Source: a virus. From it: a stretch of 64,000 bases of DNA. This document shows, one piece after another, positions 1-64,000 of the stretch (positions are counted from its first letter, which is position 1; every line of letters starts with the position of its first letter). The notes under the pieces are model-generated. The model was not told the DNA's origin, made no database searches, and saw only the letters and a list, made by a program, of their open reading frames with translations. The DNA is taken from positions 78,451-142,450 of IMG/VR virus record IMGVR_UViG_3300022751_000016; one strand, written 5' to 3'. The position numbers were made by a program, and so were the translations under genes.

Positions 1-1
1 A

Positions 2-127
2 TACTTGGCTCCTCTGGATATCCCTGATAAGATAGCAAATTGTCAATTCACAGAAGCGTGGAATAAGGATAGAAAGACAATTGAAAGTACCATGCATAGG
101 ATTATTAATAAGCCCTCACAAAAATAG
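2..127 (+). CDS. 3' end of a gene entering from the left edge
   Basis: An open frame runs from the window edge to a TAG at 125-127 and encodes the last 41 residues of a protein. It contains a charged stretch with two lysine-arginine clusters. The start lies outside the window, so no family can be named. Downstream comes a promoter-like element and a new gene, so this may be the last gene of an upstream operon. Confidence 0.5.
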   Translation, partial: YLAPLDIPDKIANCQFTEAWNKDRKTIESTMHRIINKPSQK

Positions 128-139
128 TTGAATATTTCC

Positions 140-170
140 TTTTTTATTACGTTTATTTGGTCTATCTTTG
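140..170 (+). promoter_or_regulatory. Possible Bacteroidota-type promoter
   Basis: A perfect -7 box, TATCTTTG, lies at 163-170. The expected -33 position (about 140-143) is T-rich but not an exact TTTG, so this is weaker than the promoters at 6980 and 33,439. It would give a leader of about 30 bases before the ATG at 205. Confidence 0.35.
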
Positions 171-204
171 TCGGACAATAGAGCGAGAGCGTAAAATTAG
201 AATT

Positions 205-378
205 ATGATAACACACAAATACTTCATAGCTTGCATAAAAATAGCAGGTGTAGATTATTACAAATTAATGAGAGAAACTTTTTTCTGTGGATTTTATTTG
301 TGGCAAAAAGAATTTAAAGAAGAGTACTCAACAGTAGAAGAGATAAGAACAGAAATAGAGAGATTGGAGAATGATTAA
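205..378 (+). CDS. Small protein of unknown function (57 aa)
   Basis: The ATG at 205 is preferred over an upstream in-frame TTG at 157, because that TTG falls at the -7 promoter box and would add an unusual Arg-rich extension. The protein has an aromatic, Cys-containing N-terminal half and an acidic C-terminal helix. It starts the first plus-strand gene run. I do not recognise the family. Confidence 0.5.
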   Translation: MITHKYFIACIKIAGVDYYKLMRETFFCGFYLWQKEFKEEYSTVEEIRTEIERLEND

Positions 379-390
379 AAAGCGTAACAC

Positions 391-651
391 ATGAAAAACA
401 TAACAACATTTTTACTCGGAGGACTAGTATTTATATCCTTCGCAGCGGCAACAACAAATATAATGACTGTTAAGCCTGCAACTCCTAAACAAACATTAGT
501 TAAAGATTTCTGGGGTGCATACGGAATTGAAAAAGAAATGCAAAAGTATATCACTTTACAAGTAAAAGGCGGATTTATAGTGAAAGGGTTTACTCTAGAC
601 TCAGAAGAGAATGGTTATCAAAGAGGATTAGTAGTAATGGAAAAATATTAA
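391..651 (+). CDS. Small secreted or periplasmic protein
   Basis: This 86-residue protein starts with a short charged end, a hydrophobic core at about residues 5-18 and an Ala-rich cleavage-like site near residues 18-21, which reads as a signal peptide. The mature part of about 65 residues ends in a short beta-type segment. Secretion into the host envelope suggests a superinfection or host-interaction role, but that is inference. The gene is 13 bases from its upstream neighbour. Confidence 0.6.
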   Translation: MKNITTFLLGGLVFISFAAATTNIMTVKPATPKQTLVKDFWGAYGIEKEMQKYITLQVKGGFIVKGFTLDSEENGYQRGLVVMEKY

Positions 652-653
652 AA

Positions 654-851
654 GTGGAAAATAAAAACTTAAACAAGAGACCCTTTAATTCAGAATCCGA
701 AGCTCGTGCAGAACTAGAACGTATACTAACAACTCAGCACAAGCCATGGTCAAAAAATGATGTAAAACCTTGTCGATATTATCACGATAAAGAATTAGAT
801 AAATGGTTTTTAACAAGCAATATAACAATAGTAGAATACCCTAAAAAATAA
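654..851 (+). CDS. Small protein of unknown function (65 aa)
   Basis: The gene starts with GTG two bases after the preceding stop; no in-frame ATG gives a sensible protein. The product is polar, with a helical first half and a C-terminal stretch rich in Trp, Tyr and Lys. No family is recognised. The tight spacing supports co-transcription with the signal-peptide gene before it. Confidence 0.5.
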   Translation: MENKNLNKRPFNSESEARAELERILTTQHKPWSKNDVKPCRYYHDKELDKWFLTSNITIVEYPKK

Positions 852-871
852 ACAATTAAATATAAAACAAC

Positions 872-1147
872 ATGAACAGAAAAGAGTTATTATCAGCGAA
901 TTTAAGTGAAGAGAAAAATGTAACAACAGTAGTTACTAACACATTAGCAAAAGATGCTAAATTTATTAAGAAAGCTAAAAGAGATTTAGAAGACCAAATC
1001 GAAGATGCAGAAGAAAAACTAGAGGAAAGACTATCTTCTAACACGCCTTTAGATAAATCTGTAGTAGAAGTACTTTATGATAGTTTAATAGGATTAAAAG
1101 CTACTTTAGCTTTATATGAAAAATTTGAGAAAGAAGTATTAGCCTAA
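872..1147 (+). CDS. Coiled-coil protein of unknown function (91 aa)
   Basis: The protein is almost entirely helical, with strong alternation of charged and hydrophobic residues between about 30 and 55, typical of a coiled coil, and a second helix near the C-terminus. No catalytic motif is visible. Phage proteins of this kind are often structural adaptors or inhibitors, but nothing here decides between them. Confidence 0.6.
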   Translation: MNRKELLSANLSEEKNVTTVVTNTLAKDAKFIKKAKRDLEDQIEDAEEKLEERLSSNTPLDKSVVEVLYDSLIGLKATLALYEKFEKEVLA

Positions 1148-1151
1148 CACT

Positions 1152-1928
1152 ATGAGTAGAAGAAAAACTCCATTATTAAGTATACCTTCCTTGGCAGAAA
1201 TGCAACAGGGAGGAGTATATAAATTTACAAACTCTATTAATGATTTTACCTATATTGGGAGTTGTAAAAAGTTCTCAGATAGATTAGCGGGGCATATTTG
1301 CGATTCTAAACGAGGCAAAGCAAATAGATATTTAATAGAGTTTGTAAATGATTTTGGATGGGAAACTATTTCTTTTGAAATATTGGAAGTAGTTGAAGAT
1401 TTCTCTTTATTAAAAACGCGGGAGAATCATTGGATAGGACTTTTTGATTTTAATTTATTATGGAATTGTGCACCAAAAGCAGACACTTTAGTAGGGACTA
1501 AGATGCCTTTGACACATAAAATTAAGAGTTCTGAAAGAATGAAAGGTAATACACTTAGCGTAGGTTATGTTCACTCTAAGGAGAAGGGTATAAAATGCGC
1601 AAAGTATTGGGAAGAGCACCCAAAAGAGAAGGAAGAAATGATTTCTAAAAATAAAGAATCGCAGTCTAAGGTAGATAGGAGTTCTTGGGAAAAAGGAAAG
1701 ATTATAGAAGTTTATTATGAAAAAGTCTTGATTGATACAGTAGAGGGATTAAAAAATGTAGAGACAAAATACAATTTAGGACATACCTATGCGAGTAAAA
1801 TGTTACAAGGTAAGAAACCACCATTGAGGGGTTACTTTTTAAAAACAATAGGTTCTTATTTTATATCTGATAAAGTCTATATCAGAAGATATTTAAATGG
1901 AAAAGAAATAATAGAAAATAAATTATGA
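1152..1928 (+). CDS. GIY-YIG homing endonuclease
   Basis: The N-terminal 100 residues show the GIY-YIG nuclease pattern: GVY at 21-23, YIG at about 34-36, an arginine in DRL near residue 44, and a glutamate in the ENHWI segment near residue 93. The remaining 150 residues are a basic region that probably binds DNA. Such enzymes cut intron-less or gene-free target sites and spread their own gene. The gene overlaps the next one by four bases, so it is well fitted into the operon and may contribute the next gene's translation signal. It is one of several unrelated homing endonucleases here. Confidence 0.85.
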   Translation: MSRRKTPLLSIPSLAEMQQGGVYKFTNSINDFTYIGSCKKFSDRLAGHICDSKRGKANRYLIEFVNDFGWETISFEILEVVEDFSLLKTRENHWIGLFDFNLLWNCAPKADTLVGTKMPLTHKIKSSERMKGNTLSVGYVHSKEKGIKCAKYWEEHPKEKEEMISKNKESQSKVDRSSWEKGKIIEVYYEKVLIDTVEGLKNVETKYNLGHTYASKMLQGKKPPLRGYFLKTIGSYFISDKVYIRRYLNGKEIIENKL

Positions 1929-3274
1929 AATCAATACATTTTGTTACACCAACTTTACTTTCTCATTTGGATTTATTTTCTATGGGAGGTTCTGAAAAAG
2001 CTGAAGATACTAGTAAAATAGGAAGATACAATTCAGGACTATGTTATTCTATGGCATTATCTTTAAGGAATAATATAGACATGTCTGTACGAGTGTTTGA
2101 TACAGAATATGAGTCGGAAGGTCACGATAGAGCAAGGGAAACTTTATACACTATTGACACCTACACTGAAATTTGTGAACAAACAGATAAAGAAAAAGAA
2201 TTAATACAACTTAGTAAATCAGTTTCAAAACAATCTTTTTTCTCAGTTCACTGTGATGATTACGGTGGTGGAGATTTCCCAGAAGAGATTATTCCAACAG
2301 GATTCTCAGTTAAAATGGGAATAGGATGGGATTTGTGGATGGTCTTGAGAGAAATCTTCTCTAATATGATTGATGAGAATGGAAATTACTATGAAGACAC
2401 TTGTCCTGAAATTAAGTACGGAACAGTTTTTACATTAAGATTTGAAGATAGTTCAGAATTTGCAGAAATATGGAACAATCGTCATTTGTATATTAATGAA
2501 AAGCCACCTTTATACATCATTTCCGATACAGTTGAAGTATTAGAAAATGAAGAGGGATTTTTAAGAATTTACAAGCAAAACATATTAGTTTATAAAGATG
2601 AGAAAGTTCCAAGTAAGTTTGCGTATAATCTTAAATTCGGCGAAATAGACGAAAAAAGAATTTTATCTAATATTTGGAGTGTTTCCAGTGATATTGTATA
2701 TGCCATAAAAAATACAAAAAATGAAAATTACTTAAGAGAGATTATAACTGTTGATTTTGAAGATAAATTTCTTTCAGATAAAAGTGTCTATGGAACAGCT
2801 TCTGATTTAGCTCATAGCATAGCTTGTGAAATCTATAATAAATTCGGAGAAGTTAAAACATATCCTTGGTTGCTGAATTCTATTAAGGAAAGAAGTGATT
2901 GTGGAATTGGTGAGAAAAGAATCCAAAGCATAGGAGATAGTGTTTATAGTTATTCAAATACAGTAACTGTAACTTCTATTCCAGAGCCTTTTGCCGAACC
3001 ATCTATTGAAGTTGAGGGAGAAGTATTTATAGACCCTTTTTCCGCGGAAATAAAAAAACATTATAACTTTGAATTAGATGTAGAAGTTAGAAAAGCTAAA
3101 TTACGTGGGAATAAGGTTATAGCAGATAAGTTTGAAAAGTGTCTGATTGTAGACGAAAGTTTTGATGTAGAAAAATACTTTGGAGAGTTCATAATTCAAT
3201 ATTTAGATTTAACTGTTGAAGGAAATGTAATTAAGAATTTAGGAGAGTATATTTGTAATTTATTGAAGAAATGA
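1925..3274 (+). CDS. Possible GHKL-type ATP-binding phage protein
   Basis: This 449-residue protein has two segments resembling a phage family related to GHKL ATPases (the fold of Hsp90, MutL and histidine kinases). One is a glycine motif near residues 31-50 (IGRYNSG followed by a hydrophobic helix ending in LRNN). The other is an N-box-like helix near residues 143-154 (LREIFSNMIDE). The order of glycine motif before N-box differs from histidine kinases but agrees with my memory of this phage family. The C-terminal half is unassigned. The function of such phage proteins is unknown to me; ATP-driven conformational change is the family expectation. Confidence 0.5.
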   Translation: MKSIHFVTPTLLSHLDLFSMGGSEKAEDTSKIGRYNSGLCYSMALSLRNNIDMSVRVFDTEYESEGHDRARETLYTIDTYTEICEQTDKEKELIQLSKSVSKQSFFSVHCDDYGGGDFPEEIIPTGFSVKMGIGWDLWMVLREIFSNMIDENGNYYEDTCPEIKYGTVFTLRFEDSSEFAEIWNNRHLYINEKPPLYIISDTVEVLENEEGFLRIYKQNILVYKDEKVPSKFAYNLKFGEIDEKRILSNIWSVSSDIVYAIKNTKNENYLREIITVDFEDKFLSDKSVYGTASDLAHSIACEIYNKFGEVKTYPWLLNSIKERSDCGIGEKRIQSIGDSVYSYSNTVTVTSIPEPFAEPSIEVEGEVFIDPFSAEIKKHYNFELDVEVRKAKLRGNKVIADKFEKCLIVDESFDVEKYFGEFIIQYLDLTVEGNVIKNLGEYICNLLKK

Positions 3275-3501
3275 AAAAAGAACTGTTTATAGAATGCGAA
3301 TGTCACGGAGAGATTATTAAGCTAGATAAGTTTGATGACGAAGAAGAAATCTATTTAACTATATACAAATATTATTTTCCTAAATCTTCTTTTTGGCGCA
3401 GAATAAAAGCCGCGATAAGAGTATTAAAAGGAGAAGGAGTAAGAACAGCAGATATAGTATTAAGTAAAGAGAGTTTTAATAAAATTAAGAAGTTTAAATG
3501 A
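3271..3501 (+). CDS. Small basic protein of unknown function (76 aa)
   Basis: It overlaps the preceding stop by four bases (ATGA arrangement), so it is likely translationally coupled to it. The N-terminal third is acidic with two cysteines; the C-terminal half is basic and helical. No family is recognised. Confidence 0.6.
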   Translation: MKKELFIECECHGEIIKLDKFDDEEEIYLTIYKYYFPKSSFWRRIKAAIRVLKGEGVRTADIVLSKESFNKIKKFK

Positions 3502-3505
3502 GCTT

Positions 3506-3790
3506 ATGAAACAGAAGATAACAAAACTTTTAGGTACTATACACTGCGATGAGTTAGATAAACTAACATTGGAAGAGGTAGTAGAAGTACTCACTAGAGT
3601 AATGCAACCTAATAGTAAATTAGATTATGACTATGATGGAACTTTCTATGTACAACTTAGTAGAGAAGAGACAGACGATGAATATAATCATAGAATTAAT
3701 GCCGAAAATGTCGCGAAAGAAAGATTAAAACAGAAAGAATTAGAAACATTAAGACAGTTAAAAGAGAAGTATGAAGGAACAAATAAATAA
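3506..3790 (+). CDS. Protein of unknown function (94 aa)
   Basis: An N-terminal helical region with an EEVVEVLTR segment is followed by a beta-like patch (YDYDGTFYVQ) and a long charged C-terminal helix. The helix runs into the following MazG-like gene, with which it overlaps by 20 bases. That overlap suggests coupled translation. I do not recognise the family. Confidence 0.6.
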   Translation: MKQKITKLLGTIHCDELDKLTLEEVVEVLTRVMQPNSKLDYDYDGTFYVQLSREETDDEYNHRINAENVAKERLKQKELETLRQLKEKYEGTNK

Positions 3791-4154
3791 TCTAGTAAAA
3801 GATGTCCACACTAAAAATGTAGAAGCTGGATGGTGGAATGACCCTGAAACAGGGGAAAGCCTACTAAACCATAAATTCACTCCTTATGTAATAGGAACTA
3901 AGTTAATGTTAACCGTAACAGAACTTGCAGAAGCAACAGAGGGTTATAGAAAAGATTTAATGGATGATAAACTTCCTCACAGAAAAATGATTGATGTAGA
4001 ATTAGCAGATGCTGTTATTAGAATATTAGATTTAGCTGGAGCTGTCGGTTGTAATGACTTGGGCGATATTATTGAGGAAAAGAGGGAAATGAATAGAACA
4101 AGACCTGACCATCAAGTAGTTAACAGATTGAAAGTTGGCGGAAAAAAGTTCTAA
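3771..4154 (+). CDS. MazG-like nucleoside triphosphate pyrophosphohydrolase
   Basis: The 127-residue all-helical protein carries the MazG/dUTPase-2-like pattern: an acidic helix ELAEATEGYRKD at about 49-60, then a second acidic helix DVELADAVIRILDLAG at about 74-89, and a conserved tail with K, N, R and H residues near 103-119. These acidic helices bind magnesium in the family, which hydrolyses (d)NTPs to monophosphate and pyrophosphate. In phages such enzymes clean nucleotide pools or lower alarmone (p)ppGpp; which applies here is not visible. The neighbouring methyltransferase and helicase place it in a DNA-metabolism operon. Confidence 0.8.
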   Translation: MKEQINNLVKDVHTKNVEAGWWNDPETGESLLNHKFTPYVIGTKLMLTVTELAEATEGYRKDLMDDKLPHRKMIDVELADAVIRILDLAGAVGCNDLGDIIEEKREMNRTRPDHQVVNRLKVGGKKF

Positions 4155-4156
4155 AA

Positions 4157-4267
4157 ATGAAACTAAAACTCATTGGTTTAATAGGGGTAGTTCCTTATTT
4201 ATTTTTAGGATTAATTTGTTGGGGAGTTTTTAGAATAATTAACTATTTAATTAGAATATTTTGGTAA
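4157..4267 (+). CDS. Single-span membrane micropeptide (36 aa)
   Basis: An ATG two bases after the MazG-like gene opens a 36-codon frame ending in TAA at 4265-4267. After a two-lysine start, nearly the whole peptide is hydrophobic, giving one or two tightly packed membrane segments. It fills what would otherwise be a gap between coding genes. It could act on host membranes, but there is no direct evidence. Confidence 0.5.
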   Translation: MKLKLIGLIGVVPYLFLGLICWGVFRIINYLIRIFW

Positions 4268-4284
4268 TAGATAGAGTATGGGCA

Positions 4285-4770
4285 ATGCCAAGTAAGAATA
4301 CATTTGATATAAAACCTATCAAAGAGTTAATAGAGAGGTATAATGCAGACATAAATAAACTAAGTGTAGACCCCTTTGCCAATAAAAATAGAATAGCAAA
4401 CGTTACAAATGATTTAGACCCTCAATATGATACCACTTACAATATAGATGCTATAGATTTCTTAAAATTGTTTAAAGATAGTTCGGTCGATTTAATTCTT
4501 TTCGACCCGCCATATTCTCCAAGACAAGTTTCAGAGTCTTACAAGAAATTAGGAATGTCTGTTAATATGCAAACTACACAATCTAGTTTTTGGGGAAATC
4601 TTAAAAAAGAAGTTGGTAGAGTAACTAAGAAAGATGGAGTTGTCATATCATTTGGTTGGAATTCAGGCGGAATGGGTAAATCAAACGGTTTTGAAATTAT
4701 TGAAATATTATTAGTACCTCACGGCGGAAACCACAATGATACTATAGTAACAGTAGAAAGAAAATTATAA
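4285..4770 (+). CDS. DNA N6-adenine methyltransferase-like protein
   Basis: I start the gene at the ATG at 4285; the open frame extends upstream only into the preceding small gene. The DPPY catalytic motif stands at residues 74-77. Preceding it are DPFA (29-32) and TNDLDP (41-46), which resemble the AdoMet-binding motif and acidic second motif of adenine methylases. At about 161 residues it is short and has no obvious target recognition domain. No partner restriction enzyme is nearby, so it is likely an orphan enzyme that protects phage DNA from host restriction or marks it for regulation. Confidence 0.75.
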   Translation: MPSKNTFDIKPIKELIERYNADINKLSVDPFANKNRIANVTNDLDPQYDTTYNIDAIDFLKLFKDSSVDLILFDPPYSPRQVSESYKKLGMSVNMQTTQSSFWGNLKKEVGRVTKKDGVVISFGWNSGGMGKSNGFEIIEILLVPHGGNHNDTIVTVERKL

Positions 4771-4772
4771 TT

Positions 4773-5027
4773 ATGGTAAAAGGAAAAATCACTTTCGACA
4801 TGTCAGACCCAGATGACAGAAAAGCTTATTTAAGATGTTTTAAATCATTAGATATGGCTTTAGTACTTTGGAAATTTTCGCGGCAAACAAAGAAAGAAAT
4901 AGAACAAGAGTTTGAAAATAACACTATGGCAAATGAAGATGCTTATAGTGGTGCTCAACAAGTTTTTAATAAATTTAATGAGTTGTTGGATGAATATGGG
5001 ATAAATATTGAGGAACTTGTAGATTAA
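4773..5027 (+). CDS. Protein of unknown function (84 aa)
   Basis: This is a mostly helical, acidic protein with a positively charged SRQTKKEIEQEFE helix in the middle. It follows the methyltransferase by two bases and is probably co-translated. The family is not recognised. Confidence 0.6.
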   Translation: MVKGKITFDMSDPDDRKAYLRCFKSLDMALVLWKFSRQTKKEIEQEFENNTMANEDAYSGAQQVFNKFNELLDEYGINIEELVD

Positions 5028-5032
5028 AAAGC

Positions 5033-5182
5033 ATGAAAAAAATTTCTAGAGTGGAAGTAATTGACCACAGTAAAGATGGTGAAGGAAGGGCTTATATTAA
5101 ACGAGGTAATTTTGAAGTGGAGATACAAGTTCAAGATGATGGTAAAACTTTGAAAATTTTTTTGTCAGATGGAGAACATTAA
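5033..5182 (+). CDS. Small beta-rich protein (49 aa)
   Basis: An ATG at 5033 opens 49 codons ending in TAA at 5180-5182, overlapping the next gene by 14 bases. The sequence alternates polar and hydrophobic residues, consistent with a small beta barrel or sheet. Its tight fit between neighbours supports it being real. Confidence 0.55.
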   Translation: MKKISRVEVIDHSKDGEGRAYIKRGNFEVEIQVQDDGKTLKIFLSDGEH

Positions 5183-5756
5183 CTTTGAGCTATATAAAAA
5201 GTATCAGTTAGAAGCATCTGATTTATTCTATCTTTTCGCCGCAAAACAAGTTAAAAAAGAGGTATTGGAGCATATACCACAAGATGTTTTAAAGCGTTTA
5301 GAGATATCATATCTAATAAAAAGTATAAAGGGTTCAGCAAAAGAAAATCCTCTCCATAAACTAAGAATAACAGATAAAGGAAAAAAACTACTAGTTGAGC
5401 CAATTGGAGGTGAAGATGAAGACAAGCTTTTTATGTGGTTAGCTAATTACTACACGGAAAGAGGTAAGGAGATAGGAAATCCCAATAGAGTGAAGAAGCT
5501 TTTATTATGGTTCAAACAAGAAACAGGTATAGAGAAGAATGCGTTAGTAAAACTTTTTATGCATTTTTTAAATGATGATTATGTTAATGAAGAGTCTCGA
5601 GTATTGGAGTTTACACTGTTTTATCCTAAGAAATTTACAACAGACAAAGGAAAATCTATAGCTTATGAAGCAAAACCTGATATTTTTGACTCTTGGCTCT
5701 ACAAACACTACCTTAAATATAAAGAGGAATTAGACCCCATATTAGAAATAGAATAA
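5169..5756 (+). CDS. Possible winged-helix protein beside the helicase
   Basis: The N-terminal 85 residues read like a helix-turn-helix with wing: several helices, then KLRITDKGKKLL, the typical strand-wing end of a winged-helix domain. The C-terminal half is helical with basic and aromatic residues. Sitting 15 bases before the DnaB-type helicase, it could be a helicase loader or origin-binding factor. That role is inferred from position only; the primary sequence does not prove it. Confidence 0.5.
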   Translation: MENINFELYKKYQLEASDLFYLFAAKQVKKEVLEHIPQDVLKRLEISYLIKSIKGSAKENPLHKLRITDKGKKLLVEPIGGEDEDKLFMWLANYYTERGKEIGNPNRVKKLLLWFKQETGIEKNALVKLFMHFLNDDYVNEESRVLEFTLFYPKKFTTDKGKSIAYEAKPDIFDSWLYKHYLKYKEELDPILEIE

Positions 5757-5771
5757 CATATAAAACTTACA

Positions 5772-6893
5772 ATGCAAATACAGAAATTTAAAGACCTAAC
5801 AGAACAAGCTTTTACAGAAATAAAAAAGTACCAGACAGGACAAAAAGGTATAGTAAAAACAGGACTTCCGTATTTCGACGATTTGTTTCCAGTTGTAAAT
5901 GGTTCAGTTATTGTGTATTCTGCGGGTTCTGGAATAGGTAAGAGTTTTCAGTTAGCTAAAATGACGGATAACATTTTAAATAAGGAGTTGAATCCTACGT
6001 GTGATGATTTTGTGGTTTTACATATTTCATTAGAAATGCGAGTCATGTCTCTGATTTTAAGAGGATTATCCAAAAATATTAAAGCTAAAACAAAAAAACA
6101 GATTCTTTTAGAAGAGTTTACAGAAGAAGAAAAAGAGCTTGCTAATAAATATTTCATTTCCCTGCAAGATGATAGAGTGAGTATTTCGCAAGTACCTACT
6201 ACACCTAAAAAATTTTATGAAGGGTGTAAACAATATTTAGAAGATAACAAACACCGAGCATCAGCTATCATAACTGTTGACCATTTAGCTCTCGTACAAG
6301 GGGATAATGGAGAACCAAAAAATAGTGTTATTGAACACTTTATTGAAAAGATTGTAGACTTAAAAATGCAATATGAGAATGCTATATTTATACTCTTATC
6401 TCAAACTAATTCAGAAATGGCTAAAAGGGCGGCAGATAAGAATATAATGTCACAACCTACTGCCAGTGATATCTATTATTCACAGTTTACTTTTCAGGTT
6501 GCAGATTATGTAGCTATTATGATTAGTCCAATGAAACTCGGAATAAAGGAGTATTCAAAGATTGACCCTGAACGTTATCCTAATTTAAGTAAATACTTTT
6601 TAGAGGAAGATAAGAATGGTCGTGTTTCATTAGAGACGTATTCTGTTAATTATGTACACTTACTAAAATGTCGCGAGGCGGAAGGTTTATATTTAGATAT
6701 CTATGCAGAGGAGATGTATATACCAAACGCAGAAAAAGAACGAGAAGCAAGAAAAAAAGAAAACAAACCTAAATTCTCCACCTCAATACCAGTTTTTAAC
6801 ACCACTATAGAAATAGAAAAAATGCCTCCTGTAACTTTGAAAAGTTTAAACGATGCTTTTGACATACCGAAAACTAAAGATGAGCCATTCTAA
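5772..6893 (+). CDS. DnaB-type replicative DNA helicase
   Basis: The 373-residue protein has a RecA-type core. Walker A AGSGIGKS is at 51-58, the catalytic-type glutamate follows in HISLEM near 88, Walker B ends in ITVD at 167-170, and a motif resembling SQTNSEMAKR is at 210-219, where DnaB family members carry their H3 sensor. This is the ring helicase that unwinds DNA ahead of the phage polymerase. It lacks the N-terminal collar domain of bacterial DnaB, as many phage versions do. The C-terminal 70 residues are Lys/Glu-rich and Pro-containing and may recruit partners. A terminator follows directly. Confidence 0.85.
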   Translation: MQIQKFKDLTEQAFTEIKKYQTGQKGIVKTGLPYFDDLFPVVNGSVIVYSAGSGIGKSFQLAKMTDNILNKELNPTCDDFVVLHISLEMRVMSLILRGLSKNIKAKTKKQILLEEFTEEEKELANKYFISLQDDRVSISQVPTTPKKFYEGCKQYLEDNKHRASAIITVDHLALVQGDNGEPKNSVIEHFIEKIVDLKMQYENAIFILLSQTNSEMAKRAADKNIMSQPTASDIYYSQFTFQVADYVAIMISPMKLGIKEYSKIDPERYPNLSKYFLEEDKNGRVSLETYSVNYVHLLKCREAEGLYLDIYAEEMYIPNAEKEREARKKENKPKFSTSIPVFNTTIEIEKMPPVTLKSLNDAFDIPKTKDEPF

Positions 6894-6906
6894 ACCTACT
6901 AATATG

Positions 6907-6938
6907 TTCCCATTTGTTAATTCAGGTGGGAATTTTTT
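6907..6938 (+). terminator. Rho-independent terminator after the helicase gene
   Basis: A TTCCCA / TGGGAA stem (6907-6912 with 6927-6932) is followed by six T residues at 6933-6938. It lies 14 bases after the helicase stop and just before a strong promoter, so it closes the first operon. Confidence 0.7.
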
Positions 6939-6979
6939 CTGCGAAAATAAGTGCAACGAGAAAATATTTGCAGAAAAGT

Positions 6980-7010
6980 TTTGTATAGTGGAAAATTAAT
7001 GTTACATTTG
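6980..7010 (+). promoter_or_regulatory. Bacteroidota-type promoter
   Basis: TTTG at 6980-6983, a spacer of exactly 19 bases, and TACATTTG at 7003-7010 match the Bacteroidota sigma factor consensus TTTG-N19-TAnnTTTG. The start would be near 7017, about 20 bases before the ATG at 7037. It drives the long plus-strand operon that leads to DNA polymerase. Confidence 0.75.
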
Positions 7011-7036
7011 CCTTATAAATAATTAAAACATAGTGC

Positions 7037-7864
7037 ATGAAAAATATACATTTATTAAAAACTGATAAACCAAGTAGGTTATTTATAATAGATAAAAGTA
7101 AAATGTTTAAATCAGAAGCTCCTTATTTATCTTTTTCGACTGTAGGTGGTAGAGTACATAAGGTAGAAGGTTCAGAACTGTATCAACCTCAAAATATGTA
7201 TATCACGTCTGATGAGGATATTAAAGAGCCTTGTTGGTGCGTAAATACAATAAAAAATACATGGACTAAAGACATAATATACTATCAAGGAGCAATGCCA
7301 GCTTATCATTTTGTGGGATTTAAGAAGATAGTATTAACAACAGATGAAGATTTAATTAAGGATGGAATTCAGAAAATTGAAGATGAATTTTTAGAATGGT
7401 TTGTTAAAAATAGCGATTGTGAATTTGTAGATGTTGAAAAAATGTTACAAACTAGACATGGAATAGATTGGTATGATTTGCCAAATCAAAAAGAAGGTAG
7501 AGAAGTTGATGGTATTTACCGTATAACTTACAAATTAAATATTCCTAAGAAAGACGAATGGATATCACCTATGCAAAAGTTTAAAAAGAAAAACATCATA
7601 GATACTTGGCTTGAAAAGAACGGCAACCCAGAAATAGAGAAGCAAGTTGAACTACAAGCAGCATCTCTTCTATTTACCAGATTACCAAAAGTATCCACTG
7701 TTCGTGACGGATTTGTTGAAGGAGCAACTTGGATGGCTGAGAGGACGTATTCGGAAGAGGAAGTTGTTAATTTGTTAGTGAAATGTTCAGAATGGCAATT
7801 ACCACAAGCAGAAGAAGATATAGTGAAAATTAAGGAGTGGTTTGAAAATAATAAAAAGAATTAA
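7037..7864 (+). CDS. Conserved Bacteroidota phage protein, function unknown (275 aa)
   Basis: First gene after the strong promoter. The N-terminal 120 residues resemble a family common in Bacteroidota phages, with segments such as YITSDEDIKE followed by KKIVLTTDEDL and a DGIQKIEDEFLEWFVK helix, then a segment of beta strands. The C-terminal part (about 200-275) is helical with a METYSEEEV-like repeat seen in phage proteins of this kind. I recognise the type but not a function. Being first in the operon, it may be produced early and in quantity. Confidence 0.65.
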   Translation: MKNIHLLKTDKPSRLFIIDKSKMFKSEAPYLSFSTVGGRVHKVEGSELYQPQNMYITSDEDIKEPCWCVNTIKNTWTKDIIYYQGAMPAYHFVGFKKIVLTTDEDLIKDGIQKIEDEFLEWFVKNSDCEFVDVEKMLQTRHGIDWYDLPNQKEGREVDGIYRITYKLNIPKKDEWISPMQKFKKKNIIDTWLEKNGNPEIEKQVELQAASLLFTRLPKVSTVRDGFVEGATWMAERTYSEEEVVNLLVKCSEWQLPQAEEDIVKIKEWFENNKKN

Positions 7865-7867
7865 CTT

Positions 7868-8044
7868 ATGAAATATTTTATAGGACTATATTTAGTAATA
7901 TTAGGAATGCATGGAATGATTCTAGTTATGTTTACAATGGTACTTAATTTAAGCATAGAAGAATTTATATTAAACTTAAAAGTTTCTTTACTTACTAGTT
8001 TATTTTTAACAATTCTATTATTTTTTCCTAGAAGTAAAAATTAA
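7868..8044 (+). CDS. Two-span membrane protein (58 aa)
   Basis: An ATG at 7868 opens 58 codons ending in TAA at 8042-8044. Two hydrophobic segments (about 3-26 and 35-53) are joined by a short charged loop, and the end is basic, which fits a small inner-membrane protein with both ends in the cytoplasm. No family is recognised. Confidence 0.6.
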   Translation: MKYFIGLYLVILGMHGMILVMFTMVLNLSIEEFILNLKVSLLTSLFLTILLFFPRSKN

Positions 8045-8054
8045 AAATATTATT

Positions 8055-8330
8055 ATGTACAGAATGAAACACATACCAACAGGATTGTATTATCAACCTC
8101 ACAAACACAGAGGAAGTCATTTATCTAAAACAGGAAAAGTTTATCAAAATAATACGAATGGTATTGAGTCTGGAAATTACGGTTTAAAACACTTTTCTGT
8201 TTGGTGTGAAAAAGGTAGTAGAATACATAAACAAACTGAGTCTATTTTAGATTGGCAAGAGGCTAGTTATCACAGAAATCAATTGAAAGCAGATACTAGA
8301 TTTGAAGATTGGATAAGAGAAGAAATTTAA
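8055..8330 (+). CDS. Protein of unknown function (91 aa)
   Basis: The protein is rich in His, Lys, Tyr and Gly in its first half and acidic/helical at the end. The composition suggests a small nucleic-acid or metal-binding fold but there is no diagnostic motif. It is in line with its neighbours and probably co-transcribed. Confidence 0.6.
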   Translation: MYRMKHIPTGLYYQPHKHRGSHLSKTGKVYQNNTNGIESGNYGLKHFSVWCEKGSRIHKQTESILDWQEASYHRNQLKADTRFEDWIREEI

Positions 8331-8339
8331 AAATAAAAT

Positions 8340-8615
8340 ATGAGAAATATTAAAGAATTATTGCAAATAATGTTAGACAATCAACAACTATTTGATGATG
8401 GTTTGTGCTTGTGGACTAAAATGTTATTTTTGAAAAGTAAAATTACACTGGATGAACAGATATTACTAAGAAAGTACATAAATAAAAATTCACCAAGCCC
8501 ATTTTCAAGCTTAGACGCTATGATACATGCACCCTTATCCGCCTACTATTGGAAGAGAGATAGTATAAAACCACGCATAAAATGGATTGAAAAACATATA
8601 AAATGTAATTCTTAA
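8340..8615 (+). CDS. Helical protein of unknown function (91 aa)
   Basis: Several amphipathic helices, a Cys/Trp-containing N-terminal region, and a basic C-terminal segment ending in KCNS. No catalytic motif or known family is seen. Confidence 0.6.
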   Translation: MRNIKELLQIMLDNQQLFDDGLCLWTKMLFLKSKITLDEQILLRKYINKNSPSPFSSLDAMIHAPLSAYYWKRDSIKPRIKWIEKHIKCNS

Positions 8616-8619
8616 TGAT

Positions 8620-8853
8620 ATGGACGATATACAAATAATTCGGCTAAAAAAGTACAGAACAAGAAAACTATTCTCTATACTAGGAATAACATGGAACGGA
8701 TATGATTTCTATATTACAGGAAAGTTCTTAGGATATGTAACAGTGATTGAAGAAAAGTTTAAATCTAGAGCAACATACTTAAATGAATATGATTATAGAA
8801 TGTATTGGAGTGATTTTAAATTTTATTGGAAAGTAATTGAAATTGAAGAATAA
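8620..8853 (+). CDS. Protein of unknown function (77 aa)
   Basis: A beta-rich, aromatic protein (many Tyr, Trp and Phe) with a basic N-terminus. It ends one base before the ATG of the following zinc-ribbon gene. The family is not recognised. Confidence 0.55.
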   Translation: MDDIQIIRLKKYRTRKLFSILGITWNGYDFYITGKFLGYVTVIEEKFKSRATYLNEYDYRMYWSDFKFYWKVIEIEE

Positions 8854-8854
8854 T

Positions 8855-9028
8855 ATGTGGAAAGCAATAATAAATTACATAAATAGCAAGTCTTATAGAT
8901 GTAAACATAATTGGGAATTAATAAATGAGGTACACGTATACGAATCTTCAGATAGTAAGTTTCCTCACACTACAAAGATGACTTACATGTGTTATAAATG
9001 TGGTAATCATAAAACTATAAAAATATAA
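8855..9028 (+). CDS. Small zinc-ribbon-like protein (57 aa)
   Basis: The ATG at 8855 directly after the preceding stop is preferred over an upstream alternative start. The metal site is suggested by a C-x-H pair in the YRCKHNW segment (about residues 17-19) and a CYKCG knuckle near residues 47-51. This pattern occurs in small phage proteins of unknown role. Binding to DNA, RNA or a host protein are all possible. Confidence 0.6.
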   Translation: MWKAIINYINSKSYRCKHNWELINEVHVYESSDSKFPHTTKMTYMCYKCGNHKTIKI

Positions 9029-9207
9029 TGTACAAATATTTAGTAACAACAGAATTATGCACTCCTTGGTGGCTTAAACTTCTTAGATTTTTCCGTATAA
9101 AAAGTAAAAGACAAGAGTTTGAATTAGTCTTTGAAATTCCTTGGTTTGACGTAGGAACAATCTTATTAACAAGTAGTGGTAAAGTATTAGTAATAAAAGA
9201 AATATAA
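9028..9207 (+). CDS. Small protein of unknown function (59 aa)
   Basis: Its ATG overlaps the preceding TAA (TAATG at 9026-9030), a mark of coupled translation, and its TAA at 9205-9207 is one base before the next gene. The N-terminal half is basic with paired Trp residues; the C-terminal half is beta-like. No family is recognised. Confidence 0.55.
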   Translation: MYKYLVTTELCTPWWLKLLRFFRIKSKRQEFELVFEIPWFDVGTILLTSSGKVLVIKEI

Positions 9208-9208
9208 T

Positions 9209-9448
9209 ATGAAAGAATATAAATTAAAAACATGGTATCCATCTTTACCAACAGAATGGATTTTTGATGATAAAAAATTTGAATTTCCAATAATTGTAGT
9301 GGAGAGAGAAAATGCAGAAAAGTTTATTAGAGATAATAAAAAGATGTACACTTTGAAAGATATGGTTAGGATTGCGAATCATTGGGCTTATATTAAATCA
9401 GTTACTCCAGAAGTGGCGAAAAAAGTTATAGACAAATGGAAACAGTAA
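9209..9448 (+). CDS. Protein of unknown function (79 aa)
   Basis: Starts one base after the preceding stop. A beta-type first half with aromatic residues precedes a helical half, ending in a basic segment. No motif assigns a function. Confidence 0.55.
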   Translation: MKEYKLKTWYPSLPTEWIFDDKKFEFPIIVVERENAEKFIRDNKKMYTLKDMVRIANHWAYIKSVTPEVAKKVIDKWKQ

Positions 9449-9467
9449 AAAAATTAAAGCGGAGCGC

Positions 9468-9707
9468 ATGAAGTTAGTAATCAACCCAGCAGAATTCGAG
9501 CATTTAGAAAATAAGTCTCACCGTAATCACAATTATTACAAAGATAAAAACGGCATAGAAATATTAGAAATCTGTCACGAAGAATGGCATTTTTATGAAT
9601 ATAGGTTAATAGAAGGAGACGCTTGGACTTTCTTAGGTTCATCAGTTTATTCTATAAGCGCAAAAGATTATGAAGTAGAGATAGATTTTAAACAGTTTTA
9701 TACTTAA
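9468..9707 (+). CDS. Protein of unknown function (79 aa)
   Basis: The protein is rich in His, Glu and aromatic residues (several HN and HE pairs), with alternating strands. A small metal-binding or nucleotide-binding fold is possible, but no motif confirms it. Confidence 0.55.
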   Translation: MKLVINPAEFEHLENKSHRNHNYYKDKNGIEILEICHEEWHFYEYRLIEGDAWTFLGSSVYSISAKDYEVEIDFKQFYT

Positions 9708-9711
9708 CACT

Positions 9712-10746
9712 ATGATAAATACGGTAGATAAATACAAAGATAGTTTGTACATTAGGTTTAATGAAAGTGGCGATATTTACAAGGGAATAACCAAAGTACC
9801 ACACTATAAAACTTGGATAAAGTTATTAAATCATCTTAAGAAAAGAGGGTTCGCTATAAAAACGGCAAACTATTTTATTAGGAAAAATTGGGGATTAACA
9901 TACCATAAAATAGCTATAAAAAATAATGTTGCCATATATGTAGAGTGTATGGAGTCTCAAATACAAATTAAATTTGGAGATGTGAAAAATCTTTGGGACG
10001 ATGAGCATAATTTCTGGTCTCTAACAGATAGAAGAAGTGAGCAATTGATTTACTTAGAAGCTAAGAGGGTAGAATTAGAGGTGAGTAAGCTATTGTCTTT
10101 ATTTCCGAAAGATAAAATTAAGATAGAATCTACAAAAGAATTATCATCAACAGAAAAAATTCTCAAAGATAAAAAAGAAAGTAGCCATAACAGAGATAAA
10201 TCTAAGTTAGATGAATTAGGTTTGGACGGAATAGTGTATCAAATGAGTGAGTACGACCTTAATCAAAACTCAAATGACAGAGATAAGAAAAGGATTAATT
10301 GCGGAGAACTAAAATATTTTTACGATTATGATAAAAGGCTCAAATGTGGAAGAGTTTATCATCAGTTGAATAATAGATGGTATGTTTTAGCAGGTGGAGA
10401 GGTAGATTATGTTTCATCTTTTGATTTGTTTGACTATAGTAGTGAACCGCGCCGAAAACAATTAAAAACAGAAGAAAAAATAAATCGCTTGGAATCAGAG
10501 TTAAGAAAATATGAATCTAAGAAAAATTATCTACGATGCATGTCTATAAATAAGCAAATAGATAAATTAAAATCAAATGAAAAACTTTACTATGTTTGGA
10601 GCTTAAAATGGGGTAAATGGTGGGGAGCAAATAATTCAGGATATACTTCAGATAAAAGAATGGCAGGAGTATATTTAGAGAGTAATATTTTAAGAAATCA
10701 GTCTTACTATAATGATGGAGTAAGTACAAAAGCAATTTTAGCATGA
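9712..10746 (+). CDS. Conserved Bacteroidota phage protein (344 aa), function unknown
   Basis: The first 110 residues form a mixed alpha/beta region; residues about 110-200 are highly charged and probably disordered; residues about 240-280 are a coiled coil. The last 60 residues have a conserved-looking WSLKWGKWWGANNSGYT motif, which in similar phage proteins forms a small terminal domain. I recognise that C-terminal type from Bacteroidota phages but know of no function. It overlaps the following membrane gene by four bases. Confidence 0.6.
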   Translation: MINTVDKYKDSLYIRFNESGDIYKGITKVPHYKTWIKLLNHLKKRGFAIKTANYFIRKNWGLTYHKIAIKNNVAIYVECMESQIQIKFGDVKNLWDDEHNFWSLTDRRSEQLIYLEAKRVELEVSKLLSLFPKDKIKIESTKELSSTEKILKDKKESSHNRDKSKLDELGLDGIVYQMSEYDLNQNSNDRDKKRINCGELKYFYDYDKRLKCGRVYHQLNNRWYVLAGGEVDYVSSFDLFDYSSEPRRKQLKTEEKINRLESELRKYESKKNYLRCMSINKQIDKLKSNEKLYYVWSLKWGKWWGANNSGYTSDKRMAGVYLESNILRNQSYYNDGVSTKAILA

Positions 10747-10928
10747 CAATAATTATTATTTACGCGATTATAGCATTAACTTGCATACTATATTTTAAGA
10801 AATATATTTTCACAGATAGTGGATTTTTCTTAAGTTTCATTACAGGACTTTTCTTCCCTGCGGCATTCTTTGTATCAATAGTTTTAATTTCAATTCATTT
10901 TTTAATAAGTTTAGTATATGAAAGATAG
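10743..10928 (+). CDS. Two-span membrane protein (61 aa)
   Basis: Nearly the whole protein is hydrophobic, with segments at about 2-18 and 29-56 separated by a short loop with Lys and Asp. It overlaps both neighbours by 4 and 11 bases. It probably sits in the host inner membrane. Confidence 0.6.
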   Translation: MTIIIIYAIIALTCILYFKKYIFTDSGFFLSFITGLFFPAAFFVSIVLISIHFLISLVYER

Positions 10929-11292
10929 TAAATTAATATTTGACAAAAAAGGAGAATTTGCAATAAATTTTTCTTGGGAAAATGGTGATGATGCACATTG
11001 GATTGATTTTTCAGGTGTGGAGGTTTGTTCAGATTATATGGATGAGAATAATCCTGAATTCATCACTTTTGATACAGGTTATGGTATATCAAGTGATTGT
11101 TTTGAATTTAAAGATGTGAAAGAAGAAGATTTATTTTTTACAGGTTTTATAAAATGGGATGGTTGTATGGAAATACATGATTTAAACTACCATTTCTGTC
11201 ATAACAATGATATTTTAAAAAGAGTTACTGATTTAATATATAAGTCGGGTAAAGAAATAATGATAAATAAAGCTGATTTTTATGAAAGATAA
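10918..11292 (+). CDS. Acidic protein of unknown function (124 aa)
   Basis: Strongly acidic, beta-rich, with many Asp/Glu and aromatic residues and an HIH-type segment (WKDG... MEIHDLNYHFCHNND). No family is recognised. It overlaps the next gene by 11 bases. Confidence 0.55.
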   Translation: MKDSKLIFDKKGEFAINFSWENGDDAHWIDFSGVEVCSDYMDENNPEFITFDTGYGISSDCFEFKDVKEEDLFFTGFIKWDGCMEIHDLNYHFCHNNDILKRVTDLIYKSGKEIMINKADFYER

Positions 11293-11836
11293 TATTATTT
11301 TATGTTTGTGGATAGCTTATACTATCGGGTTTGGTTTATTTGGAGTGTATATTGACCAAAAGGCTGATGCTGTAGAAATGTTCGGTTTAAGCTGTCTTTT
11401 TGGTCAAATCTTATTGGGAATATATTTACTTTTAATTCTATTATTGAATACAATGGTGGGTAAAATAAATTATAGATTTAAAATACCTCCACCTAAAAGG
11501 TTTAAAAACAAGGTAACACCTATTTACAAATTAAATGTTTATGAAGGAACTAAAAACTGTTTCTCTATTAGTAAATATCAATTAGAGTGGGTAGATATCG
11601 ACTTTTTAAATTATAGATTTTCATTAATTCCGTTTAGTGCTTTATTCCAGCGTTACAAATACGTTCCTGTAGACTTCTTCTATGAATTCGAAATGGATTT
11701 AGATGGTGTGACAGATATTGGTTTATTGTGGGAAAGTGAATACAGTAAAGAGTTGGAACTTAAATCGGCGGCACAAAAAGAAAAAGACAGAGTAAATAAA
11801 CTTAATAAAGTGTTTTTAGAGAATTATGAACAATAA
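11282..11836 (+). CDS. Membrane protein of unknown function (184 aa)
   Basis: Two hydrophobic segments (about 4-22 and 31-56) precede a cytoplasmic part of about 125 residues with a basic Pro-rich patch (KIPPPKRFKNK) and a helical, charged end. The layout suggests an inner-membrane anchor with a soluble domain. Overlap of 11 bases with the next gene suggests coupling. Confidence 0.6.
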   Translation: MKDNIILCLWIAYTIGFGLFGVYIDQKADAVEMFGLSCLFGQILLGIYLLLILLLNTMVGKINYRFKIPPPKRFKNKVTPIYKLNVYEGTKNCFSISKYQLEWVDIDFLNYRFSLIPFSALFQRYKYVPVDFFYEFEMDLDGVTDIGLLWESEYSKELELKSAAQKEKDRVNKLNKVFLENYEQ

Positions 11837-12545
11837 CAACTTAGAGGTTTTTATAAAAGAATGGTTTCCTAAAACAGAAGAATGGAATAATATATCCAAG
11901 TTCATTTTAGAATCAGGGATACAAATAACAGATGATGTGAATCCTAAATGGTTAACAGGGTATACTAATATTGGTAAAAGTAGTAAGCCACATCATAAAG
12001 ATGAATATACACGCTACATGGAAGAAGGCATGTTTATGCTTCACGATGTAGTTCATCAAATATTTACTTTAGATACCGAATGTTCAGAAGAGCAGTACGT
12101 TAAAAGACAAATTTATGGAGAATTATTCACTTTTTATTTAACAGAGTACGTTATTCCTAGCAGTTATGGTTTAGGAGATAAAAGAAAAGAATATATTGTT
12201 TATAATAGAGACTGTTATAATTTATTGGATTGGGTAGTATCAGAAAAACCTCGTGTTAAATACAATATTATAGATTGGATGTGGGAAGTTTTTATAGAAG
12301 ATACAGATTTAAAATATATTAATAGGTTAGAAGAAGTTTATCTAGATAAATATCGAAAAATGTTTAAAGAAGACTTGGAGAACTCAAGAAAAAATTATAA
12401 ATTTGTACCTAATGGAATAAAGAATTATTGTATGGTTGGAGAGTCAAGTCAAAATCATATAGATTTCTTCTCTGCTGTTAAAAATGGCGCGATAAAAAAT
12501 ATAAAAAGAGATTTTAATTTAGAACTTCCTAATGAGTGGATTTAA
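11826..12545 (+). CDS. Protein of unknown function (239 aa)
   Basis: A helical protein with an HDVVHQ segment near residues 73-78 and many aromatic residues. Two spaced histidines of this kind can bind metal, but no complete hydrolase or protease motif is seen. The family is not recognised. Confidence 0.55.
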   Translation: MNNNNLEVFIKEWFPKTEEWNNISKFILESGIQITDDVNPKWLTGYTNIGKSSKPHHKDEYTRYMEEGMFMLHDVVHQIFTLDTECSEEQYVKRQIYGELFTFYLTEYVIPSSYGLGDKRKEYIVYNRDCYNLLDWVVSEKPRVKYNIIDWMWEVFIEDTDLKYINRLEEVYLDKYRKMFKEDLENSRKNYKFVPNGIKNYCMVGESSQNHIDFFSAVKNGAIKNIKRDFNLELPNEWI

Positions 12546-12568
12546 ATTAAAGATAAAAATAAAACAGA

Positions 12569-12904
12569 ATGGAAATAACAGAGCAATATTCATTTAATGA
12601 AGGAGAATACACAGATTACTCTCCTTACGAATGTGTCCAGTATATGATTGAACAAGATATGCCTAAAGAACATATTGTAGGGTGTAAACTAGAAATTTTA
12701 AAACTGGAACAATGTATACCATTAGGTAAAATTAAAGAAATTGTCTATGATAATTATGATGACCGTTTTGATGAGCAAGACTATCTGAGTGATAAACTAG
12801 AAAACATCTGGAAACAGTTTGAAGAGATAAAAATGTTCTATGCCTCAGATGAATATTACACAGTTACTGAGGAAGATTATAATGAAGTGATTAAAGATTT
12901 GTAG
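12569..12904 (+). CDS. Acidic helical protein of unknown function (111 aa)
   Basis: The first 40 residues have several Cys and Tyr; the rest alternates acidic helices and Tyr-rich segments. No motif assigns a function. Confidence 0.5.
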   Translation: MEITEQYSFNEGEYTDYSPYECVQYMIEQDMPKEHIVGCKLEILKLEQCIPLGKIKEIVYDNYDDRFDEQDYLSDKLENIWKQFEEIKMFYASDEYYTVTEEDYNEVIKDL

Positions 12905-12907
12905 GTT

Positions 12908-13300
12908 ATGGGATTTAACAATGATAAAGCATGTCAACAAATATCTGACCACATAATATCAAAATATAATAAAATTGAAGTAAAAGCAGGAAAGTGTAAA
13001 TGGAATTTCAGATGCTCATTTAACAGTGTTCACTACGCCAAGAAAAATAAACATAAGAAAATAGCTATGTGTGTTTACATGGACGCAGATTATCCTATCA
13101 TACACTTTGTAAATTACAAGAATAAAAAGTTTGTAGATAATACTTTAGGAGAATGGTCTAGCAGATATGATTACTATTTTATTCGATGGATAGAACAAGA
13201 AGACATGTGGGATGTAAATAACATTTTTCGGGCTTTTAGAAGAGAACTTAGAAATAATTTGAGTTGGTGGGTAAAATTAACGAGTGATTATGATGCGTAA
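12908..13300 (+). CDS. Basic protein of unknown function (130 aa)
   Basis: N-terminal half is basic with three Cys and a CKWNFRCSF segment; C-terminal half is aromatic and mixed. It could bind nucleic acid, but no named domain is seen. Confidence 0.5.
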   Translation: MGFNNDKACQQISDHIISKYNKIEVKAGKCKWNFRCSFNSVHYAKKNKHKKIAMCVYMDADYPIIHFVNYKNKKFVDNTLGEWSSRYDYYFIRWIEQEDMWDVNNIFRAFRRELRNNLSWWVKLTSDYDA

Positions 13301-13303
13301 AAA

Positions 13304-13582
13304 ATGAGAATTCTAAAAATAACAACACTACCTCCAGCTAAAGAAGCATGGATAGATCGAGATATGATAATGCTACATGCCTGTTTTCAACTGTTAGCTG
13401 ATTTTGTAGAGAAAGAAGATGGACTGAACCACTGTAATTATGAAGCTCATAAAAAGGATATTGATGAATGTAAGGCTTTATATGATTGGTGGAAAAATGT
13501 TTATAGGATAGATATGGATTATACAATCCCTCAAGAGTATTTAGAGAGGCTGGTAAAAATCAGGTATTTTTTATGGACTTAA
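13304..13582 (+). CDS. Conserved phage protein of unknown function (92 aa)
   Basis: It contains a segment with the pattern W-x-D-R-D followed by MLHACFQLLADFVEKE (residues about 16-39), and later YDWWK. I recognise this pattern as a conserved helical phage protein family, though its function is not known to me. It is probably co-transcribed with its neighbours. Confidence 0.6.
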   Translation: MRILKITTLPPAKEAWIDRDMIMLHACFQLLADFVEKEDGLNHCNYEAHKKDIDECKALYDWWKNVYRIDMDYTIPQEYLERLVKIRYFLWT

Positions 13583-13612
13583 TATTTTGGCGAAAAAATA
13601 AATAACAGAAGA

Positions 13613-13990
13613 ATGAAATTAATAGGCTACATAGATTACAGAGAGATATTTGAAATAGTTAAGAAAAATCACCTCAAAGAGTACCCAACAGTAGAAGAGT
13701 ATATTGAAAATATGGAGGGAGTGTACCACGTAGAGGATAAGAATGCTAGAGAGATGTATGAAGCTTTCAAAATTGATTTCTCAGAGTACGACACACCAAG
13801 TTCAACAGATGACTTTGATGATTCTGTTATATTAGACTATCTTAAAAAAGACCGTTTATTTTTAGAGTTTTCTATTGGCGGAAATGACTCTAATGAAAGT
13901 GGAGATAATTATTGGGGGTATGGGCATCAATTCACTATTAGTTTAGATGATGAGTTATTTATTGACTATAATTTTGAGAATTATTCATAA
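13613..13990 (+). CDS. Acidic protein of unknown function (125 aa)
   Basis: Very acidic, with helical first half and Gly/Asn-rich second half containing GGNDSNESGDNYWGYGH. An acidic, DNA-mimic-like surface is possible but not shown. Confidence 0.5.
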   Translation: MKLIGYIDYREIFEIVKKNHLKEYPTVEEYIENMEGVYHVEDKNAREMYEAFKIDFSEYDTPSSTDDFDDSVILDYLKKDRLFLEFSIGGNDSNESGDNYWGYGHQFTISLDDELFIDYNFENYS

Positions 13991-14006
13991 AATCGCGCGA
14001 AAAAAG

Positions 14007-14192
14007 ATGAAAAAACAGAAATATATTCATTACAATAACAAAAAATCCTACCTAGTCACAGATAAGTGTTTGATACAAGTGGACGATGAATGGAAGGAAG
14101 CTGTTTTATATAAGGAGGAGTTTGGCAGTCAATTATTTTGCCGAGAAGAAAAGGAGTTTTTAGAAAAATTTAAATTGGCTGAACATGAATAA
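14007..14192 (+). CDS. Small protein of unknown function (61 aa)
   Basis: The ATG at 14007 is preferred to a longer in-frame start at 13,947, because it follows an A-rich start region and avoids a long overlap. The beta-rich core (YLVTDKCLIQVDDEWKEAVLY) ends in a segment with CREEKEFL, a pattern seen in small phage proteins of unknown role. Confidence 0.55.
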   Translation: MKKQKYIHYNNKKSYLVTDKCLIQVDDEWKEAVLYKEEFGSQLFCREEKEFLEKFKLAEHE

Positions 14193-14277
14193 AGAAGAAC
14201 TAGAAAGTCAAATTTCATGGATGGAGGAAGACTTAGAAAATTTAAAAGAACAATTGAGGAAATTATTAGAGGAGTAG
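14185..14277 (+). CDS. Short coiled-coil peptide (30 aa)
   Basis: An ATG at 14185, eight bases inside the end of the previous gene, opens 30 codons ending in TAG at 14275-14277. The peptide is one continuous charged helix of heptad type. The DNA polymerase ATG follows at 14282, so it may act as a leader peptide for polymerase translation or as a small protein. Confidence 0.4.
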   Translation: MNKEELESQISWMEEDLENLKEQLRKLLEE

Positions 14278-14281
14278 AGAT

Positions 14282-16306
14282 ATGGATTTAGATAATATTT
14301 ACTGTGGTGATTTGGAATCTGATAATTTAGCAGAGGATGTTACTAAAATACACGTACTAAGTATTGCTTGGAAAAGTGATGGAGTGTGGAAAATAAAATC
14401 TACACCTAACTATGATGATATGCGAAAATTATTATCTGACCCTACAAAAGTTATTGCAATACATAATGGAATTAGATTCGATGGTAGAGTTTTAGAGCAG
14501 ATACTTGGTATAGAGATAAAAGCAACTATTATTGATACACTAGCTTTAGCTTGGTACATAGATTGTGCTAGAGGTAAGGAAGGTAAAAAGTATGGTTTAG
14601 CGTACTACGGGGAAGATACTTTTAATACTCCAAAGCCAAAGATTGATGATTGGGAGAATCTAACCTATGAAGAGTATAAATTTCGTTGTGAGGAGGATAC
14701 CAAAATAACCTATCAACTTTGGGAGTATCTACTCTTAAAATTAAGAGCTGTTTATGACAACGACGAAGATATTGTCAGAGTTATAAAATACCTTAATTTT
14801 ATCATGCTTTGCGCCAGAAAACAAGAAGAACAAAAGATTCAAGTTGATTTAGAAAAATTAGAAAGTAATTTAAAATATTTTGAGGCATTAAAAGAAGAAA
14901 AAATTAAACAGCTTATTGAGGCAATGCCTAAAATTCCTAACAAAATAACAAAAAACAGACCTAGTACTTATCATAAAAAAGATGGTTCTCTTTCTAAAGC
15001 TGCCGAAGAGTGGGAAAATATGCTAACTTCTTGTAACTTACCAAAAGATTATAGTGGAAGTATAGATGTCATAAAATCTTATGAATTAGGAAACCCAAAC
15101 TCAGTGAAACAAAAAAAAGATTGGTTGTATAGCTTAGGTTGGATTCCTCAAACATTTGTGCACAATAGAGACAAGCAGACAGGAGATGTAAAGAAAGTGG
15201 AACAAATACTTACAGAAGAGAAAATGCTTTGCCCAAGCGTCTTAAAACTAGTTGAAAAAGAACCTGCAATTGAATTGCTAGATGGACTTTCAGTTCTTAC
15301 CCATAGAATTGGAATATTTAAGGGATTGCAGAAAGCAGTTGATAAAAATGGATTTGTTATACAAGGTTTAATGCAGTTGGCGGTAAGTCTTCGCTGGCAA
15401 CACGCCCTGATTGTAAACTATCCTCGCGTTACAGGTAAAGGAGACATCAGGGATGGTAAATGGATTAGGGAGTGTCTAATAGCTGGGAAAGGTTATAAAT
15501 TTGTACAGAGTGACCTTAGTGGAATTGAATCAAGGACATCCGACCACTACACGTTCAATCTGAATAGAGAACTAATCGAAGAAACGCAGAGACCATTTTT
15601 TGACCCACACACAAAAATTTCTGTTGTTAGTAACTTAATGACGGAAGATGAAGAAATATGGTTTAAGTGGAAGAAGGAGAATAAAGAGAGGAAAGAAAAG
15701 GGGATAGAAGAGGACTTACCTCCTGAAGCTTTTGGGACACCCTCAGATAATTTTTACATACTCCAAGATTTAGATAAGGATGAAAGTAAGAAGTTAATGA
15801 ACAGATTAAAAGAGGCTAGGAGTAAAGGAAAGACTTGTAACTACGCATCACTCTACTTAGTTGGCAGTCAGACACTTGCTAGAAATTTAAACATTTCTAA
15901 GAAAGAAGCACAAGGACTAATAGATGCATATTGGAAAATTCATTGGGCAGTAAAAAAAGCTACGGAAAGTTTTGACATAAAAAAAGTAGGGGATGAGCTC
16001 TGGATATTAAATCCTATATCGAGATTCAGACATAATTTGCGTTTTGAAAAGGACTCCTTCTCGGTTGTAAACCAGTCGAGTGCAGTTTATTGCTTTAACA
16101 TGTGGCTATATAACATAACTAGACTTGGAGCTTTTCCCATATTGCAGACCCATGATGACGAATTACTAAGATGTAAGGAAGAAGAAGTTGATAAGTACGT
16201 AGCTATAACCAATAAGGCAATGGAAAACTTGAATAAGCAGTTAAAGTTAAATGTAGAATTAGCTTGTGAGGTACAAGTTGGTGATAACTTTGCAGAGACA
16301 CACTAA
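14282..16306 (+). CDS. Family A DNA polymerase with 3'-5' exonuclease
   Basis: The 674-residue protein is the phage replicative polymerase. Exonuclease motifs: Asp10 and Glu12 in GDLESD, the HNGIRFD segment at 61-67, and the acidic ExoIII segment with Asp139. Polymerase motifs: A at DLSGIESR (411-418), B (O-helix) near RSKGKTCNY (513-521), and C at QTHDDELL (622-629). Together these support proofreading DNA synthesis. There is no separate 5'-3' exonuclease domain. It is downstream of the helicase and upstream of a LAGLIDADG endonuclease; the gene looks intact and not interrupted. Confidence 0.95.
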   Translation: MDLDNIYCGDLESDNLAEDVTKIHVLSIAWKSDGVWKIKSTPNYDDMRKLLSDPTKVIAIHNGIRFDGRVLEQILGIEIKATIIDTLALAWYIDCARGKEGKKYGLAYYGEDTFNTPKPKIDDWENLTYEEYKFRCEEDTKITYQLWEYLLLKLRAVYDNDEDIVRVIKYLNFIMLCARKQEEQKIQVDLEKLESNLKYFEALKEEKIKQLIEAMPKIPNKITKNRPSTYHKKDGSLSKAAEEWENMLTSCNLPKDYSGSIDVIKSYELGNPNSVKQKKDWLYSLGWIPQTFVHNRDKQTGDVKKVEQILTEEKMLCPSVLKLVEKEPAIELLDGLSVLTHRIGIFKGLQKAVDKNGFVIQGLMQLAVSLRWQHALIVNYPRVTGKGDIRDGKWIRECLIAGKGYKFVQSDLSGIESRTSDHYTFNLNRELIEETQRPFFDPHTKISVVSNLMTEDEEIWFKWKKENKERKEKGIEEDLPPEAFGTPSDNFYILQDLDKDESKKLMNRLKEARSKGKTCNYASLYLVGSQTLARNLNISKKEAQGLIDAYWKIHWAVKKATESFDIKKVGDELWILNPISRFRHNLRFEKDSFSVVNQSSAVYCFNMWLYNITRLGAFPILQTHDDELLRCKEEEVDKYVAITNKAMENLNKQLKLNVELACEVQVGDNFAETH

Positions 16307-16335
16307 AAAGTTAAGAAAATCTTAAATGATTAGGA

Positions 16336-16377
16336 AGTGTAAAAATAAAGTTGTATATTAGCGTTTTAAATTTCTTG
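16336..16377 (+). repeat. Copy 1 of a duplicated 42-base promoter-like element
   Basis: This stretch matches 25,110-25,151 at 32 of 42 positions without gaps; both contain GTTGTATATT and end in AATTTCTTG. It lies between DNA polymerase and the LAGLIDADG gene. Here the upstream -33 box (expected about 16,331) is not TTTG, so only the second copy has a complete promoter. Confidence 0.6.
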
Positions 16378-16422
16378 GCGGAGATTTTAATAGCAAAATT
16401 TTAAAATAAAAAACATAAATAA

Positions 16423-16469
16423 GAGACACCTGTATGATGCTACCGCCATAGCTGATTATAGGTGTTCTC
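16423..16469 (+). ncRNA. Structured RNA leader before the LAGLIDADG gene
   Basis: An outer stem pairs GAGACACCT (423-431 of the 16-kb block) with AGGTGTTCTC (460-469), with one bulged T. Inside is a second stem GCTA / TAGC (439-442, 449-452) with loop CCGCCA. The element ends 15 bases before the ATG, so it is likely part of the mRNA leader and could control translation. There is no T-run, so it is not a terminator. I cannot assign it to a known RNA class. Confidence 0.5.
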
Positions 16470-16484
16470 GTTTATAAAAATAAA

Positions 16485-17528
16485 ATGGAAATAACAAACC
16501 AACAAAAACAAGTATTACTAAGCGGTCTTTTAGGAGATGGAAGTATTAAAAGGTCACATGTGTCTTACAACTGTATGTATGAAGAATATATGCAATTTAA
16601 AAGAAGTTTACTAGGAAATTTAGCCAAATCAGAGGTTATTGAATCGGATAATTTAGGTTACAAAAAAGGTTCTAAAATTTACACTTTTTCTGGTAAATTT
16701 AATTCATATGCAGATTCTCTAGTTAATAAAGATTTATCTGAAATGATTCAAGACTTAGATGAATTGGGACTGGCTCTCTGGGTTATGGATGATGGCTCAC
16801 TTCACAAGAAGAATTATTTCTACAATATCAACACACATTCGTTTCCAAAAGAAGTTCAGGAAAAAGTATTAATTCCCGCCTTAAATAAATTTGGAATATA
16901 TCCTAAAACAATGGTTGAAAATAAACCTGATGGAAGACAGTTTCATTATTTGTATATTTCAAAATGGAATGGTGCAATGATTATTTCTCGAATACTTAGA
17001 AACTATGCTGTAAATTGTTATAAATACAAACTCATACCTAAAGAAATTGAAGACGCTTACTTTAAACTAGATTTAGAAGTTTTCAATGCACTACCAACAG
17101 AGTATGCAAAAACAAGTTATTTATTAAAACAGAACGGAGTTCGACAAATGAGTGATTTACTAATGAATAATACAAAAGGTAAAGAGTACACTTACGAAGA
17201 ATTAGACGAGTTATGGAATAAAACTTTTCCAAAAACAGATTGTGTCTTTTCTATATATGATTTTAAGAAAACAAAAGAAGGTGAGGATGAAAATGTCTTA
17301 ATACCACAAGTTAATTTTTTAGATGAAAATCCTATTGTTAAGGGGTCTTTTAAATTGTCTTTTAACACTTGGAAATATGGTGAAACTTTTTATTCTATCG
17401 AGGGAAGGTCACTTACTTGGAAAACGCTTCTAGATATTATAGATAAACATGGAGATGGACATCACATATTTTTAGAATTAATTGAAATTAAGAATAACAA
17501 CGAAGTGTTTGTATTTTTAGGCAGTTAG
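16485..17528 (+). CDS. LAGLIDADG homing endonuclease
   Basis: Two motifs characteristic of the family are visible: LLSGLLGDGS at residues 11-20 and LGLALWVMDDGS at 94-105. Each places an acidic residue at the active site. The core ends near residue 200, followed by a 145-residue extension with no assigned domain. The enzyme probably cleaves a homologous locus to spread. Being free-standing between polymerase and the next operon, with a structured leader and terminator of its own, it forms a self-contained module. Confidence 0.85.
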   Translation: MEITNQQKQVLLSGLLGDGSIKRSHVSYNCMYEEYMQFKRSLLGNLAKSEVIESDNLGYKKGSKIYTFSGKFNSYADSLVNKDLSEMIQDLDELGLALWVMDDGSLHKKNYFYNINTHSFPKEVQEKVLIPALNKFGIYPKTMVENKPDGRQFHYLYISKWNGAMIISRILRNYAVNCYKYKLIPKEIEDAYFKLDLEVFNALPTEYAKTSYLLKQNGVRQMSDLLMNNTKGKEYTYEELDELWNKTFPKTDCVFSIYDFKKTKEGEDENVLIPQVNFLDENPIVKGSFKLSFNTWKYGETFYSIEGRSLTWKTLLDIIDKHGDGHHIFLELIEIKNNNEVFVFLGS

Positions 17529-17537
17529 TATAAAGAG

Positions 17538-17565
17538 TCCTCTTAACCGAGGATTTTTTATTTTT
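17538..17565 (+). terminator. Rho-independent terminator after the LAGLIDADG gene
   Basis: TCCTC (17,538-17,542) pairs with GAGGA (17,549-17,553), followed by a run of six T and a second T-rich stretch. It closes the endonuclease module. Confidence 0.7.
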
Positions 17566-17583
17566 AAAATAATCACCCAATTC

Positions 17584-17615
17584 TTTGTTTATATCATATG
17601 TATTGCTTATCTTTG
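17584..17615 (+). promoter_or_regulatory. Bacteroidota-type promoter
   Basis: TTTG at 17,584-17,587, a 20-base spacer and TATCTTTG at 17,608-17,615 match the consensus, with a -33/-7 distance one base longer than usual. It starts the operon beginning at 17,660. Confidence 0.7.
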
Positions 17616-17659
17616 CAGTGTAAATCACTGTTTTTTAACCCTTTTACCGCGAAATTAAT

Positions 17660-17887
17660 ATGGAAAGACTATTTAGAACCGTTAAAATATCAGAAAGACT
17701 GCCTGACATGGGTAAACGAGTTATGTTTTTAGATGAGGGCTATAAAAATGAGATAATGCACGATTATCATCCTCACGAAAAAATAGAAATAAAGAAAAAT
17801 AAATTTATACAAATGTTGGATTGTCATTTTGTAACAGAGTATTTAAAAAATAATTATACTCATTGGCTTGAAGAAATTGAACAATAA
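17660..17887 (+). CDS. DUF551-like protein (75 aa)
   Basis: The sequence starts with a charged stretch containing SERLPDMGKRVMFL and ends in THWLEEIEQ, matching the DUF551 pattern of LP-x-x-G near the start and a (T/R)HW end. Such small proteins occur in phages and prophages without known function. Related proteins occur here at 19,020 and 26,241. Confidence 0.55.
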   Translation: MERLFRTVKISERLPDMGKRVMFLDEGYKNEIMHDYHPHEKIEIKKNKFIQMLDCHFVTEYLKNNYTHWLEEIEQ

Positions 17888-17891
17888 AAAT

Positions 17892-18233
17892 ATGAAAATA
17901 GAATTAAATCAAGAAGTAATAGTAGTAGGTATCGGAAATAATGCCAGATATAAAACACCAATCCACGAAGGTAAAGTTAGTAAAATAGGAAGGAAATGGT
18001 TTGAGGTAGATACATTTGACAGAGAGAAATTCTCTTTGGAAGATGGAAGAAGTGATGGTAAAGGTTATATGCCTGAGTGGCAAGTTTTTAATTCCTTAGA
18101 TGATTACAATGAATACTTAAATAAACCTAAACTAATTAATGAAATTACCAGAGATTTGAATAAGTTACTGAATTACAAACAGTTAGTTGAAGTTCAATTA
18201 TTGATTAAATCTTTTAATGCGGAAAATAAATAA
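17892..18233 (+). CDS. Protein of unknown function (113 aa)
   Basis: The ATG at 17,892 is preferred over an in-frame TTG at 17,868 inside the previous gene. The N-terminal 60 residues look like a small beta barrel (EVIVVGIG, GKVSKIGRKWFEVDTF), the rest is helical. No function is assigned. Confidence 0.55.
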   Translation: MKIELNQEVIVVGIGNNARYKTPIHEGKVSKIGRKWFEVDTFDREKFSLEDGRSDGKGYMPEWQVFNSLDDYNEYLNKPKLINEITRDLNKLLNYKQLVEVQLLIKSFNAENK

Positions 18234-18238
18234 TAATT

Positions 18239-18469
18239 ATGACAGGAATTCAATGCCACCAAGGACACGTATTTAGTATGATTTCAGATGATTATATTGA
18301 TGCAGAATGGAAATTACAAGAGTGTTATTATATGTCTCAGGAATGTGAGGTAGTTAAAGATGAGTTTTTATCTTTTTCTCCGGCTAGCGAAACTAAAGAT
18401 TGTAGTCACTGTTCTATATTAGAACATAAGTTTGAAGAATTAATAGAAGAAATTAAAGGAGAATTATGA
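18239..18469 (+). CDS. Cys- and His-containing small protein (76 aa)
   Basis: Several cysteines and histidines, including CSHCS near residues 59-63 (C-x-x-C type with histidines), suggest metal binding. Otherwise the sequence is acidic. No family is recognised. It overlaps the next gene by four bases. Confidence 0.5.
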   Translation: MTGIQCHQGHVFSMISDDYIDAEWKLQECYYMSQECEVVKDEFLSFSPASETKDCSHCSILEHKFEELIEEIKGEL

Positions 18470-18882
18470 AAGAATTAGAAAACAAAATCAGAGAAGTTTT
18501 ACCTCACTTGCAAGTTATAGAAAAAGGACAACTGTTCCATTCCAAGTACTATGGTAATATAACAGCCACTAAAGTAACATATCATGGAGGAGAAGCTTAT
18601 TCTATTTATGGTTTTTGTGAAGAAGGATTGCCGAGAGATTGCTACTATCCTAAAGAGTTAGAATTAGTTGGAAAACCTATTATGTTAAATGATGTCTTAC
18701 TATGGCATTCAACTAACGGAAGAGATTTATATTCTCATTTTGAAGTGAATATGGGACAAGGTGTATTTAGAATTTATGATTCAGAAGAGAGTTATTCAAT
18801 TATTTGGGATTTATCTTATCTTTTTCTAGCCGACCAAAGTGAAGAACTTATTGAATTTTTAAATGATATAGATTATGAATGA
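18466..18882 (+). CDS. Protein of unknown function (138 aa)
   Basis: A beta-rich middle with several Tyr and Trp residues follows a basic helical start. No motif assigns a function. It overlaps the following small gene by eight bases. Confidence 0.5.
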   Translation: MKELENKIREVLPHLQVIEKGQLFHSKYYGNITATKVTYHGGEAYSIYGFCEEGLPRDCYYPKELELVGKPIMLNDVLLWHSTNGRDLYSHFEVNMGQGVFRIYDSEESYSIIWDLSYLFLADQSEELIEFLNDIDYE

Positions 18883-19027
18883 TAATTTAGAAGACTTTCA
18901 AGGATATATAGACTTAGACTTGATAACAGAAGAACGCTGGAGAATATGGGCAGAAATTTGCAAACATATTCCTAAAGGAACAGAACAATCAGATTTAATA
19001 CATAAAATAATATTTGAAAATGACTAA
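18875..19027 (+). CDS. Small helical protein (50 aa)
   Basis: An ATG at 18,875 gives 50 codons ending in TAA at 19,025-19,027. The sequence is acidic and helical. Its overlap with both neighbours supports it being real. Confidence 0.5.
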   Translation: MNDNLEDFQGYIDLDLITEERWRIWAEICKHIPKGTEQSDLIHKIIFEND

Positions 19028-19445
19028 AGAAGAAAGAATAAAATCAGAATGGGATAAATTTGGTATTTCAGAAAACATAGATGTTGATGGATGGGCGGAT
19101 ATGTATGTAGTTGCAGGCATAAATACTTTATCTGATAGATTTCATTATAAGGAGTATTCAGAACATAGTAATAATTTTGAAACTATTTTGTGTAGACCAA
19201 AATCTATTTCAGGAATAGAAAACAACAACGGCTGGATTAAAATTGAAAGTGAAGAGGATTTACCTAAACAAGATATTCGATGCGAATTTATAAAGGATAA
19301 TGGTAAGCAATTATACGGCAGATTTGAAAATAGAATGGGTGGTTTGTTTATAGATGAAAGTAGAAGATTTGAAAGTCCTGAATACCGTACAGAATCAGTA
19401 ACCCACTACCAACCAATTGAAAAGTTACCATCTCCATTACACTAA
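19020..19445 (+). CDS. Protein with DUF551-like C-terminal domain (141 aa)
   Basis: The start is the ATG at 19,020; an in-frame TTG six bases earlier is less likely. Residues 70-141 follow the DUF551 pattern: GWIKIESEEDLPKQD, then a beta region and ESVTHYQPIEKLPSP near the end. The first 70 residues are variable, helical and aromatic, and may be a recognition region. Function of DUF551 is unknown. Confidence 0.6.
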   Translation: MTKEERIKSEWDKFGISENIDVDGWADMYVVAGINTLSDRFHYKEYSEHSNNFETILCRPKSISGIENNNGWIKIESEEDLPKQDIRCEFIKDNGKQLYGRFENRMGGLFIDESRRFESPEYRTESVTHYQPIEKLPSPLH

Positions 19446-19450
19446 AACTT

Positions 19451-19597
19451 ATGAATAATGAAACTAAAAAGATAGCTATTAAATTTGCAAATTGGCTAAG
19501 AGAAGTTGACGTTCACGAAAGAGCTGAAGAATGGTTTGGATTTTCCGATGAAGATATGTTTGAATACTTTTTAAAAAACGTAAACTATGACAACTAA
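19451..19597 (+). CDS. Small protein of unknown function (48 aa)
   Basis: ATG at 19,451, TAA at 19,595-19,597. The peptide has a helical N-terminus (IAIKFANWLREV) and an acidic end. A similar short pattern of IxFAxWLxE occurs in Bacteroidota phages, but I cannot name it. Confidence 0.45.
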   Translation: MNNETKKIAIKFANWLREVDVHERAEEWFGFSDEDMFEYFLKNVNYDN

Positions 19598-19802
19598 CAT
19601 CACATATTTAGACACACCTCTAGTAGTAGACTATTATTTAGAGGGAACTTATAGAGCAGCAACTTATTTAAATCCAGAGGAAGTGCCAGAAATTATCATC
19701 CGTACAATTTGTGCTGAAGATAGTAGTGTGGATTTGCAGAATATTTTAGATTGGTTGGATATAGAGAGAATAATAGAAATGATTGAAGAGAAAGAGTTAT
19801 GA
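19587..19802 (+). CDS. Small acidic protein (71 aa)
   Basis: Overlaps the preceding gene by 11 bases. The end is a helical segment (ILDWLDIERIIEMIEEKEL). No family is recognised. Confidence 0.5.
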   Translation: MTTNITYLDTPLVVDYYLEGTYRAATYLNPEEVPEIIIRTICAEDSSVDLQNILDWLDIERIIEMIEEKEL

Positions 19803-19966
19803 CAACAGAATTAGAGAAATTAGAGATAATGAGAGACGTATTAGTTATTTTTTCTACGATACTTATTACAGCTTGCCTTATAATGGGAATTTCCTTAATA
19901 TTTATAACACATAAAATAAGTAACACGTATAAAGAAAATCTAACACATGAAAAAATTAATCTATAA
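19799..19966 (+). CDS. Single-span membrane protein (55 aa)
   Basis: ATG at 19,799, TAA at 19,964-19,966. A charged helical start, one membrane segment at about 13-37, and a charged end. It overlaps the next gene by 20 bases. Confidence 0.5.
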   Translation: MTTELEKLEIMRDVLVIFSTILITACLIMGISLIFITHKISNTYKENLTHEKINL

Positions 19967-20333
19967 TTCAGTGAAATGTTTATCTTGTGGAGAAACTTTA
20001 GTTAGTTATCACGTACATGATTATAAAGTTTGTGGCTGTGAGAATGAAGCTATGGTAGATGGTGGGAACAGTTACGGTAGATATGGAGGTAAGAATTTAG
20101 ATTTAGTAGAAACTAATTACTTATATGATGACGCTCCTTTTGAAGTTATAAGAGAACATATCTTTAGGGGAAGTCGGGGCAAAGATGGTAAACAACCGTT
20201 AAAATATATTAAACTTAGTGAAATTGATGAGGATTATTTACAAGCTCTTATTGAGTATGAAGAACTTTATCGTCCTAGGAACCCACAATTAACTTATTAC
20301 AGGCAAGAACAGAAATATAGAATTAAATTATGA
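19947..20333 (+). CDS. Zinc-ribbon phage protein of the DUF7695-like type
   Basis: An N-terminal CLSCGETLVSYHVHDYKVCGC segment (two CxxC or CGC knuckles at about 9-12 and 27-29) is followed by EAMVDGG and a glycine-rich stretch, a combination I recognise from a widespread phage family. The C-terminal half is mixed. The family name is recalled from memory and should be checked; the function is unknown. Confidence 0.6.
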   Translation: MKKLIYNSVKCLSCGETLVSYHVHDYKVCGCENEAMVDGGNSYGRYGGKNLDLVETNYLYDDAPFEVIREHIFRGSRGKDGKQPLKYIKLSEIDEDYLQALIEYEELYRPRNPQLTYYRQEQKYRIKL

Positions 20334-20548
20334 CAGCTATTATAACTCCTAAATTTAGTGTGTTCTACGATATAAGTAAAGAAGATAAATTTTTTGCCAA
20401 TAGTAAGTGGGTATTTGATTTTCCTAAAAGTTGTTTTGGTCGAAATTTTGATTCTTATTTATTAGCTTTTGGCGCGGAAAATATTAGAGATATAAATGAT
20501 ATAATAGACTATTTAGAAATGCATAATGTAAAAAGAATTTATGAATAA
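20330..20548 (+). CDS. Small protein of unknown function (72 aa)
   Basis: Starts with an ATGA overlap with the previous gene. The sequence is aromatic and mixed, and ends in a helix (DINDIIDYLEMHNVKRIYE). No motif is seen. Confidence 0.5.
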   Translation: MTAIITPKFSVFYDISKEDKFFANSKWVFDFPKSCFGRNFDSYLLAFGAENIRDINDIIDYLEMHNVKRIYE

Positions 20549-20882
20549 ATACTGTGAAGATTGTAAAAATAAGGCAGTAATGCATGCATTTTCATCAGGT
20601 TGGTGTGAGATATGTAGTGTTGAAGTTACTACTGGACACATTCCTGTGGATAAGATTTGTTTAAACTGTGCCACAAGAGAAGATAAGTGTGAAAGTTGCG
20701 GAAAAGAAATGAAAACAGAAAAAGAAAGTTTAGATATTCCCGACATAAGAAATAAACTAACTCCTATAACTAATATGATTGAATTATTTGAGAGAGGTGA
20801 GTACACTTATATTAAAAATAAAGGTTTAGATGAAGTTAAAAAGAGTATTAATTATTTAGCGCAAAGAGATGTCTATAAATAA
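20541..20882 (+). CDS. Small zinc-binding protein with a helical C-terminus (113 aa)
   Basis: Four CxxC knuckles stand at residues 5-8, 22-25, 40-43 and 50-53, enough for two zinc sites. From about residue 67 a helix with DIRNKLTPITNMIELF resembles a dimerization helix seen in several phage proteins. It precedes the primase gene with a 14-base overlap, so it may assist DNA priming; that is inference. Confidence 0.55.
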   Translation: MNKYCEDCKNKAVMHAFSSGWCEICSVEVTTGHIPVDKICLNCATREDKCESCGKEMKTEKESLDIPDIRNKLTPITNMIELFERGEYTYIKNKGLDEVKKSINYLAQRDVYK

Positions 20883-21795
20883 TTATATGGATTTACAATT
20901 TCAGTGGTATTCTAACGGGATAAAGACAATTCGTTCATCTGGAATGATATCTCTTAGACAACTGATTAATGCAATTATATCGCCTAAACCTGAAATGATT
21001 GAGGCTTTTGGATTAATTAAAGAAGCTGGTTTGTCAGGTAATAAAGAGGAAAAAGACCGCCTGAAATCAGAAAAACTGTTCTTTACCACTCCTTCTGCAA
21101 TATTTGACCCTATAAGAAATTATGACTCAGTGAAGGAGTTTCTTCCAATAGGCGTGTATGAATATGACGATATAGAGTATTGCGAAGAGCTTAGAGATTA
21201 TATATTTGAAAAGAGAAAAGACTGTATTTTTGCTTTTTGTTCGCCGTCTTTCACTGGATGTAAATTCATTTTTTTATTTGGAGAAACTCCAACTAGTATA
21301 GCACATTATAAATCTTTATGGTTTGGAATAGCTCACGATTTAGATAAGTTTATCAATTTAGATTTAAGTAATGAACGGTGTACTCAACCTTTGTACAACA
21401 GCTACGACCCTAATGCAAAATTCAGAGCAGACGCTGTACCTGCCGAAATTAGAAGAGGCTATAAAGAAAACTCTTTTGTCCCTTTTGTTGGTGAAATTGA
21501 AATTCCAGAAGAAGTAAGTGAAGAAGATAAAGAACAATGTTTTAAACTAATTTCTCATCTTATAGACAGGGTAGTAGACCAAGGGCACAATCAGGTAATT
21601 AGTAGTTCATTTCTGTCTGCTGGGCTATGTGCATTCTACGGAATAGAAGTGGATGATATGTGGAATTTACTTGAAGAAAGGATTAGAGAAAATAGTTATC
21701 TAGCAAAAGGAACTGATGGGTATTTAACTAGTGCTAAGACAATGTTTAATAAGGGATTAAATTTTCCAAAAGAACTAAATAAAGATGGAAAGTAA
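20869..21795 (+). CDS. BT4734/VirE-like primase domain protein
   Basis: The 308-residue protein matches the BT4734-like N-terminal domain pattern: a GVYEYDDIEYCEELRDYIF acidic region near 95-113, FCSPSFTGCKFIF at about 123-135, then HYKSLWFG and the D-Y-D-P segment near 179-181. This domain belongs to the archaeo-eukaryotic primase superfamily; the acidic pair near residues 98-101 would bind metal. The C-terminal 100 residues, about 210-308, are helical. With helicase and polymerase elsewhere in the plus strand, it probably supplies primers. It has no attached helicase domain. Confidence 0.7.
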   Translation: MSINNYMDLQFQWYSNGIKTIRSSGMISLRQLINAIISPKPEMIEAFGLIKEAGLSGNKEEKDRLKSEKLFFTTPSAIFDPIRNYDSVKEFLPIGVYEYDDIEYCEELRDYIFEKRKDCIFAFCSPSFTGCKFIFLFGETPTSIAHYKSLWFGIAHDLDKFINLDLSNERCTQPLYNSYDPNAKFRADAVPAEIRRGYKENSFVPFVGEIEIPEEVSEEDKEQCFKLISHLIDRVVDQGHNQVISSSFLSAGLCAFYGIEVDDMWNLLEERIRENSYLAKGTDGYLTSAKTMFNKGLNFPKELNKDGK

Positions 21796-21949
21796 AGAAC
21801 AAAAATTAGTTAGCTTGTTACAACCTAAAGACTATAAGAGCAAAATAAAATTATATTGCTTAGATAGTAAATTTAATGTGCAAAAGTTTGGCAGTTTAAT
21901 TATAAAACCTTATATTTGTCAGGTAGAAATTAAAGAGAAACAATTATGA
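21785..21949 (+). CDS. Small protein of unknown function (54 aa)
   Basis: ATG at 21,785 inside the end of the primase gene, TGA at 21,947-21,949. Basic, mixed alpha/beta sequence with a Cys near each end. No family is recognised. Confidence 0.5.
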   Translation: MESKEQKLVSLLQPKDYKSKIKLYCLDSKFNVQKFGSLIIKPYICQVEIKEKQL

Positions 21950-22152
21950 CAAATTACGATATTACAATAGGGTATAAAGCAGTTATAACTGTAAATATCA
22001 ATGCAAATTCAGAACAGGAAGCTAAAGAAAAAGCAATTAATGAATTCGTTAAAAATAGAAATAAAATGATTAGTGGTAAGTTAGTATTACAAGATGATAC
22101 TTATCAAGTTAGTGGTGTTCTCAATATGGACGAAACATGGAAAATGTTATGA
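21946..22152 (+). CDS. Small protein of unknown function (68 aa)
   Basis: A start overlapping the previous stop by four bases. Strand-helix-strand layout with ANSEQEAKEKAINEF helix, resembling small ferredoxin-like phage folds. Function unknown. Confidence 0.5.
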   Translation: MTNYDITIGYKAVITVNINANSEQEAKEKAINEFVKNRNKMISGKLVLQDDTYQVSGVLNMDETWKML

Positions 22153-22322
22153 AATACAGTTTATTTGCAATAGAAAAGAAGTTTGAAACAGCTTATAGTG
22201 TTATTGGAACATACCTTACTGAGAGTTGCTTTGAATACTTAGGCACGTTTGATACTTTAGAAGACGCACAAAAAGACCAAAAGGAATATGATATTGAAAC
22301 ATTAATTTTACCGAGTTATTAA
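22149..22322 (+). CDS. Small protein of unknown function (57 aa)
   Basis: The ATG at 22,149 overlaps the previous gene's stop and is preferred over an in-frame start 12 bases earlier. Mixed helix and strand with GTFDTLEDAQKDQ. No family is recognised. Confidence 0.5.
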   Translation: MKYSLFAIEKKFETAYSVIGTYLTESCFEYLGTFDTLEDAQKDQKEYDIETLILPSY

Positions 22323-22324
22323 TT

Positions 22325-22591
22325 ATGAGAGTATACGAAATAAAAGAAAGTGGAGAAACAACTCACGTAGCTTTTGATGGCACTAAGAAGGAGTGTAAAG
22401 ATTGGTATGTAAGTGAAACAGATTGTGATGTAAATGAAATTGATTCTATTACTGTTTTGCCGCGAAAAAAGTGGAAAGAAATAACTGTTAAATTTGAAGA
22501 GTGGGGAATAGAACCTTTCACTACAACAATAGAAGAACTGATGGTAGGATGTAAGAATAATGAAATAATTTGTAGCACTTTATTTTTATGA
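22325..22591 (+). CDS. Protein of unknown function (88 aa)
   Basis: A compact beta-rich protein; a WEITVKFEEWG segment separates two halves. Overlaps the next gene by four bases. No motif assigns a function. Confidence 0.5.
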   Translation: MRVYEIKESGETTHVAFDGTKKECKDWYVSETDCDVNEIDSITVLPRKKWKEITVKFEEWGIEPFTTTIEELMVGCKNNEIICSTLFL

Positions 22592-23199
22592 AAGACAAAT
22601 ATTCAAAACTGTATTGGTTTGTCAAAGATTTAGAATGGATGCGAGTTTATTTCTCTCCTTTTAAATTCTTTTTGCCAAAATTATATGTGGGTAAAACTAA
22701 GATAGGCGTGCCCTATTTCCTACCTCGTAAATTTATAAAAGCCACTCCTGAATTAGCGCATAAAGCCGCTTTAGAGTTTATAAAAGAAACAGAGTCTTTT
22801 AATGAAAGAAATCCTGATTACAAACGTAGAGTTAGAGACTATCAAGACGTTTACCAAGAAAAATTAAAATGCTCTTATCCAATACCTCTAAAAATAGGAT
22901 TTAGTTCTTGTAGTCTCGGCTGGAAGACTAAGTATGACTCGTACAGGCACGAATGGAATCCTGTGTGGAGTTTTGTTTGTTTCGGTTATCAAATAGCTTT
23001 GATATTCCGTCCTGAACATGATATGCACTATTGGGAATGTTGGCTTGCGTATAATCTAGAAACAGATAAATCAAAATCGGCGAAAGAAAGAATAGAAGAA
23101 GCAAAAGAGAAATTTCCTTGTCGTTGGAGTTATTATTCAGGAGATGAAAAGATTACTACGAATTATTGGGATTTAATATTAAAATCAAGCTATAATTAA
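22588..23199 (+). CDS. Conserved Bacteroidota phage protein (203 aa)
   Basis: The middle shows IGFSSCSLGWKTKYDSYRHEW followed by WSFVCFGYQIALIFRPEHDMHYWECWLAYN, a pattern I recognise from a family repeated across Bacteroidota phages; the C-terminal part has CRWSYYSG and TTNYWDLIL. The family has many aromatic residues and no known enzymatic motif. It may be a membrane-associated or carbohydrate-binding protein; function is not known. Confidence 0.6.
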   Translation: MKDKYSKLYWFVKDLEWMRVYFSPFKFFLPKLYVGKTKIGVPYFLPRKFIKATPELAHKAALEFIKETESFNERNPDYKRRVRDYQDVYQEKLKCSYPIPLKIGFSSCSLGWKTKYDSYRHEWNPVWSFVCFGYQIALIFRPEHDMHYWECWLAYNLETDKSKSAKERIEEAKEKFPCRWSYYSGDEKITTNYWDLILKSSYN

Positions 23200-23346
23200 A
23201 TGGACGATAAAGCAATAAAATGGTGGTACACACTGCCAATAAAAGAAAGGATTAAATTAGCTGATGAAGAGCATTGGACAACTTTAAAACTAATAACAGA
23301 GCATCAAATAAAAATGATTTATTTAGATAAATTTTACGGCTACTAA
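23200..23346 (+). CDS. Small protein of unknown function (48 aa)
   Basis: ATG at 23,200 directly follows the previous TAA; TAA at 23,344-23,346 overlaps the next ATG. Helical, basic/acidic mix. No family is recognised. Confidence 0.5.
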   Translation: MDDKAIKWWYTLPIKERIKLADEEHWTTLKLITEHQIKMIYLDKFYGY

Positions 23347-23498
23347 TGAAAAAACCAGAAAGATTAATTGAAAAAACAGGTTCTAGTGAAAGTTATTCAG
23401 TAGAAAATCCTGATTTTTATGATGAAGATGGGAACTTTAGAAAATATAGAAATCCTATGAGTCATTTAAAACCTAAAAAGAAAAAACGTAAGAAATGA
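23346..23498 (+). CDS. Small basic-tailed protein (50 aa)
   Basis: ATG at 23,346 overlaps the preceding TAA. The end is a KKKKRKK-type tail, which could bind nucleic acid. TGA at 23,496-23,498 overlaps the next ATG. Confidence 0.5.
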   Translation: MKKPERLIEKTGSSESYSVENPDFYDEDGNFRKYRNPMSHLKPKKKKRKK

Positions 23499-23797
23499 AA
23501 CAAAAATTAGCACAAAAAATGTTAGATGAGAAGTTGGACTTCTTACCTCTAAAAGAAAGTATAGAATTATATGATTCTGGAGTTAAATTAGAAACTAGAT
23601 TTAGTTGGGTTGTACGCACAGAAGAATTAGAAAATAACGGCTATGATATGACTACAGAAGAGTTGTTAGAGTCTATTGAGGAGCTTTACGGCTTAGATAA
23701 TGATTACGCTTTAACTATAGGAGACCGTTATGATGAATTTGACGAGTTTACTTTAGAACTTTGTCCTGCACCTACGTATATTGACTTAATTAAATAA
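23495..23797 (+). CDS. Acidic protein of unknown function (100 aa)
   Basis: A strongly acidic protein with helical N-terminus and a TRFSWVVRTEELENNGYD-type segment. Starts within the previous stop. No family is recognised. Confidence 0.5.
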   Translation: MKQKLAQKMLDEKLDFLPLKESIELYDSGVKLETRFSWVVRTEELENNGYDMTTEELLESIEELYGLDNDYALTIGDRYDEFDEFTLELCPAPTYIDLIK

Positions 23798-23803
23798 AAA
23801 TAG

Positions 23804-25084
23804 ATGGAAATAAACAAAACAAGGTTATTAGAAATTTACGCTCACGAAGAAACTATTACTGCTGCGGCTAAAAAATTAGCAGAAGAAACAAATCAGGAGT
23901 TTAATGATTCTTTTCGAAGACGATGTAGTACTTTGATAAACAGAGAGAACGTTGATAGTGATTTGGAGAATGAGGTTAAATCTGATAGCAACAACTATTC
24001 TAACGATAAAGAAAAATCCCCTAAAGGGTTTACAGCTATTGGTGATGATAATAAGTTAATGAATATCGAACAGTACTGCCAACACTATGGTTTAGATGTA
24101 AATAAGATTAGGAGTTATAAATTAATTTCTCACAGTGGTATTCCCTTCTATAATGTGGTTTTCTATACCGCAGAAGAGGAGGCTGTCTCTAATATAAATG
24201 AGCATTTAGATGAAATTATCTCTAAATACATACAACCTGTTAAGTCAGAAATTACACAATATAGTTTCCATGCTTCGGATTGGTTTGACCGTTTAGTATT
24301 TTCTGATGTCCATATTGCTATGGATGTTAATGGTGGAGGCGACCCCCTTTATGACGGAAAATGGGACAAAGCGGAATTATTCAGAAGATTGGAAATAATG
24401 ATTCAACATACTAAAAATCATCAAAAATCAAACTTATTAGTCATAAGTAATCTGGGGGATTATATGGATGGATTAGGTGGTGAGACAACTAGAAAAGGAC
24501 ATGAGTTACCTCAAAATATGAATGATAAAGAAGCTTTTGACTTAGGTATAGAATTTAGTTTAAAACTAGTTGATTCTCTAGTTGACGATTATGAAGAAAT
24601 AAGATATAATTTTTTAGTAGAGGATAATCATTCGGGAATATTCAGTTATTTTGTGAGTCAAGCTATAAAAGGTATTTTAGAAGTAAGATATCCACAAAAA
24701 GTGTCTGTAAAAACCCAAAAGAAATTTATAGACCATTTCAAAATTGGTAAGCACACTATAGTAGAAACTCACGGTAAAGATTCAATAGCTTTAAAATTTG
24801 GCTTTCGCCCACATTTAGATGATAAACAAGCTAAAAAAATAGACCACTACTTAAAAGAGAACGGCTTATATGATGGTAATTTTATAGAGTTTTCTAAGGG
24901 AGATTCACATTTGGCTCTTTTTGATGAGAGTACCAGTACAGATTTTCACTATTATAATTATCCTGCTTTTTCACCTCCTTCAAATTGGGTAAAATCTAAT
25001 TTCTCCAACACAAAATCAGGATTTAGATTTTTCAATATTAAAAAAGATGAAAATATAAAAAATCATTTTCCTTATTGGTTTTAA
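23804..25084 (+). CDS. Calcineurin-like metallophosphoesterase
   Basis: The 426-residue protein has an N-terminal helical, charged region (about 1-85), then a metallophosphoesterase core. Metal motifs appear in order: SDVHIAMD (D-x-H), LGDYMD (G-D-x-x-D), EDNHS (the Asn-His motif, here without the usual GNHD glycine), ETHGKD (His) and GDSHL. The last corresponds to the family's GHxH but with Asp at the first position. Such enzymes act on phosphodiesters, as in SbcD/Mre11 DNA repair nucleases. Being at the end of the primase operon, a DNA-processing role is plausible. Deviations in the last motif should be checked. Confidence 0.65.
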   Translation: MEINKTRLLEIYAHEETITAAAKKLAEETNQEFNDSFRRRCSTLINRENVDSDLENEVKSDSNNYSNDKEKSPKGFTAIGDDNKLMNIEQYCQHYGLDVNKIRSYKLISHSGIPFYNVVFYTAEEEAVSNINEHLDEIISKYIQPVKSEITQYSFHASDWFDRLVFSDVHIAMDVNGGGDPLYDGKWDKAELFRRLEIMIQHTKNHQKSNLLVISNLGDYMDGLGGETTRKGHELPQNMNDKEAFDLGIEFSLKLVDSLVDDYEEIRYNFLVEDNHSGIFSYFVSQAIKGILEVRYPQKVSVKTQKKFIDHFKIGKHTIVETHGKDSIALKFGFRPHLDDKQAKKIDHYLKENGLYDGNFIEFSKGDSHLALFDESTSTDFHYYNYPAFSPPSNWVKSNFSNTKSGFRFFNIKKDENIKNHFPYWF

Positions 25085-25104
25085 TTACACAAAAAGTAAT
25101 CAAT

Positions 25105-25135
25105 TTTGTAGTGTGAAGATAGTGTTGTATATTGC
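25105..25135 (+). promoter_or_regulatory. Promoter with a shared extended spacer
   Basis: TTTG at 25,105-25,108, a spacer of exactly 19 bases, and TATATTGC at 25,128-25,135 (consensus TAnnTTTG with two mismatches). The spacer reads AGTGTGAAGATAGTGTTG, which resembles the spacer upstream of 7,003 (AGTGGAAAATTAATGTT). Confidence 0.55.
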
Positions 25136-25151
25136 ACTTGTTAATTTCTTG
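25110..25151 (+). repeat. Copy 2 of the duplicated 42-base promoter-like element
   Basis: Matches 16,336-16,377 at 32 of 42 positions without gaps. Both copies lie upstream of a homing endonuclease or its remnant. Confidence 0.6.
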
Positions 25152-25192
25152 CTGCGAACACTAAATTAATTTATAAAGTATTATTTTTTTTG

Positions 25193-25242
25193 AGAAGCTT
25201 CTTTCATTAACTATTCGCAGTAGTTTTTGTTAGAAGTTTTCT
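25193..25242 (+). ncRNA. Structured leader before the HNH remnant
   Basis: An outer stem pairs AGAAGCTTC (25,193-25,201) with GAAGTTTTCT (25,233-25,242) imperfectly, and an inner stem AACTA / TAGTT (25,209-25,213 and 25,221-25,225) encloses loop TTCGCAG. The layout of imperfect outer stem and short inner stem resembles the 16,423-16,469 element. It ends 15 bases before an ATG. Confidence 0.4.
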
Positions 25243-25257
25243 TATTTTTAAATAGTT

Positions 25258-25383
25258 ATGTGTCAAACAAAAGTATGTACAAAATGTGGGATAGATAAAT
25301 CCACCTCAGAATTCAGTTACCATAATACAGCTAAGGATAACTTATATAAAAAATGTATCTACTTTATAAACAATGAGGACTGA
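25258..25383 (+). pseudogene. Truncated HNH homing endonuclease (zinc knuckle end only)
   Basis: The ATG at 25,258 opens only 41 codons, ending in TGA at 25,381-25,383. The peptide begins with the pattern of a common phage HNH endonuclease N-terminus: C-x-x-C (CTKCG) near residues 7-11, a SEF segment, and KKC near 31-33. The catalytic His-Asn-His part is absent. I infer that the rest was deleted, leaving the leader and first domain. Confidence 0.65.
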
Positions 25384-25419
25384 AAAAGCATTAGAAATAT
25401 ACCTAAACAAAGAATAATT

Positions 25420-25563
25420 ATGAATCAAATTACAATAAACGGACAACTTTACATAGTTCCAGAAGAAGTAGCAGAACACATAGAAGATTTAAGAAGTAGA
25501 TTGGATACAGTTAAAGAAGGTACAGATAATATTATAAAAATATTGGAGAAATATACAAAATAA
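25420..25563 (+). CDS. Small helical protein (47 aa)
   Basis: ATG at 25,420, TAA at 25,561-25,563. A short strand (ITINGQLYIVP) is followed by a long helix. It follows the HNH remnant by 36 bases and precedes the next gene by 10, as a normal member of the operon. No family is recognised. Confidence 0.5.
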   Translation: MNQITINGQLYIVPEEVAEHIEDLRSRLDTVKEGTDNIIKILEKYTK

Positions 25564-25573
25564 AGCGAAGTAC

Positions 25574-25846
25574 ATGAAAATACAAGAAATTCTAATAGAA
25601 GGTGTACACGAATACACGTTAATAACAGAAGGCGAAACAGTTAAACTTTATTATTCAACAGCAGAGCATTGGAGTGAACCTAACACTGAAGTTATGTCAT
25701 TGGAGGACACTGGAGACTATTATAAAATATCGCCGCTAAGAAAGAAAAATCAAATCGATTATCAAGAAGCTGAAATGCTTTATATTTTATTAGCTGTTCT
25801 AAAAGAAGTTAAGATTGAGGTGGTGGAGACTAAAAAAGAAATATAA
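25574..25846 (+). CDS. Protein of unknown function (90 aa)
   Basis: Beta-rich first 50 residues and helical end, overlapping the next ATG by one base. No motif assigns a function. Confidence 0.5.
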   Translation: MKIQEILIEGVHEYTLITEGETVKLYYSTAEHWSEPNTEVMSLEDTGDYYKISPLRKKNQIDYQEAEMLYILLAVLKEVKIEVVETKKEI

Positions 25847-26199
25847 TGATTGAATTAATAGATGGAATTAATTTCCACAATTTCATGTTAGATAGTAAAC
25901 CTAAATCTTGGTTTAAGAAAGGCAGAGAAGAAACTGTTGATAACTGGATTAAAAGAGTAGCTTACCAAGGTAAGTCTAATTTTCTTAGTGAGAGTAAATG
26001 GAGACAGAGTAATAAATATTGGATTAATAGTAGTGTTGAAATATCTCTTTCTGTTTTAACTTTTCTCGGCGAAAATAATATGGAAAAAGAAACTCTGGAA
26101 GATTTAGTAGGTTTTGAACTTAATCTAAAAGGGTCTTATGATTGGAAGCTAAGTGAGATTAGGAGATTAGAGTTGATATTAAATAAGAAGTTGTTATAG
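25846..26199 (+). CDS. Protein of unknown function (117 aa)
   Basis: Last gene of the plus strand. Basic, helical, with an N-terminal segment containing HNFMLDSKPKSWFKKG, like some phage antirepressor or KilA-related domains (short DNA-binding strands followed by helices); that resemblance is weak. A terminator hairpin follows immediately. Confidence 0.5.
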   Translation: MIELIDGINFHNFMLDSKPKSWFKKGREETVDNWIKRVAYQGKSNFLSESKWRQSNKYWINSSVEISLSVLTFLGENNMEKETLEDLVGFELNLKGSYDWKLSEIRRLELILNKKLL

Positions 26200-26203
26200 A
26201 AAG

Positions 26204-26240
26204 AAAGCTAGAGGAAATTAATCTTCTAGCTTTTGTTGTT
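26204..26240. terminator. Hairpin between the converging operons
   Basis: AAAGCTAGA (26,204-26,212) pairs perfectly with TCTAGCTTT (26,225-26,233). On the plus strand a T-rich stretch follows; on the minus strand the following sequence is only partly T-rich. It likely acts chiefly for the plus-strand operon, and may serve both. Confidence 0.65.
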
Positions 26241-26564
26241 TTATTCAGGTATTTCCATCCATCTCGTTACTATTTCATGTGTTTTTCTTCCTCCCCTACA
26301 ATACCATTTTTCATTAAGGTACACTCCTAATTTACGTTCATACCATTCAAGATTATCTATGTCCTCTAAATAACAAAGGACTGTCATATCCTCTTCAGGG
26401 AGCTTATCTTTTGTATTATACCATCTAGGTTCAGCTGCTTTATATCCCGCTAAAAAATCACTCTTACTCTGTAATATATCTATAGCATATATTTCATCAT
26501 CTATAACATCTCCATATAAATATTCTAAATATTCCTGAAATGCTTTCTCTTTATTTAAACTCAT
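26241..26564 (-). CDS. DUF551 protein (107 aa)
   Basis: Last gene of the minus-strand small-gene operon. The C-terminal 60 residues follow the DUF551 pattern: PRWYNTKDKLPEEDMTVLCYL and VTRWMEIPE at the end. The first 45 residues are helical and acidic. Function unknown. A paralogue-like domain occurs at 19,020, and a shorter one at 17,660. Confidence 0.65.
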   Translation of the reverse strand: MSLNKEKAFQEYLEYLYGDVIDDEIYAIDILQSKSDFLAGYKAAEPRWYNTKDKLPEEDMTVLCYLEDIDNLEWYERKLGVYLNEKWYCRGGRKTHEIVTRWMEIPE

Positions 26565-26805
26565 CTAACATCGTTTTTAATTTGTTTTCTACTTCTTGCC
26601 AAAAATGTATATTACCATTTGAATCTACATCCCACTTTAAATCGTTTATCAGAAAGTTTAGCATTTCCTCCACAACTATTAAAGAATTCTCTATTGCTTG
26701 TTCTAGCATCCAATCATCTGAATTAGGTTCGTCATTGTAACAATCCCAATAATCCGTTTTATATGGTTTGTTTAGTAGCTCTTTTACTTTTTTATCTACG
26801 TTCAT
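26551..26805 (-). CDS. Acidic protein of unknown function (84 aa)
   Basis: Acidic, helical, with several Trp and Asp residues in the first half. It overlaps its upstream neighbour by one base and the next gene by 14. No family is recognised. Confidence 0.55.
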   Translation of the reverse strand: MNVDKKVKELLNKPYKTDYWDCYNDEPNSDDWMLEQAIENSLIVVEEMLNFLINDLKWDVDSNGNIHFWQEVENKLKTMLDEFK

Positions 26806-27179
26806 TACTTACTATAATTAAATTCAATATCTTTATTATACATTGCTTCAAATATTTTATCCGCAGTTTCTTCTCTAAGGCACACATTCATAGCATCATC
26901 GAACTGTTGGCTAATTTTAGTAATCTTACCTTTTGAATCTGTTACTCTTAATGTAATGTTAGGTCTTGGGCTTATTAAAGTTGCGGGTTTACCTCTTTCA
27001 TTTAATCCAAAGATTATCTGTTTTGTTTCATCTCCGTCTTTCATGTACCTTACATCTAATCCACCCTCAACCATAGTGCTATAATCATTTATATTATTTG
27101 GAACATATTTTCCATCTACATATCTGTATGACTTATATCCTAAATCTTCTACTAAGTACTTTGTTAAATGTTTATTCAT
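26805..27179 (-). CDS. Protein of unknown function (124 aa)
   Basis: A Tyr- and Gly-rich start is followed by a mixed alpha/beta region (IIFGLNERGKPATLISP) and a helical end. No motif assigns a function. It overlaps the gene before it by four bases. Confidence 0.55.
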   Translation of the reverse strand: MNKHLTKYLVEDLGYKSYRYVDGKYVPNNINDYSTMVEGGLDVRYMKDGDETKQIIFGLNERGKPATLISPRPNITLRVTDSKGKITKISQQFDDAMNVCLREETADKIFEAMYNKDIEFNYSK

Positions 27180-27463
27180 TTCAATTTATTTTGTAATTCC
27201 TGTAATATGTAAATATAAGCTTTATAAGACGTTGTTTTTTCGTAATTAACTGTCTTAGCTAATTTAGGAGTTTCTTCATTAGAAAGCTCTGAACGATACT
27301 TATTTAAAGTGTCTAAGATTAATTTGTTTACTAGTTTTTCTTTCGCTGCGAAACCAGCCTTAAAAGCATCTTCAATATGCATCTCTTCTGTCCAAGTTAA
27401 GTCTTCATAGCTTTTATTTCTTATGTATTCTTCTGCTAGATTATTTATATCTGTCTTTTTCAT
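27176..27463 (-). CDS. Helical protein of unknown function (95 aa)
   Basis: Nearly all helical; NLAEEYIRNKSYEDLTW and EDAFKAGFAAKEK segments are common in small Bacteroidota phage proteins of unknown function. It overlaps the interrupted gene upstream by 23 bases. Confidence 0.55.
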   Translation of the reverse strand: MKKTDINNLAEEYIRNKSYEDLTWTEEMHIEDAFKAGFAAKEKLVNKLILDTLNKYRSELSNEETPKLAKTVNYEKTTSYKAYIYILQELQNKLK

Positions 27464-27944
27464 TCTTTATTTGGTTTTTCATCTCTTCTTGTAAAGCGTC
27501 ATTATACATCTTACAAGGACTGCACTTTTCATTACCACAATTATAAAAACTCATTATATCCACTGTACCAACTGTAACACATCCTCTAACACCTTTTATG
27601 ATTCGTGGTGAAGGTAAGTCTTTAAAAACAGACTCCACTATAGAATTCCAATTAAATACCCCTGCTTCATCTGACAACCATCCAATATGCTCTGCGTAAC
27701 CTTCTTCTAATTTACTTTTCTTTTTCATATAGTCTATTTCTATTAATGCCATCTCTATTGCTTTTTTGTTTTTTACGCCGAAATGTTTAAAGTGATTAAG
27801 ATTATGATAAGCAGGTACTTGTATAAATATCTCCCATCCATATTTATGGAGTAAATTTAGTACTTTATAAAATGGGATGCCTTTAAAATCTGCTTTTTAC
27901 ATCAGTTCCTTAATACCTTCGTTATTTTCTTTTGTCTTTTTCAT
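27441..27944 (-). pseudogene. Gene interrupted by an in-frame TAA
   Basis: A frame starting with ATG at 27,944 reads 15 codons and then meets TAA at 27,897-27,899. The same frame then stays open for 48 more codons before the ATG at 27,752 and a further 103-codon stretch. The sequence around the TAA (KELM then KADFKGIPFYK) reads as one continuous protein. The start at 27,944 overlaps the upstream gene by 23 bases, as is usual here. Only the downstream part, which includes CGNEKCSPC, could be made from the 27,752 ATG. Alternatively the stop is recent or a sequence error. Confidence 0.6.
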
Positions 27945-28329
27945 TAATTCTTGGTTCTTCGCCTTCTAGGTGTGTTATAATGTAAGTTTTATCAGGTTGA
28001 ATATTTCCCAATCTATAATAGCCAACATCTTCTCTTTTTATTGACGCGGCATCTTTTTCACAAATTATGTAAAATTCAGGAAATACACTTTTATTCTCTT
28101 TGAAGAATTCTATACCTCTCTCATTATAACTGATTCTTAATCTTGATTTAGCTACTTTCTTATGATTTTTAATTACCTCAATTAATTCTTCTTTTATCGC
28201 ACCAGAATTATTCTTAACTAAGTTATAATATTCCCAAAACACATTAGCTGAACTAAATGATAAGTTTTGATACAGAGTAAAATATTTAAACTTCTGTTCT
28301 GTATATTGTTTTTCGTAAGTTATTTTCAT
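27922..28329 (-). CDS. Protein of unknown function (135 aa)
   Basis: The N-terminal half is basic with aromatic strands, and the C-terminal 45 residues are beta-like and basic. No family is recognised. It overlaps the SLOG gene before it by four bases and the interrupted gene after it. Confidence 0.55.
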   Translation of the reverse strand: MKITYEKQYTEQKFKYFTLYQNLSFSSANVFWEYYNLVKNNSGAIKEELIEVIKNHKKVAKSRLRISYNERGIEFFKENKSVFPEFYIICEKDAASIKREDVGYYRLGNIQPDKTYIITHLEGEEPRINEKDKRK

Positions 28330-28808
28330 GGCTTTATAATTGTTATTTCTTTATTTTGTTTTCGCGCATATTTTACACAATTTCCTGTACCTCCGTCTGT
28401 TTCATCCCACACCGCGATAACATAGTCTGATTTATCAACCATCCAAATATTTCTAACCTGCATAAGGTACGGCTTATAATCTTCATCAGTAACCAAAACT
28501 ACTTCGTCACTCTTATCACAAACCTCTTGCCATAAATCTCTAGATTCTTTATTCCACTTATTTGGATGATTTCTACAAGGTATAGCCGATATAAGTTTTA
28601 TATGCGGATATTTTTCTTGTAGTTTTAAAACTATTTTGGCTGACCACAAGTCAATTCCTAAAGCTAATCCATTTATAAAGGTATCTACTTTGTGTTCTTC
28701 AATGTGTCTTACAATTTCTGTGTGTAATCTCCATAACAAATCTCTATTGTCTTCTGCATTATAACCTTTTAATTTATTTGGTCTGTGACCCGTGAAGCAT
28801 GTTGTCAT
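28326..28808 (-). CDS. SLOG-fold protein of the DUF1273/YpsA-like type
   Basis: The 160-residue protein starts with CFTGHRPNKL and later has FINGLALGIDLWSAKI, ISAIPCR, and DYVIAVWDETDGGTGNCV, which together are typical of the SLOG superfamily (DUF1273/YpsA). This Rossmann-like fold binds nucleotides or nucleotide-derived ligands; some members sense ADP-ribose-type signals in defence systems. No catalytic residue can be chosen with confidence. It is in the operon next to the NAD+ salvage cassette, so a nucleotide-binding role is attractive but inferred. Confidence 0.7.
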   Translation of the reverse strand: MTTCFTGHRPNKLKGYNAEDNRDLLWRLHTEIVRHIEEHKVDTFINGLALGIDLWSAKIVLKLQEKYPHIKLISAIPCRNHPNKWNKESRDLWQEVCDKSDEVVLVTDEDYKPYLMQVRNIWMVDKSDYVIAVWDETDGGTGNCVKYARKQNKEITIIKP

Positions 28809-29100
28809 TGTTGTATATTTCGTTAGCTTTTTCTATTGCGGCATTTATAGCATTAATTCTATTTTCTTGAAATTGACTACATTCAGTTCTAACATCATTT
28901 TGTAAAATATAGGAATCAAATGTTTCATCAATACATATTAAAACTCCTATGTAAATCCCAACTGAATCAAAGAAATCAATTATTAAAGCATTTTTACAAG
29001 TATCTGATAAACTATGGTAATTTTTATACTCTTCTATTGGCGTATTTCTTTCAAAGAACCACATTCCAAAATCTTCATTACATTTACCTGTCAATTTCAT
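28774..29100 (-). CDS. Protein of unknown function (108 aa)
   Basis: First gene of the second minus-strand operon, starting 20 bases after its promoter's -7 box. Mixed alpha/beta with several Cys and a helical end. It overlaps the SLOG gene by 35 bases, an unusually long overlap for this window. No family is recognised. Confidence 0.55.
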   Translation of the reverse strand: MKLTGKCNEDFGMWFFERNTPIEEYKNYHSLSDTCKNALIIDFFDSVGIYIGVLICIDETFDSYILQNDVRTECSQFQENRINAINAAIEKANEIYNNDNMLHGSQTK

Positions 29101-29119
29101 ATATTAAGTTTTTATCCCA

Positions 29120-29151
29120 CAAATATAATGAAAAAATTCCCAAATGACAAG
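29120..29151 (-). promoter_or_regulatory. Promoter of the SLOG operon
   Basis: Read on the minus strand: CTTG at 29,151-29,148, a 20-base spacer and TATATTTG at 29,127-29,120. The -7 box is perfect and the -33 box differs from TTTG by one base. It overlaps the terminator of the operon before it. Confidence 0.6.
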
Positions 29152-29164
29152 ACAAATGGGAATT
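29131..29164 (-). terminator. Terminator of the NAD+ salvage operon
   Basis: AATTCCCA and TGGGAATT (29,135-29,142 with 29,157-29,164) form a perfect 8-pair stem, followed on the minus strand by a T-run at 29,136-29,131. It lies just after the Prs-like gene. Confidence 0.75.
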
Positions 29165-29169
29165 AATTT

Positions 29170-29985
29170 TTAAAATAATTTTATAACTTCTAAATTCTCT
29201 GCTTTTGAAGCTCCTCCACCATCTTTATGAAGAATTGGGAAATACTCTTCATATTTAGAATTAGTAGTAAATACTTTATCGAATAAAGTGAATAATTCAG
29301 GATTAGGATTAGGTACTGTTAAATGACTCACTGCTAAATATAATTTTCCAATATTTCTTTCTCTAAGCATTTTTGCCAGTCCTACGAATGTTCCTCCATA
29401 AACTGAAATGTCATCAATAATTAAAATATCTTTACCTTCAAAATCTTGTCTGTCAATTACTTGGACTAACTTGGATTTTCCTTCTTCATATTTTCTACTT
29501 TTTGATGCTCCATAAACTTCTCCTCTCCATTTCAGTTTATCCGCTAATTTCATGAGAGGTTTAAAACCTCCTGCATCACTAGAAAATAATACTGTATCTT
29601 GTGTAAAAGTTTCAGTTCTTATTTGCTTGAAAACTTCTTGTATAAACTCACTATTATCTATAATCTCTACATTATCCATCAAAGCTTCTACAACTTCTCC
29701 ATTATGAGGATGAAAAATCTTAAAGTTAGCTTCTAGATTGTTTAAAAATTTCAACACTAACTTCAAACCGCTAGACTCTCCTTTATTAAATCTTCTATCT
29801 GCCTGTGCATCAATTAAATTAGGAATGATGATGTTCGGTCTGATTCCGTTATGTTCACTACGAAAGGCATCAACAAATTGATTTAAGTGCCACAGGTCTT
29901 CATAACTGTTTATTCTAAAAACTTGTTCACCTAATTTCGTACTATTAATACAACTTGTTCCGTCTGGGTATTTATTTAAGTGCAT
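29170..29985 (-). CDS. Prs-like pyrophosphokinase, candidate ADP-ribose pyrophosphate synthetase
   Basis: The 271-residue protein is a ribose-phosphate pyrophosphokinase homologue. Visible motifs: IPNLIDAQADRRF near 54-66 (ATP loop), FHPHNGE near 91-97 (catalytic His region), SSDAGGFKP at 135-143, the flexible loop with GASKSRKYEEGK at 159-170, and the phosphoribosyl loop DDISVYGGT at 191-199. Classic Prs makes PRPP from ribose 5-phosphate. In the NARP1 pathway of phages a Prs homologue pyrophosphorylates ADP-ribose, and a Nampt homologue joins it to nicotinamide, restoring NAD+. Its partner gene is in the same operon. Which substrate applies cannot be read from sequence. Confidence 0.8.
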   Translation of the reverse strand: MHLNKYPDGTSCINSTKLGEQVFRINSYEDLWHLNQFVDAFRSEHNGIRPNIIIPNLIDAQADRRFNKGESSGLKLVLKFLNNLEANFKIFHPHNGEVVEALMDNVEIIDNSEFIQEVFKQIRTETFTQDTVLFSSDAGGFKPLMKLADKLKWRGEVYGASKSRKYEEGKSKLVQVIDRQDFEGKDILIIDDISVYGGTFVGLAKMLRERNIGKLYLAVSHLTVPNPNPELFTLFDKVFTTNSKYEEYFPILHKDGGGASKAENLEVIKLF

Positions 29986-30436
29986 CTTTCAAATCTTTTT
30001 TTAATTCTGTTAAATTTTTATATAAGGGTATTCTATATTTATCACAAACAATTTGGATATTTCCACTTCTGTAGAATTTATCAGGACAGCAAACTAATAA
30101 TTTACCGCTTTTTGCGAAAAGCCCTAACTCCAATAAAGTTATTGGTGATTTACTATCAGGTAATAAATTCAAAACAATATAATCAGCTCTTTCTAAAGCA
30201 TCTAATTCCCAATTTACTTGTTGATAAAATTGCGGATTCTCGTACTTTTGTTCCCAACTACTATCCCAAGACTCTCTCCTTGGATTATAAAAAGAAAGTC
30301 TAGTATATTCGCTGAAATATTTAGTAAATTCTGTTTGCCAATCTTCACTATTTCCCATATCAATAGTTCCTGCTAAAAATATGGAAAGTTGTACCTTTCG
30401 CTCTTCTATTTGATTTGGCGGTGTAAATACTCTCAT
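29972..30436 (-). CDS. Nucleoside 2-deoxyribosyltransferase-like protein
   Basis: The 154-residue protein starts with an IFLAGTID segment at 19-26, then YNPRRESW at 50-57, and ends with a catalytic-type segment TLLELGLFAKSGK at 100-112 with Glu103. This follows the nucleoside deoxyribosyltransferase-like family, structurally related to TIR and SLOG folds. It could cleave the N-glycosidic bond of a nucleotide or nucleoside, yielding a base and sugar phosphate. Its position between the phosphatase and the Prs-like gene, overlapping both by a few bases, suggests that it acts in the same pathway. Confidence 0.75.
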   Translation of the reverse strand: MRVFTPPNQIEERKVQLSIFLAGTIDMGNSEDWQTEFTKYFSEYTRLSFYNPRRESWDSSWEQKYENPQFYQQVNWELDALERADYIVLNLLPDSKSPITLLELGLFAKSGKLLVCCPDKFYRSGNIQIVCDKYRIPLYKNLTELKKDLKDALK

Positions 30437-31155
30437 AACTCTATTTTTCTTATTACTTTACTTGTATCTTGTTTTATCACTAAATGTTGAAATCTGTCAT
30501 AGAATTTAGAATCTTCTGCCCTATATTCATAAATAAACCAACCGTGTTTTTGTAACTCTTTTATATCTTCCTTAGTAAACCACTGATATAAATCTTCTAA
30601 TGTCGGAACTGCCGATAACCACCCTACTAACTCTTGGTCAAAATCCATTTTAAGCTCCGCATTAGCACAAAAATTAAACCTATCGTGAATTAATCCTGTA
30701 AAATTTCCATCAAATTGATACCATAAACCCTGCTTAGTTTCTTCATTACAAACTCTGTAAAATGTATTTTTCTTTACTTCTGAAACTAGTTTTGTTAAAG
30801 TGTAATACGTTTCTCGAATCGAACTCCTGTCATCAATGTATATATTCGCGTATAACTTTCTATTTCCTCTAACACCGTAAGGAGCATCTTCATTTATTGA
30901 ATGATAGGGTATATTATTTTCCGCCAAAAAAGATTTAATAAAAACTGTATCTTGATTGCCTGTCCACATAATAATGTAGCAACCAATATCATATAAATCT
31001 CTTACTAGTTGTCTAACCATTTCATACGATTCTCCTGTTCCATGAAAGTCGAAAACAGTGTCGTCTACATCGACTGCGACGATTAAGCTTCCGTATTTAT
31101 TGTATTCCGCCCAGAGTCTTTCATAGGCTGAATTTTCTTTTAAATATTTATCCAT
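30433..31155 (-). CDS. HAD-superfamily phosphatase with extra C-terminal domain
   Basis: HAD motif I reads VDVDDTV at about 28-34 (nucleophile Asp29, then Asp31), motif II is in MWTGN near 63-67, and the third acidic motif YIDDRSS is near 106-112. The core hydrolyses phosphate esters in the family. The C-terminal 110 residues contain RVCNEETKQGLWYQFDG and GWLSAVPTLEDLYQWF, a domain known from Bacteroidota phage proteins but unassigned. It sits in the NAD+ salvage operon, possibly trimming a nucleotide intermediate. Confidence 0.75.
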   Translation of the reverse strand: MDKYLKENSAYERLWAEYNKYGSLIVAVDVDDTVFDFHGTGESYEMVRQLVRDLYDIGCYIIMWTGNQDTVFIKSFLAENNIPYHSINEDAPYGVRGNRKLYANIYIDDRSSIRETYYTLTKLVSEVKKNTFYRVCNEETKQGLWYQFDGNFTGLIHDRFNFCANAELKMDFDQELVGWLSAVPTLEDLYQWFTKEDIKELQKHGWFIYEYRAEDSKFYDRFQHLVIKQDTSKVIRKIEL

Positions 31156-31895
31156 TAGTCTGTGATTTCTATTTTATAGTTATACATTGCGTGATGACAT
31201 TCTATGGAAATTAAAGTTTTCCACTCGTCCGCTACTTCTTTTATATACTTTTCTTTTGCTGTTTTATAAGCTTGAAATGCCTCCTCTGGGGTGTTAAAAC
31301 GTCCTAAATCTACATATTCTTCTTTCTTATGAAACCTCGCTTTGTATTTTTTATCTGCCTTAGTAACTCCAATTGGGTATTTTCCTCGAACCTTGTTACT
31401 TTTTACAAACAAAGAGTTTATTTCGTGAGGTACAAAGCAACATGTTTCCTGAGAATAAAAAATATTCCCTTTGACAAAAATGTCTTTATCTAATTCCCAT
31501 CCTTGCATATAAGGTTTCCAATTATCTTCATACCACTTAGCAAAATTCTGAAAACATTTCCAGTCTTCAATAACAAAACAATTTTTATAAGTTTGGTAAT
31601 TTTTCTGATACTTGTCACTATAACTCCTTTGTAATATGCCAGCCCACTTTTTGTATATTTCAGGATGTGTTTTGTTTGTATATTTACCAACCCCTAAATA
31701 ACCAACTCCGTACACAGAAGGATGATTGGGATTTTTTACAACTCCCTCTTTAATGTGCCCATATTGAATATTTTTTAATATTACTCCATCTTCAAATTGT
31801 ACAGCACAGTTGTTGCATCCAAAGTATTCAATGATTTCCATTTTGAGACCTTGCTTGTTAATATACACCTTTCCTACTTTGTTGTTATATCTCAT
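31155..31895 (-). CDS. AP2-domain HNH-type homing endonuclease-like protein
   Basis: The N-terminal 50 residues resemble a fold preceding many phage homing endonucleases (VQFEDGVILKNIQY). The central GVGYLGVGKY, YKNCFVIEDWKCFQNFAKW and LDKDIFVKGNIFYSQETCCF regions fit a derived HNH nuclease; the C-terminal 60 residues (GVTKADKKYKARFHKKEEY followed by LGRFNTPEEAFQAYK) match an AP2 DNA-binding domain. It overlaps the Nampt gene by 11 bases and the HAD gene by one (TAATG), so it has inserted cleanly into the cassette. The active-site His is not fully clear. Confidence 0.7.
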   Translation of the reverse strand: MRYNNKVGKVYINKQGLKMEIIEYFGCNNCAVQFEDGVILKNIQYGHIKEGVVKNPNHPSVYGVGYLGVGKYTNKTHPEIYKKWAGILQRSYSDKYQKNYQTYKNCFVIEDWKCFQNFAKWYEDNWKPYMQGWELDKDIFVKGNIFYSQETCCFVPHEINSLFVKSNKVRGKYPIGVTKADKKYKARFHKKEEYVDLGRFNTPEEAFQAYKTAKEKYIKEVADEWKTLISIECHHAMYNYKIEITD

Positions 31896-33381
31896 TGATT
31901 CTTTGTCTTATTAAACTGAGTGTTGTTTGATTGTAGTAGTTGCCGTCCTTAAATCTAACTTTTAGTTGGTTTTCTTCTGATGATAATTCTTCTAAACTCG
32001 CTTGGTCTTTCAAATAATACTCCCCATTTTCATCTTTAAACACTACTGTTAAACCTTTTGCTGATTTTTTAATTCCGTCGTCAGTTACGGGGTCTTTCAT
32101 AATTTCAACTAATTCTCCATTTCTTTGTTGTGCAATACATTTCAAAGCCATTCCCCAAGTATCTCTTGTTACCATTTGCATAGAGAAACTACCTTGACCG
32201 AAGAAGCAGTTACTTGCTGCAAAACTTTTAGCTTCTAGGCGCGAAAAGATTTCTTTAATATTATTTTGGTTAATTGCCTCACCATAAATCATTCCTATGT
32301 GAGAATCTAAAACTTTAAAACCTTCTTCGTTAACTGTTCCGCCGAAAACGTCCCAAAGAAGTTCAATTACACCTTTGTTTTTTGGCGAAATGGTTACAGG
32401 TTGTGAATAAGCTTTATTTGTTTTATAATTAATAGGTTCTCCACAAATAATATCTACAGGATTTCCTGAATCAGGTCGAATAACTAATTTACCATCACGA
32501 GCCATAATAATATCTTTCAATTTAGGCAAGTAATCTGTTAAAACTCTCCACAAATCAAAACTGTCTGATACTAGTGACATGATTCCTGTTGGAAACTTAG
32601 TAAGCAGATTTTCATATATTTCAAATTCTCCTTCGATTCCACCCGCTGTCATTTGGCTGTGCTCTGAAGCTCTCACACTAAATACAGGCGTAGATGTTTC
32701 ATCATAATAATGCTGAGAAGCTTTTATTACTGGTAAACTGTCAGAACCCATAGATACAGAAGCAAAAGCTAATCCTGAACCAATCGCCGCATCTAAGCCT
32801 GTTAAACCACGCATAGAGAAATCATGTAACATAAAATCAACAGCTCCAACATTATCTTTATCTGTTTTTAACACTGCCTCTTTAACTATTCTCTTCATTA
32901 AGAGTACATTAGTTGCTGTTGTTAATGGTTGCCACAGTAAATTACTTAGAATAGTTTCAATGTAATTAGTAACCCAAGCAAATCTAATGTCAGTGTTGTA
33001 TAAAAATAACACAGGAATTTTAATAGCAGATTCTGTCCCTTCATCTAAAGTTCTAATCTCTAAAGGTAAATATCCTAAATCATGCAGTTCTTCAATATGT
33101 TTTGTATCGTAATCTACGTCCAAATAAGCTGAAAAATTAGTTTTTACATCATTAATAATATCTTCTTTTCGAATGTTAAAAAAGTTTTCATTAAAATGCT
33201 CCACTATAAAACGGATTGCATATTGGTGTCCAAAATTTAATACTTTACCATTATTACCTTTTGGTGCGTATTTATTACTTCGCGGAGTAAAATTACTGTA
33301 CACGATTTCTGTACCGTCTTGATACATTTCAAAGTGGGAAATTTTATATCCATCTACTAAAAACATACTATTCATTCTCAT
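31885..33381 (-). CDS. Nampt-like nicotinamide transferase, candidate Namat
   Basis: The 498-residue protein has the whole set of Nampt signatures: DGYKISH near 10-16, LHDFSMRG at 185-192, the catalytic histidine in ASEHS at 238-242 (His241), SDSFD at 272-276 and IRPDSGNP at 301-308. Human-type Nampt makes NMN from nicotinamide and PRPP. In the phage NARP1 pathway the homologue Namat joins nicotinamide to ADP-ribose pyrophosphate, giving NAD+ directly. No NMN adenylyltransferase is seen, which favours the latter. The first gene of its operon, downstream of a strong promoter, it is probably the main product. Confidence 0.85.
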   Translation of the reverse strand: MRMNSMFLVDGYKISHFEMYQDGTEIVYSNFTPRSNKYAPKGNNGKVLNFGHQYAIRFIVEHFNENFFNIRKEDIINDVKTNFSAYLDVDYDTKHIEELHDLGYLPLEIRTLDEGTESAIKIPVLFLYNTDIRFAWVTNYIETILSNLLWQPLTTATNVLLMKRIVKEAVLKTDKDNVGAVDFMLHDFSMRGLTGLDAAIGSGLAFASVSMGSDSLPVIKASQHYYDETSTPVFSVRASEHSQMTAGGIEGEFEIYENLLTKFPTGIMSLVSDSFDLWRVLTDYLPKLKDIIMARDGKLVIRPDSGNPVDIICGEPINYKTNKAYSQPVTISPKNKGVIELLWDVFGGTVNEEGFKVLDSHIGMIYGEAINQNNIKEIFSRLEAKSFAASNCFFGQGSFSMQMVTRDTWGMALKCIAQQRNGELVEIMKDPVTDDGIKKSAKGLTVVFKDENGEYYLKDQASLEELSSEENQLKVRFKDGNYYNQTTLSLIRQRINEI

Positions 33382-33408
33382 ATTTTATCTTTTTAAAGTT
33401 TTACATGG

Positions 33409-33439
33409 CAAATATAATACTTTTAATTGGTTCTGCAAA
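33409..33439 (-). promoter_or_regulatory. Promoter of the NAD+ salvage operon
   Basis: Read on the minus strand: TTTG at 33,439-33,436, a spacer of exactly 19 bases and TATATTTG at 33,416-33,409. Both boxes match the Bacteroidota consensus, one of the best promoters in the window. The start is about 20 bases before the Nampt ATG. Confidence 0.8.
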
Positions 33440-33465
33440 AGAAAACAAGGAAATTCTTCCACAAA

Positions 33466-33489
33466 ATAAAAAACCCTCTTAATAGAGGG
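33466..33489 (-). terminator. Rho-independent terminator before the NAD+ operon
   Basis: CCCTCT and AGAGGG (33,474-33,479 with 33,484-33,489) form a 6-pair stem with a 4-base loop, followed on the minus strand by a T-run at 33,473-33,468. It overlaps the stop region of the small gene before it. Confidence 0.8.
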
Positions 33490-33666
33490 CTAGTTTGTTG
33501 GTTTTTTAAGTCTTTGTAATTCAATTCGAAGACGGTCTTCTTCTTTGACACTGAGCTCATCGAACAAGTATTCTGCTAGGTCTAAAACATTTGCAAAGAT
33601 GTCAATTGTCGATTGTTCTAAATTCACTCCTAATTTCTCTAACTGCCATAATTGTTTTGCATCCAT
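33490..33666 (-). CDS. Small helical protein (58 aa)
   Basis: The ATG at 33,666 is preferred over one at 33,714 because the intervening sequence holds a strong -7 box at 33,691-33,684. The protein is an acidic helical bundle (DIFANVLDLAEYLFDEL, then a basic end). Its own promoter and terminator make it a single-gene unit between virion genes and the NAD+ operon. No function is known. Confidence 0.6.
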   Translation of the reverse strand: MDAKQLWQLEKLGVNLEQSTIDIFANVLDLAEYLFDELSVKEEDRLRIELQRLKKPTN

Positions 33667-33683
33667 AATTATATAATTTATAA

Positions 33684-33715
33684 CAAATATAGTATAAAAA
33701 AGTAAATACGCCAAA
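33684..33715 (-). promoter_or_regulatory. Promoter of a single small gene
   Basis: Minus strand: TTTG at 33,715-33,712, a 20-base spacer and TATATTTG at 33,691-33,684. The perfect -7 box supports a transcript starting near 33,677 and a leader of about 10 bases. Confidence 0.6.
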
Positions 33716-33729
33716 TAAATAACAAAAAT

Positions 33730-36700
33730 TTATTCTTTATCTCTAGCTATGTACATTAAAGGGCTAAGTTTAAATACGTCGTTTCTCACTTCTGTTTGAT
33801 ATCTCAGATTTTCAAATTGTTGTGCTGGGTCTCTCAATTTAATGAAACTATTTAAGATTGGTGTATTTTTTCTCAAAGTTTCTACTCCTTTACTTTCATC
33901 AAACATATTGGACATCTGAACCATTGTATCATAAGCTAAGACAGGTGATTCCATTATTTGTTGGTAATTTGAATAAATACCTAAATTCGACTGATAAACC
34001 TCACTATTTAATCTAGCTAAGATTAGATTTGTAAATTGTAAGCTATAAACATCTTTTTTGTCAGGGTCATCTGCAATTCCGCGAACTAAGAGTGATAAAA
34101 GCATTAGAGTATTGGCAATTACTACATCCTTCATTACTCTTTTTAAATTAGCTTGTCTTAAATCAACTTCTTCCCAATTTTCAGCATCTTTATTTGTGCC
34201 GTTATACTCATCTTTAAATGCTTTCAAAATATTACCGCCATTCTGTTTCCACTCATTTATTACACCACCTAAAAACTTATAAGTAGAGTTATAACTTCCT
34301 TCTTCTAAAGACCTTGTTAATGAGTTAAACTGTTGTGTTTTAAATCTAGATTCTGTTAGTGGGATAATGAAAGATTTGTGTGTAAGTAATAAATTCCACA
34401 AGAAATGTCTTTGTATCCCTACTTTTTCTTCCTGTGGGAGTTGCATATCAATCTTTACATTTAAATTCTTTGTTTGTGCGCGAATATCATTACTGATACT
34501 TAGTATTTCTTCATCTAATCGAGTTCCTTCTAGATTTATAGCTTGTCCTAGCTGTTCTCTATTAAAACTCACTTCTCCATCTTTAGTTTCTATATAGTTG
34601 TAAATAGGATTGTTATCATATTCTTTCCACATTTCTTCCACTTGCTTCAGAGATTTTCCCTGTCTTCTATGCACTTGTCTGAAAGACTGGAAATTATGTA
34701 TTCTTCCATCTGCAATTCTGTAGTCGTGCAAAGTAGTTAACAAGTTCTTAGCAAATATAGGATAAGCCACTGCTTGATAAAGTCCCATTGCTGTTCTTGG
34801 AGCAGCTCTGGCTAACCACCCATATTGTGAATTTCTAAGACCTACTTCTAAATCAAAGGCTTGAAAAAATTGACCCAAGACATTTAATTTAGCTTCGGTG
34901 TTTACTTGTCCAAATTCTAATAACGAATCTTTAACCAGCTTGTCAAATTCCTTAGAGCCTTTTTTATAAGTGTTGTTTTGCATATATTGTCCTGCCCATC
35001 TTTCTTGAAGTTGTGCCACTTTCATAGTGCCATACCCCGTCAAAGAGATAATAGGAGAGAATCCTAAGTTTTTTAAACTAATGAATTTCATTCCACTTTT
35101 AACAATTTTAGCTCCTGACAATGTTCCAAATGCTGTTTCAAAGGGTAATGTTACTTCCTCTTTAATTCCATAGTATTGATAGTCAATAACAGCTTTAACT
35201 TGTTTGTAAGCATTTGTTGATTCAACAGCTTTTCCATTATATTGTCTTAAATTAATAGAATCTGAAATACTATTAATATCTCCATAAGCATTAACTTTAG
35301 CTTTTCTTAGGAATCCTTCTTTTCCGCGCATAAATAAAGTGTAGAATAAGTCTTCTGTTGCTAAATCTTTACTGTCTCTTAATTTCTGTACATACGGCTG
35401 TGGAATTACATTTATACCATTATATCTTTCTCCTTCTACTTGTTCTTCCTGAGTGTATGCAAAGGTGTCCTTCAAAGCAGCTACAACTGTGGAAATAGAT
35501 GGGTTTGCAACTAAACTTTTAGTTCTTTCTAATCCGTTTTTTCTCACTTGCGGCATTGTAAAATAATTATATCCTGTATCAGCCATACCTTCTGCATCTA
35601 AACTAGCTTCGTTATAATCTAAAACGGCATTATATACTTTAGCTAATTTTTGATTTGAAGAGGAATCAACTATAATTCTATCATTCTCCACTTTTACATT
35701 TTGTCCGAATTTATCATAGAATGCTTTATTTTTAAACTTTGCTACATTTGGTTGTAAATACCCTACTCTTGAAGTTCTATCATAATTAGGGTTTATACTT
35801 CCATCTTCCTGTGCATCATAGAATGAGTAGTTAGGATTTATATTTATGAAATTAGTGGGGTCATTTACAGTGTCTTGCAATAACTCAGTTAAATTTTCCG
35901 TTGTTTGTAATTCTTGTCTAAACTGTGAATAGCTCGCTGGAGCGAATCTTTTATAGTATGGTAGTAATTTAGTCTTACCATATTCTTGCATGAAATAAAT
36001 ATACTCCTCCGTATTATTTAAATCTAATTCTCTTTCATTAGCCAGTCTCTCTATACTTAGAGGTAATGTAGCTCTTTTACCTAGTCTAAATTGCTCAATT
36101 TGATATTTATCATTTAAAAGCTTATTTTTATTTCTTGTTGTTGAATTTTGCCCAATAAAATCTATCAGTTTATCTAATTGTTTCAATTGCTCTTCTTCTG
36201 AGGTAGATGGGTCTATATTCAGTCCTAAATCTGCCACTTCTTTATTGAAAGATTCATTTGACTCACTAATTCCTATTGAAACCTCTCTTTCTTCAAATGT
36301 AGATTTAATGTATTTTGAAGCTTTCTCATAATTAGCTTCCAAACGTTCTTGTACATTTCTAATACTATCTTTTGAAGTTTGAGATATGTCTTCACTTATT
36401 TCAGAAGGACTCCCTTTTTTTGCCCAAGTTTTTAAAATACCACGAACTCTTATTCTATCTTCTTCGATGCTTTGAATAAGTTCTTGTACTTCTGGATTAG
36501 CTTGTTTAACTGTTTCTAATTTATCTAAAATATCTTGACTTTCGGCATCACCCATACTAGACCAGAAAGCTTCACTAAATCCTATGAAGGAATTTAAGTT
36601 TATAGCTTTAATAGCCGCTTCTCTTCCTTTTGTATTGTCTATATTTGTAATTAAATCTAGATATGTTTGAGGTAAGGTTTCTATAGTGAATAAGTCTTCT

Positions 36701-39700
36701 CTTTGCTCTTCCGTTAAAGCTAATTTATTATCTTTTCTGTTTTGAATTATCGTTTTATCCGCCGTTTGTGTATCTCCTGTAATTTGTCTGTACTTTTCTA
36801 TAAACTTTACATCAGAACTAAAAACATTCAAACTGTCCAATTTATTCAAATCTAAGGCTATTCTAGCATCTACAGAAATTTCATTTGAAGAAGCTTTAAT
36901 AATCACTTTACCTGTTTCGTCTCTAACAAGTCTTCCATTAGAATCTCTTTCGTATTCCAATCCCTTTTTTAGCTCACCACTTTCTGTATAATAGTTTTTA
37001 GCCGTTAATCTCCCTCTTTCAAGTATTTCCAAAGCATCTAAATCTGGCAATCTTAAACTAGACCTATCTAAAATACCCTCAGCAGTTCTTGCATGCTTCA
37101 TTATTTGCCCTACACTAGATAAGTATGCGCTGTTCCAAAAAATAGTGTCTTCTGAAATACCTGCTTCCTGATATTTCTTATTTTGAGCATCATAATACTC
37201 CTTAGTTCTTGGTTTTTCATCCAAATCTTGTTCGATACTTAAATCTCTTTCTATTCTTAGAATATTGTCATTATCAACAGGATTTAAATTCAAAGAATTC
37301 TCATCTCTTTGCTGAATAATTTCCTCATCTGTTAGAGTGGAATCTGTAATCACTTGTTTGAAAGCTGTTATAAAGTTTTTATTGTGTGCCTCTGTATTAG
37401 CTTTAAAATCAAATCTACTTAAAATAAATCCATCTTTTGAACCAAATTCAGATATTACTTTCTCTGTATAACCCTCATCCTTAATAGCTTTCTGTAATCT
37501 CTTTACATTATTTTGATTTTCTTGATGTCCAACATTGTGCATATTAGTTATTAAAACTGATAATAGCCCTAAAGTTGGGTCTTTTGAATTAATTAAAGTA
37601 CCTACATTTGCAGCCAAAGCACTAACATCTTGGTCATTTCTATTCATGTAGTTTTCAAAATATTGTCGCATAGATTCAGGATAGCCTCCTCTTCTTAATA
37701 CTTCGTCAATTAGTCTTCTCAGTGTTTGGTCAGTTACTAGACTCTTTGTTGCAATAACTCTTAAAACTGTATCTTGCGTTTCTTTAATTCTAGATTTTAA
37801 AATATCCCAATCATCACCTTTATTGTCTTTGATTAATTCTCCCAATTCTCCAATAGAAGGTAAGGCTTGTTTAGAAACAAACTCAAATAGTACCACTTCT
37901 TCTTGCGATAAAGCATAGTTTTTATTGTTTATAGAGGAATCTTCTAAAGCTTTTTCTAAATACTTAGAGATGTTGTTAGTTATACCCACTAAAGTAGCAA
38001 TAGCCTCTACTTCCGCTGTATCTTGTACTTGCAAGTCTAAATTTTTAAGTTTTAATAAGTCTACACTGCTTATAGGACTTACACCTCTTGTTTTTCTTAA
38101 AGACTTTGCCGCACTTTCTAATTGACTTGCTGTTTTTCTTGCTGCTACGATTAACTTATTTTCAGGAGTTCCTGCTTCTAGAGAATAAAATCTGAAAGGA
38201 TTGTCACTTAAATCTCTATTTGCAAAAAATACACTGTCTTTCAGTAATAAGCTATTAACATCTTCTAAGTATTTACTTAGTTCTTGCGCGTATTCAGGCT
38301 TGAAATAATTTGCTATTCTATCCACAAATGTTTGTATAAATTCCAGAGCTTTTGAAATGAAGTTATTAGATGGAGCAATATTTCTATTCAAAACAGCTTT
38401 TCCAACTATTTTACCTAATATCTCTTTTCTTACAGCCGTTTCTAATAATTCTGGCGTATATTCCTCCGCATACTTTTTTTTATAAATGTCAGCAAACTGC
38501 AACCATTCCTCCGACCTATCAATGTTTCTAAGAATGTCTGCTGTATCTGCATCAGGCATAAATTCTACAATGAAATGTCCTAATTCCTCTGCTAACTCAT
38601 CCTCGCTAATATCTACGCCATCTTTTAGAGCAATTGTTCTCATAGCTATGTCAGCTAAAGCTCTTGCACTAGGGTCTACACCGTTTCTATTTCTATAGTC
38701 TGATACATAATTAGATAGAGAAGTTATTTTAACTCCCATTTTATTCAATAGATTTAAAATACCTAATTGCGCTTCTTTTTCTGTTTTTAATATAGTTGGT
38801 TGTATTATTTGTGTATCTCTTTGAGCTGGGCGATTTTGTGTATAGTATTTTCCTGCTATAAGTTGGTCTGCATTTTCACTGTACTTTGCTTGTATTTGTT
38901 GGTCAGATAATGCGTCAAATTCTTGTTCTGTAATATATGTATCCTCACTTACCAAGATTTTATCTTTAACCTTCACTATGTCAAAAACATTTTCATCTCT
39001 AATAACTCCACCAAATCCTACATAATTAACAGCATCTTCAGATAAAAGTTCTGCATTTACATTCTTTTTAAGTTCAGTTTCTCCTTCTGTTATGAATTTA
39101 TAATCATCGCCAATTCTTATCTTTTCTCCTGATAACAGTCCTTGTTCTATTGCTGAATTTATATACCCTACTTCAGAATCTCTATTTACAGACTTAGTTG
39201 TTGAAAGTAGTTTTGTAAACTCTCCATTCTGTAAAAATCCTGCTTTTATTTCATCACTGTTTTTTAAAGCTTCTTTGTAAGAGTTTGTGTAACTTCCATC
39301 TGCTGTTTGATAAACAAAGCTTACATTATCTTTTTTTGATATGCTTTGCTTAAATAACTTTCCTTTTTCGGTTTGAATATCTGAATCTTTAACAGGGATA
39401 TTATTATTTGCTAAAAATTCATATAAAGAAGTTGCGATTCCTTTTCTTTGTTGATTTTCATTTACTTTTATGATGTTTGCAAAAAACTGACCATCAGAAT
39501 CTTTTTTAAGTCCCATAGTGGCTACTTTTTCACCATTACTATTAATAACACTTAATCCTATTTTTTCAGTTTCTTTCCTATTTTCTAACGAAGATATTTT
39601 ACCGTTTATGCCATCATAAATCTCAATGTAAAATTTTTCTCCGTCTTTTGAAGTGTAAATATTATCTTCTAATTTGGATGAACTCCTATCCCCATTAAAG

Positions 39701-39858
39701 TTCTCGCTGTAAACGTTTTTATAAATATTTAAAGCTTCTTCTGTATCTTTTACTAAGGGAGATTTAGCTATATTAATAAAAAGTTGACTTTCTTCACCAA
39801 CTTCGTTTAAAACTTTTGTTATTTTGTTTTCTTCGTTTCTAATTATAGAACAATCCAT
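33730..39858 (-). CDS. Giant polyvalent virion protein with GNAT and zincin-like domains
   Basis: At 2042 residues this is one of the largest proteins here. A short N-terminal tag (1-55) resembles that of the 665-residue protein. Residues about 75-172 form a GNAT-type acetyltransferase, with NENQQRKGIATSLYEF at about 133-148 as the acetyl-CoA loop. Residues about 415-490 contain DELAEELGHFIVE (about 420-432), where EELGH at 424-428 replaces the usual HExxH of zincin proteases, followed by further acidic helices. The rest is helical and repetitive-like; the C-terminal 700 residues contain hydrophobic segments. Polyvalent phage proteins of this kind are injected with DNA to disarm host defences. 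No RNA polymerase motif was found. Confidence 0.7.
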   Translation of the reverse strand: MDCSIIRNEENKITKVLNEVGEESQLFINIAKSPLVKDTEEALNIYKNVYSENFNGDRSSSKLEDNIYTSKDGEKFYIEIYDGINGKISSLENRKETEKIGLSVINSNGEKVATMGLKKDSDGQFFANIIKVNENQQRKGIATSLYEFLANNNIPVKDSDIQTEKGKLFKQSISKKDNVSFVYQTADGSYTNSYKEALKNSDEIKAGFLQNGEFTKLLSTTKSVNRDSEVGYINSAIEQGLLSGEKIRIGDDYKFITEGETELKKNVNAELLSEDAVNYVGFGGVIRDENVFDIVKVKDKILVSEDTYITEQEFDALSDQQIQAKYSENADQLIAGKYYTQNRPAQRDTQIIQPTILKTEKEAQLGILNLLNKMGVKITSLSNYVSDYRNRNGVDPSARALADIAMRTIALKDGVDISEDELAEELGHFIVEFMPDADTADILRNIDRSEEWLQFADIYKKKYAEEYTPELLETAVRKEILGKIVGKAVLNRNIAPSNNFISKALEFIQTFVDRIANYFKPEYAQELSKYLEDVNSLLLKDSVFFANRDLSDNPFRFYSLEAGTPENKLIVAARKTASQLESAAKSLRKTRGVSPISSVDLLKLKNLDLQVQDTAEVEAIATLVGITNNISKYLEKALEDSSINNKNYALSQEEVVLFEFVSKQALPSIGELGELIKDNKGDDWDILKSRIKETQDTVLRVIATKSLVTDQTLRRLIDEVLRRGGYPESMRQYFENYMNRNDQDVSALAANVGTLINSKDPTLGLLSVLITNMHNVGHQENQNNVKRLQKAIKDEGYTEKVISEFGSKDGFILSRFDFKANTEAHNKNFITAFKQVITDSTLTDEEIIQQRDENSLNLNPVDNDNILRIERDLSIEQDLDEKPRTKEYYDAQNKKYQEAGISEDTIFWNSAYLSSVGQIMKHARTAEGILDRSSLRLPDLDALEILERGRLTAKNYYTESGELKKGLEYERDSNGRLVRDETGKVIIKASSNEISVDARIALDLNKLDSLNVFSSDVKFIEKYRQITGDTQTADKTIIQNRKDNKLALTEEQREDLFTIETLPQTYLDLITNIDNTKGREAAIKAINLNSFIGFSEAFWSSMGDAESQDILDKLETVKQANPEVQELIQSIEEDRIRVRGILKTWAKKGSPSEISEDISQTSKDSIRNVQERLEANYEKASKYIKSTFEEREVSIGISESNESFNKEVADLGLNIDPSTSEEEQLKQLDKLIDFIGQNSTTRNKNKLLNDKYQIEQFRLGKRATLPLSIERLANERELDLNNTEEYIYFMQEYGKTKLLPYYKRFAPASYSQFRQELQTTENLTELLQDTVNDPTNFININPNYSFYDAQEDGSINPNYDRTSRVGYLQPNVAKFKNKAFYDKFGQNVKVENDRIIVDSSSNQKLAKVYNAVLDYNEASLDAEGMADTGYNYFTMPQVRKNGLERTKSLVANPSISTVVAALKDTFAYTQEEQVEGERYNGINVIPQPYVQKLRDSKDLATEDLFYTLFMRGKEGFLRKAKVNAYGDINSISDSINLRQYNGKAVESTNAYKQVKAVIDYQYYGIKEEVTLPFETAFGTLSGAKIVKSGMKFISLKNLGFSPIISLTGYGTMKVAQLQERWAGQYMQNNTYKKGSKEFDKLVKDSLLEFGQVNTEAKLNVLGQFFQAFDLEVGLRNSQYGWLARAAPRTAMGLYQAVAYPIFAKNLLTTLHDYRIADGRIHNFQSFRQVHRRQGKSLKQVEEMWKEYDNNPIYNYIETKDGEVSFNREQLGQAINLEGTRLDEEILSISNDIRAQTKNLNVKIDMQLPQEEKVGIQRHFLWNLLLTHKSFIIPLTESRFKTQQFNSLTRSLEEGSYNSTYKFLGGVINEWKQNGGNILKAFKDEYNGTNKDAENWEEVDLRQANLKRVMKDVVIANTLMLLSLLVRGIADDPDKKDVYSLQFTNLILARLNSEVYQSNLGIYSNYQQIMESPVLAYDTMVQMSNMFDESKGVETLRKNTPILNSFIKLRDPAQQFENLRYQTEVRNDVFKLSPLMYIARDKE

Positions 39859-39877
39859 TTATTTATGTTTTTATTTG

Positions 39878-39909
39878 CAAATATAAGTGTAAAATTATTT
39901 ATTTACAAG
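39878..39909 (-). promoter_or_regulatory. Promoter before the 2042-residue protein gene
   Basis: Minus strand: CTTG at 39,909-39,906, 20-base spacer, TATATTTG at 39,885-39,878. One mismatch in the -33 box. It would allow this gene to be expressed apart from the late operon. Confidence 0.55.
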
Positions 39910-41896
39910 CTAATTCTTCATTTATTTTTTCTTCCTGTGCCTTATTGTAAGTGTTTGTTACATTTAATTCAGGATTAGTTTGTGGTATAGCTGTGTATGA
40001 GGGCAGTATATCAGGAGCAATATTCAACCCGTAAACCTTGTATTCCCCTGTATTTGGAATCATTTTTTCATATATGTTAACATCAGACCTTTGATAAATA
40101 CCATCACTAATTCTTAAAAACGGCTCTTGCGATTGAGCTCCTATTTTACCGTCTTCCATTCTCTGATAATCTTCTTGAAAAATAGGTAATGCTTGCGGAT
40201 AATTTGTATAATAGTCTCTAATGTTTTGTTCATCTGAATCTACGTATTCTCCCTCATTAGGAAAAGTTATCTCAGAATTTATTTTGGCATTGAAGTAATT
40301 TTTAAGCTTAGAATTGTTCTCTATCTCTACCCTAATTGCCTGTAAAGTAATTGGGTCTAAACTTATTGGTTCTATTCCATTCTCTGTTATTTTAAATAAC
40401 TCACTATTCATATTTGCAATGTAGAATTCAGAAACATATTCGTCCGACACTTCTTTCACATCAATGACAAGGTTTTCTTCATAGGTTGATAACTCTATTT
40501 CATTATCTAGCTTTCCGCTCAATAATTCTTTGTAAATTACCATTTTTTGCAGAACTTCTGAATCTATGCTTTCTTGCTCAACTTTTGATAAATCAATTAA
40601 CTTCACTTCACTCTGAATACGTCTTTTTAGCTCTTCTAAGGGTGTGTTTAATCTTTGTGATGCAATATCATATAAACTATCTAAATCTTGTCTTAGAGCG
40701 TCTGTTCTTTGATATAAATTATTTCCTAAAGGTAAAAGTCCTTCATTTTGGAATAGAGTATATGCACTGTCTTTAGTAATTACATTGTACATACTTTTAT
40801 TTCCTTGGATATTTTGAACAATCACTTTAGGAGAAATGTCTACACCAAAGAAATCATCATAAACACTTGCGAATTCATCTATGTTTCCTAAATTAAATAA
40901 GTTGTTAACACTAACTAGAAAATCTTTCATTTCTTCCTGACTTTTGTTGTCATAGAAAGTACCTAAGTTTTTCAAGTCCAATCCTAATTTAGCAGCTTTT
41001 TTATTTATTGTAGACAACATTGTTTGCACTTCCTGTGGAGAATTGTCATAAACGAATGGGTGTACGACTAATAGTTTACTAACTGTATCTCTTAAACTTC
41101 CATTTACATCTTCTTGCAACACCTTGTCTAGCAGATTTTTTGTATCCGTTTGTGGCTTGTCTCTTAATATTCCATTCTCATAAACCTTCTGTCTTATTCT
41201 TTTAAACTTGCTGAAAAAATCATACTTCCCTTTTAGAAATTCTAATTCGGGGTCTTGTATAGCTACGTTGAATTCTTCTTCTTTTAACCCGCCTAATTTT
41301 TGAATAGCATCCTGTTCTACAATGTAGGGATTTTTTATTTGTGTTTTACCAAACTGATTAGGAGTTAAACCATCAGAAACTATGAAATCTTTATTTAAAA
41401 AAGCGTCATTTACAACTGTCTCTTCTGTGTTTGAAAGTTTTATTATAAACTCTTGAATACTGTTTTGCAACTCTAAGTCTCTCAGAATATTTTCTCTTTC
41501 GTAGGAAGTATAGATGTCTAAATTATTTAAACTGTTTCTTGTAGGTTCAGGAAAAAATGCATCTCTCAATTCTTCTTTTAATTGGTCAGAGTTTTCAAAT
41601 CTAGTGTCAGCTAAATTTACTTTCAATTGAGTTAATTCCTGCTCAGACAGAGGCTCTTTAATATTTTCTCTTTCTATGAAATAGACAACATCTTTTAAAA
41701 TAGGTTCTCCATTTTTATCTGTTTCTGTGATTAGAGCGTTGTCTAAAAAACTTTCTGTTTGTGAAACTGCCCAAATATCTGAGGCTTGCTCTTGATTCCC
41801 TGTGAATGTTTTAGCGTTAGCAAATAATATACTAGGTTTTCCATTGTTGGCTTCTATTTTTATAGTGCCATTATCTATAGTTATGTTACAACTCAT
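39899..41896 (-). CDS. Virion-associated protein (665 aa) with a shared N-terminal tag
   Basis: The N-terminal 55 residues (MSCNITIDNGTIKI, then GKPSILF and a segment EQASDIW) resemble those of the 2042-residue protein downstream: same Cys3, Ile5, Gly-x-x-Ser-x-LeuPhe and an acidic-alanine-hydrophobic helix. The body is acidic and helical with no enzyme motif. The shared start suggests a packaging or ejection signal. Function otherwise unknown. Confidence 0.6.
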   Translation of the reverse strand: MSCNITIDNGTIKIEANNGKPSILFANAKTFTGNQEQASDIWAVSQTESFLDNALITETDKNGEPILKDVVYFIERENIKEPLSEQELTQLKVNLADTRFENSDQLKEELRDAFFPEPTRNSLNNLDIYTSYERENILRDLELQNSIQEFIIKLSNTEETVVNDAFLNKDFIVSDGLTPNQFGKTQIKNPYIVEQDAIQKLGGLKEEEFNVAIQDPELEFLKGKYDFFSKFKRIRQKVYENGILRDKPQTDTKNLLDKVLQEDVNGSLRDTVSKLLVVHPFVYDNSPQEVQTMLSTINKKAAKLGLDLKNLGTFYDNKSQEEMKDFLVSVNNLFNLGNIDEFASVYDDFFGVDISPKVIVQNIQGNKSMYNVITKDSAYTLFQNEGLLPLGNNLYQRTDALRQDLDSLYDIASQRLNTPLEELKRRIQSEVKLIDLSKVEQESIDSEVLQKMVIYKELLSGKLDNEIELSTYEENLVIDVKEVSDEYVSEFYIANMNSELFKITENGIEPISLDPITLQAIRVEIENNSKLKNYFNAKINSEITFPNEGEYVDSDEQNIRDYYTNYPQALPIFQEDYQRMEDGKIGAQSQEPFLRISDGIYQRSDVNIYEKMIPNTGEYKVYGLNIAPDILPSYTAIPQTNPELNVTNTYNKAQEEKINEELACK

Positions 41897-41897
41897 T

Positions 41898-44800
41898 TTA
41901 ACATTCTTTTACTTTTTGTACTTCTTTTCTAAGATTTGCTTGTATTTTAGCTTCATTCATTAATTCTTTCAATTCCGCTATTTTTTCAAACTTGTTTTTA
42001 ATACTATCAATTTTATCTTTACCTACAATATCTAAAACTTTTTTAGGAATACTTTCTGATATTGCTTCTCTAAGAATGTTTATATTCACTTGTTGAGATA
42101 TATTTGGAAGATTTTCACTACCTACAGATATAACAGCGTTCTCACTGAAAGCTTGAATAAAAGTATTATCTTCTGGAAAAGTTAAATCTAAATTTGAAGC
42201 TATTTGTGCTGCTTCATTTATTTGCCTATTTATCTGAATTGCTTCATCGCTCAATTCTGCCTCCAAAGATACAACATTATCTTGTAATTCGCTTCTTTTT
42301 TGTACAGGACTTTGATATTCTACATTTCCTAAATTAATAAGGAGTTTTCCTGTACTGAAAGGATTGTTTGTTATATCTACAGCTATTTCTGCGGAAGACA
42401 GTAATTGATTTTTATCGAAAGATTTGTCAGCTAATTCATCAGCGGATAAGTATAATTCCAATTCGCTTAAAGCGTCTGATAAGTTATTCAATTCATCAGA
42501 GGTTTGCCAATCTGTATTTGCGAAATTTATATTATATGTTTCTGGACTTATACCTGAACCTTGCATGAGTCTAATAACTTGTACAGCTTTTTCATCTGCT
42601 GAAATTTCTGTATTCATTATTCTACTTAAATCCTCACTTTTTGATATTTGTGTGACATTCATTTTAATAGGGAACGCTACATTTTTATCTTGATATCTTA
42701 TAACAACAAATGGTATTTTAAATTGTGCGTTTCTTTTAGTGATTCCTTTTACACTTGTTAAGTTTACATCATTTACAGATTTACTGTAAACTACATCATC
42801 TCCTTGCATATATCCTGTAGAAACTATGTTTTCCAAAGCTTTTTCAGTGAATGGTATAGTTGTAGGTTGTGCATTTCCATTTTCATCTAGTTGTGCTTGT
42901 AAATTAGGACTCCCTAACAACACTGTATTAACTGTTGCTGTTTGTCCCGTGCCTACAATTCTATCGGGAGAAAATAGCATTCTTTCTACAGTTTCTTTTC
43001 TTATAGATTTATTTTTTTCAAATGCTGGCGTAATTGCACTATTTCCTGTAGTGGCTGATAATTGACCTAAAACTTCATTACTGCCTTGTCCGTAAATATA
43101 TATGTTTAAACTATTCTCTAACTCTTCTAAGGCTTGGTCTGTTGGATTAGAATTGTATTTTTGAATTAATTGTGCATTATAAGAATCCTCTTTATCTACT
43201 CTTAATTCTAAAACATCTCCTTTTTTCTTAGAATTTACTAATTCAGGAACAGCTTGTACTTTATTACCTTTAGTGTCTTCTGTTATGAAATCTGATTTTA
43301 CAGGAATTAATTCACCATTAGCTAATTCTTCAAAAAGTATATTTTGATTACTTACACCTGTACTTAATATGTGTAGAGTGGATGGAATATTATTTAAAGA
43401 ATTTTCTAAAACTACTAGTCTAGAATTAGTTCCCACTTCTACTTCTATCTCTTTATCTTCCTGTATAATTACAAACTTACTTCCTTCTTTCTTACTAGGT
43501 TTAAATTCTTTAAGTCCCGTTCTTGTTTTAGAGAAGATTTCTGAATTAGGGAAGAATCTTGCAAAACCTTCAATAGATAAAAAACTGATATTTTGTTTTC
43601 TAATTCCATCTCTTTCTGAAACGAATGTCAAAGCATTGTCAGGAGATTTAACTACAGAGGAATTAGTTAAAAAAGGTGTATCAGCTGTATTTATTTCTGC
43701 TGTTAAGAAATCGTAGTCCGTATTGGAATACTCCACTTTAGTTTCAGCTCTCAAAACATTATCTTGTAAAGCTTTTCTAATTCTCAATAAATCTGCAATA
43801 GAACTGTCATACTCATCTACAGAACCTTCTAATATTGTCCAATCTGTTAATTTTTTAGTCAGATTTTGGAATTCTTCTGTATTCTCATTGTTATATAATA
43901 GTTCTTGATATCTGTTAATCTCTTCTTGTGTAGGCTCTTCTGCTGTCAATACCTCTTCACCAATATATTGTAGTGTATAGAGATTCTTATTTAGAATATC
44001 ATTTATCTTTTGGTCTATCTGAGACTTTGGTTTCTCTACTGTTTCTTCTATTTCTATGGTGTCTACATTAAGCTCCTCTGCTCTTTCTGAATTTGCATTT
44101 AATATTTCTTGCTGTTGTATTGTTAGAGTGTTTCCTTTTTTAATTTCCGAGTTTAACTTTTCTAAATAACTATTCTCAACAACCTCTCCTTTTTTAAAGC
44201 TAACATAAGCTTCATTATCTTCTTTTTGTCCTCTTACAATAATTTCTATCTCCGCTTTATTTTCAGCATAACTTTCTAAAGTTGATTTAAAATATTCAAA
44301 TTCATTTTCTTTATAATCACGAGCTTTAAGTATTGAAGACAACCATCCATTCAACAAAGTAAATCTTGTTTCTGGATTCATAAGAGTTTGTGTAGTCTCA
44401 TTAAATCCCTTAACATTTCTTATGGCTCTACTTTGCTCTTGAATTAATTTTTGTACAATTGCATATTTTTGCGGGTCAACTTGTTTTAAAGCTTGTATAG
44501 ATTCACTAAGTTTTCCTATATTCTCTTTTTGGTTGTCCAGCATTTCAATTGTTATGTTAGTACCTGTTAAATTTTTAACATTTATGGCATCAACAATAAC
44601 TTGTTTTTGATTATAAATTTCTGCTTTTTCTTGTTGTACATCTAAAAGCTTTTTAGCATTATCATTTAAAAGTCTAGTTTTTTCTGTGTTATCCTCTTTA
44701 TTAGAGATAGTTTGTAAATCTAAAGTTTTTCTAAGTAGGTCTTGCTCTGTTTTAGCTAAGTATTTTGACTTTCTATCTAATATATTATACTGTTTCTTTT

Positions 44801-46844
44801 TATTAGCTTCTGTTTGGTCTAATACAAAATCTGTATCTATAGCTTGCTCTGCGGAATTACTAGTTGTAATGTCAGACGCTATAAATCTTTTAATAGTGTT
44901 CGTAATATCTTGAGAATCTTTTAAGGCGTGTTTACCCAACACCATATTTGAAGTGATGGCTCTACCTAATTTAATTCTGTCATCATTGGACATCCCTGCT
45001 ATTTTAACATCTCCCAATAAAGAATTAGAGAAATTATTGTAAGCTTCATAGTCTGAGGCTAATTCTTTAAACTCCGAAATTCTAATTTGTTTGTATTGAG
45101 CTGCTTCTTCTACACTTACACCTAACTGTTGTGCTAAATCTGCATCAGGTGTAGCATTCATAGCTGTTTGAAACTGTTCTATTCCATAATCCACTCCACC
45201 TAAAGAATCTAAATTCTCTAGTACAGCAATCATGCTCTCTCTATTAGCTTGTATTTCACCTGTACTGTCGTCTTTTTTATTGGCAGCATCACTTTTTTCA
45301 ATAGCTCTTGAAATTTTATTATTAGCTATTTGATTATTAATTAACATTCCTACGTGGAAATTGTTATAATTATTTACATTAGCTTCTATATTCTGTCTTT
45401 CTATTGCTGAGTCGTTAAACAATCCTTGTCCTGAAGCTACGCTAGAAAATCCACCGCCAAATGCTCCAATTAACATTCCTAGTCCTACTTCTTTCCACCC
45501 TTCTTTTGTACCATATGTACTAGATAAAGCTTCATATAAAGCTTCTTGCATTCCATAGCTAGTTCTAGTGGCATTTTTATCATAACCACTCAACATAAAG
45601 TTTTTAGCTGTTTCTGACGCTACTTTTTGACCTCCTTCTTCATACAGTCCTTCCGTCACTGCATGTTTACCTATTCCATAAACTCGTGAAAATGCTTTTT
45701 GTGCAGTTGTAGCTTGTATAGCTTCTAAAGTTCCTCTTTCTGTACCTTCTTTAAACCCTACTCCCAATAAATTTTTACTGAACCAAGAATTTGATAATTC
45801 AGGTTTAATAGTTTTACCCATAGCAAGTTTACCGAAGGTTGCCATGTTGGAGCTTCCTACTAAAACCATGTTAGCTGTAAAAACAGCATTTGCAGTGTTT
45901 GTCAGATTATTTTTAAAGTCTTGATACTCTGTTCCATCAGGTGTTCGTCCATTTTGGTTTTCAAAGTTTTTTAACCACTCATCTTCAGTGTTTTTCATAT
46001 ATTGTCTAGCCTCCATAGCCGACTCATATCCTGCCGAAGTCATAGTAAATCTCAAAGCATCTAAAGCCTTAACTGTTTGATTTGCTCTTGTTGCTTGAAC
46101 TACAGAGCCTAAAGACAATGGTGCATTTACAGCATTTCTCATTGGTTGAGTAGCTATTCTTTTACCAAATATCCCTGCTGTCTTTAACTCTGCATTTGTT
46201 AAGTTTCTCGTTAAAGCTCCTGCGCCTCCTCTGGCTAATAGTGAAGTTCCTCCTGTAGCATAAGCCCAAATACCTTCAGAAACAATCGCCCCTGCTGTAA
46301 AGCTCAATCCTCCTAGAAAATCATTTGCCCAGAAATTAGCTGAACCTATACTTCCTCCAAATCCTGCTTCTTTTTCTTGTTCTGTATAATAGTTTGGTAG
46401 CTTATAATCTAATTTTGTATTTAAGTCGTCTAACCATTTATCAAAGTCTGAGTTATATGCTGCTGAGAGAGAACCTTCTTTTACACCAACTATTAAATCA
46501 TTTACAATACCGTAAGTGCCGCCTAAAACTGCTGTTCCTGTTTTTGCAAAGAATTTACTAGCTCCGTTTATCCATTTTTCAGAAGTTGATTGTTGTTCTG
46601 CTAAACGTTGTTCATTATTAATTCCTGGAATAAAACTTTCATACTTAGAAACTTTAGTACCATCATTCATTGTCTGGTAAATAGTTTCTTCTTTGTAAGG
46701 TGTAATACTTTCAAATCTAGGTTTAGTGTCTTCCTGAATATTCCATATTGGACTTAAAGAGGTTTGACTGTCTTGTGTCTCTGGCTTGTAGCTTCCTTTA
46801 ATTCTTTCGTTTAAATAAACTATCTTATTAAAATTATTGTCCAT
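41898..46844 (-). CDS. Giant virion core or ejection protein (1648 aa)
   Basis: The first 100 residues are polar; residues about 150-360 hold several hydrophobic segments, such as FLGGLSFTAGAIVSEGIWAYATGG and GWKEVGLGMLIGAFGGG (a little later), that could form a membrane channel, as in T7-type inner core proteins. From about 500 the protein is long, helical and coiled-coil-like, with many Gln/Asn and Glu. I found no enzymatic motif. The gene overlaps its upstream neighbour by 11 bases. A role in core assembly and DNA ejection is inferred from family and position. Confidence 0.65.
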   Translation of the reverse strand: MDNNFNKIVYLNERIKGSYKPETQDSQTSLSPIWNIQEDTKPRFESITPYKEETIYQTMNDGTKVSKYESFIPGINNEQRLAEQQSTSEKWINGASKFFAKTGTAVLGGTYGIVNDLIVGVKEGSLSAAYNSDFDKWLDDLNTKLDYKLPNYYTEQEKEAGFGGSIGSANFWANDFLGGLSFTAGAIVSEGIWAYATGGTSLLARGGAGALTRNLTNAELKTAGIFGKRIATQPMRNAVNAPLSLGSVVQATRANQTVKALDALRFTMTSAGYESAMEARQYMKNTEDEWLKNFENQNGRTPDGTEYQDFKNNLTNTANAVFTANMVLVGSSNMATFGKLAMGKTIKPELSNSWFSKNLLGVGFKEGTERGTLEAIQATTAQKAFSRVYGIGKHAVTEGLYEEGGQKVASETAKNFMLSGYDKNATRTSYGMQEALYEALSSTYGTKEGWKEVGLGMLIGAFGGGFSSVASGQGLFNDSAIERQNIEANVNNYNNFHVGMLINNQIANNKISRAIEKSDAANKKDDSTGEIQANRESMIAVLENLDSLGGVDYGIEQFQTAMNATPDADLAQQLGVSVEEAAQYKQIRISEFKELASDYEAYNNFSNSLLGDVKIAGMSNDDRIKLGRAITSNMVLGKHALKDSQDITNTIKRFIASDITTSNSAEQAIDTDFVLDQTEANKKKQYNILDRKSKYLAKTEQDLLRKTLDLQTISNKEDNTEKTRLLNDNAKKLLDVQQEKAEIYNQKQVIVDAINVKNLTGTNITIEMLDNQKENIGKLSESIQALKQVDPQKYAIVQKLIQEQSRAIRNVKGFNETTQTLMNPETRFTLLNGWLSSILKARDYKENEFEYFKSTLESYAENKAEIEIIVRGQKEDNEAYVSFKKGEVVENSYLEKLNSEIKKGNTLTIQQQEILNANSERAEELNVDTIEIEETVEKPKSQIDQKINDILNKNLYTLQYIGEEVLTAEEPTQEEINRYQELLYNNENTEEFQNLTKKLTDWTILEGSVDEYDSSIADLLRIRKALQDNVLRAETKVEYSNTDYDFLTAEINTADTPFLTNSSVVKSPDNALTFVSERDGIRKQNISFLSIEGFARFFPNSEIFSKTRTGLKEFKPSKKEGSKFVIIQEDKEIEVEVGTNSRLVVLENSLNNIPSTLHILSTGVSNQNILFEELANGELIPVKSDFITEDTKGNKVQAVPELVNSKKKGDVLELRVDKEDSYNAQLIQKYNSNPTDQALEELENSLNIYIYGQGSNEVLGQLSATTGNSAITPAFEKNKSIRKETVERMLFSPDRIVGTGQTATVNTVLLGSPNLQAQLDENGNAQPTTIPFTEKALENIVSTGYMQGDDVVYSKSVNDVNLTSVKGITKRNAQFKIPFVVIRYQDKNVAFPIKMNVTQISKSEDLSRIMNTEISADEKAVQVIRLMQGSGISPETYNINFANTDWQTSDELNNLSDALSELELYLSADELADKSFDKNQLLSSAEIAVDITNNPFSTGKLLINLGNVEYQSPVQKRSELQDNVVSLEAELSDEAIQINRQINEAAQIASNLDLTFPEDNTFIQAFSENAVISVGSENLPNISQQVNINILREAISESIPKKVLDIVGKDKIDSIKNKFEKIAELKELMNEAKIQANLRKEVQKVKEC

Positions 46845-49707
46845 TCAAGTTATTTATCAGATTTTCTTTCAAATTATTTATCATTATACTGTATTGTAAA
46901 TAAAAAGAACTGTTATTTTTTTCTCTTCCTGTTAAAGGTTGTGAACTTACTACTTCTTGTCCTGTTGTTGGGTCTGTGTAATATATATCTACCCAGAAAG
47001 GATTATTAGGGTCAGATGTAACTTTTGGCGCAGCTGTAAACTTACTGTTTAAAATAGTATTTATTGGCTGTTGATTTCTTTGGAAGAAGTCCGCACCTCT
47101 GTCTTGTATTATTTGATTTGCAAATTCTATTGTTGTTTTGAATGGAGACTTTGAAGGGTCAGTTTGTAATTGTGCAATCATTTGTTGACTCATCACGTCT
47201 GTTAGGTTTTCTGCTATATTCCTCACCTCTACATTTCTTTTTGCAGCACTAGTTTCAGGTAAAAATGCTTGAGGTGTTAATTTAATATCAGGATTAAAAG
47301 GGCTATTTTTCCAATCTTGTTGTGTTTCATTAAATGTGTCAGAAACTGTTGTTGGTAATGTGTCTACATATATTGATGAACGTTCTTGTCCTAATTTTGT
47401 TTTTTTAGTAAATCCAATTCTATATCCTTCTCCTTCTCGTTGTACTGTATAATCATTACTTCCTTCTGGAACTTCTGGTGCGTCTGAAGAATTTAAAACT
47501 GCTGCTCTTAAAGCTCTTGCTGTAGGTGCTTGCCCTTTATCCAGAGTAGAAAATGTATATGCTTTCTTATCACTTAGATTTTTACTATACCCTGCTGATT
47601 TTTCTTCTATTAGTTTTTTAATTCTTTCATTTTCTACATCAAATTGAGTTTTAGCAGCTATTCCTCCTGATAAGTCTCTACCTTGAATTTCTGTAATATT
47701 AGAATCTGTGTAAAATAAATCTCTATTAACTTCCCTCACATCTTCAAAACTTCTACTTAAGTCTTGAGCCACTAATGCATCCGTAGCTTGTCTTTCTCTT
47801 AATCTAGTATCTGCTATTTCTTGATTATTAAATACTCTATTGAATCCATATTCTAAAGCGTTTGCAACTGGCGCGATTACTTTTTTCTCTAAAGCTAGTG
47901 CACCTGTTAAAATATTTCCTGCATAAATTGAAGCTACTCCAGACCTTTCTTGTGTTGAAGTACTTCCTTTTATAGTGTTTAGAATTACCTTAGAATCTGT
48001 AGTTTTTAAACCTTCTAATTTTGCTTTTAATCCTGTTACAGACCTTTCATATGCAGCTCTTACATCACCTGTTAATTTATTATTATATTGTAAATTACTA
48101 CTTGCAAATTCTGCCATAACTCCATATTTTTGAGCAGTACTTAAATTGTTGAAAGAAGTTATATCTTTTCTCCCTAACATTGTAGCAGTTAATGGCATTG
48201 TAGTGGATAGATTTCTAGTATTTAAGTCGGAAGTTCCTTTACCTTGTAACATTTGATTAAAGATATCTGTTGTGGTAGATTGAATCCCGTCTGTTGTGGT
48301 AGATACTATATTTGCATATTGTTTTTGTGAGGCTTGGAAATCTTCCACTAAATTTCTATACTCTGCTGTATTTCCTTTTATCTTAGGGTTTTCTGCATCA
48401 AGATATAATTTATAATTCCACTTTTCTTTCTCATCTAACAATTTATAATTAGGGTCATTTTTAGCTAGATACAAATCTAAAGCTGCTGCCGAACGATGTG
48501 TAGCTTGTCTAATATTTGTAAAATCAGACTGTTCTTTGTCACCCTCTACTTGCACTACGTCTGTAGTTATTCCTAATGCTGCCTTTCTAGCTACATCCAC
48601 TTTTTCTTGACTCTCTGATAAAGACTTTTGTTTTTGAAAGTTAAATTTCTCTACTTCCAATGCATAATTTCTATCATCTTTGGCTATCTCATAAGCCATT
48701 TTATCAACATCAAACTTAGTTATAATATCTCTATCGTATTCTCCCGCAACATCTCTAGTAACTCTATTAGCATAAGTTTGATACGCATCATTAATAGAAA
48801 AATTTCCTGTTTTTATCTTTATATCATTATCGGAAATTGCTTTTTTAAGTGCAGTTATTTGCGGTTCGTATTGAGCAGCTTCTTCTGCTGACATTCCTTT
48901 CATTTCAGCTAATCCTTGCGCTAAAAAATTTTTATTTTTAGAGTTTTCATCAGAAAGTTGTTCAATCATATAGGCATTAGAATCTGTTCCTATAGTACGC
49001 CTAGCGTTTATTTGCATTTGCGCCATAGCTTTAGAATCTAAAGAGTTAATCAAATGACTTTGAATATCATCTGTTGAAACTCGTATACCAAATTTCTGTA
49101 TGTCATATGGATGTGCTAAGTCTCCTGCTCTCTGTGTACCTAAATATTGTTCCTTACCGTTTTTATCTATGTATGTTTGTGCGTTCTTGTTTAGTAATTC
49201 AGGAACATTTACATAATCATGGTATACCAAATTTCCCACTTTATCTGTTTCTCCACTCATAAAGCTTTGAACTCCTGCCATATTTAAAGCATCTTGATAA
49301 TTACCTTCGTCAAACCTGTCAGGACTTTTTTCTTTTAGTCTTTCAACATCTTTTGAAAAAGCTTGTATCTTTTGACTTTGGTTTATTTCATTCAAAACTG
49401 TTGGGTCTTGAACTATATTTTTTATTTGACTGTTAATTGCTCTGGCTACTCCTGATTTAGATAAATCTCTATCTCCTGAGTTATTTACAAGCTGTGTAAC
49501 AGCATCTAACTTACCTGCCAAGTATTCTTTACCTTTTTGACGTAAGTTTTGTGCTAAAGCCCCGTATTGGTCTACGGTATTTTGTATGGCGTTCTGAGCT
49601 AAATTATACTTCTCCTCTTTAGCCATTGCAACTTTAAACAGTATATCAGTAACATCTGTAGAAATTGTTGTACCATAATGGACGGGTTTGCTGAGATAAT
49701 TACTCAT
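46834..49707 (-). CDS. Virion core protein (957 aa)
   Basis: Long helical sequence with repeated Gln-, Asn- and Ser-rich regions, several coiled-coil segments in the first 150 residues and a DAYQTYANR stretch near residue 300; the C-terminal part is mixed. Such composition is typical of internal virion proteins of crAss-like phages. No enzymatic motif is seen. Its start overlaps the inserted GIY-YIG gene by 8 bases. Confidence 0.6.
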   Translation of the reverse strand: MSNYLSKPVHYGTTISTDVTDILFKVAMAKEEKYNLAQNAIQNTVDQYGALAQNLRQKGKEYLAGKLDAVTQLVNNSGDRDLSKSGVARAINSQIKNIVQDPTVLNEINQSQKIQAFSKDVERLKEKSPDRFDEGNYQDALNMAGVQSFMSGETDKVGNLVYHDYVNVPELLNKNAQTYIDKNGKEQYLGTQRAGDLAHPYDIQKFGIRVSTDDIQSHLINSLDSKAMAQMQINARRTIGTDSNAYMIEQLSDENSKNKNFLAQGLAEMKGMSAEEAAQYEPQITALKKAISDNDIKIKTGNFSINDAYQTYANRVTRDVAGEYDRDIITKFDVDKMAYEIAKDDRNYALEVEKFNFQKQKSLSESQEKVDVARKAALGITTDVVQVEGDKEQSDFTNIRQATHRSAAALDLYLAKNDPNYKLLDEKEKWNYKLYLDAENPKIKGNTAEYRNLVEDFQASQKQYANIVSTTTDGIQSTTTDIFNQMLQGKGTSDLNTRNLSTTMPLTATMLGRKDITSFNNLSTAQKYGVMAEFASSNLQYNNKLTGDVRAAYERSVTGLKAKLEGLKTTDSKVILNTIKGSTSTQERSGVASIYAGNILTGALALEKKVIAPVANALEYGFNRVFNNQEIADTRLRERQATDALVAQDLSRSFEDVREVNRDLFYTDSNITEIQGRDLSGGIAAKTQFDVENERIKKLIEEKSAGYSKNLSDKKAYTFSTLDKGQAPTARALRAAVLNSSDAPEVPEGSNDYTVQREGEGYRIGFTKKTKLGQERSSIYVDTLPTTVSDTFNETQQDWKNSPFNPDIKLTPQAFLPETSAAKRNVEVRNIAENLTDVMSQQMIAQLQTDPSKSPFKTTIEFANQIIQDRGADFFQRNQQPINTILNSKFTAAPKVTSDPNNPFWVDIYYTDPTTGQEVVSSQPLTGREKNNSSFYLQYSIMINNLKENLINNLNGQ

Positions 49708-50584
49708 TTGGCTTAAAAATTAAAGTTGTTTTATTAAGTTTCTTTCCTGTCAAATATTGAGACAATGTATTTTTACTAATACCTAATTGTCTAGAAGCTT
49801 CCGCACAAGAGCTATAAATAATACCTGTTGCGGTATCTAATACTTCTTTTTTATGTGGTCTTCTATCTGCTTCTTTTACTTGCATACCTTCTACATAGTC
49901 TTTTAAGTATACTAAGTTTGTTCTGTTTTTTGTTTTTCCGTTTAAAAATTCAGCAAGTCTTGACCTATTTATGCCTATTTTTTTACTCGCCTCTCTTATA
50001 GATACAAATGTTTCTAGAGTAATAACATCAATAATCGGCTTAGACCCATAATTATCAGCACCTTTTAATAATTTTCTATTTGGTTGAGGTACGCCCTTCA
50101 TTGGATTTATCTCCATATTAGCATATCTTTCTTTCATAATTATGCTCATACGTTGTTTAAATTCTTCAGACCTAGGTTTACCATATAATGGACAAAGCTC
50201 TCCCTTTCTTCCATACATATAGTGGTTTTCTTTATTTTTAAGACGTTCTTTATTCGCTCTGGATATTTTTTCTCTGCCCTCCTCTGACATTTCTACTACA
50301 CCATCTCCTCCGCTAGTTAGATTTACTAATGTACCTGATTTTAAATCTCTACGACCATACCAAGAAATAAGAGTTGTTTCTATCTCACAAGCCTCATCTT
50401 TAGTTAAACCTGTAGTTAATATTTGAACTTCATAATTAGGATGTTTTTTAACTAGACTTTTCCAATATCTATTCCTAGCCGTTCTATCTTTAGCTCTTTT
50501 TTTATTTTTACTTAATCCTACATAAAACACTTCTCCACATGGTTTTAAGTGTCTATATATATAATAATTTCGTTTTTCTTCCAT
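49700..50584 (-). CDS. GIY-YIG homing endonuclease with NUMOD domains
   Basis: The first 85 residues are a GIY-YIG nuclease (NYYIYRHL at 6-13, FYVGLSKN at 19-26, arginine RAKDR near 30-34, and a glutamate in ACEIET near 65). A NUMOD3-like region (NHYMYGRKGELCPLYGKP) follows. Two NUMOD1-like helix-turn-helix repeats appear at about 180-230 (IREASKKIGINRSRLAEFLNGK) and 245-290 (CAEASRQLGISKNTLSQYLTGK). The domains bind the target site. The gene lies inside the late operon between two virion genes, after a terminator hairpin. Confidence 0.85.
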   Translation of the reverse strand: MEEKRNYYIYRHLKPCGEVFYVGLSKNKKRAKDRTARNRYWKSLVKKHPNYEVQILTTGLTKDEACEIETTLISWYGRRDLKSGTLVNLTSGGDGVVEMSEEGREKISRANKERLKNKENHYMYGRKGELCPLYGKPRSEEFKQRMSIIMKERYANMEINPMKGVPQPNRKLLKGADNYGSKPIIDVITLETFVSIREASKKIGINRSRLAEFLNGKTKNRTNLVYLKDYVEGMQVKEADRRPHKKEVLDTATGIIYSSCAEASRQLGISKNTLSQYLTGKKLNKTTLIFKPNE

Positions 50585-50596
50585 TAATGTTTTAAT

Positions 50597-50625
50597 TAAA
50601 AAGCCCCACGTTGTATTGTGAGGCT
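50597..50625 (-). terminator. Terminator between the QEGG protein and the inserted endonuclease
   Basis: On the minus strand AGCCTCAC (50,625-50,618) pairs with GTGGGGCT (50,609-50,602) including one G-T pair, followed by T-rich sequence. It is 38 bases after the stop of the 981-residue protein gene. Confidence 0.7.
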
Positions 50626-50626
50626 G

Positions 50627-50657
50627 TAAAGATAATTATAATAAACTGTTATCTAAA
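50627..50657 (-). promoter_or_regulatory. Weak promoter-like element before the endonuclease
   Basis: Minus strand: TTTA (50,657-50,654), a 19-base spacer, TATCTTTA (50,634-50,627). Both boxes have one mismatch to the consensus. It overlaps the terminator side and might drive the endonuclease and genes after it. Confidence 0.35.
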
Positions 50658-50662
50658 ATTGG

Positions 50663-53608
50663 TTATTTTTTCTGTGACTTCAAATCTTTCGCTATTTGTT
50701 TTTGTCTTGTTTCTGGTAATTTATTTATATCTACGTATTGTGTAGCTGGACTTCCCATAGTAGGTGTGCTTATGATATTAGAATTACTGTCTACAAAATT
50801 CACTTGACCATTATTGATTTTATATTTGTCAAATAATTGATTGTAAGCGTTTATTTTATTACGTTCTAATTCTGCTAATTGTCCTTGTTCATTATACTTA
50901 TTAAAATAATTTTGCAAGCTTTGTTCATAAGCATTTTGTCCACCAAACACCTGATTTTGGTAATCTTGTCTAAACTGTTGGTTAGTGATGTCAGCTTTGA
51001 AATCTAAATTAGCTTGTTGTAATCTCGCTGCATTTTCTGCTTGTTGATTAGCCACTTCTGCTTGTGAAATCGCTTGATTTGCTACAGATTGATTTTGAGC
51101 AAAACTTGCTGCTAACATTGCCGCTCTTTGAGAATCAGGTAAAAATCCTAATTGTTCTTGTGTTGCAATGCTTTGTCTGGCTAATTCAACCAAATTAGGT
51201 TCTACTGTTGTTTTAACAAAATCTGTTCTAACATTTGGTGCTTGCACTCCTGCCAACATTACAGGCTGAACTGCTGATGGTTGCATATACAAAGGTTGAA
51301 ATCTGAAATTGTTTTCACCTAATTGTCTTGCTGTTGGTTCTTTTTGAGGCGCATTATTTGCGACATCTGCTATTGTAGGCTCTACAATATTTGGCGTTGG
51401 TAAAACTGCTGAAGTGGTTATTTGATTTGCATTATCTCCAATTACAGGTTGTAATTCTGAACCAATTGGTGCTAAAACTCCTCTCCAATCGTACTTCTCA
51501 TCATTGAATTGGTCTAACCAGAATTGATTGTTTAATTCACTTCCTAAAACACCTTTCAAAGCTTCTTTTTCTTGTGGAGTATATTGAGAAGCTTGTTTAT
51601 TAGCTTCTATTCCCGCCTGTTTAAATGCATCAGGATATTGATTTTTTATAATTTCAACACCTTTTGCTGTCATTGGCTGAGTTTGAAAATAGTCCACTAC
51701 TAATTCAGGCTTATTTTCCACCATCCATTTTTGGAGTTTTCCTGCTTCTCTGTTTAAATCTTTGGCTTGTACATCTATGTTTCCTTGATATCCAAAAGCT
51801 TGCATATTTTGAGCCCAATCTCTGAATCTGCTTCTTCTGTCTTCATTAGTGTAACCTCCTTCTTGCATATATTTAGCTTGTAAATCCCCATTCTTTTTTG
51901 GAATTTTTTCTTGTCTGCTAAATACATCTTCAAAAGCTTTACTTCTATAGTCTCTTAAAGGAATTTGCTTATCTTTTATTTCTTGCATTTTACCTGTCAA
52001 GAACTGTGTATTTAATTCTTGTGAGTTTTCATCTGACTCTGAATTAGTAATTACTTTTTCTAGTTGTTCTGTTAATTTAACTTCTTCATCAATTAGCTTT
52101 TCTAATCCTGATTTCTTAGTTATTTTATCTAAAACCGTTGCAAATGTATCTTTTGATGAAATTTTTACATCATATTCTTTTGAGAGTTGTTTCGCGTTGT
52201 CTGCACCTACTTTAGTGAAGTTAGAAATTATTTTAGCGTCTTCTAAATTCATTCCCACTCCTCCGTCTTCATGACTATCACCAACTACTTTTTTAATTTC
52301 CCCTGTCTTATTATCTTTTATATACTCTCCATCCTCTACTTCAACTGTTATTGGTGCGCCATTTGGTTCTTCTACGGCATATTCTCCCGTCAGAGATTCT
52401 GCACCAGAGATTTTTCCTCCTTCTTGTGCTTGTGGAACTTGACTTTGTAGAGCATCCATCATCTGTTGTAGTGAAGCTTGTTGTTGCTCTGGACGCATTT
52501 GTTGAAGCTGAGCTACTATTGCTTGCGGGTCTTGTTGTGTGAGCTGTGAAAATGCTTGTATTATTTCTTCTGGTGATGGAGATTGCGAACCCATTTCTCC
52601 TCCCTCTTGAAACATAGCTACTTGTCTTTGTTTAGGTCTTGGTGCACCTACATAAGTCATGTATTCAGGAGATTGTTGATATCCTTCCCATTGACTATAA
52701 GGAACTGTTGTATAATCTCTACCTTGTACAGGCTCTTGTTTACCTACAAACCATTCGGGTTTTTGAGTTCTCCAAACTTTTCTGTCAGTGAATTGTCCAT
52801 CTGAAGTGATATCTCTAATAGGTAGTTTTGAATAATCTGTTTGTGCAGGTTGTTGAGCTGCTCTTTGTGCCGATTGTCTGTCAAATTCTTCTTCAGTTAC
52901 AAAATATCCCGACTTGCCAAATTCAGGTGTAATTTGCATTCCTCCAAATAGGTTATTAGTATTTATGTCATTCACTTGCGCATCTGTTAGAGGTCTTTGA
53001 ATAGTTCCTCCTTCTTGAGCATAAACAGGTTTTCTCCAGTCCGTGTATTGATTTTGTTGGTATTGGTTGGCGGCATACTGATTAGCTTTACCTGCTGAAT
53101 AAGATGATAAGCCTTCTCTTAGCATTCCTAGTCCTGCTTTACTCAATCCTAATACACCGCTTGTGGTATTTCCTCTACCAAGATTATAAAGCCCATATTG
53201 TAGAGCAGCTTGATTTTCTATTCCACCATCAGGCGTATTTGTAATATTAGCGTCTACCCAATTTCTATAACCGTTTGTTTGAGTCTCGTCATTGTATGTT
53301 TGTGGTGTGTATCCTATATTAGTTTCTACATTACCCTGTATATTTTCAGGAAGTGGATTTCTATTTGCCCAATTTTGACCAAATGCTAAATTTTGTTCAG
53401 CAATAGCTTGATTAGATAACTGTCCCATTCCATTACCAAATCCATAATTATTTTCTTGCAAATTAGGAGTGTACCCTATGTTTTCAGGTACTTGGTATCC
53501 CAGAGCTTGTTGCTGAAAATTAAAAGGATTTATGTTCATTCCAAATTGAGCTTTTGGTACGTAGTTTTGAAATGCTTTTTTTATTTGTTCTTCTTGCTTA
53601 TTTTTCAT
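50663..53608 (-). CDS. Virion protein with QEGG motifs (981 aa)
   Basis: Gln- and Asn-rich over most of its length, with QEGG at residues 198-201, 334-337, 395-398 and 582-585, each at the end of a proline-rich segment. Residues about 420-465 (VEVEDGEYIKDNKTGEIKKVVG, then SHEDGGV) match a domain of Bacteroidota phage structural proteins. Gly/Gln-rich surrounding sequence suggests a flexible, possibly proteolytically processed protein. Part of the late operon; its start overlaps the transglycosylase gene by four bases. Confidence 0.65.
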   Translation of the reverse strand: MKNKQEEQIKKAFQNYVPKAQFGMNINPFNFQQQALGYQVPENIGYTPNLQENNYGFGNGMGQLSNQAIAEQNLAFGQNWANRNPLPENIQGNVETNIGYTPQTYNDETQTNGYRNWVDANITNTPDGGIENQAALQYGLYNLGRGNTTSGVLGLSKAGLGMLREGLSSYSAGKANQYAANQYQQNQYTDWRKPVYAQEGGTIQRPLTDAQVNDINTNNLFGGMQITPEFGKSGYFVTEEEFDRQSAQRAAQQPAQTDYSKLPIRDITSDGQFTDRKVWRTQKPEWFVGKQEPVQGRDYTTVPYSQWEGYQQSPEYMTYVGAPRPKQRQVAMFQEGGEMGSQSPSPEEIIQAFSQLTQQDPQAIVAQLQQMRPEQQQASLQQMMDALQSQVPQAQEGGKISGAESLTGEYAVEEPNGAPITVEVEDGEYIKDNKTGEIKKVVGDSHEDGGVGMNLEDAKIISNFTKVGADNAKQLSKEYDVKISSKDTFATVLDKITKKSGLEKLIDEEVKLTEQLEKVITNSESDENSQELNTQFLTGKMQEIKDKQIPLRDYRSKAFEDVFSRQEKIPKKNGDLQAKYMQEGGYTNEDRRSRFRDWAQNMQAFGYQGNIDVQAKDLNREAGKLQKWMVENKPELVVDYFQTQPMTAKGVEIIKNQYPDAFKQAGIEANKQASQYTPQEKEALKGVLGSELNNQFWLDQFNDEKYDWRGVLAPIGSELQPVIGDNANQITTSAVLPTPNIVEPTIADVANNAPQKEPTARQLGENNFRFQPLYMQPSAVQPVMLAGVQAPNVRTDFVKTTVEPNLVELARQSIATQEQLGFLPDSQRAAMLAASFAQNQSVANQAISQAEVANQQAENAARLQQANLDFKADITNQQFRQDYQNQVFGGQNAYEQSLQNYFNKYNEQGQLAELERNKINAYNQLFDKYKINNGQVNFVDSNSNIISTPTMGSPATQYVDINKLPETRQKQIAKDLKSQKK

Positions 53609-54669
53609 TTAAAATATTCTTGTAAATTTATAGGGAATTCTGTAAATTTTGTTGCCTGTGGAAAATAATGCTCTCCTGTGTTTGGTAGTATTATCTGAGG
53701 TTCGCCTACGTCAGGAATAGTTAATAAAGGTATGTTTCCATAACCTTCTGTACTCATCGTATTGCCCTGTATTTCTGTAGGTTGCCAAGGAAAGTTTATT
53801 TGTCCTCTTTGACTTTTTATAATTCCACCTCCTCTGGCAATTGGAGCGTCTACGAAATTAGAAACTTCTACAAAAGTTTGTTCTATGCTTTTTTGAGTAG
53901 GAGCTGTTTGTTGCATTTGTGGTGCATTAAACTGTTGAGATATATTATTTCTTTGCTGATTCACCATTTCATCAATTAAATTCAACTCATTAGTTCTCTC
54001 AGTCAATATTTTCTCTGCTTCGACTTCTTTAGGAGTATCTTCTGATTTTGCAAAGGTAGTTCCTTCTTTACTTAAATCAAAATTGATTACTTTTTGTGTA
54101 ATTGGAGATTCTATGTTAATTACTTCTGCAACAGCCTCCACTGGCGGAGTATAAAAATCAGAATCTACTTTCTTTTTACCTCCTTCTATTCTTCTTGTGA
54201 GTTCATTATAAACTTCTTTATTAGTTCTAAGTTGTCCGCTTTTATTTAGAAAAACGCCTTTATTATATTTTAATTCTGCCTCTGTTGGGGTTACTCTCGC
54301 GTCAGGGTTAGATTGCAAAGACCTTAAAAATTTATTAGCTCCTCCCGCTCCTAAAAAGTGAGCAGCATACAATTCTGTACTATTTGGTTTCCTGCCTAAA
54401 GTATTTGTTATAGCTTGTTCATTATCTTTAGTAAATCTTTCTATTACTTTTTGCTGTTTCACTGGGTCATACCTGTCATCTGCTGTGTAATTTAATCCCA
54501 TCTTTTCTGTTACAGCTTTCCAAGTACCTTTTGTAAACTGATAAATTCCTGCCGCACTAGCTCCTTTTTGTGGATTTTTTATACTTTTCCCGCCTGATTC
54601 TGCTTGAGCCAGTTTTGCATAAAATGAAGGGTCTATTTCTCCAACTTGTTTGTACTTTAATAAACTCAT
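53605..54669 (-). CDS. Virion lytic transglycosylase (SLT-like domain)
   Basis: The first 150 residues carry a lytic transglycosylase domain: catalytic Glu24 in AQAESGGK, the ASAAGIYQFTKGTWK segment at 37-51 and ELYAAHFLGAGG at 99-110. The enzyme cuts peptidoglycan glycans, opening a path for DNA injection. The C-terminal half is disordered-like, Gln/Asn-rich, and may be cut or attached to the tail. The gene overlaps its neighbours by four bases each, as part of the late operon. Confidence 0.8.
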   Translation of the reverse strand: MSLLKYKQVGEIDPSFYAKLAQAESGGKSIKNPQKGASAAGIYQFTKGTWKAVTEKMGLNYTADDRYDPVKQQKVIERFTKDNEQAITNTLGRKPNSTELYAAHFLGAGGANKFLRSLQSNPDARVTPTEAELKYNKGVFLNKSGQLRTNKEVYNELTRRIEGGKKKVDSDFYTPPVEAVAEVINIESPITQKVINFDLSKEGTTFAKSEDTPKEVEAEKILTERTNELNLIDEMVNQQRNNISQQFNAPQMQQTAPTQKSIEQTFVEVSNFVDAPIARGGGIIKSQRGQINFPWQPTEIQGNTMSTEGYGNIPLLTIPDVGEPQIILPNTGEHYFPQATKFTEFPINLQEYFK

Positions 54670-55589
54670 ATTTTCTCTTGTTGTACTGTATTCTTTAAAA
54701 TAACCATGTGTTGTGAATCTGTAAACTCCATTCTTAACATAAAATAATTTCCTCTCATTCTCTCTAAATTTGCTTTTCCTTTAAAGGCTACTGCATGTGG
54801 ATTTATTATTTTATTTATTCTCACATTGTCATTATTCCATATTTCAACATTATTATCTTGGTTCTTTACGCGATTAAAGAAATAGTTAAATCTTTGATAT
54901 TCATCACTCACTGTTGAAATAATGTCTTGAGTATTGTCAGCATTAGTTTTAGGGTATTTAGCCGTTTGGGTTAAACTTTTTTCTAATTTAAGGTTTAATC
55001 TTCCTGAATTATTTGTAGAATTATAGACAGTTACTTCTGAAAATCCTATATTTTTATTTACAGCATAATCATACTCATTTTGATATCTTCTAGGTTCTAA
55101 TCCAATTTTAACAGATTCTAATACTTTTGTCACATATTGATTCTTAACAGGTATTTCTGCAATAAAAGGATACTTTTCACCGTAAAAAACACAATAAGAT
55201 TTATTTGTTAATAGATGACTATTCAAAGTTCCTGTCCAAGTGCTGTTTTTAAAGTAATTTAAGCCTGTTTGAAAGTAATTGTTATGGTTTACATAGTAAT
55301 CAGGTTTAAAACTAAAATAACTGCCCCATTGCCCTTCTGTCGGTTTATAAGATACTGTCCAACTAGCTTCTTCAAAATAATCAGTATTATTAAAATCTAT
55401 TTTTGTTTTTATTTGTGTAAACACTGGTTCTACTGAATCTATGCAACTACAAACTATGTTATCATCTATTAAGATTGGTTCGCAATTCTCAGGACAAACT
55501 ACATCGGAGATAATGTCTACACATGTGCATAGAACAATACCTCCTTGTGTTTCTTGTGTACATTCATTATTTTCGCAAGTGCAAGTCAT
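54666..55589 (-). CDS. Cys-rich tail protein (307 aa)
   Basis: The N-terminal 50 residues carry nine cysteines at 3, 5, 10, 21, 23, 32, 36, 47 and 49, in CTC, CTC and CSC groups. The rest is beta-rich with WTVSYKPTEGQWGSYFSFKPDYY near 78-100, a pattern found at the C-terminal side of crAss-like tail muzzle proteins. It is likely a separate subunit of the tail tip. It follows the giant muzzle gene by 13 bases. Confidence 0.65.
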   Translation of the reverse strand: MTCTCENNECTQETQGGIVLCTCVDIISDVVCPENCEPILIDDNIVCSCIDSVEPVFTQIKTKIDFNNTDYFEEASWTVSYKPTEGQWGSYFSFKPDYYVNHNNYFQTGLNYFKNSTWTGTLNSHLLTNKSYCVFYGEKYPFIAEIPVKNQYVTKVLESVKIGLEPRRYQNEYDYAVNKNIGFSEVTVYNSTNNSGRLNLKLEKSLTQTAKYPKTNADNTQDIISTVSDEYQRFNYFFNRVKNQDNNVEIWNNDNVRINKIINPHAVAFKGKANLERMRGNYFMLRMEFTDSQHMVILKNTVQQEKI

Positions 55590-55602
55590 CTTATTTTATT
55601 TT

Positions 55603-58600
55603 TTATTCGCATATTTCATCTAAAGCGGTAATAATTTGTGTAACTCCTCCGTTAGCAATCACACCTCCTGTAACTGTTGCTAAATTCTGTAATATAGGTT
55701 TAGTTGTAGAATTAACATTTAATAACATTACCTTAATTCCTTTGTCTATACAACTTTGTGTTATTGCAGCTATCTCTCCTGTAACGCTTTCATTAGTTTC
55801 TGCATCTGTTGCTATAATTACTAATTTAGATACTGTTGGTCTAAATGCACCAGCTATATCAAAATCTACAACTCTGGTTAAGCCGTATGTTGCAGGTTCT
55901 GGAGTATCTCCACCACTACCTAGCGGGAAAAAGGAGGTGTTTAAAACATCCAATTGACCACCAAAACTTAGTTCATTATTCAAATCAAATTTTTCAACTG
56001 TTGTAATGTACTTATACAGTTCATTTCCTATTGTTGACTTATAGATATGTTTTTGGTCGGATGGTAAGCTTGTATAACCTCCTGATGCTCCGTAGTTACT
56101 AGGAATAGCATCGGTATTCTCATCAAAAAGAGTTAATGATAATCTGTAATCTCCCTCTGATTTTTCTACAATTTTAGCTACAATTGTTGAGATGTTTGTT
56201 TTTAAACTATTAATTGTAGTTCCCATACTTCCTGTATAGTCCATTAAGAATGCTACGTCCATACCTGCATTACATGGAATAAAAGTGCTTTCAACTTTAA
56301 CTACTACATTCACTGGTTCTCCCATACAATCTCCTAATGTTGGTGTAATTATGTAAGTGGATGTTCCCTCTCCTGTAATTACTTGATTAATTGTACTTCC
56401 TGTTCCTGATACAGCTCCTGTTGTTCCTGAATTATTCACCGTCCATGAGAAAGTTGTACCTGTTTGTTCACTAGTTAATTCTATAATTGCCGCACTTCCA
56501 CTTTCAATTGTTAAACTGGTTGGAGTTACTACTAAATTTGGTGTTTCATTAACTGTTACTACTACATTAGTTGGAGTACCTTCACAACCACTCTCTATTT
56601 CAAATGGCGTCACTGTATAAACTACTGTTCCTCTTCCTATTAAAGTTTGATTTATACTCATTCCACTTCCAGATGTTGCTCCTGTTACTCCATCTTGAAC
56701 TGCTGTCCAATTAAATGATACTCCTGTTGATGTACTTGTTAATTCTATTCCAGTTTCTGCTCCACTACATACTATTTGCGATGGAGTTGTGACATCTGCT
56801 GTACATGTACACTCTGCTTCTGTCACTGTAGTTAAGGTACAGGTTTGTGCTTCGCTGTCATAGATATAACCGTCTGGGCATAAAGGTGGTGTCAATACTG
56901 TGCGTTCACACATATTAGTGATTCCGTTATATGTATATCCGTCTGGGCATGTCACTCCTTCTTCGCCGCAATCTGTATAAAATCCGTCCTCTTCTGAATA
57001 CTTTAGACAATCTGTATTTTTTACAATATAGTCCTTTTTAGTTATGAACACTCTATCGAAGCGAGCATCCCAACCCATAGATATGCCAATACCTTTAAAT
57101 TTATTATCTATATCTATATCAGGAAATGTTCTTAATATTTTGAATGGTAATTGTTCTCTAAACCAATTTTTTAATCCACTATCTCTTCCACCAATAACAT
57201 CTGATATAGGTTGTAAATCTCTTCCATTTTGGTCTAATTGGAATATTTTCCCTCTCTTAGCATCCACTGTAAAATGTCCGTAAGGTGTGCTAGACATGTC
57301 TGTATGCTGTGTTCCTGCGAATCCTAAATCTGTAGCTTTGAAGTCAATTGGTCTTTTTGTAAATATTCCACCTGTACCTATTTCTACTAAGCTTGGAGAC
57401 AATTCATTAGCTAAATTATCCACTGCATTAAATAACACTTGTTGATTTTCAAATCTCCCTAATATTTGAGCTGATTCTAAGTCTCTAAGGCTTATTAGCT
57501 TACCATATTTTTTAGGGAATTCATATCTATCTAATGGTCTATAAATCAACCAAGGGTCAACTAAATCATTCTCTGAGTTATCGGGTAGCGAATATATCAC
57601 TCCATTTTCGGAATCATCTTTCTTGTCCCAAACTTCTTTCGAATATGTTCTGTCTAAAATAGTGTATGGTGATTTGTAAACAGGTAAGGAATATACATTA
57701 TTATAATAAAAAGTGTTTGGTTCTTTTATTGAAACATTTTTCTCTTGTACCCAATTTAATAAATCTCCTGATTGAGGATAGAATTGGTCTTTAGGTTGTG
57801 TTAATCCATATCTAAAATTGCAGTTTATTTCACTCTCTACTAAGTAATTTGCAATACCATAATAATACAAATAAAACTTAGACGGTTTTTTAATATAGAA
57901 CTGCCCCCTATTAAAACAATCTAGTTCATAATTACTATCAATATCTGGAAATAATGCGCTGGATAAATTATCTCCTCCTCCATTTTCATAATCTACATAA
58001 TACTTAGCTTTTGCTATATTTTGATAGTTAGAATATTTGAAAGGAAGTTTGTCAGGAAGTCCAAAAGCTGTCTTATTGAATAACTGTATTTTTCTTTTAT
58101 AAGTAAATCTAGAAATAAAAACCGTTCCTCCATAAATTACTTCGCATGAATTATCCGTTGATAAATCTGAAAAATAGTTTGTCGTTAACCACTGTATTGA
58201 ATCTATAGTTCCATACTGAGAAGGAAGATAGTTTTTAAGTGTAAAATATGGACTACCTGCATTTCTTATAACTTCTGTATTATCACATCCATTTTGTGAG
58301 GCTATAGTTCTACTACCTGACTCAGAATTTGTTGTATTATTATCATAAAACTTATATGTGTCGTTGTATTCAAACTCGTAATTTCCTAAAGATGTAAAAA
58401 CAGAATTTTCTCTGCTAAAATTATTTATAGAAATAGGTTCTCCTGAATGTTCATCGGTAAATATAAAATTACCTTCTCTTAAATATTTCTTAACAGATAA
58501 AGCTCTCACATAATTTTCTTCATCTTGATTTCTCAAAAACTTGTTATGATATCCTTCCGAAGCAAAAACACTTGCAAATATTTCTGGTGAACCTAAATCT

Positions 58601-61600
58601 CTAATAGTTGTTAGCCACTGTAGTCTATATTTACCTATCCTCATAACAGAGCTTACACCATATCCTGCGGCAGCTATTCCTGCACCTACAGAACCTAAAC
58701 TAGCTCCACTAGATAATCCCGCAACAAACCAAGTTTGAGCTATTAATTCTGATGATTTTATAACTGCTTCTAATACAGCTTCTATTGTTGCCAAAGTGGT
58801 AGCTGTTCTCTTTGCATTATTTGATAAAATAACCCATCTTGAATGCTCTTCAACATCTTGAAAATATCCTCTTGAATTACCTAATTGATACCCTGACAAA
58901 ACCATTTCTGTTGGTAACGCAGGTTTAGAGTATATAAGTTCTGGTGAAATTAATGAAAATTTACTGTTAGAGTTTCCTCCGTTCGGATGCTCTATTAGGT
59001 TATTATTTTCTGTGTGGAGTAAATCTCTCCCTAAATCATTGTGCGGATAATTTGCATAAAATACGTCTTTATTCTTCTCTGTGTATTTGTACATGTCGTA
59101 TCCTAAAGCATTTGTTATAATACTTTTGTTTACAGAGTTATCTCCTTTTAATATTTCAAATCCTGTTATTGTATTTCTTTTTTCTTGCGATATTAAGCTA
59201 TTCCTAACGGCGATATCTAAGAATGTGTTAACTATATTATTACTTAAATGCACACCTAATGGAAAAATCAAAGCCTCTGAAAAATTAACAGTGTTTTGAA
59301 AGTTCATAAAGGGGCTCACCTTATTGTCAGGAAATTTAAAATGTCTGATAGGTTTACATTGTAAATTTGTATCTTCTTTTAAAGTGTAATTTATTCCATT
59401 TTTTGTTTGTACAAAATAATTTTCAAAATCTGTTCTTTGACTGCTTGTTAAATTAACTAAATCGGGACTTTGTATTTTTAACTTTGAAGAGTCATACAAC
59501 TCTGCATTGTCAGGGTATGTTGCCAAACTTTCCCAGTATGCCGATTTTCCACTAGCATAAGGAATAGGGTCACAATCATTTACTTCTGGTAATAAATAAT
59601 CACAATTCGCTACATAAACTTGTCTTTTATCAATTGTTATTCCCTCAAAATCCACAACTACTTGTGAAAATTCTATATCTCTGGTAGCTACAGAAAAACA
59701 TCCACATGGTGGAGCTGTTCTGTAAACTGTATTGTCTGCGCAGTTCTGACGTTGAATCAAAGGTACATCAATAGCTACATAGAAAGAACTTGAAGGAAAT
59801 CCTGCCAAGTCTTCCATTATAAGTAACTCACCAACTGTAGAATCTATTACTTTTGATGTCTGAATTGAAGTAGATACTATTGGAGAAGTTGAAGAACAAC
59901 TGGAATAAAAAGTGTATCTCAACTTATTCATAGCAGGTATATCGTCTATATCATCAGCACAAGTACTAGTTTTAGTAATTTCAAATACTAATTTCTCTCT
60001 GTTATTTCTTTCTATTTTAAACCATACAGCTCCCTTATGTAAATTAGTTTGAAAATCTGTCGCTGCTACAGATATTTTAGGTGTTAATAGTTCTGCAATT
60101 GTTATGCCTCCATAATAATTATTAAAATAAGGTTGAGGAGGAGATGCAGGGTCTAATCCATTAGGTACAACTTGCGCATATATGCAATTTTCATTTACAG
60201 GTATACTTGCTCTAAAATAAGCTTTTTGGTACTGATTGGGGAAAGGAAAATTGTCACAATCCATGTACTGCTCTTCAAAACTGGTATCTCTTTTGTTTAC
60301 TAATCTTCCATCACTGTTAACCTCAGTTCTGTATAAGACGCAATTGTCTGGAGCAAGTGTTGGAATATACTCACTTTGTGATTTTTCTGTGTATATCGAA
60401 TTCTCATTTATTACAGTTCCTATAGAATTGTTAGACGAAATTAATACAGGATTGTCGCACTCTCCTTCAAATAAAGGAGTACAATTATCAGCTATGTATT
60501 CAGAACTTAATGCATTTGCTACTTCAGCTAAATATTTATCTGAGTTAGGGTCTGTAACCTCCTCTAAATTATCGTTTATATAAGATTTTAAATTTGTATA
60601 GTTATCATCTAAAGAAAGTACATAACTATTTTGTGGTATTGTATATACAGGTTCAATTATACAGCTTCTTTCTGTTGATTCTGTTATTATTGTACCTCCT
60701 TCTGTAAAATCTGTACAAACTTTGTCTTGAGTGGCGGTATTATATACTTGCCATCTGTATTTTCTATCTGATTGACTACAATTTGGTGAGTTTTCCCAAA
60801 TAGACTTTAGATTTGTGTCATCTGTTTTTGTTTCACCAGATTCAATGTAAGTTAAATCTTCTAAATCTGTAGATAACGCAGGTCTTGAAACTAATGGAAA
60901 ATTGGAAGAATACCCCCCATCTTTATATAGAAATCTTATAGCATACGGTTGTACTTCATCTCGCATATTACCTTTATACTTAGATGTAGCTATAGCTGAC
61001 TTATATAAATTTTCATTTGCAACAGAACTCTGCCATTGCAGAAAAGCTCCCATTAAATTAACGACTGGTTGTAAATTGTCTTGTTTTTTGGCAGTTAACC
61101 CATATCTAAATAGATAATTATTTGATGAAACTACTCCTCTAGACTTTTCAAATTTAGTTTTTACTGCAAGTAAGTTATCAATAGTTGTTCTAGGCTTTGG
61201 ACTTACAATATCTGAATTAAGATTATTTTGTCCTATAGACGCTGAAGTAGTGTATAATATGGTATCGTCAGTGGTTGGGTGAATTCCTTCTACATAATAT
61301 GACTCTGTATTGGCTAAATTAACTCTTTCTATTACAATTACTTTATAGTACTTAAATCTAACATCTAAGTCTAAAACCTTTATTTTTATAGCAAAGCTAG
61401 TGAGTTGATTTAATTCTTGCTGGGTTAATATGTTATTATTTTCATCAAATATTGAAATAGGGTTTGTAGGTGTGGAATATTGAGTAATCTCATTGCCTGC
61501 AATATCACAATAGGCTATAGAGAAACTATAAGTTCCTTGCTTTAAATTTCCTCCTATTTGTAAAGTTTCTGGCTCTAATTTAGGTATCGTATAGTTTGGA

Positions 61601-62241
61601 GATAATAGTAATTTTTCAACATCTATACAAGTTGGATTTCTTAAATCTTCTCCGCATATTATTTCTCCTGTGTATTTATAATAATCAATATCATCAACAT
61701 TAAGATATCTGTCTGGATTTCTATTATCTGCCCAATATAAAACAGTTCCTAACTTTTCTGTTTTTATTTCTATATTGCGAATTGGAAAATTTATATTTAA
61801 ATTCAGGTCTCCATTACAGTTGTCATTAAGCATCTCTACATATGTGTGAGAAGGGACTTGTGTTTGATTTTCTAAAGGTTCTGAAAGTATTTTAAAATAA
61901 TTACAATCTTCACATTCTATTTCTGCGTCAGAGGTAGACTGTAAATTTTGAATATTTGAAACATATCCTATTGAAGAATAGCTAGATGTTGGGTTAGTAA
62001 GTATAAAATATGTCCTGTCGGAGTTTATATCACTTCTATAACCTAAAACCTTATATCCTTCTGGAAATCTTACTGTAAGTAAATTTGAAGGTTCGTTTAT
62101 TAAGTTAATTCTGTCACCTAAAAAATCTTCTGTATTACCATTAAGCATGAAAGAATATACCTTTTCATCTAAAAGATGTTCGGATATCTCTCTATTCATA
62201 CCCATTTTAGGTATATTGTTAGTTATTTGCTCTTTAGCCAT
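55603..62241 (-). CDS. Tail muzzle/stabilization protein with PKD-like and vWA domains
   Basis: The N-terminus has the family signature (KMGMNREISEHLL followed by NGNTEDFLG and LINEPSNLL), recognised from crAss-like tail proteins. The 1700-residue body is beta-rich. At about 1755-1812 come two Cys-containing repeats (CPDGYTY and CPDGYIY). Two PKD-like domains follow (about 1813-1989). The last 223 residues (1990-2212) are a von Willebrand A domain with a MIDAS site: DYTGS at 2001-2005, Thr2113 in GGDTPEP, Asp2146 in IIATDAE. vWA and PKD domains bind ligands on the cell surface, so this looks like a host-adhesion extension. Confidence 0.8.
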   Translation of the reverse strand: MAKEQITNNIPKMGMNREISEHLLDEKVYSFMLNGNTEDFLGDRINLINEPSNLLTVRFPEGYKVLGYRSDINSDRTYFILTNPTSSYSSIGYVSNIQNLQSTSDAEIECEDCNYFKILSEPLENQTQVPSHTYVEMLNDNCNGDLNLNINFPIRNIEIKTEKLGTVLYWADNRNPDRYLNVDDIDYYKYTGEIICGEDLRNPTCIDVEKLLLSPNYTIPKLEPETLQIGGNLKQGTYSFSIAYCDIAGNEITQYSTPTNPISIFDENNNILTQQELNQLTSFAIKIKVLDLDVRFKYYKVIVIERVNLANTESYYVEGIHPTTDDTILYTTSASIGQNNLNSDIVSPKPRTTIDNLLAVKTKFEKSRGVVSSNNYLFRYGLTAKKQDNLQPVVNLMGAFLQWQSSVANENLYKSAIATSKYKGNMRDEVQPYAIRFLYKDGGYSSNFPLVSRPALSTDLEDLTYIESGETKTDDTNLKSIWENSPNCSQSDRKYRWQVYNTATQDKVCTDFTEGGTIITESTERSCIIEPVYTIPQNSYVLSLDDNYTNLKSYINDNLEEVTDPNSDKYLAEVANALSSEYIADNCTPLFEGECDNPVLISSNNSIGTVINENSIYTEKSQSEYIPTLAPDNCVLYRTEVNSDGRLVNKRDTSFEEQYMDCDNFPFPNQYQKAYFRASIPVNENCIYAQVVPNGLDPASPPQPYFNNYYGGITIAELLTPKISVAATDFQTNLHKGAVWFKIERNNREKLVFEITKTSTCADDIDDIPAMNKLRYTFYSSCSSTSPIVSTSIQTSKVIDSTVGELLIMEDLAGFPSSSFYVAIDVPLIQRQNCADNTVYRTAPPCGCFSVATRDIEFSQVVVDFEGITIDKRQVYVANCDYLLPEVNDCDPIPYASGKSAYWESLATYPDNAELYDSSKLKIQSPDLVNLTSSQRTDFENYFVQTKNGINYTLKEDTNLQCKPIRHFKFPDNKVSPFMNFQNTVNFSEALIFPLGVHLSNNIVNTFLDIAVRNSLISQEKRNTITGFEILKGDNSVNKSIITNALGYDMYKYTEKNKDVFYANYPHNDLGRDLLHTENNNLIEHPNGGNSNSKFSLISPELIYSKPALPTEMVLSGYQLGNSRGYFQDVEEHSRWVILSNNAKRTATTLATIEAVLEAVIKSSELIAQTWFVAGLSSGASLGSVGAGIAAAGYGVSSVMRIGKYRLQWLTTIRDLGSPEIFASVFASEGYHNKFLRNQDEENYVRALSVKKYLREGNFIFTDEHSGEPISINNFSRENSVFTSLGNYEFEYNDTYKFYDNNTTNSESGSRTIASQNGCDNTEVIRNAGSPYFTLKNYLPSQYGTIDSIQWLTTNYFSDLSTDNSCEVIYGGTVFISRFTYKRKIQLFNKTAFGLPDKLPFKYSNYQNIAKAKYYVDYENGGGDNLSSALFPDIDSNYELDCFNRGQFYIKKPSKFYLYYYGIANYLVESEINCNFRYGLTQPKDQFYPQSGDLLNWVQEKNVSIKEPNTFYYNNVYSLPVYKSPYTILDRTYSKEVWDKKDDSENGVIYSLPDNSENDLVDPWLIYRPLDRYEFPKKYGKLISLRDLESAQILGRFENQQVLFNAVDNLANELSPSLVEIGTGGIFTKRPIDFKATDLGFAGTQHTDMSSTPYGHFTVDAKRGKIFQLDQNGRDLQPISDVIGGRDSGLKNWFREQLPFKILRTFPDIDIDNKFKGIGISMGWDARFDRVFITKKDYIVKNTDCLKYSEEDGFYTDCGEEGVTCPDGYTYNGITNMCERTVLTPPLCPDGYIYDSEAQTCTLTTVTEAECTCTADVTTPSQIVCSGAETGIELTSTSTGVSFNWTAVQDGVTGATSGSGMSINQTLIGRGTVVYTVTPFEIESGCEGTPTNVVVTVNETPNLVVTPTSLTIESGSAAIIELTSEQTGTTFSWTVNNSGTTGAVSGTGSTINQVITGEGTSTYIITPTLGDCMGEPVNVVVKVESTFIPCNAGMDVAFLMDYTGSMGTTINSLKTNISTIVAKIVEKSEGDYRLSLTLFDENTDAIPSNYGASGGYTSLPSDQKHIYKSTIGNELYKYITTVEKFDLNNELSFGGQLDVLNTSFFPLGSGGDTPEPATYGLTRVVDFDIAGAFRPTVSKLVIIATDAETNESVTGEIAAITQSCIDKGIKVMLLNVNSTTKPILQNLATVTGGVIANGGVTQIITALDEICE

Positions 62242-63110
62242 TAAATTTTAGGTAATTTGAATCTATTAAAATTTATTCTATTTTGTAATCTGGCTTTCCC
62301 TTTCCAACTTCCATCGGCTATTGTTTTGAATTTAGAAGCGGTCATGGCTAGTGAAAAATAATTATCTGCTTCTGCTTTATAGAAAGATAATAATTGTGCT
62401 GTAGCTCCTGGATTACGTCCATTACCTATCCACCCTAGAATCAGTTTGTATTTTACAAAATTTTCAAGGTATTGTTCTAAACTTAATATTTCAGGAATTA
62501 ATATCTCTCCGTCCTCATCTTCATCCAATCCGTAATACTGTAAGTAGACAAGTCCTGAATTGAAGTTAGTCTGTAAAGTATTTCCTGTAATGGATATTTC
62601 ATAGCAGTTTTTATCTCTAATATTCTTAGAAATATTTAAACAATCTGCTGATATACTATCTCTCTTCATACCTTTAACCACTTTAAGCCATTGAGCATTA
62701 TAACACACTCTTGCAGTTCCTGTTTTTAAAGTCACTATTTCCTCTATAATTTTTGCATTGCAACTCTTAACATATTCTAAACTAACGTCGTTAAAATAAG
62801 CTCCATGTTCTATTCTTTTTCTGCTGTAATATGAACCTCTGTATTCTTCATCAGAGCATCCTTCTAAAACTCTTCCAAAAGGCTCTACTTTTAAAGCTAA
62901 TTTAAGATTTTTAAAATTGTTTTCAAAAGTATATTGGGAATTTTTAATGTCAACAACTTTTTCGTGAACGGTTAGAATATTATTACCAAATCTCTTTAAT
63001 TCATTTGTTACCCATCTCAATATCGAACCTGTGTCTATATCCCCACTTTCTGCATATGTAGAAAAATCATTTTCAATCTCTGATATAAATTCACTAAGCC
63101 TTGTTGCCAT
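62241..63110 (-). CDS. Tail ring/adaptor protein (P22 gp4-like)
   Basis: The 289-residue protein has the layout of crAss-like P22 gp4-type ring proteins: an N-terminal helical half with a long loop, a beta-like central part and a C-terminal helix (LEQYLENFVKYKLILGW). Position directly before the muzzle gene, with a one-base overlap, agrees. It is expected to join head and tail. Confidence 0.6.
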   Translation of the reverse strand: MATRLSEFISEIENDFSTYAESGDIDTGSILRWVTNELKRFGNNILTVHEKVVDIKNSQYTFENNFKNLKLALKVEPFGRVLEGCSDEEYRGSYYSRKRIEHGAYFNDVSLEYVKSCNAKIIEEIVTLKTGTARVCYNAQWLKVVKGMKRDSISADCLNISKNIRDKNCYEISITGNTLQTNFNSGLVYLQYYGLDEDEDGEILIPEILSLEQYLENFVKYKLILGWIGNGRNPGATAQLLSFYKAEADNYFSLAMTASKFKTIADGSWKGKARLQNRINFNRFKLPKI

Positions 63111-63594
63111 TTTTTCTATTGTTAATTTGTCTAGTTTCCAAACTAGCTTTTTTTAATTTTTTTACCGCCGAATAAAATAATTTATATTTTTTCCCCGCTT
63201 TTATTTGGTTTCTAATTTTTAGAACTAAAAAATAATTAAATGTCTTATTCATAGTCCAATTTTTAAAAGTTGTGTTAGACACATCTCCAAAAAAATAAGG
63301 ATAGTATCTTTTAGCAGGAATAAAGCTCTTTAAACTGGAATCATACATATTATATCTAACTGTTTTTTTTAGTGTCTCAAACACTGCAAAATAGCCTAAA
63401 TTTTCTATAAACACTCCTCCTTCTGACTCAACAATTAATTCATGTAAAGCTAACATTAGCCCACCAACAGCTTTTTCGAAATGTTCAAATTGATAAATTC
63501 CTTTTGCTGTCTTTTTTCTATTCTTCTTATAGTAGTCATAGAATTCTCTATCTTTTAAAGATATACTGTCTATTATTTGTTTATCTCCCCTCAA
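63094..63594 (-). CDS. HU/IHF-like protein with basic tail
   Basis: Residues about 45-105 follow the HU/IHF pattern: a helix ALHELIVE, then GGVFIENLGYFAVFET (the conserved G-F-G-x-F strand in altered form) and a strand region with VRYN, LKSFIPAKR. The C-terminal 50 residues are strongly basic. IHF-like genes are conserved in crAss-like late regions. It probably binds and bends DNA for packaging or transcription. Confidence 0.5.
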   Translation of the reverse strand: MRGDKQIIDSISLKDREFYDYYKKNRKKTAKGIYQFEHFEKAVGGLMLALHELIVESEGGVFIENLGYFAVFETLKKTVRYNMYDSSLKSFIPAKRYYPYFFGDVSNTTFKNWTMNKTFNYFLVLKIRNQIKAGKKYKLFYSAVKKLKKASLETRQINNRKNGNKA

Positions 63595-63997
63595 TAGTGT
63601 TTGGATTTATATCTGGTTGTATTTGTTTGTATGAACCTAGTAGTGTATTTAAACCTTCTTTAAAAACTGCTTCTGCTAATTTATCAGGTACAATAAATTC
63701 ATATTCCCATCCTGATTTACAAGATTCTTCTTCGCATGTTGTTACAGATTCCGTATTCATGGTTATCAGCCTTATATTCACCGCATAAATTTCATGGTCA
63801 GGAATATATAGGTAACCTTCTTGGTCTATATAAGCCGAAACTTCTGTTTTTAGTTTGTATTTTCTTTTTTTGTCGCGGCGATATTTTTCTAAAGATGTTA
63901 CTATTAATCTGAATTCATCATCCACACTCGTAACCTCTTTAATGGAAGACCCTAATCTACTATAAATTAATTCAGGAAGTTTCTTTTTACTTTTCAT
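63581..63997 (-). CDS. Small late protein of unknown function (138 aa)
   Basis: The basic N-terminal 50 residues are followed by a beta-rich part. The ATG at 63,997 overlaps a TAA of an upstream gene that lies beyond the window edge (TAATG). In related phages this place is taken by small head-tail connector proteins, but the sequence itself has no recognised family. Confidence 0.5.
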   Translation of the reverse strand: MKSKKKLPELIYSRLGSSIKEVTSVDDEFRLIVTSLEKYRRDKKRKYKLKTEVSAYIDQEGYLYIPDHEIYAVNIRLITMNTESVTTCEEESCKSGWEYEFIVPDKLAEAVFKEGLNTLLGSYKQIQPDINPNTIEGR

Positions 63998-64000
63998 TAA

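Follow-up and report, generated by a model that had tools for sequence, protein, structure and literature searches.

Sequence analysis of a crAss-like phage muzzle predicted to be encoded in two pieces, with a vWA-bearing cassette at the break

The window analysed here, 64,000 nucleotides corresponding to bases 78451-142450 of a 142,450-base IMG/VR virus record, contains a long tail gene that finishes in PKD-like domains and a vWA domain, which an earlier note took for the end of a phage tail protein. The locus raises the question of where in the tail such a cassette would sit and what it would do there. Little is established about host contact by crAss-like phages, and to our knowledge no binding site has been mapped on a muzzle. 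Docking on the cell surface has been proposed for the muzzle (PMC10172136, PMC10136315); in phi-crAss001 this protein forms a hexameric tail-tip nozzle with a seven-bladed propeller, and insertions are known to alter the muzzle surface (PMC10172136).

The locus belongs to the crAss-type muzzle, or tail nozzle, family, an assignment based on the homology of two consecutive reading frames in the same order, a match to the propeller fold (see below) and a ring protein neighbor. Thus, the profile phrog_37948 (2289 positions) matched residues 1-1775 of ORF1 over positions 1-1771 (E=0) and residues 57-298 of ORF2 over positions 2045-2280 (E 1.6e-51). Residues 1-1774 of ORF1 were 41% identical to the muzzle of Cellulophaga phages phi17:2 and phi4:1 by tblastn, and ORF2 was about 38% identical to the C-terminal end of the single-chain muzzles of phi17:2, phi4:1 and csAssE-Sib. 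The ORF at 62241-63110 matched CrAss_Ring_1 above its cut-off, the ring protein 1 gene thus adjoining the muzzle gene. The features of the locus are listed in Table 1.

Table 1. Muzzle reading frames, break and cassette (window positions)
Feature	Position	Strand	Remarks
Muzzle ORF1	55603..62241	(-)	2212 aa; N-terminal and main muzzle part, inserted cassette last
Cys-rich linker, CPDGYTYN / CPDGYIYD repeats	about 56797..57000	(-)	5' side of the break; from sequence
PKD-like domain 1	56539..56775	(-)	PKD_5 best stretch, residues 76-154 of tail fragment P0002, E 2.9e-15
PKD-like domain 2	56284..56538, boundaries approximate	(-)	Second PKD_5 stretch; beta-strands in the model
vWA / integrin beta-I-like domain	55606..56274	(-)	Residues 1990-2212; Cys at both ends; PF00092
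Spacer	55590..55602	(-)	13 nt, A-rich; between ORF1 stop (TAA 55603-55605) and ORF2 start
Muzzle ORF2	54666..55589	(-)	307 aa; muzzle C-terminal module as a separate chain
Cys-rich ORF2 N terminus, MTCTC...VCPENC...VCSC	55434..55589	(-)	3' side of the break; from sequence

Two PKD-like domains and a vWA domain were located by Pfam in residues 1813-2212 of ORF1, in agreement with what had been proposed for the final 400 residues, and the PF00092 match of the tail fragment (E 4.2e-6) was above its cut-off. The span first given to the cassette, 55606-56805, proved too short, since its true start lies farther upstream, in the Cys-rich CPxGYxY repeat. An AlphaFold model of residues 1748-2212, obtained with 16 sequences, showed a mean pLDDT of 84.9, with most of the vWA above 90, a low value for the Cys-rich linker, and a beta-sandwich for the first PKD-like domain (pLDDT about 90). 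When this model was compared with the PDB by Foldseek, integrin beta chains ranked first (E 3e-9 to about 1e-7, prob 1.00), and the integrin-like, MIDAS-bearing, adhesin-like pattern originally noticed was thus upheld by sequence, model and fold search. A search of PDB sequences with the vWA profile gave integrin beta-8 as the best hit, at a nonsignificant E value of 0.06.

The metal site residues D2001, T2003, S2005, E2115 and D2146 were common to all 12 aligned phage vWAs, and the predicted MIDAS of the window domain is complete, with DxTxS and further ligands. The earlier note had listed Asp2001, Thr2003, Ser2005, Thr2113 and Asp2146; the numbering was correct and the site is intact, but Thr2113 is not conserved among these domains, the conserved further ligand being Glu2115, which sits in a D-T-P-E sequence like the D-x-P-E loop of integrin beta and is kept in 12/12.

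The description of the cassette as the end of the protein did not hold for the muzzle as a unit. ORF1 and ORF2 match one family in order, and therefore the vWA is internal to the muzzle, placed between adjacent muzzle beta-strands (...RVFITKKDY and SWTVSYKP...) at a hairpin, with the gene break right after it; the conserved C-terminal module is the next ORF. From these alignments, the muzzle of this crAss-like phage would be encoded in two pieces, with the cassette at the break. Both parts form one ORF in phi17:2 and phi4:1 (2289 aa), csAssE-Sib (2257), Lbo-JY46 (1654) and Fpv1 (1783), and the phi38:1 homologue is likewise a single chain; the annotation of the phi4:1 muzzle, gp42, is based on MS/MS proteomics. 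The phi17:2 / phi4:1 muzzle resembles that of the window in that the same hairpin, hereafter the port, holds a long insert of some 309 aa, but this muzzle differs in being one ORF, and its insert is not detectably a vWA. Annotation ORF by ORF overlooks the C-terminal module, whose gene then stands alone as a 'structural protein.' Muzzles as such are already known; the split and the port appear to be new, and a search of the open-access literature, with subscription papers and preprints outside its range, retrieved no description of a split muzzle, a port or a vWA in crAss-like muzzles.

The port was placed in the propeller by profile-profile and fold comparison, which were informative where PDB sequence searches with muzzle proteins or profiles returned nothing useful. 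The family profile aligned to residues 917-1363 of phi-crAss001 gp44 (PDB 7QOK/7QOL; hhalign 97%, E 5e-11), and the port mapped to a tight hairpin near gp44 residue 1200, within the propeller region. A model of the one-chain muzzle of locus L017 (842 aa, mean pLDDT 78) showed strands at 320-327 and 332-338, then the vWA, and then strands at 612-617 and 622-627, which places the vWA within one blade, flanked by two of its strands. The PDB structures ranked first for this model by fold were those of the crAss001 muzzle, 7qok and 7qol. Although gp44 is of the same family by profile alignment and top fold match, it consists of a single chain whose hairpin at the port is tight, no split of it is described, and the length variation reported for the crAss001 muzzle is due to insertions in the crass and IG2 domains and not in this propeller hairpin (PMC10172136). 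In alpha-integrins, too, a seven-bladed propeller holds a vWA, placed between its blades 2 and 3 (PMC12422189), a likeness that we regard as analogy and not shared descent. Integrin beta-I and alpha-I domains share the fold and the DxTxS / DxPE / D metal site with the phage vWA, but identity is about 11-17% only, the insertion point is another one, and the phage has no heterodimer. Pfam found none of the integrin heterodimer parts (hybrid, PSI and leg domains), the vWA being accompanied by PKD-like domains only; 'integrin-like' applies to the vWA domain, not to the whole protein.

To follow the port in other phages, IMG/VR was scanned with alignments of the conserved parts flanking the break, which yielded 159 new loci; after removal of near-copies and addition of phage records and later loci, 117 nonredundant muzzles were classified. 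The loci were picked by matches on both sides, and the C-terminal part of the muzzle was the part examined. The cassette used as a single sequence against viral contigs, and in tblastn of phage records, retrieved no relative, whereas the alignment-based scans did. The muzzle was one chain in 84 cases, split at this hairpin in 15, split one hairpin later in 14 and split at both in 4. The later break (port 2) falls after ...NNFFYSG, and splits at both ports give three ORFs; three consecutive muzzle ORFs were seen in L062, L069, L075 and L077 (and L082), the breaks being occupied by FISUMP domains or by linkers rich in Thr. The strand order suggests that each port is the hairpin joining strands 2 and 3, in neighboring blades, and the two would then lie on the same face. 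On the tree of the muzzle core, the port 1 split label requires 8 changes, at least 7 of them forced by well-supported (starred) branches; each change may be a splitting or a refusion.

Insertions followed the same site. In the last ∼600 residues of the 84 one-chain muzzles, those of 20 residues or more occurred only at this port, the largest elsewhere being of 18. The nearest relative of the window muzzle, L008, is 75% identical to it in the core and forms a single chain; its Cys-rich insert of 92 residues resembles both ends of the break, as though a module had disappeared or were still to be acquired. In 14 of the 15 muzzles split at port 1, the conserved part of ORF1 leads into CPxGYxY-type repeats, and ORF2 begins with a Cys-rich element in most such muzzles.

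The end of ORF1 was highly variable among related muzzles, so that the conservation named in the earlier note as counting against its reading was not seen, and only some of them carry a vWA. A vWA was found at the port of 11 one-chain muzzles, by profile in L010, L013, L017, L024, L116, L209, L210, L212, L214 and L224 and by Pfam in L019, and also in split relatives belonging to another phage family (L176, L199 and L204). Other muzzles contained Fib_succ_major (FISUMP; L016 and L069), Lcl_C below its cut-off (L086), LRR (L031), DUF285 of the BspA type (L026) or a DUF5122 propeller (L090) at this position, and PKD/Ig domains were present in several port inserts. Such contents are typical of surface-binding proteins, and the port looks like a general socket for the exchange of host-contact modules. 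A single hairpin that takes unrelated adhesion domains in several phage lineages is a concrete place in which to seek determinants of host specificity. A conserved port module of ∼230 aa with a D[TV]TSM motif was observed in phi17:2-type muzzles (L002, L014 and L045); it matched no PDB sequence and nothing relevant in Pfam. Its reading as a divergent vWA, suggested by the DTTSM motif, was unsupported by hhalign or Pfam.

The arrangement that we consider probable is a muzzle of two chains in which the hairpin serves as a module port and presents to the host a metal-dependent vWA along with PKD spacers. ORF1 would make up the muzzle as far as the second strand of a late propeller blade, and ORF2 would take over from strand 3, both chains co-assembling in one hexamer and re-forming the blade by beta-sheet pairing. 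As the blade would need no covalent link at this hairpin, unrelated domains could be accommodated there. Disulfides between the Cys-rich ends would probably brace the break; such a clasp is plausible by analogy, since the tail barrel and fiber hubs of crAss001 are reportedly held by disulfides (PMC10172136). Some six copies of the two PKD-like spacers and the beta-integrin-like vWA would thereby be exposed around the tail tip. The vWA would most likely recognize a protein or glycan of the host surface in a manner that depends on Mg2+/Ca2+, and it may add a host contact before the gate opens and help to trigger ejection. The recurrence of a vWA with an intact metal site permits a direct test of cation-dependent binding. 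The crass domain, tail fibers or other proteins may instead be the main receptor binders.

Metal site residues are no proof of ligand binding, and some vWA domains serve assembly. The split could be real and the vWA/PKD cassette still serve to build or stabilize the tail tip, or to dock another virion protein such as a fiber, instead of acting as an adhesin. PKD/Ig-like and vWA domains in general also mediate protein-protein assembly, and in many related muzzles the port holds no more than 10-35 residues; however, the extreme diversity at this one site (vWA, FISUMP, LRR, BspA/DUF285 and DUF5122) is better explained by a diversifying host contact, and even distant vWAs retain the metal site. 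We therefore consider this explanation unlikely, albeit one to be kept in view. A broader extension of the two-chain reading is also rather unlikely: crAss-type muzzles may often be nozzles with two or even three chains, in which breaks at the hairpins of two neighboring blades allow host-contact cassettes with free ends to be exchanged, and certain lines might have evolved, independently of alpha-integrins, a metal-gated vWA within a seven-bladed propeller that senses host contact and opens the tail gate.

In a tree of 62 vWAs, the window domain grouped with cellular vWAs and those of other phages (100/100) and not with the other crAss muzzle vWAs; its branch is long, and its exact neighbor is therefore unsure. 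The muzzle vWAs required 3 changes on this tree, at least 2 of them forced, so that a vWA appears to have entered this port at least twice, in independent lines. Most of L167-L198 and L205-L207 are other phages with a kindred vWA at the C terminus of a ∼740-aa protein, the scanned example of which (L167) had no PHROG match. The 15 genome_contigs matches to the vWA were all Bacteroidota records, one of which (L233) looks like a phage contig, and this origin of the matches is compatible with the suggested acquisition from a Bacteroidota host; transfer may have run in either direction, and in the tree the cellular vWAs make up a separate clade next to those of phages. The other 14 matches were to a predicted lipoprotein vWA of ∼290 aa, 35-48% identical to the phage domain but a stand-alone cellular lipoprotein with no tail part. 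Its gene lies immediately downstream of an OmpA-family outer membrane barrel in 14/14 loci, a conserved pair exemplified by L234 (2082-4726) and 13 similar Bacteroidota loci and followed in L238 and L241 by an apparent LytTR-type two-component pair.

This closest cellular kinship, with its constant barrel neighbor, allows the idea that the phage vWA imitates a host vWA lipoprotein and binds its outer membrane partner, the adjoining barrel. We consider it improbable: vWA kinship does not fix the ligand, and we know of no interaction between such a lipoprotein and the OmpA-family barrel.

Although related phages encode one chain, it is most improbable that the broken frame is a pseudogene or a sequencing artifact, or that it is bridged by recoding or splicing into one long chain, given that the break recurs, with varying modules, in independent contigs of different samples, that entire ORFs lie between the halves in L014, L032, L039 and L062, and that the halves are separate genes in cultured phages. 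ORF2 has its own ATG in a frame different from that of ORF1, with a TAA in the ORF2 frame within the spacer just upstream, so that simple frameshifting cannot join the halves; a programmed frameshift was rejected on this TAA and on the intervening ORFs, and group I/II introns were rejected, as Rfam gave no match in the window or in six relatives. The cultured examples are Cellulophaga phi13:2 and phi19:3, whose two muzzle halves are termed 'structural' by similarity only. The muzzle-like gp120 and gp121 of phi13:2 (Pachyviridae) are adjacent genes, the first ending in adhesion-like sequence, as in the split muzzle of the window; phi13:2 differs in belonging to another phage family, in that no vWA was seen, and in an annotation that leaves the split uninterpreted.

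A diversity-generating retroelement was also considered and rejected, there being no match to the reverse transcriptase family PF00078 in the 142,450-base record, which is possibly incomplete. An HNH/AP2-like endonuclease ORF, assigned by eye, lies between the muzzle halves in L032, L033 and L036 (about 11181-11777) and is absent from the otherwise similar L031; it is a possible driver of module exchange. In the window itself, an ORF at 49700-50584 (-), by its sequence appearance a GIY-YIG-type homing endonuclease, lies between two virion genes.
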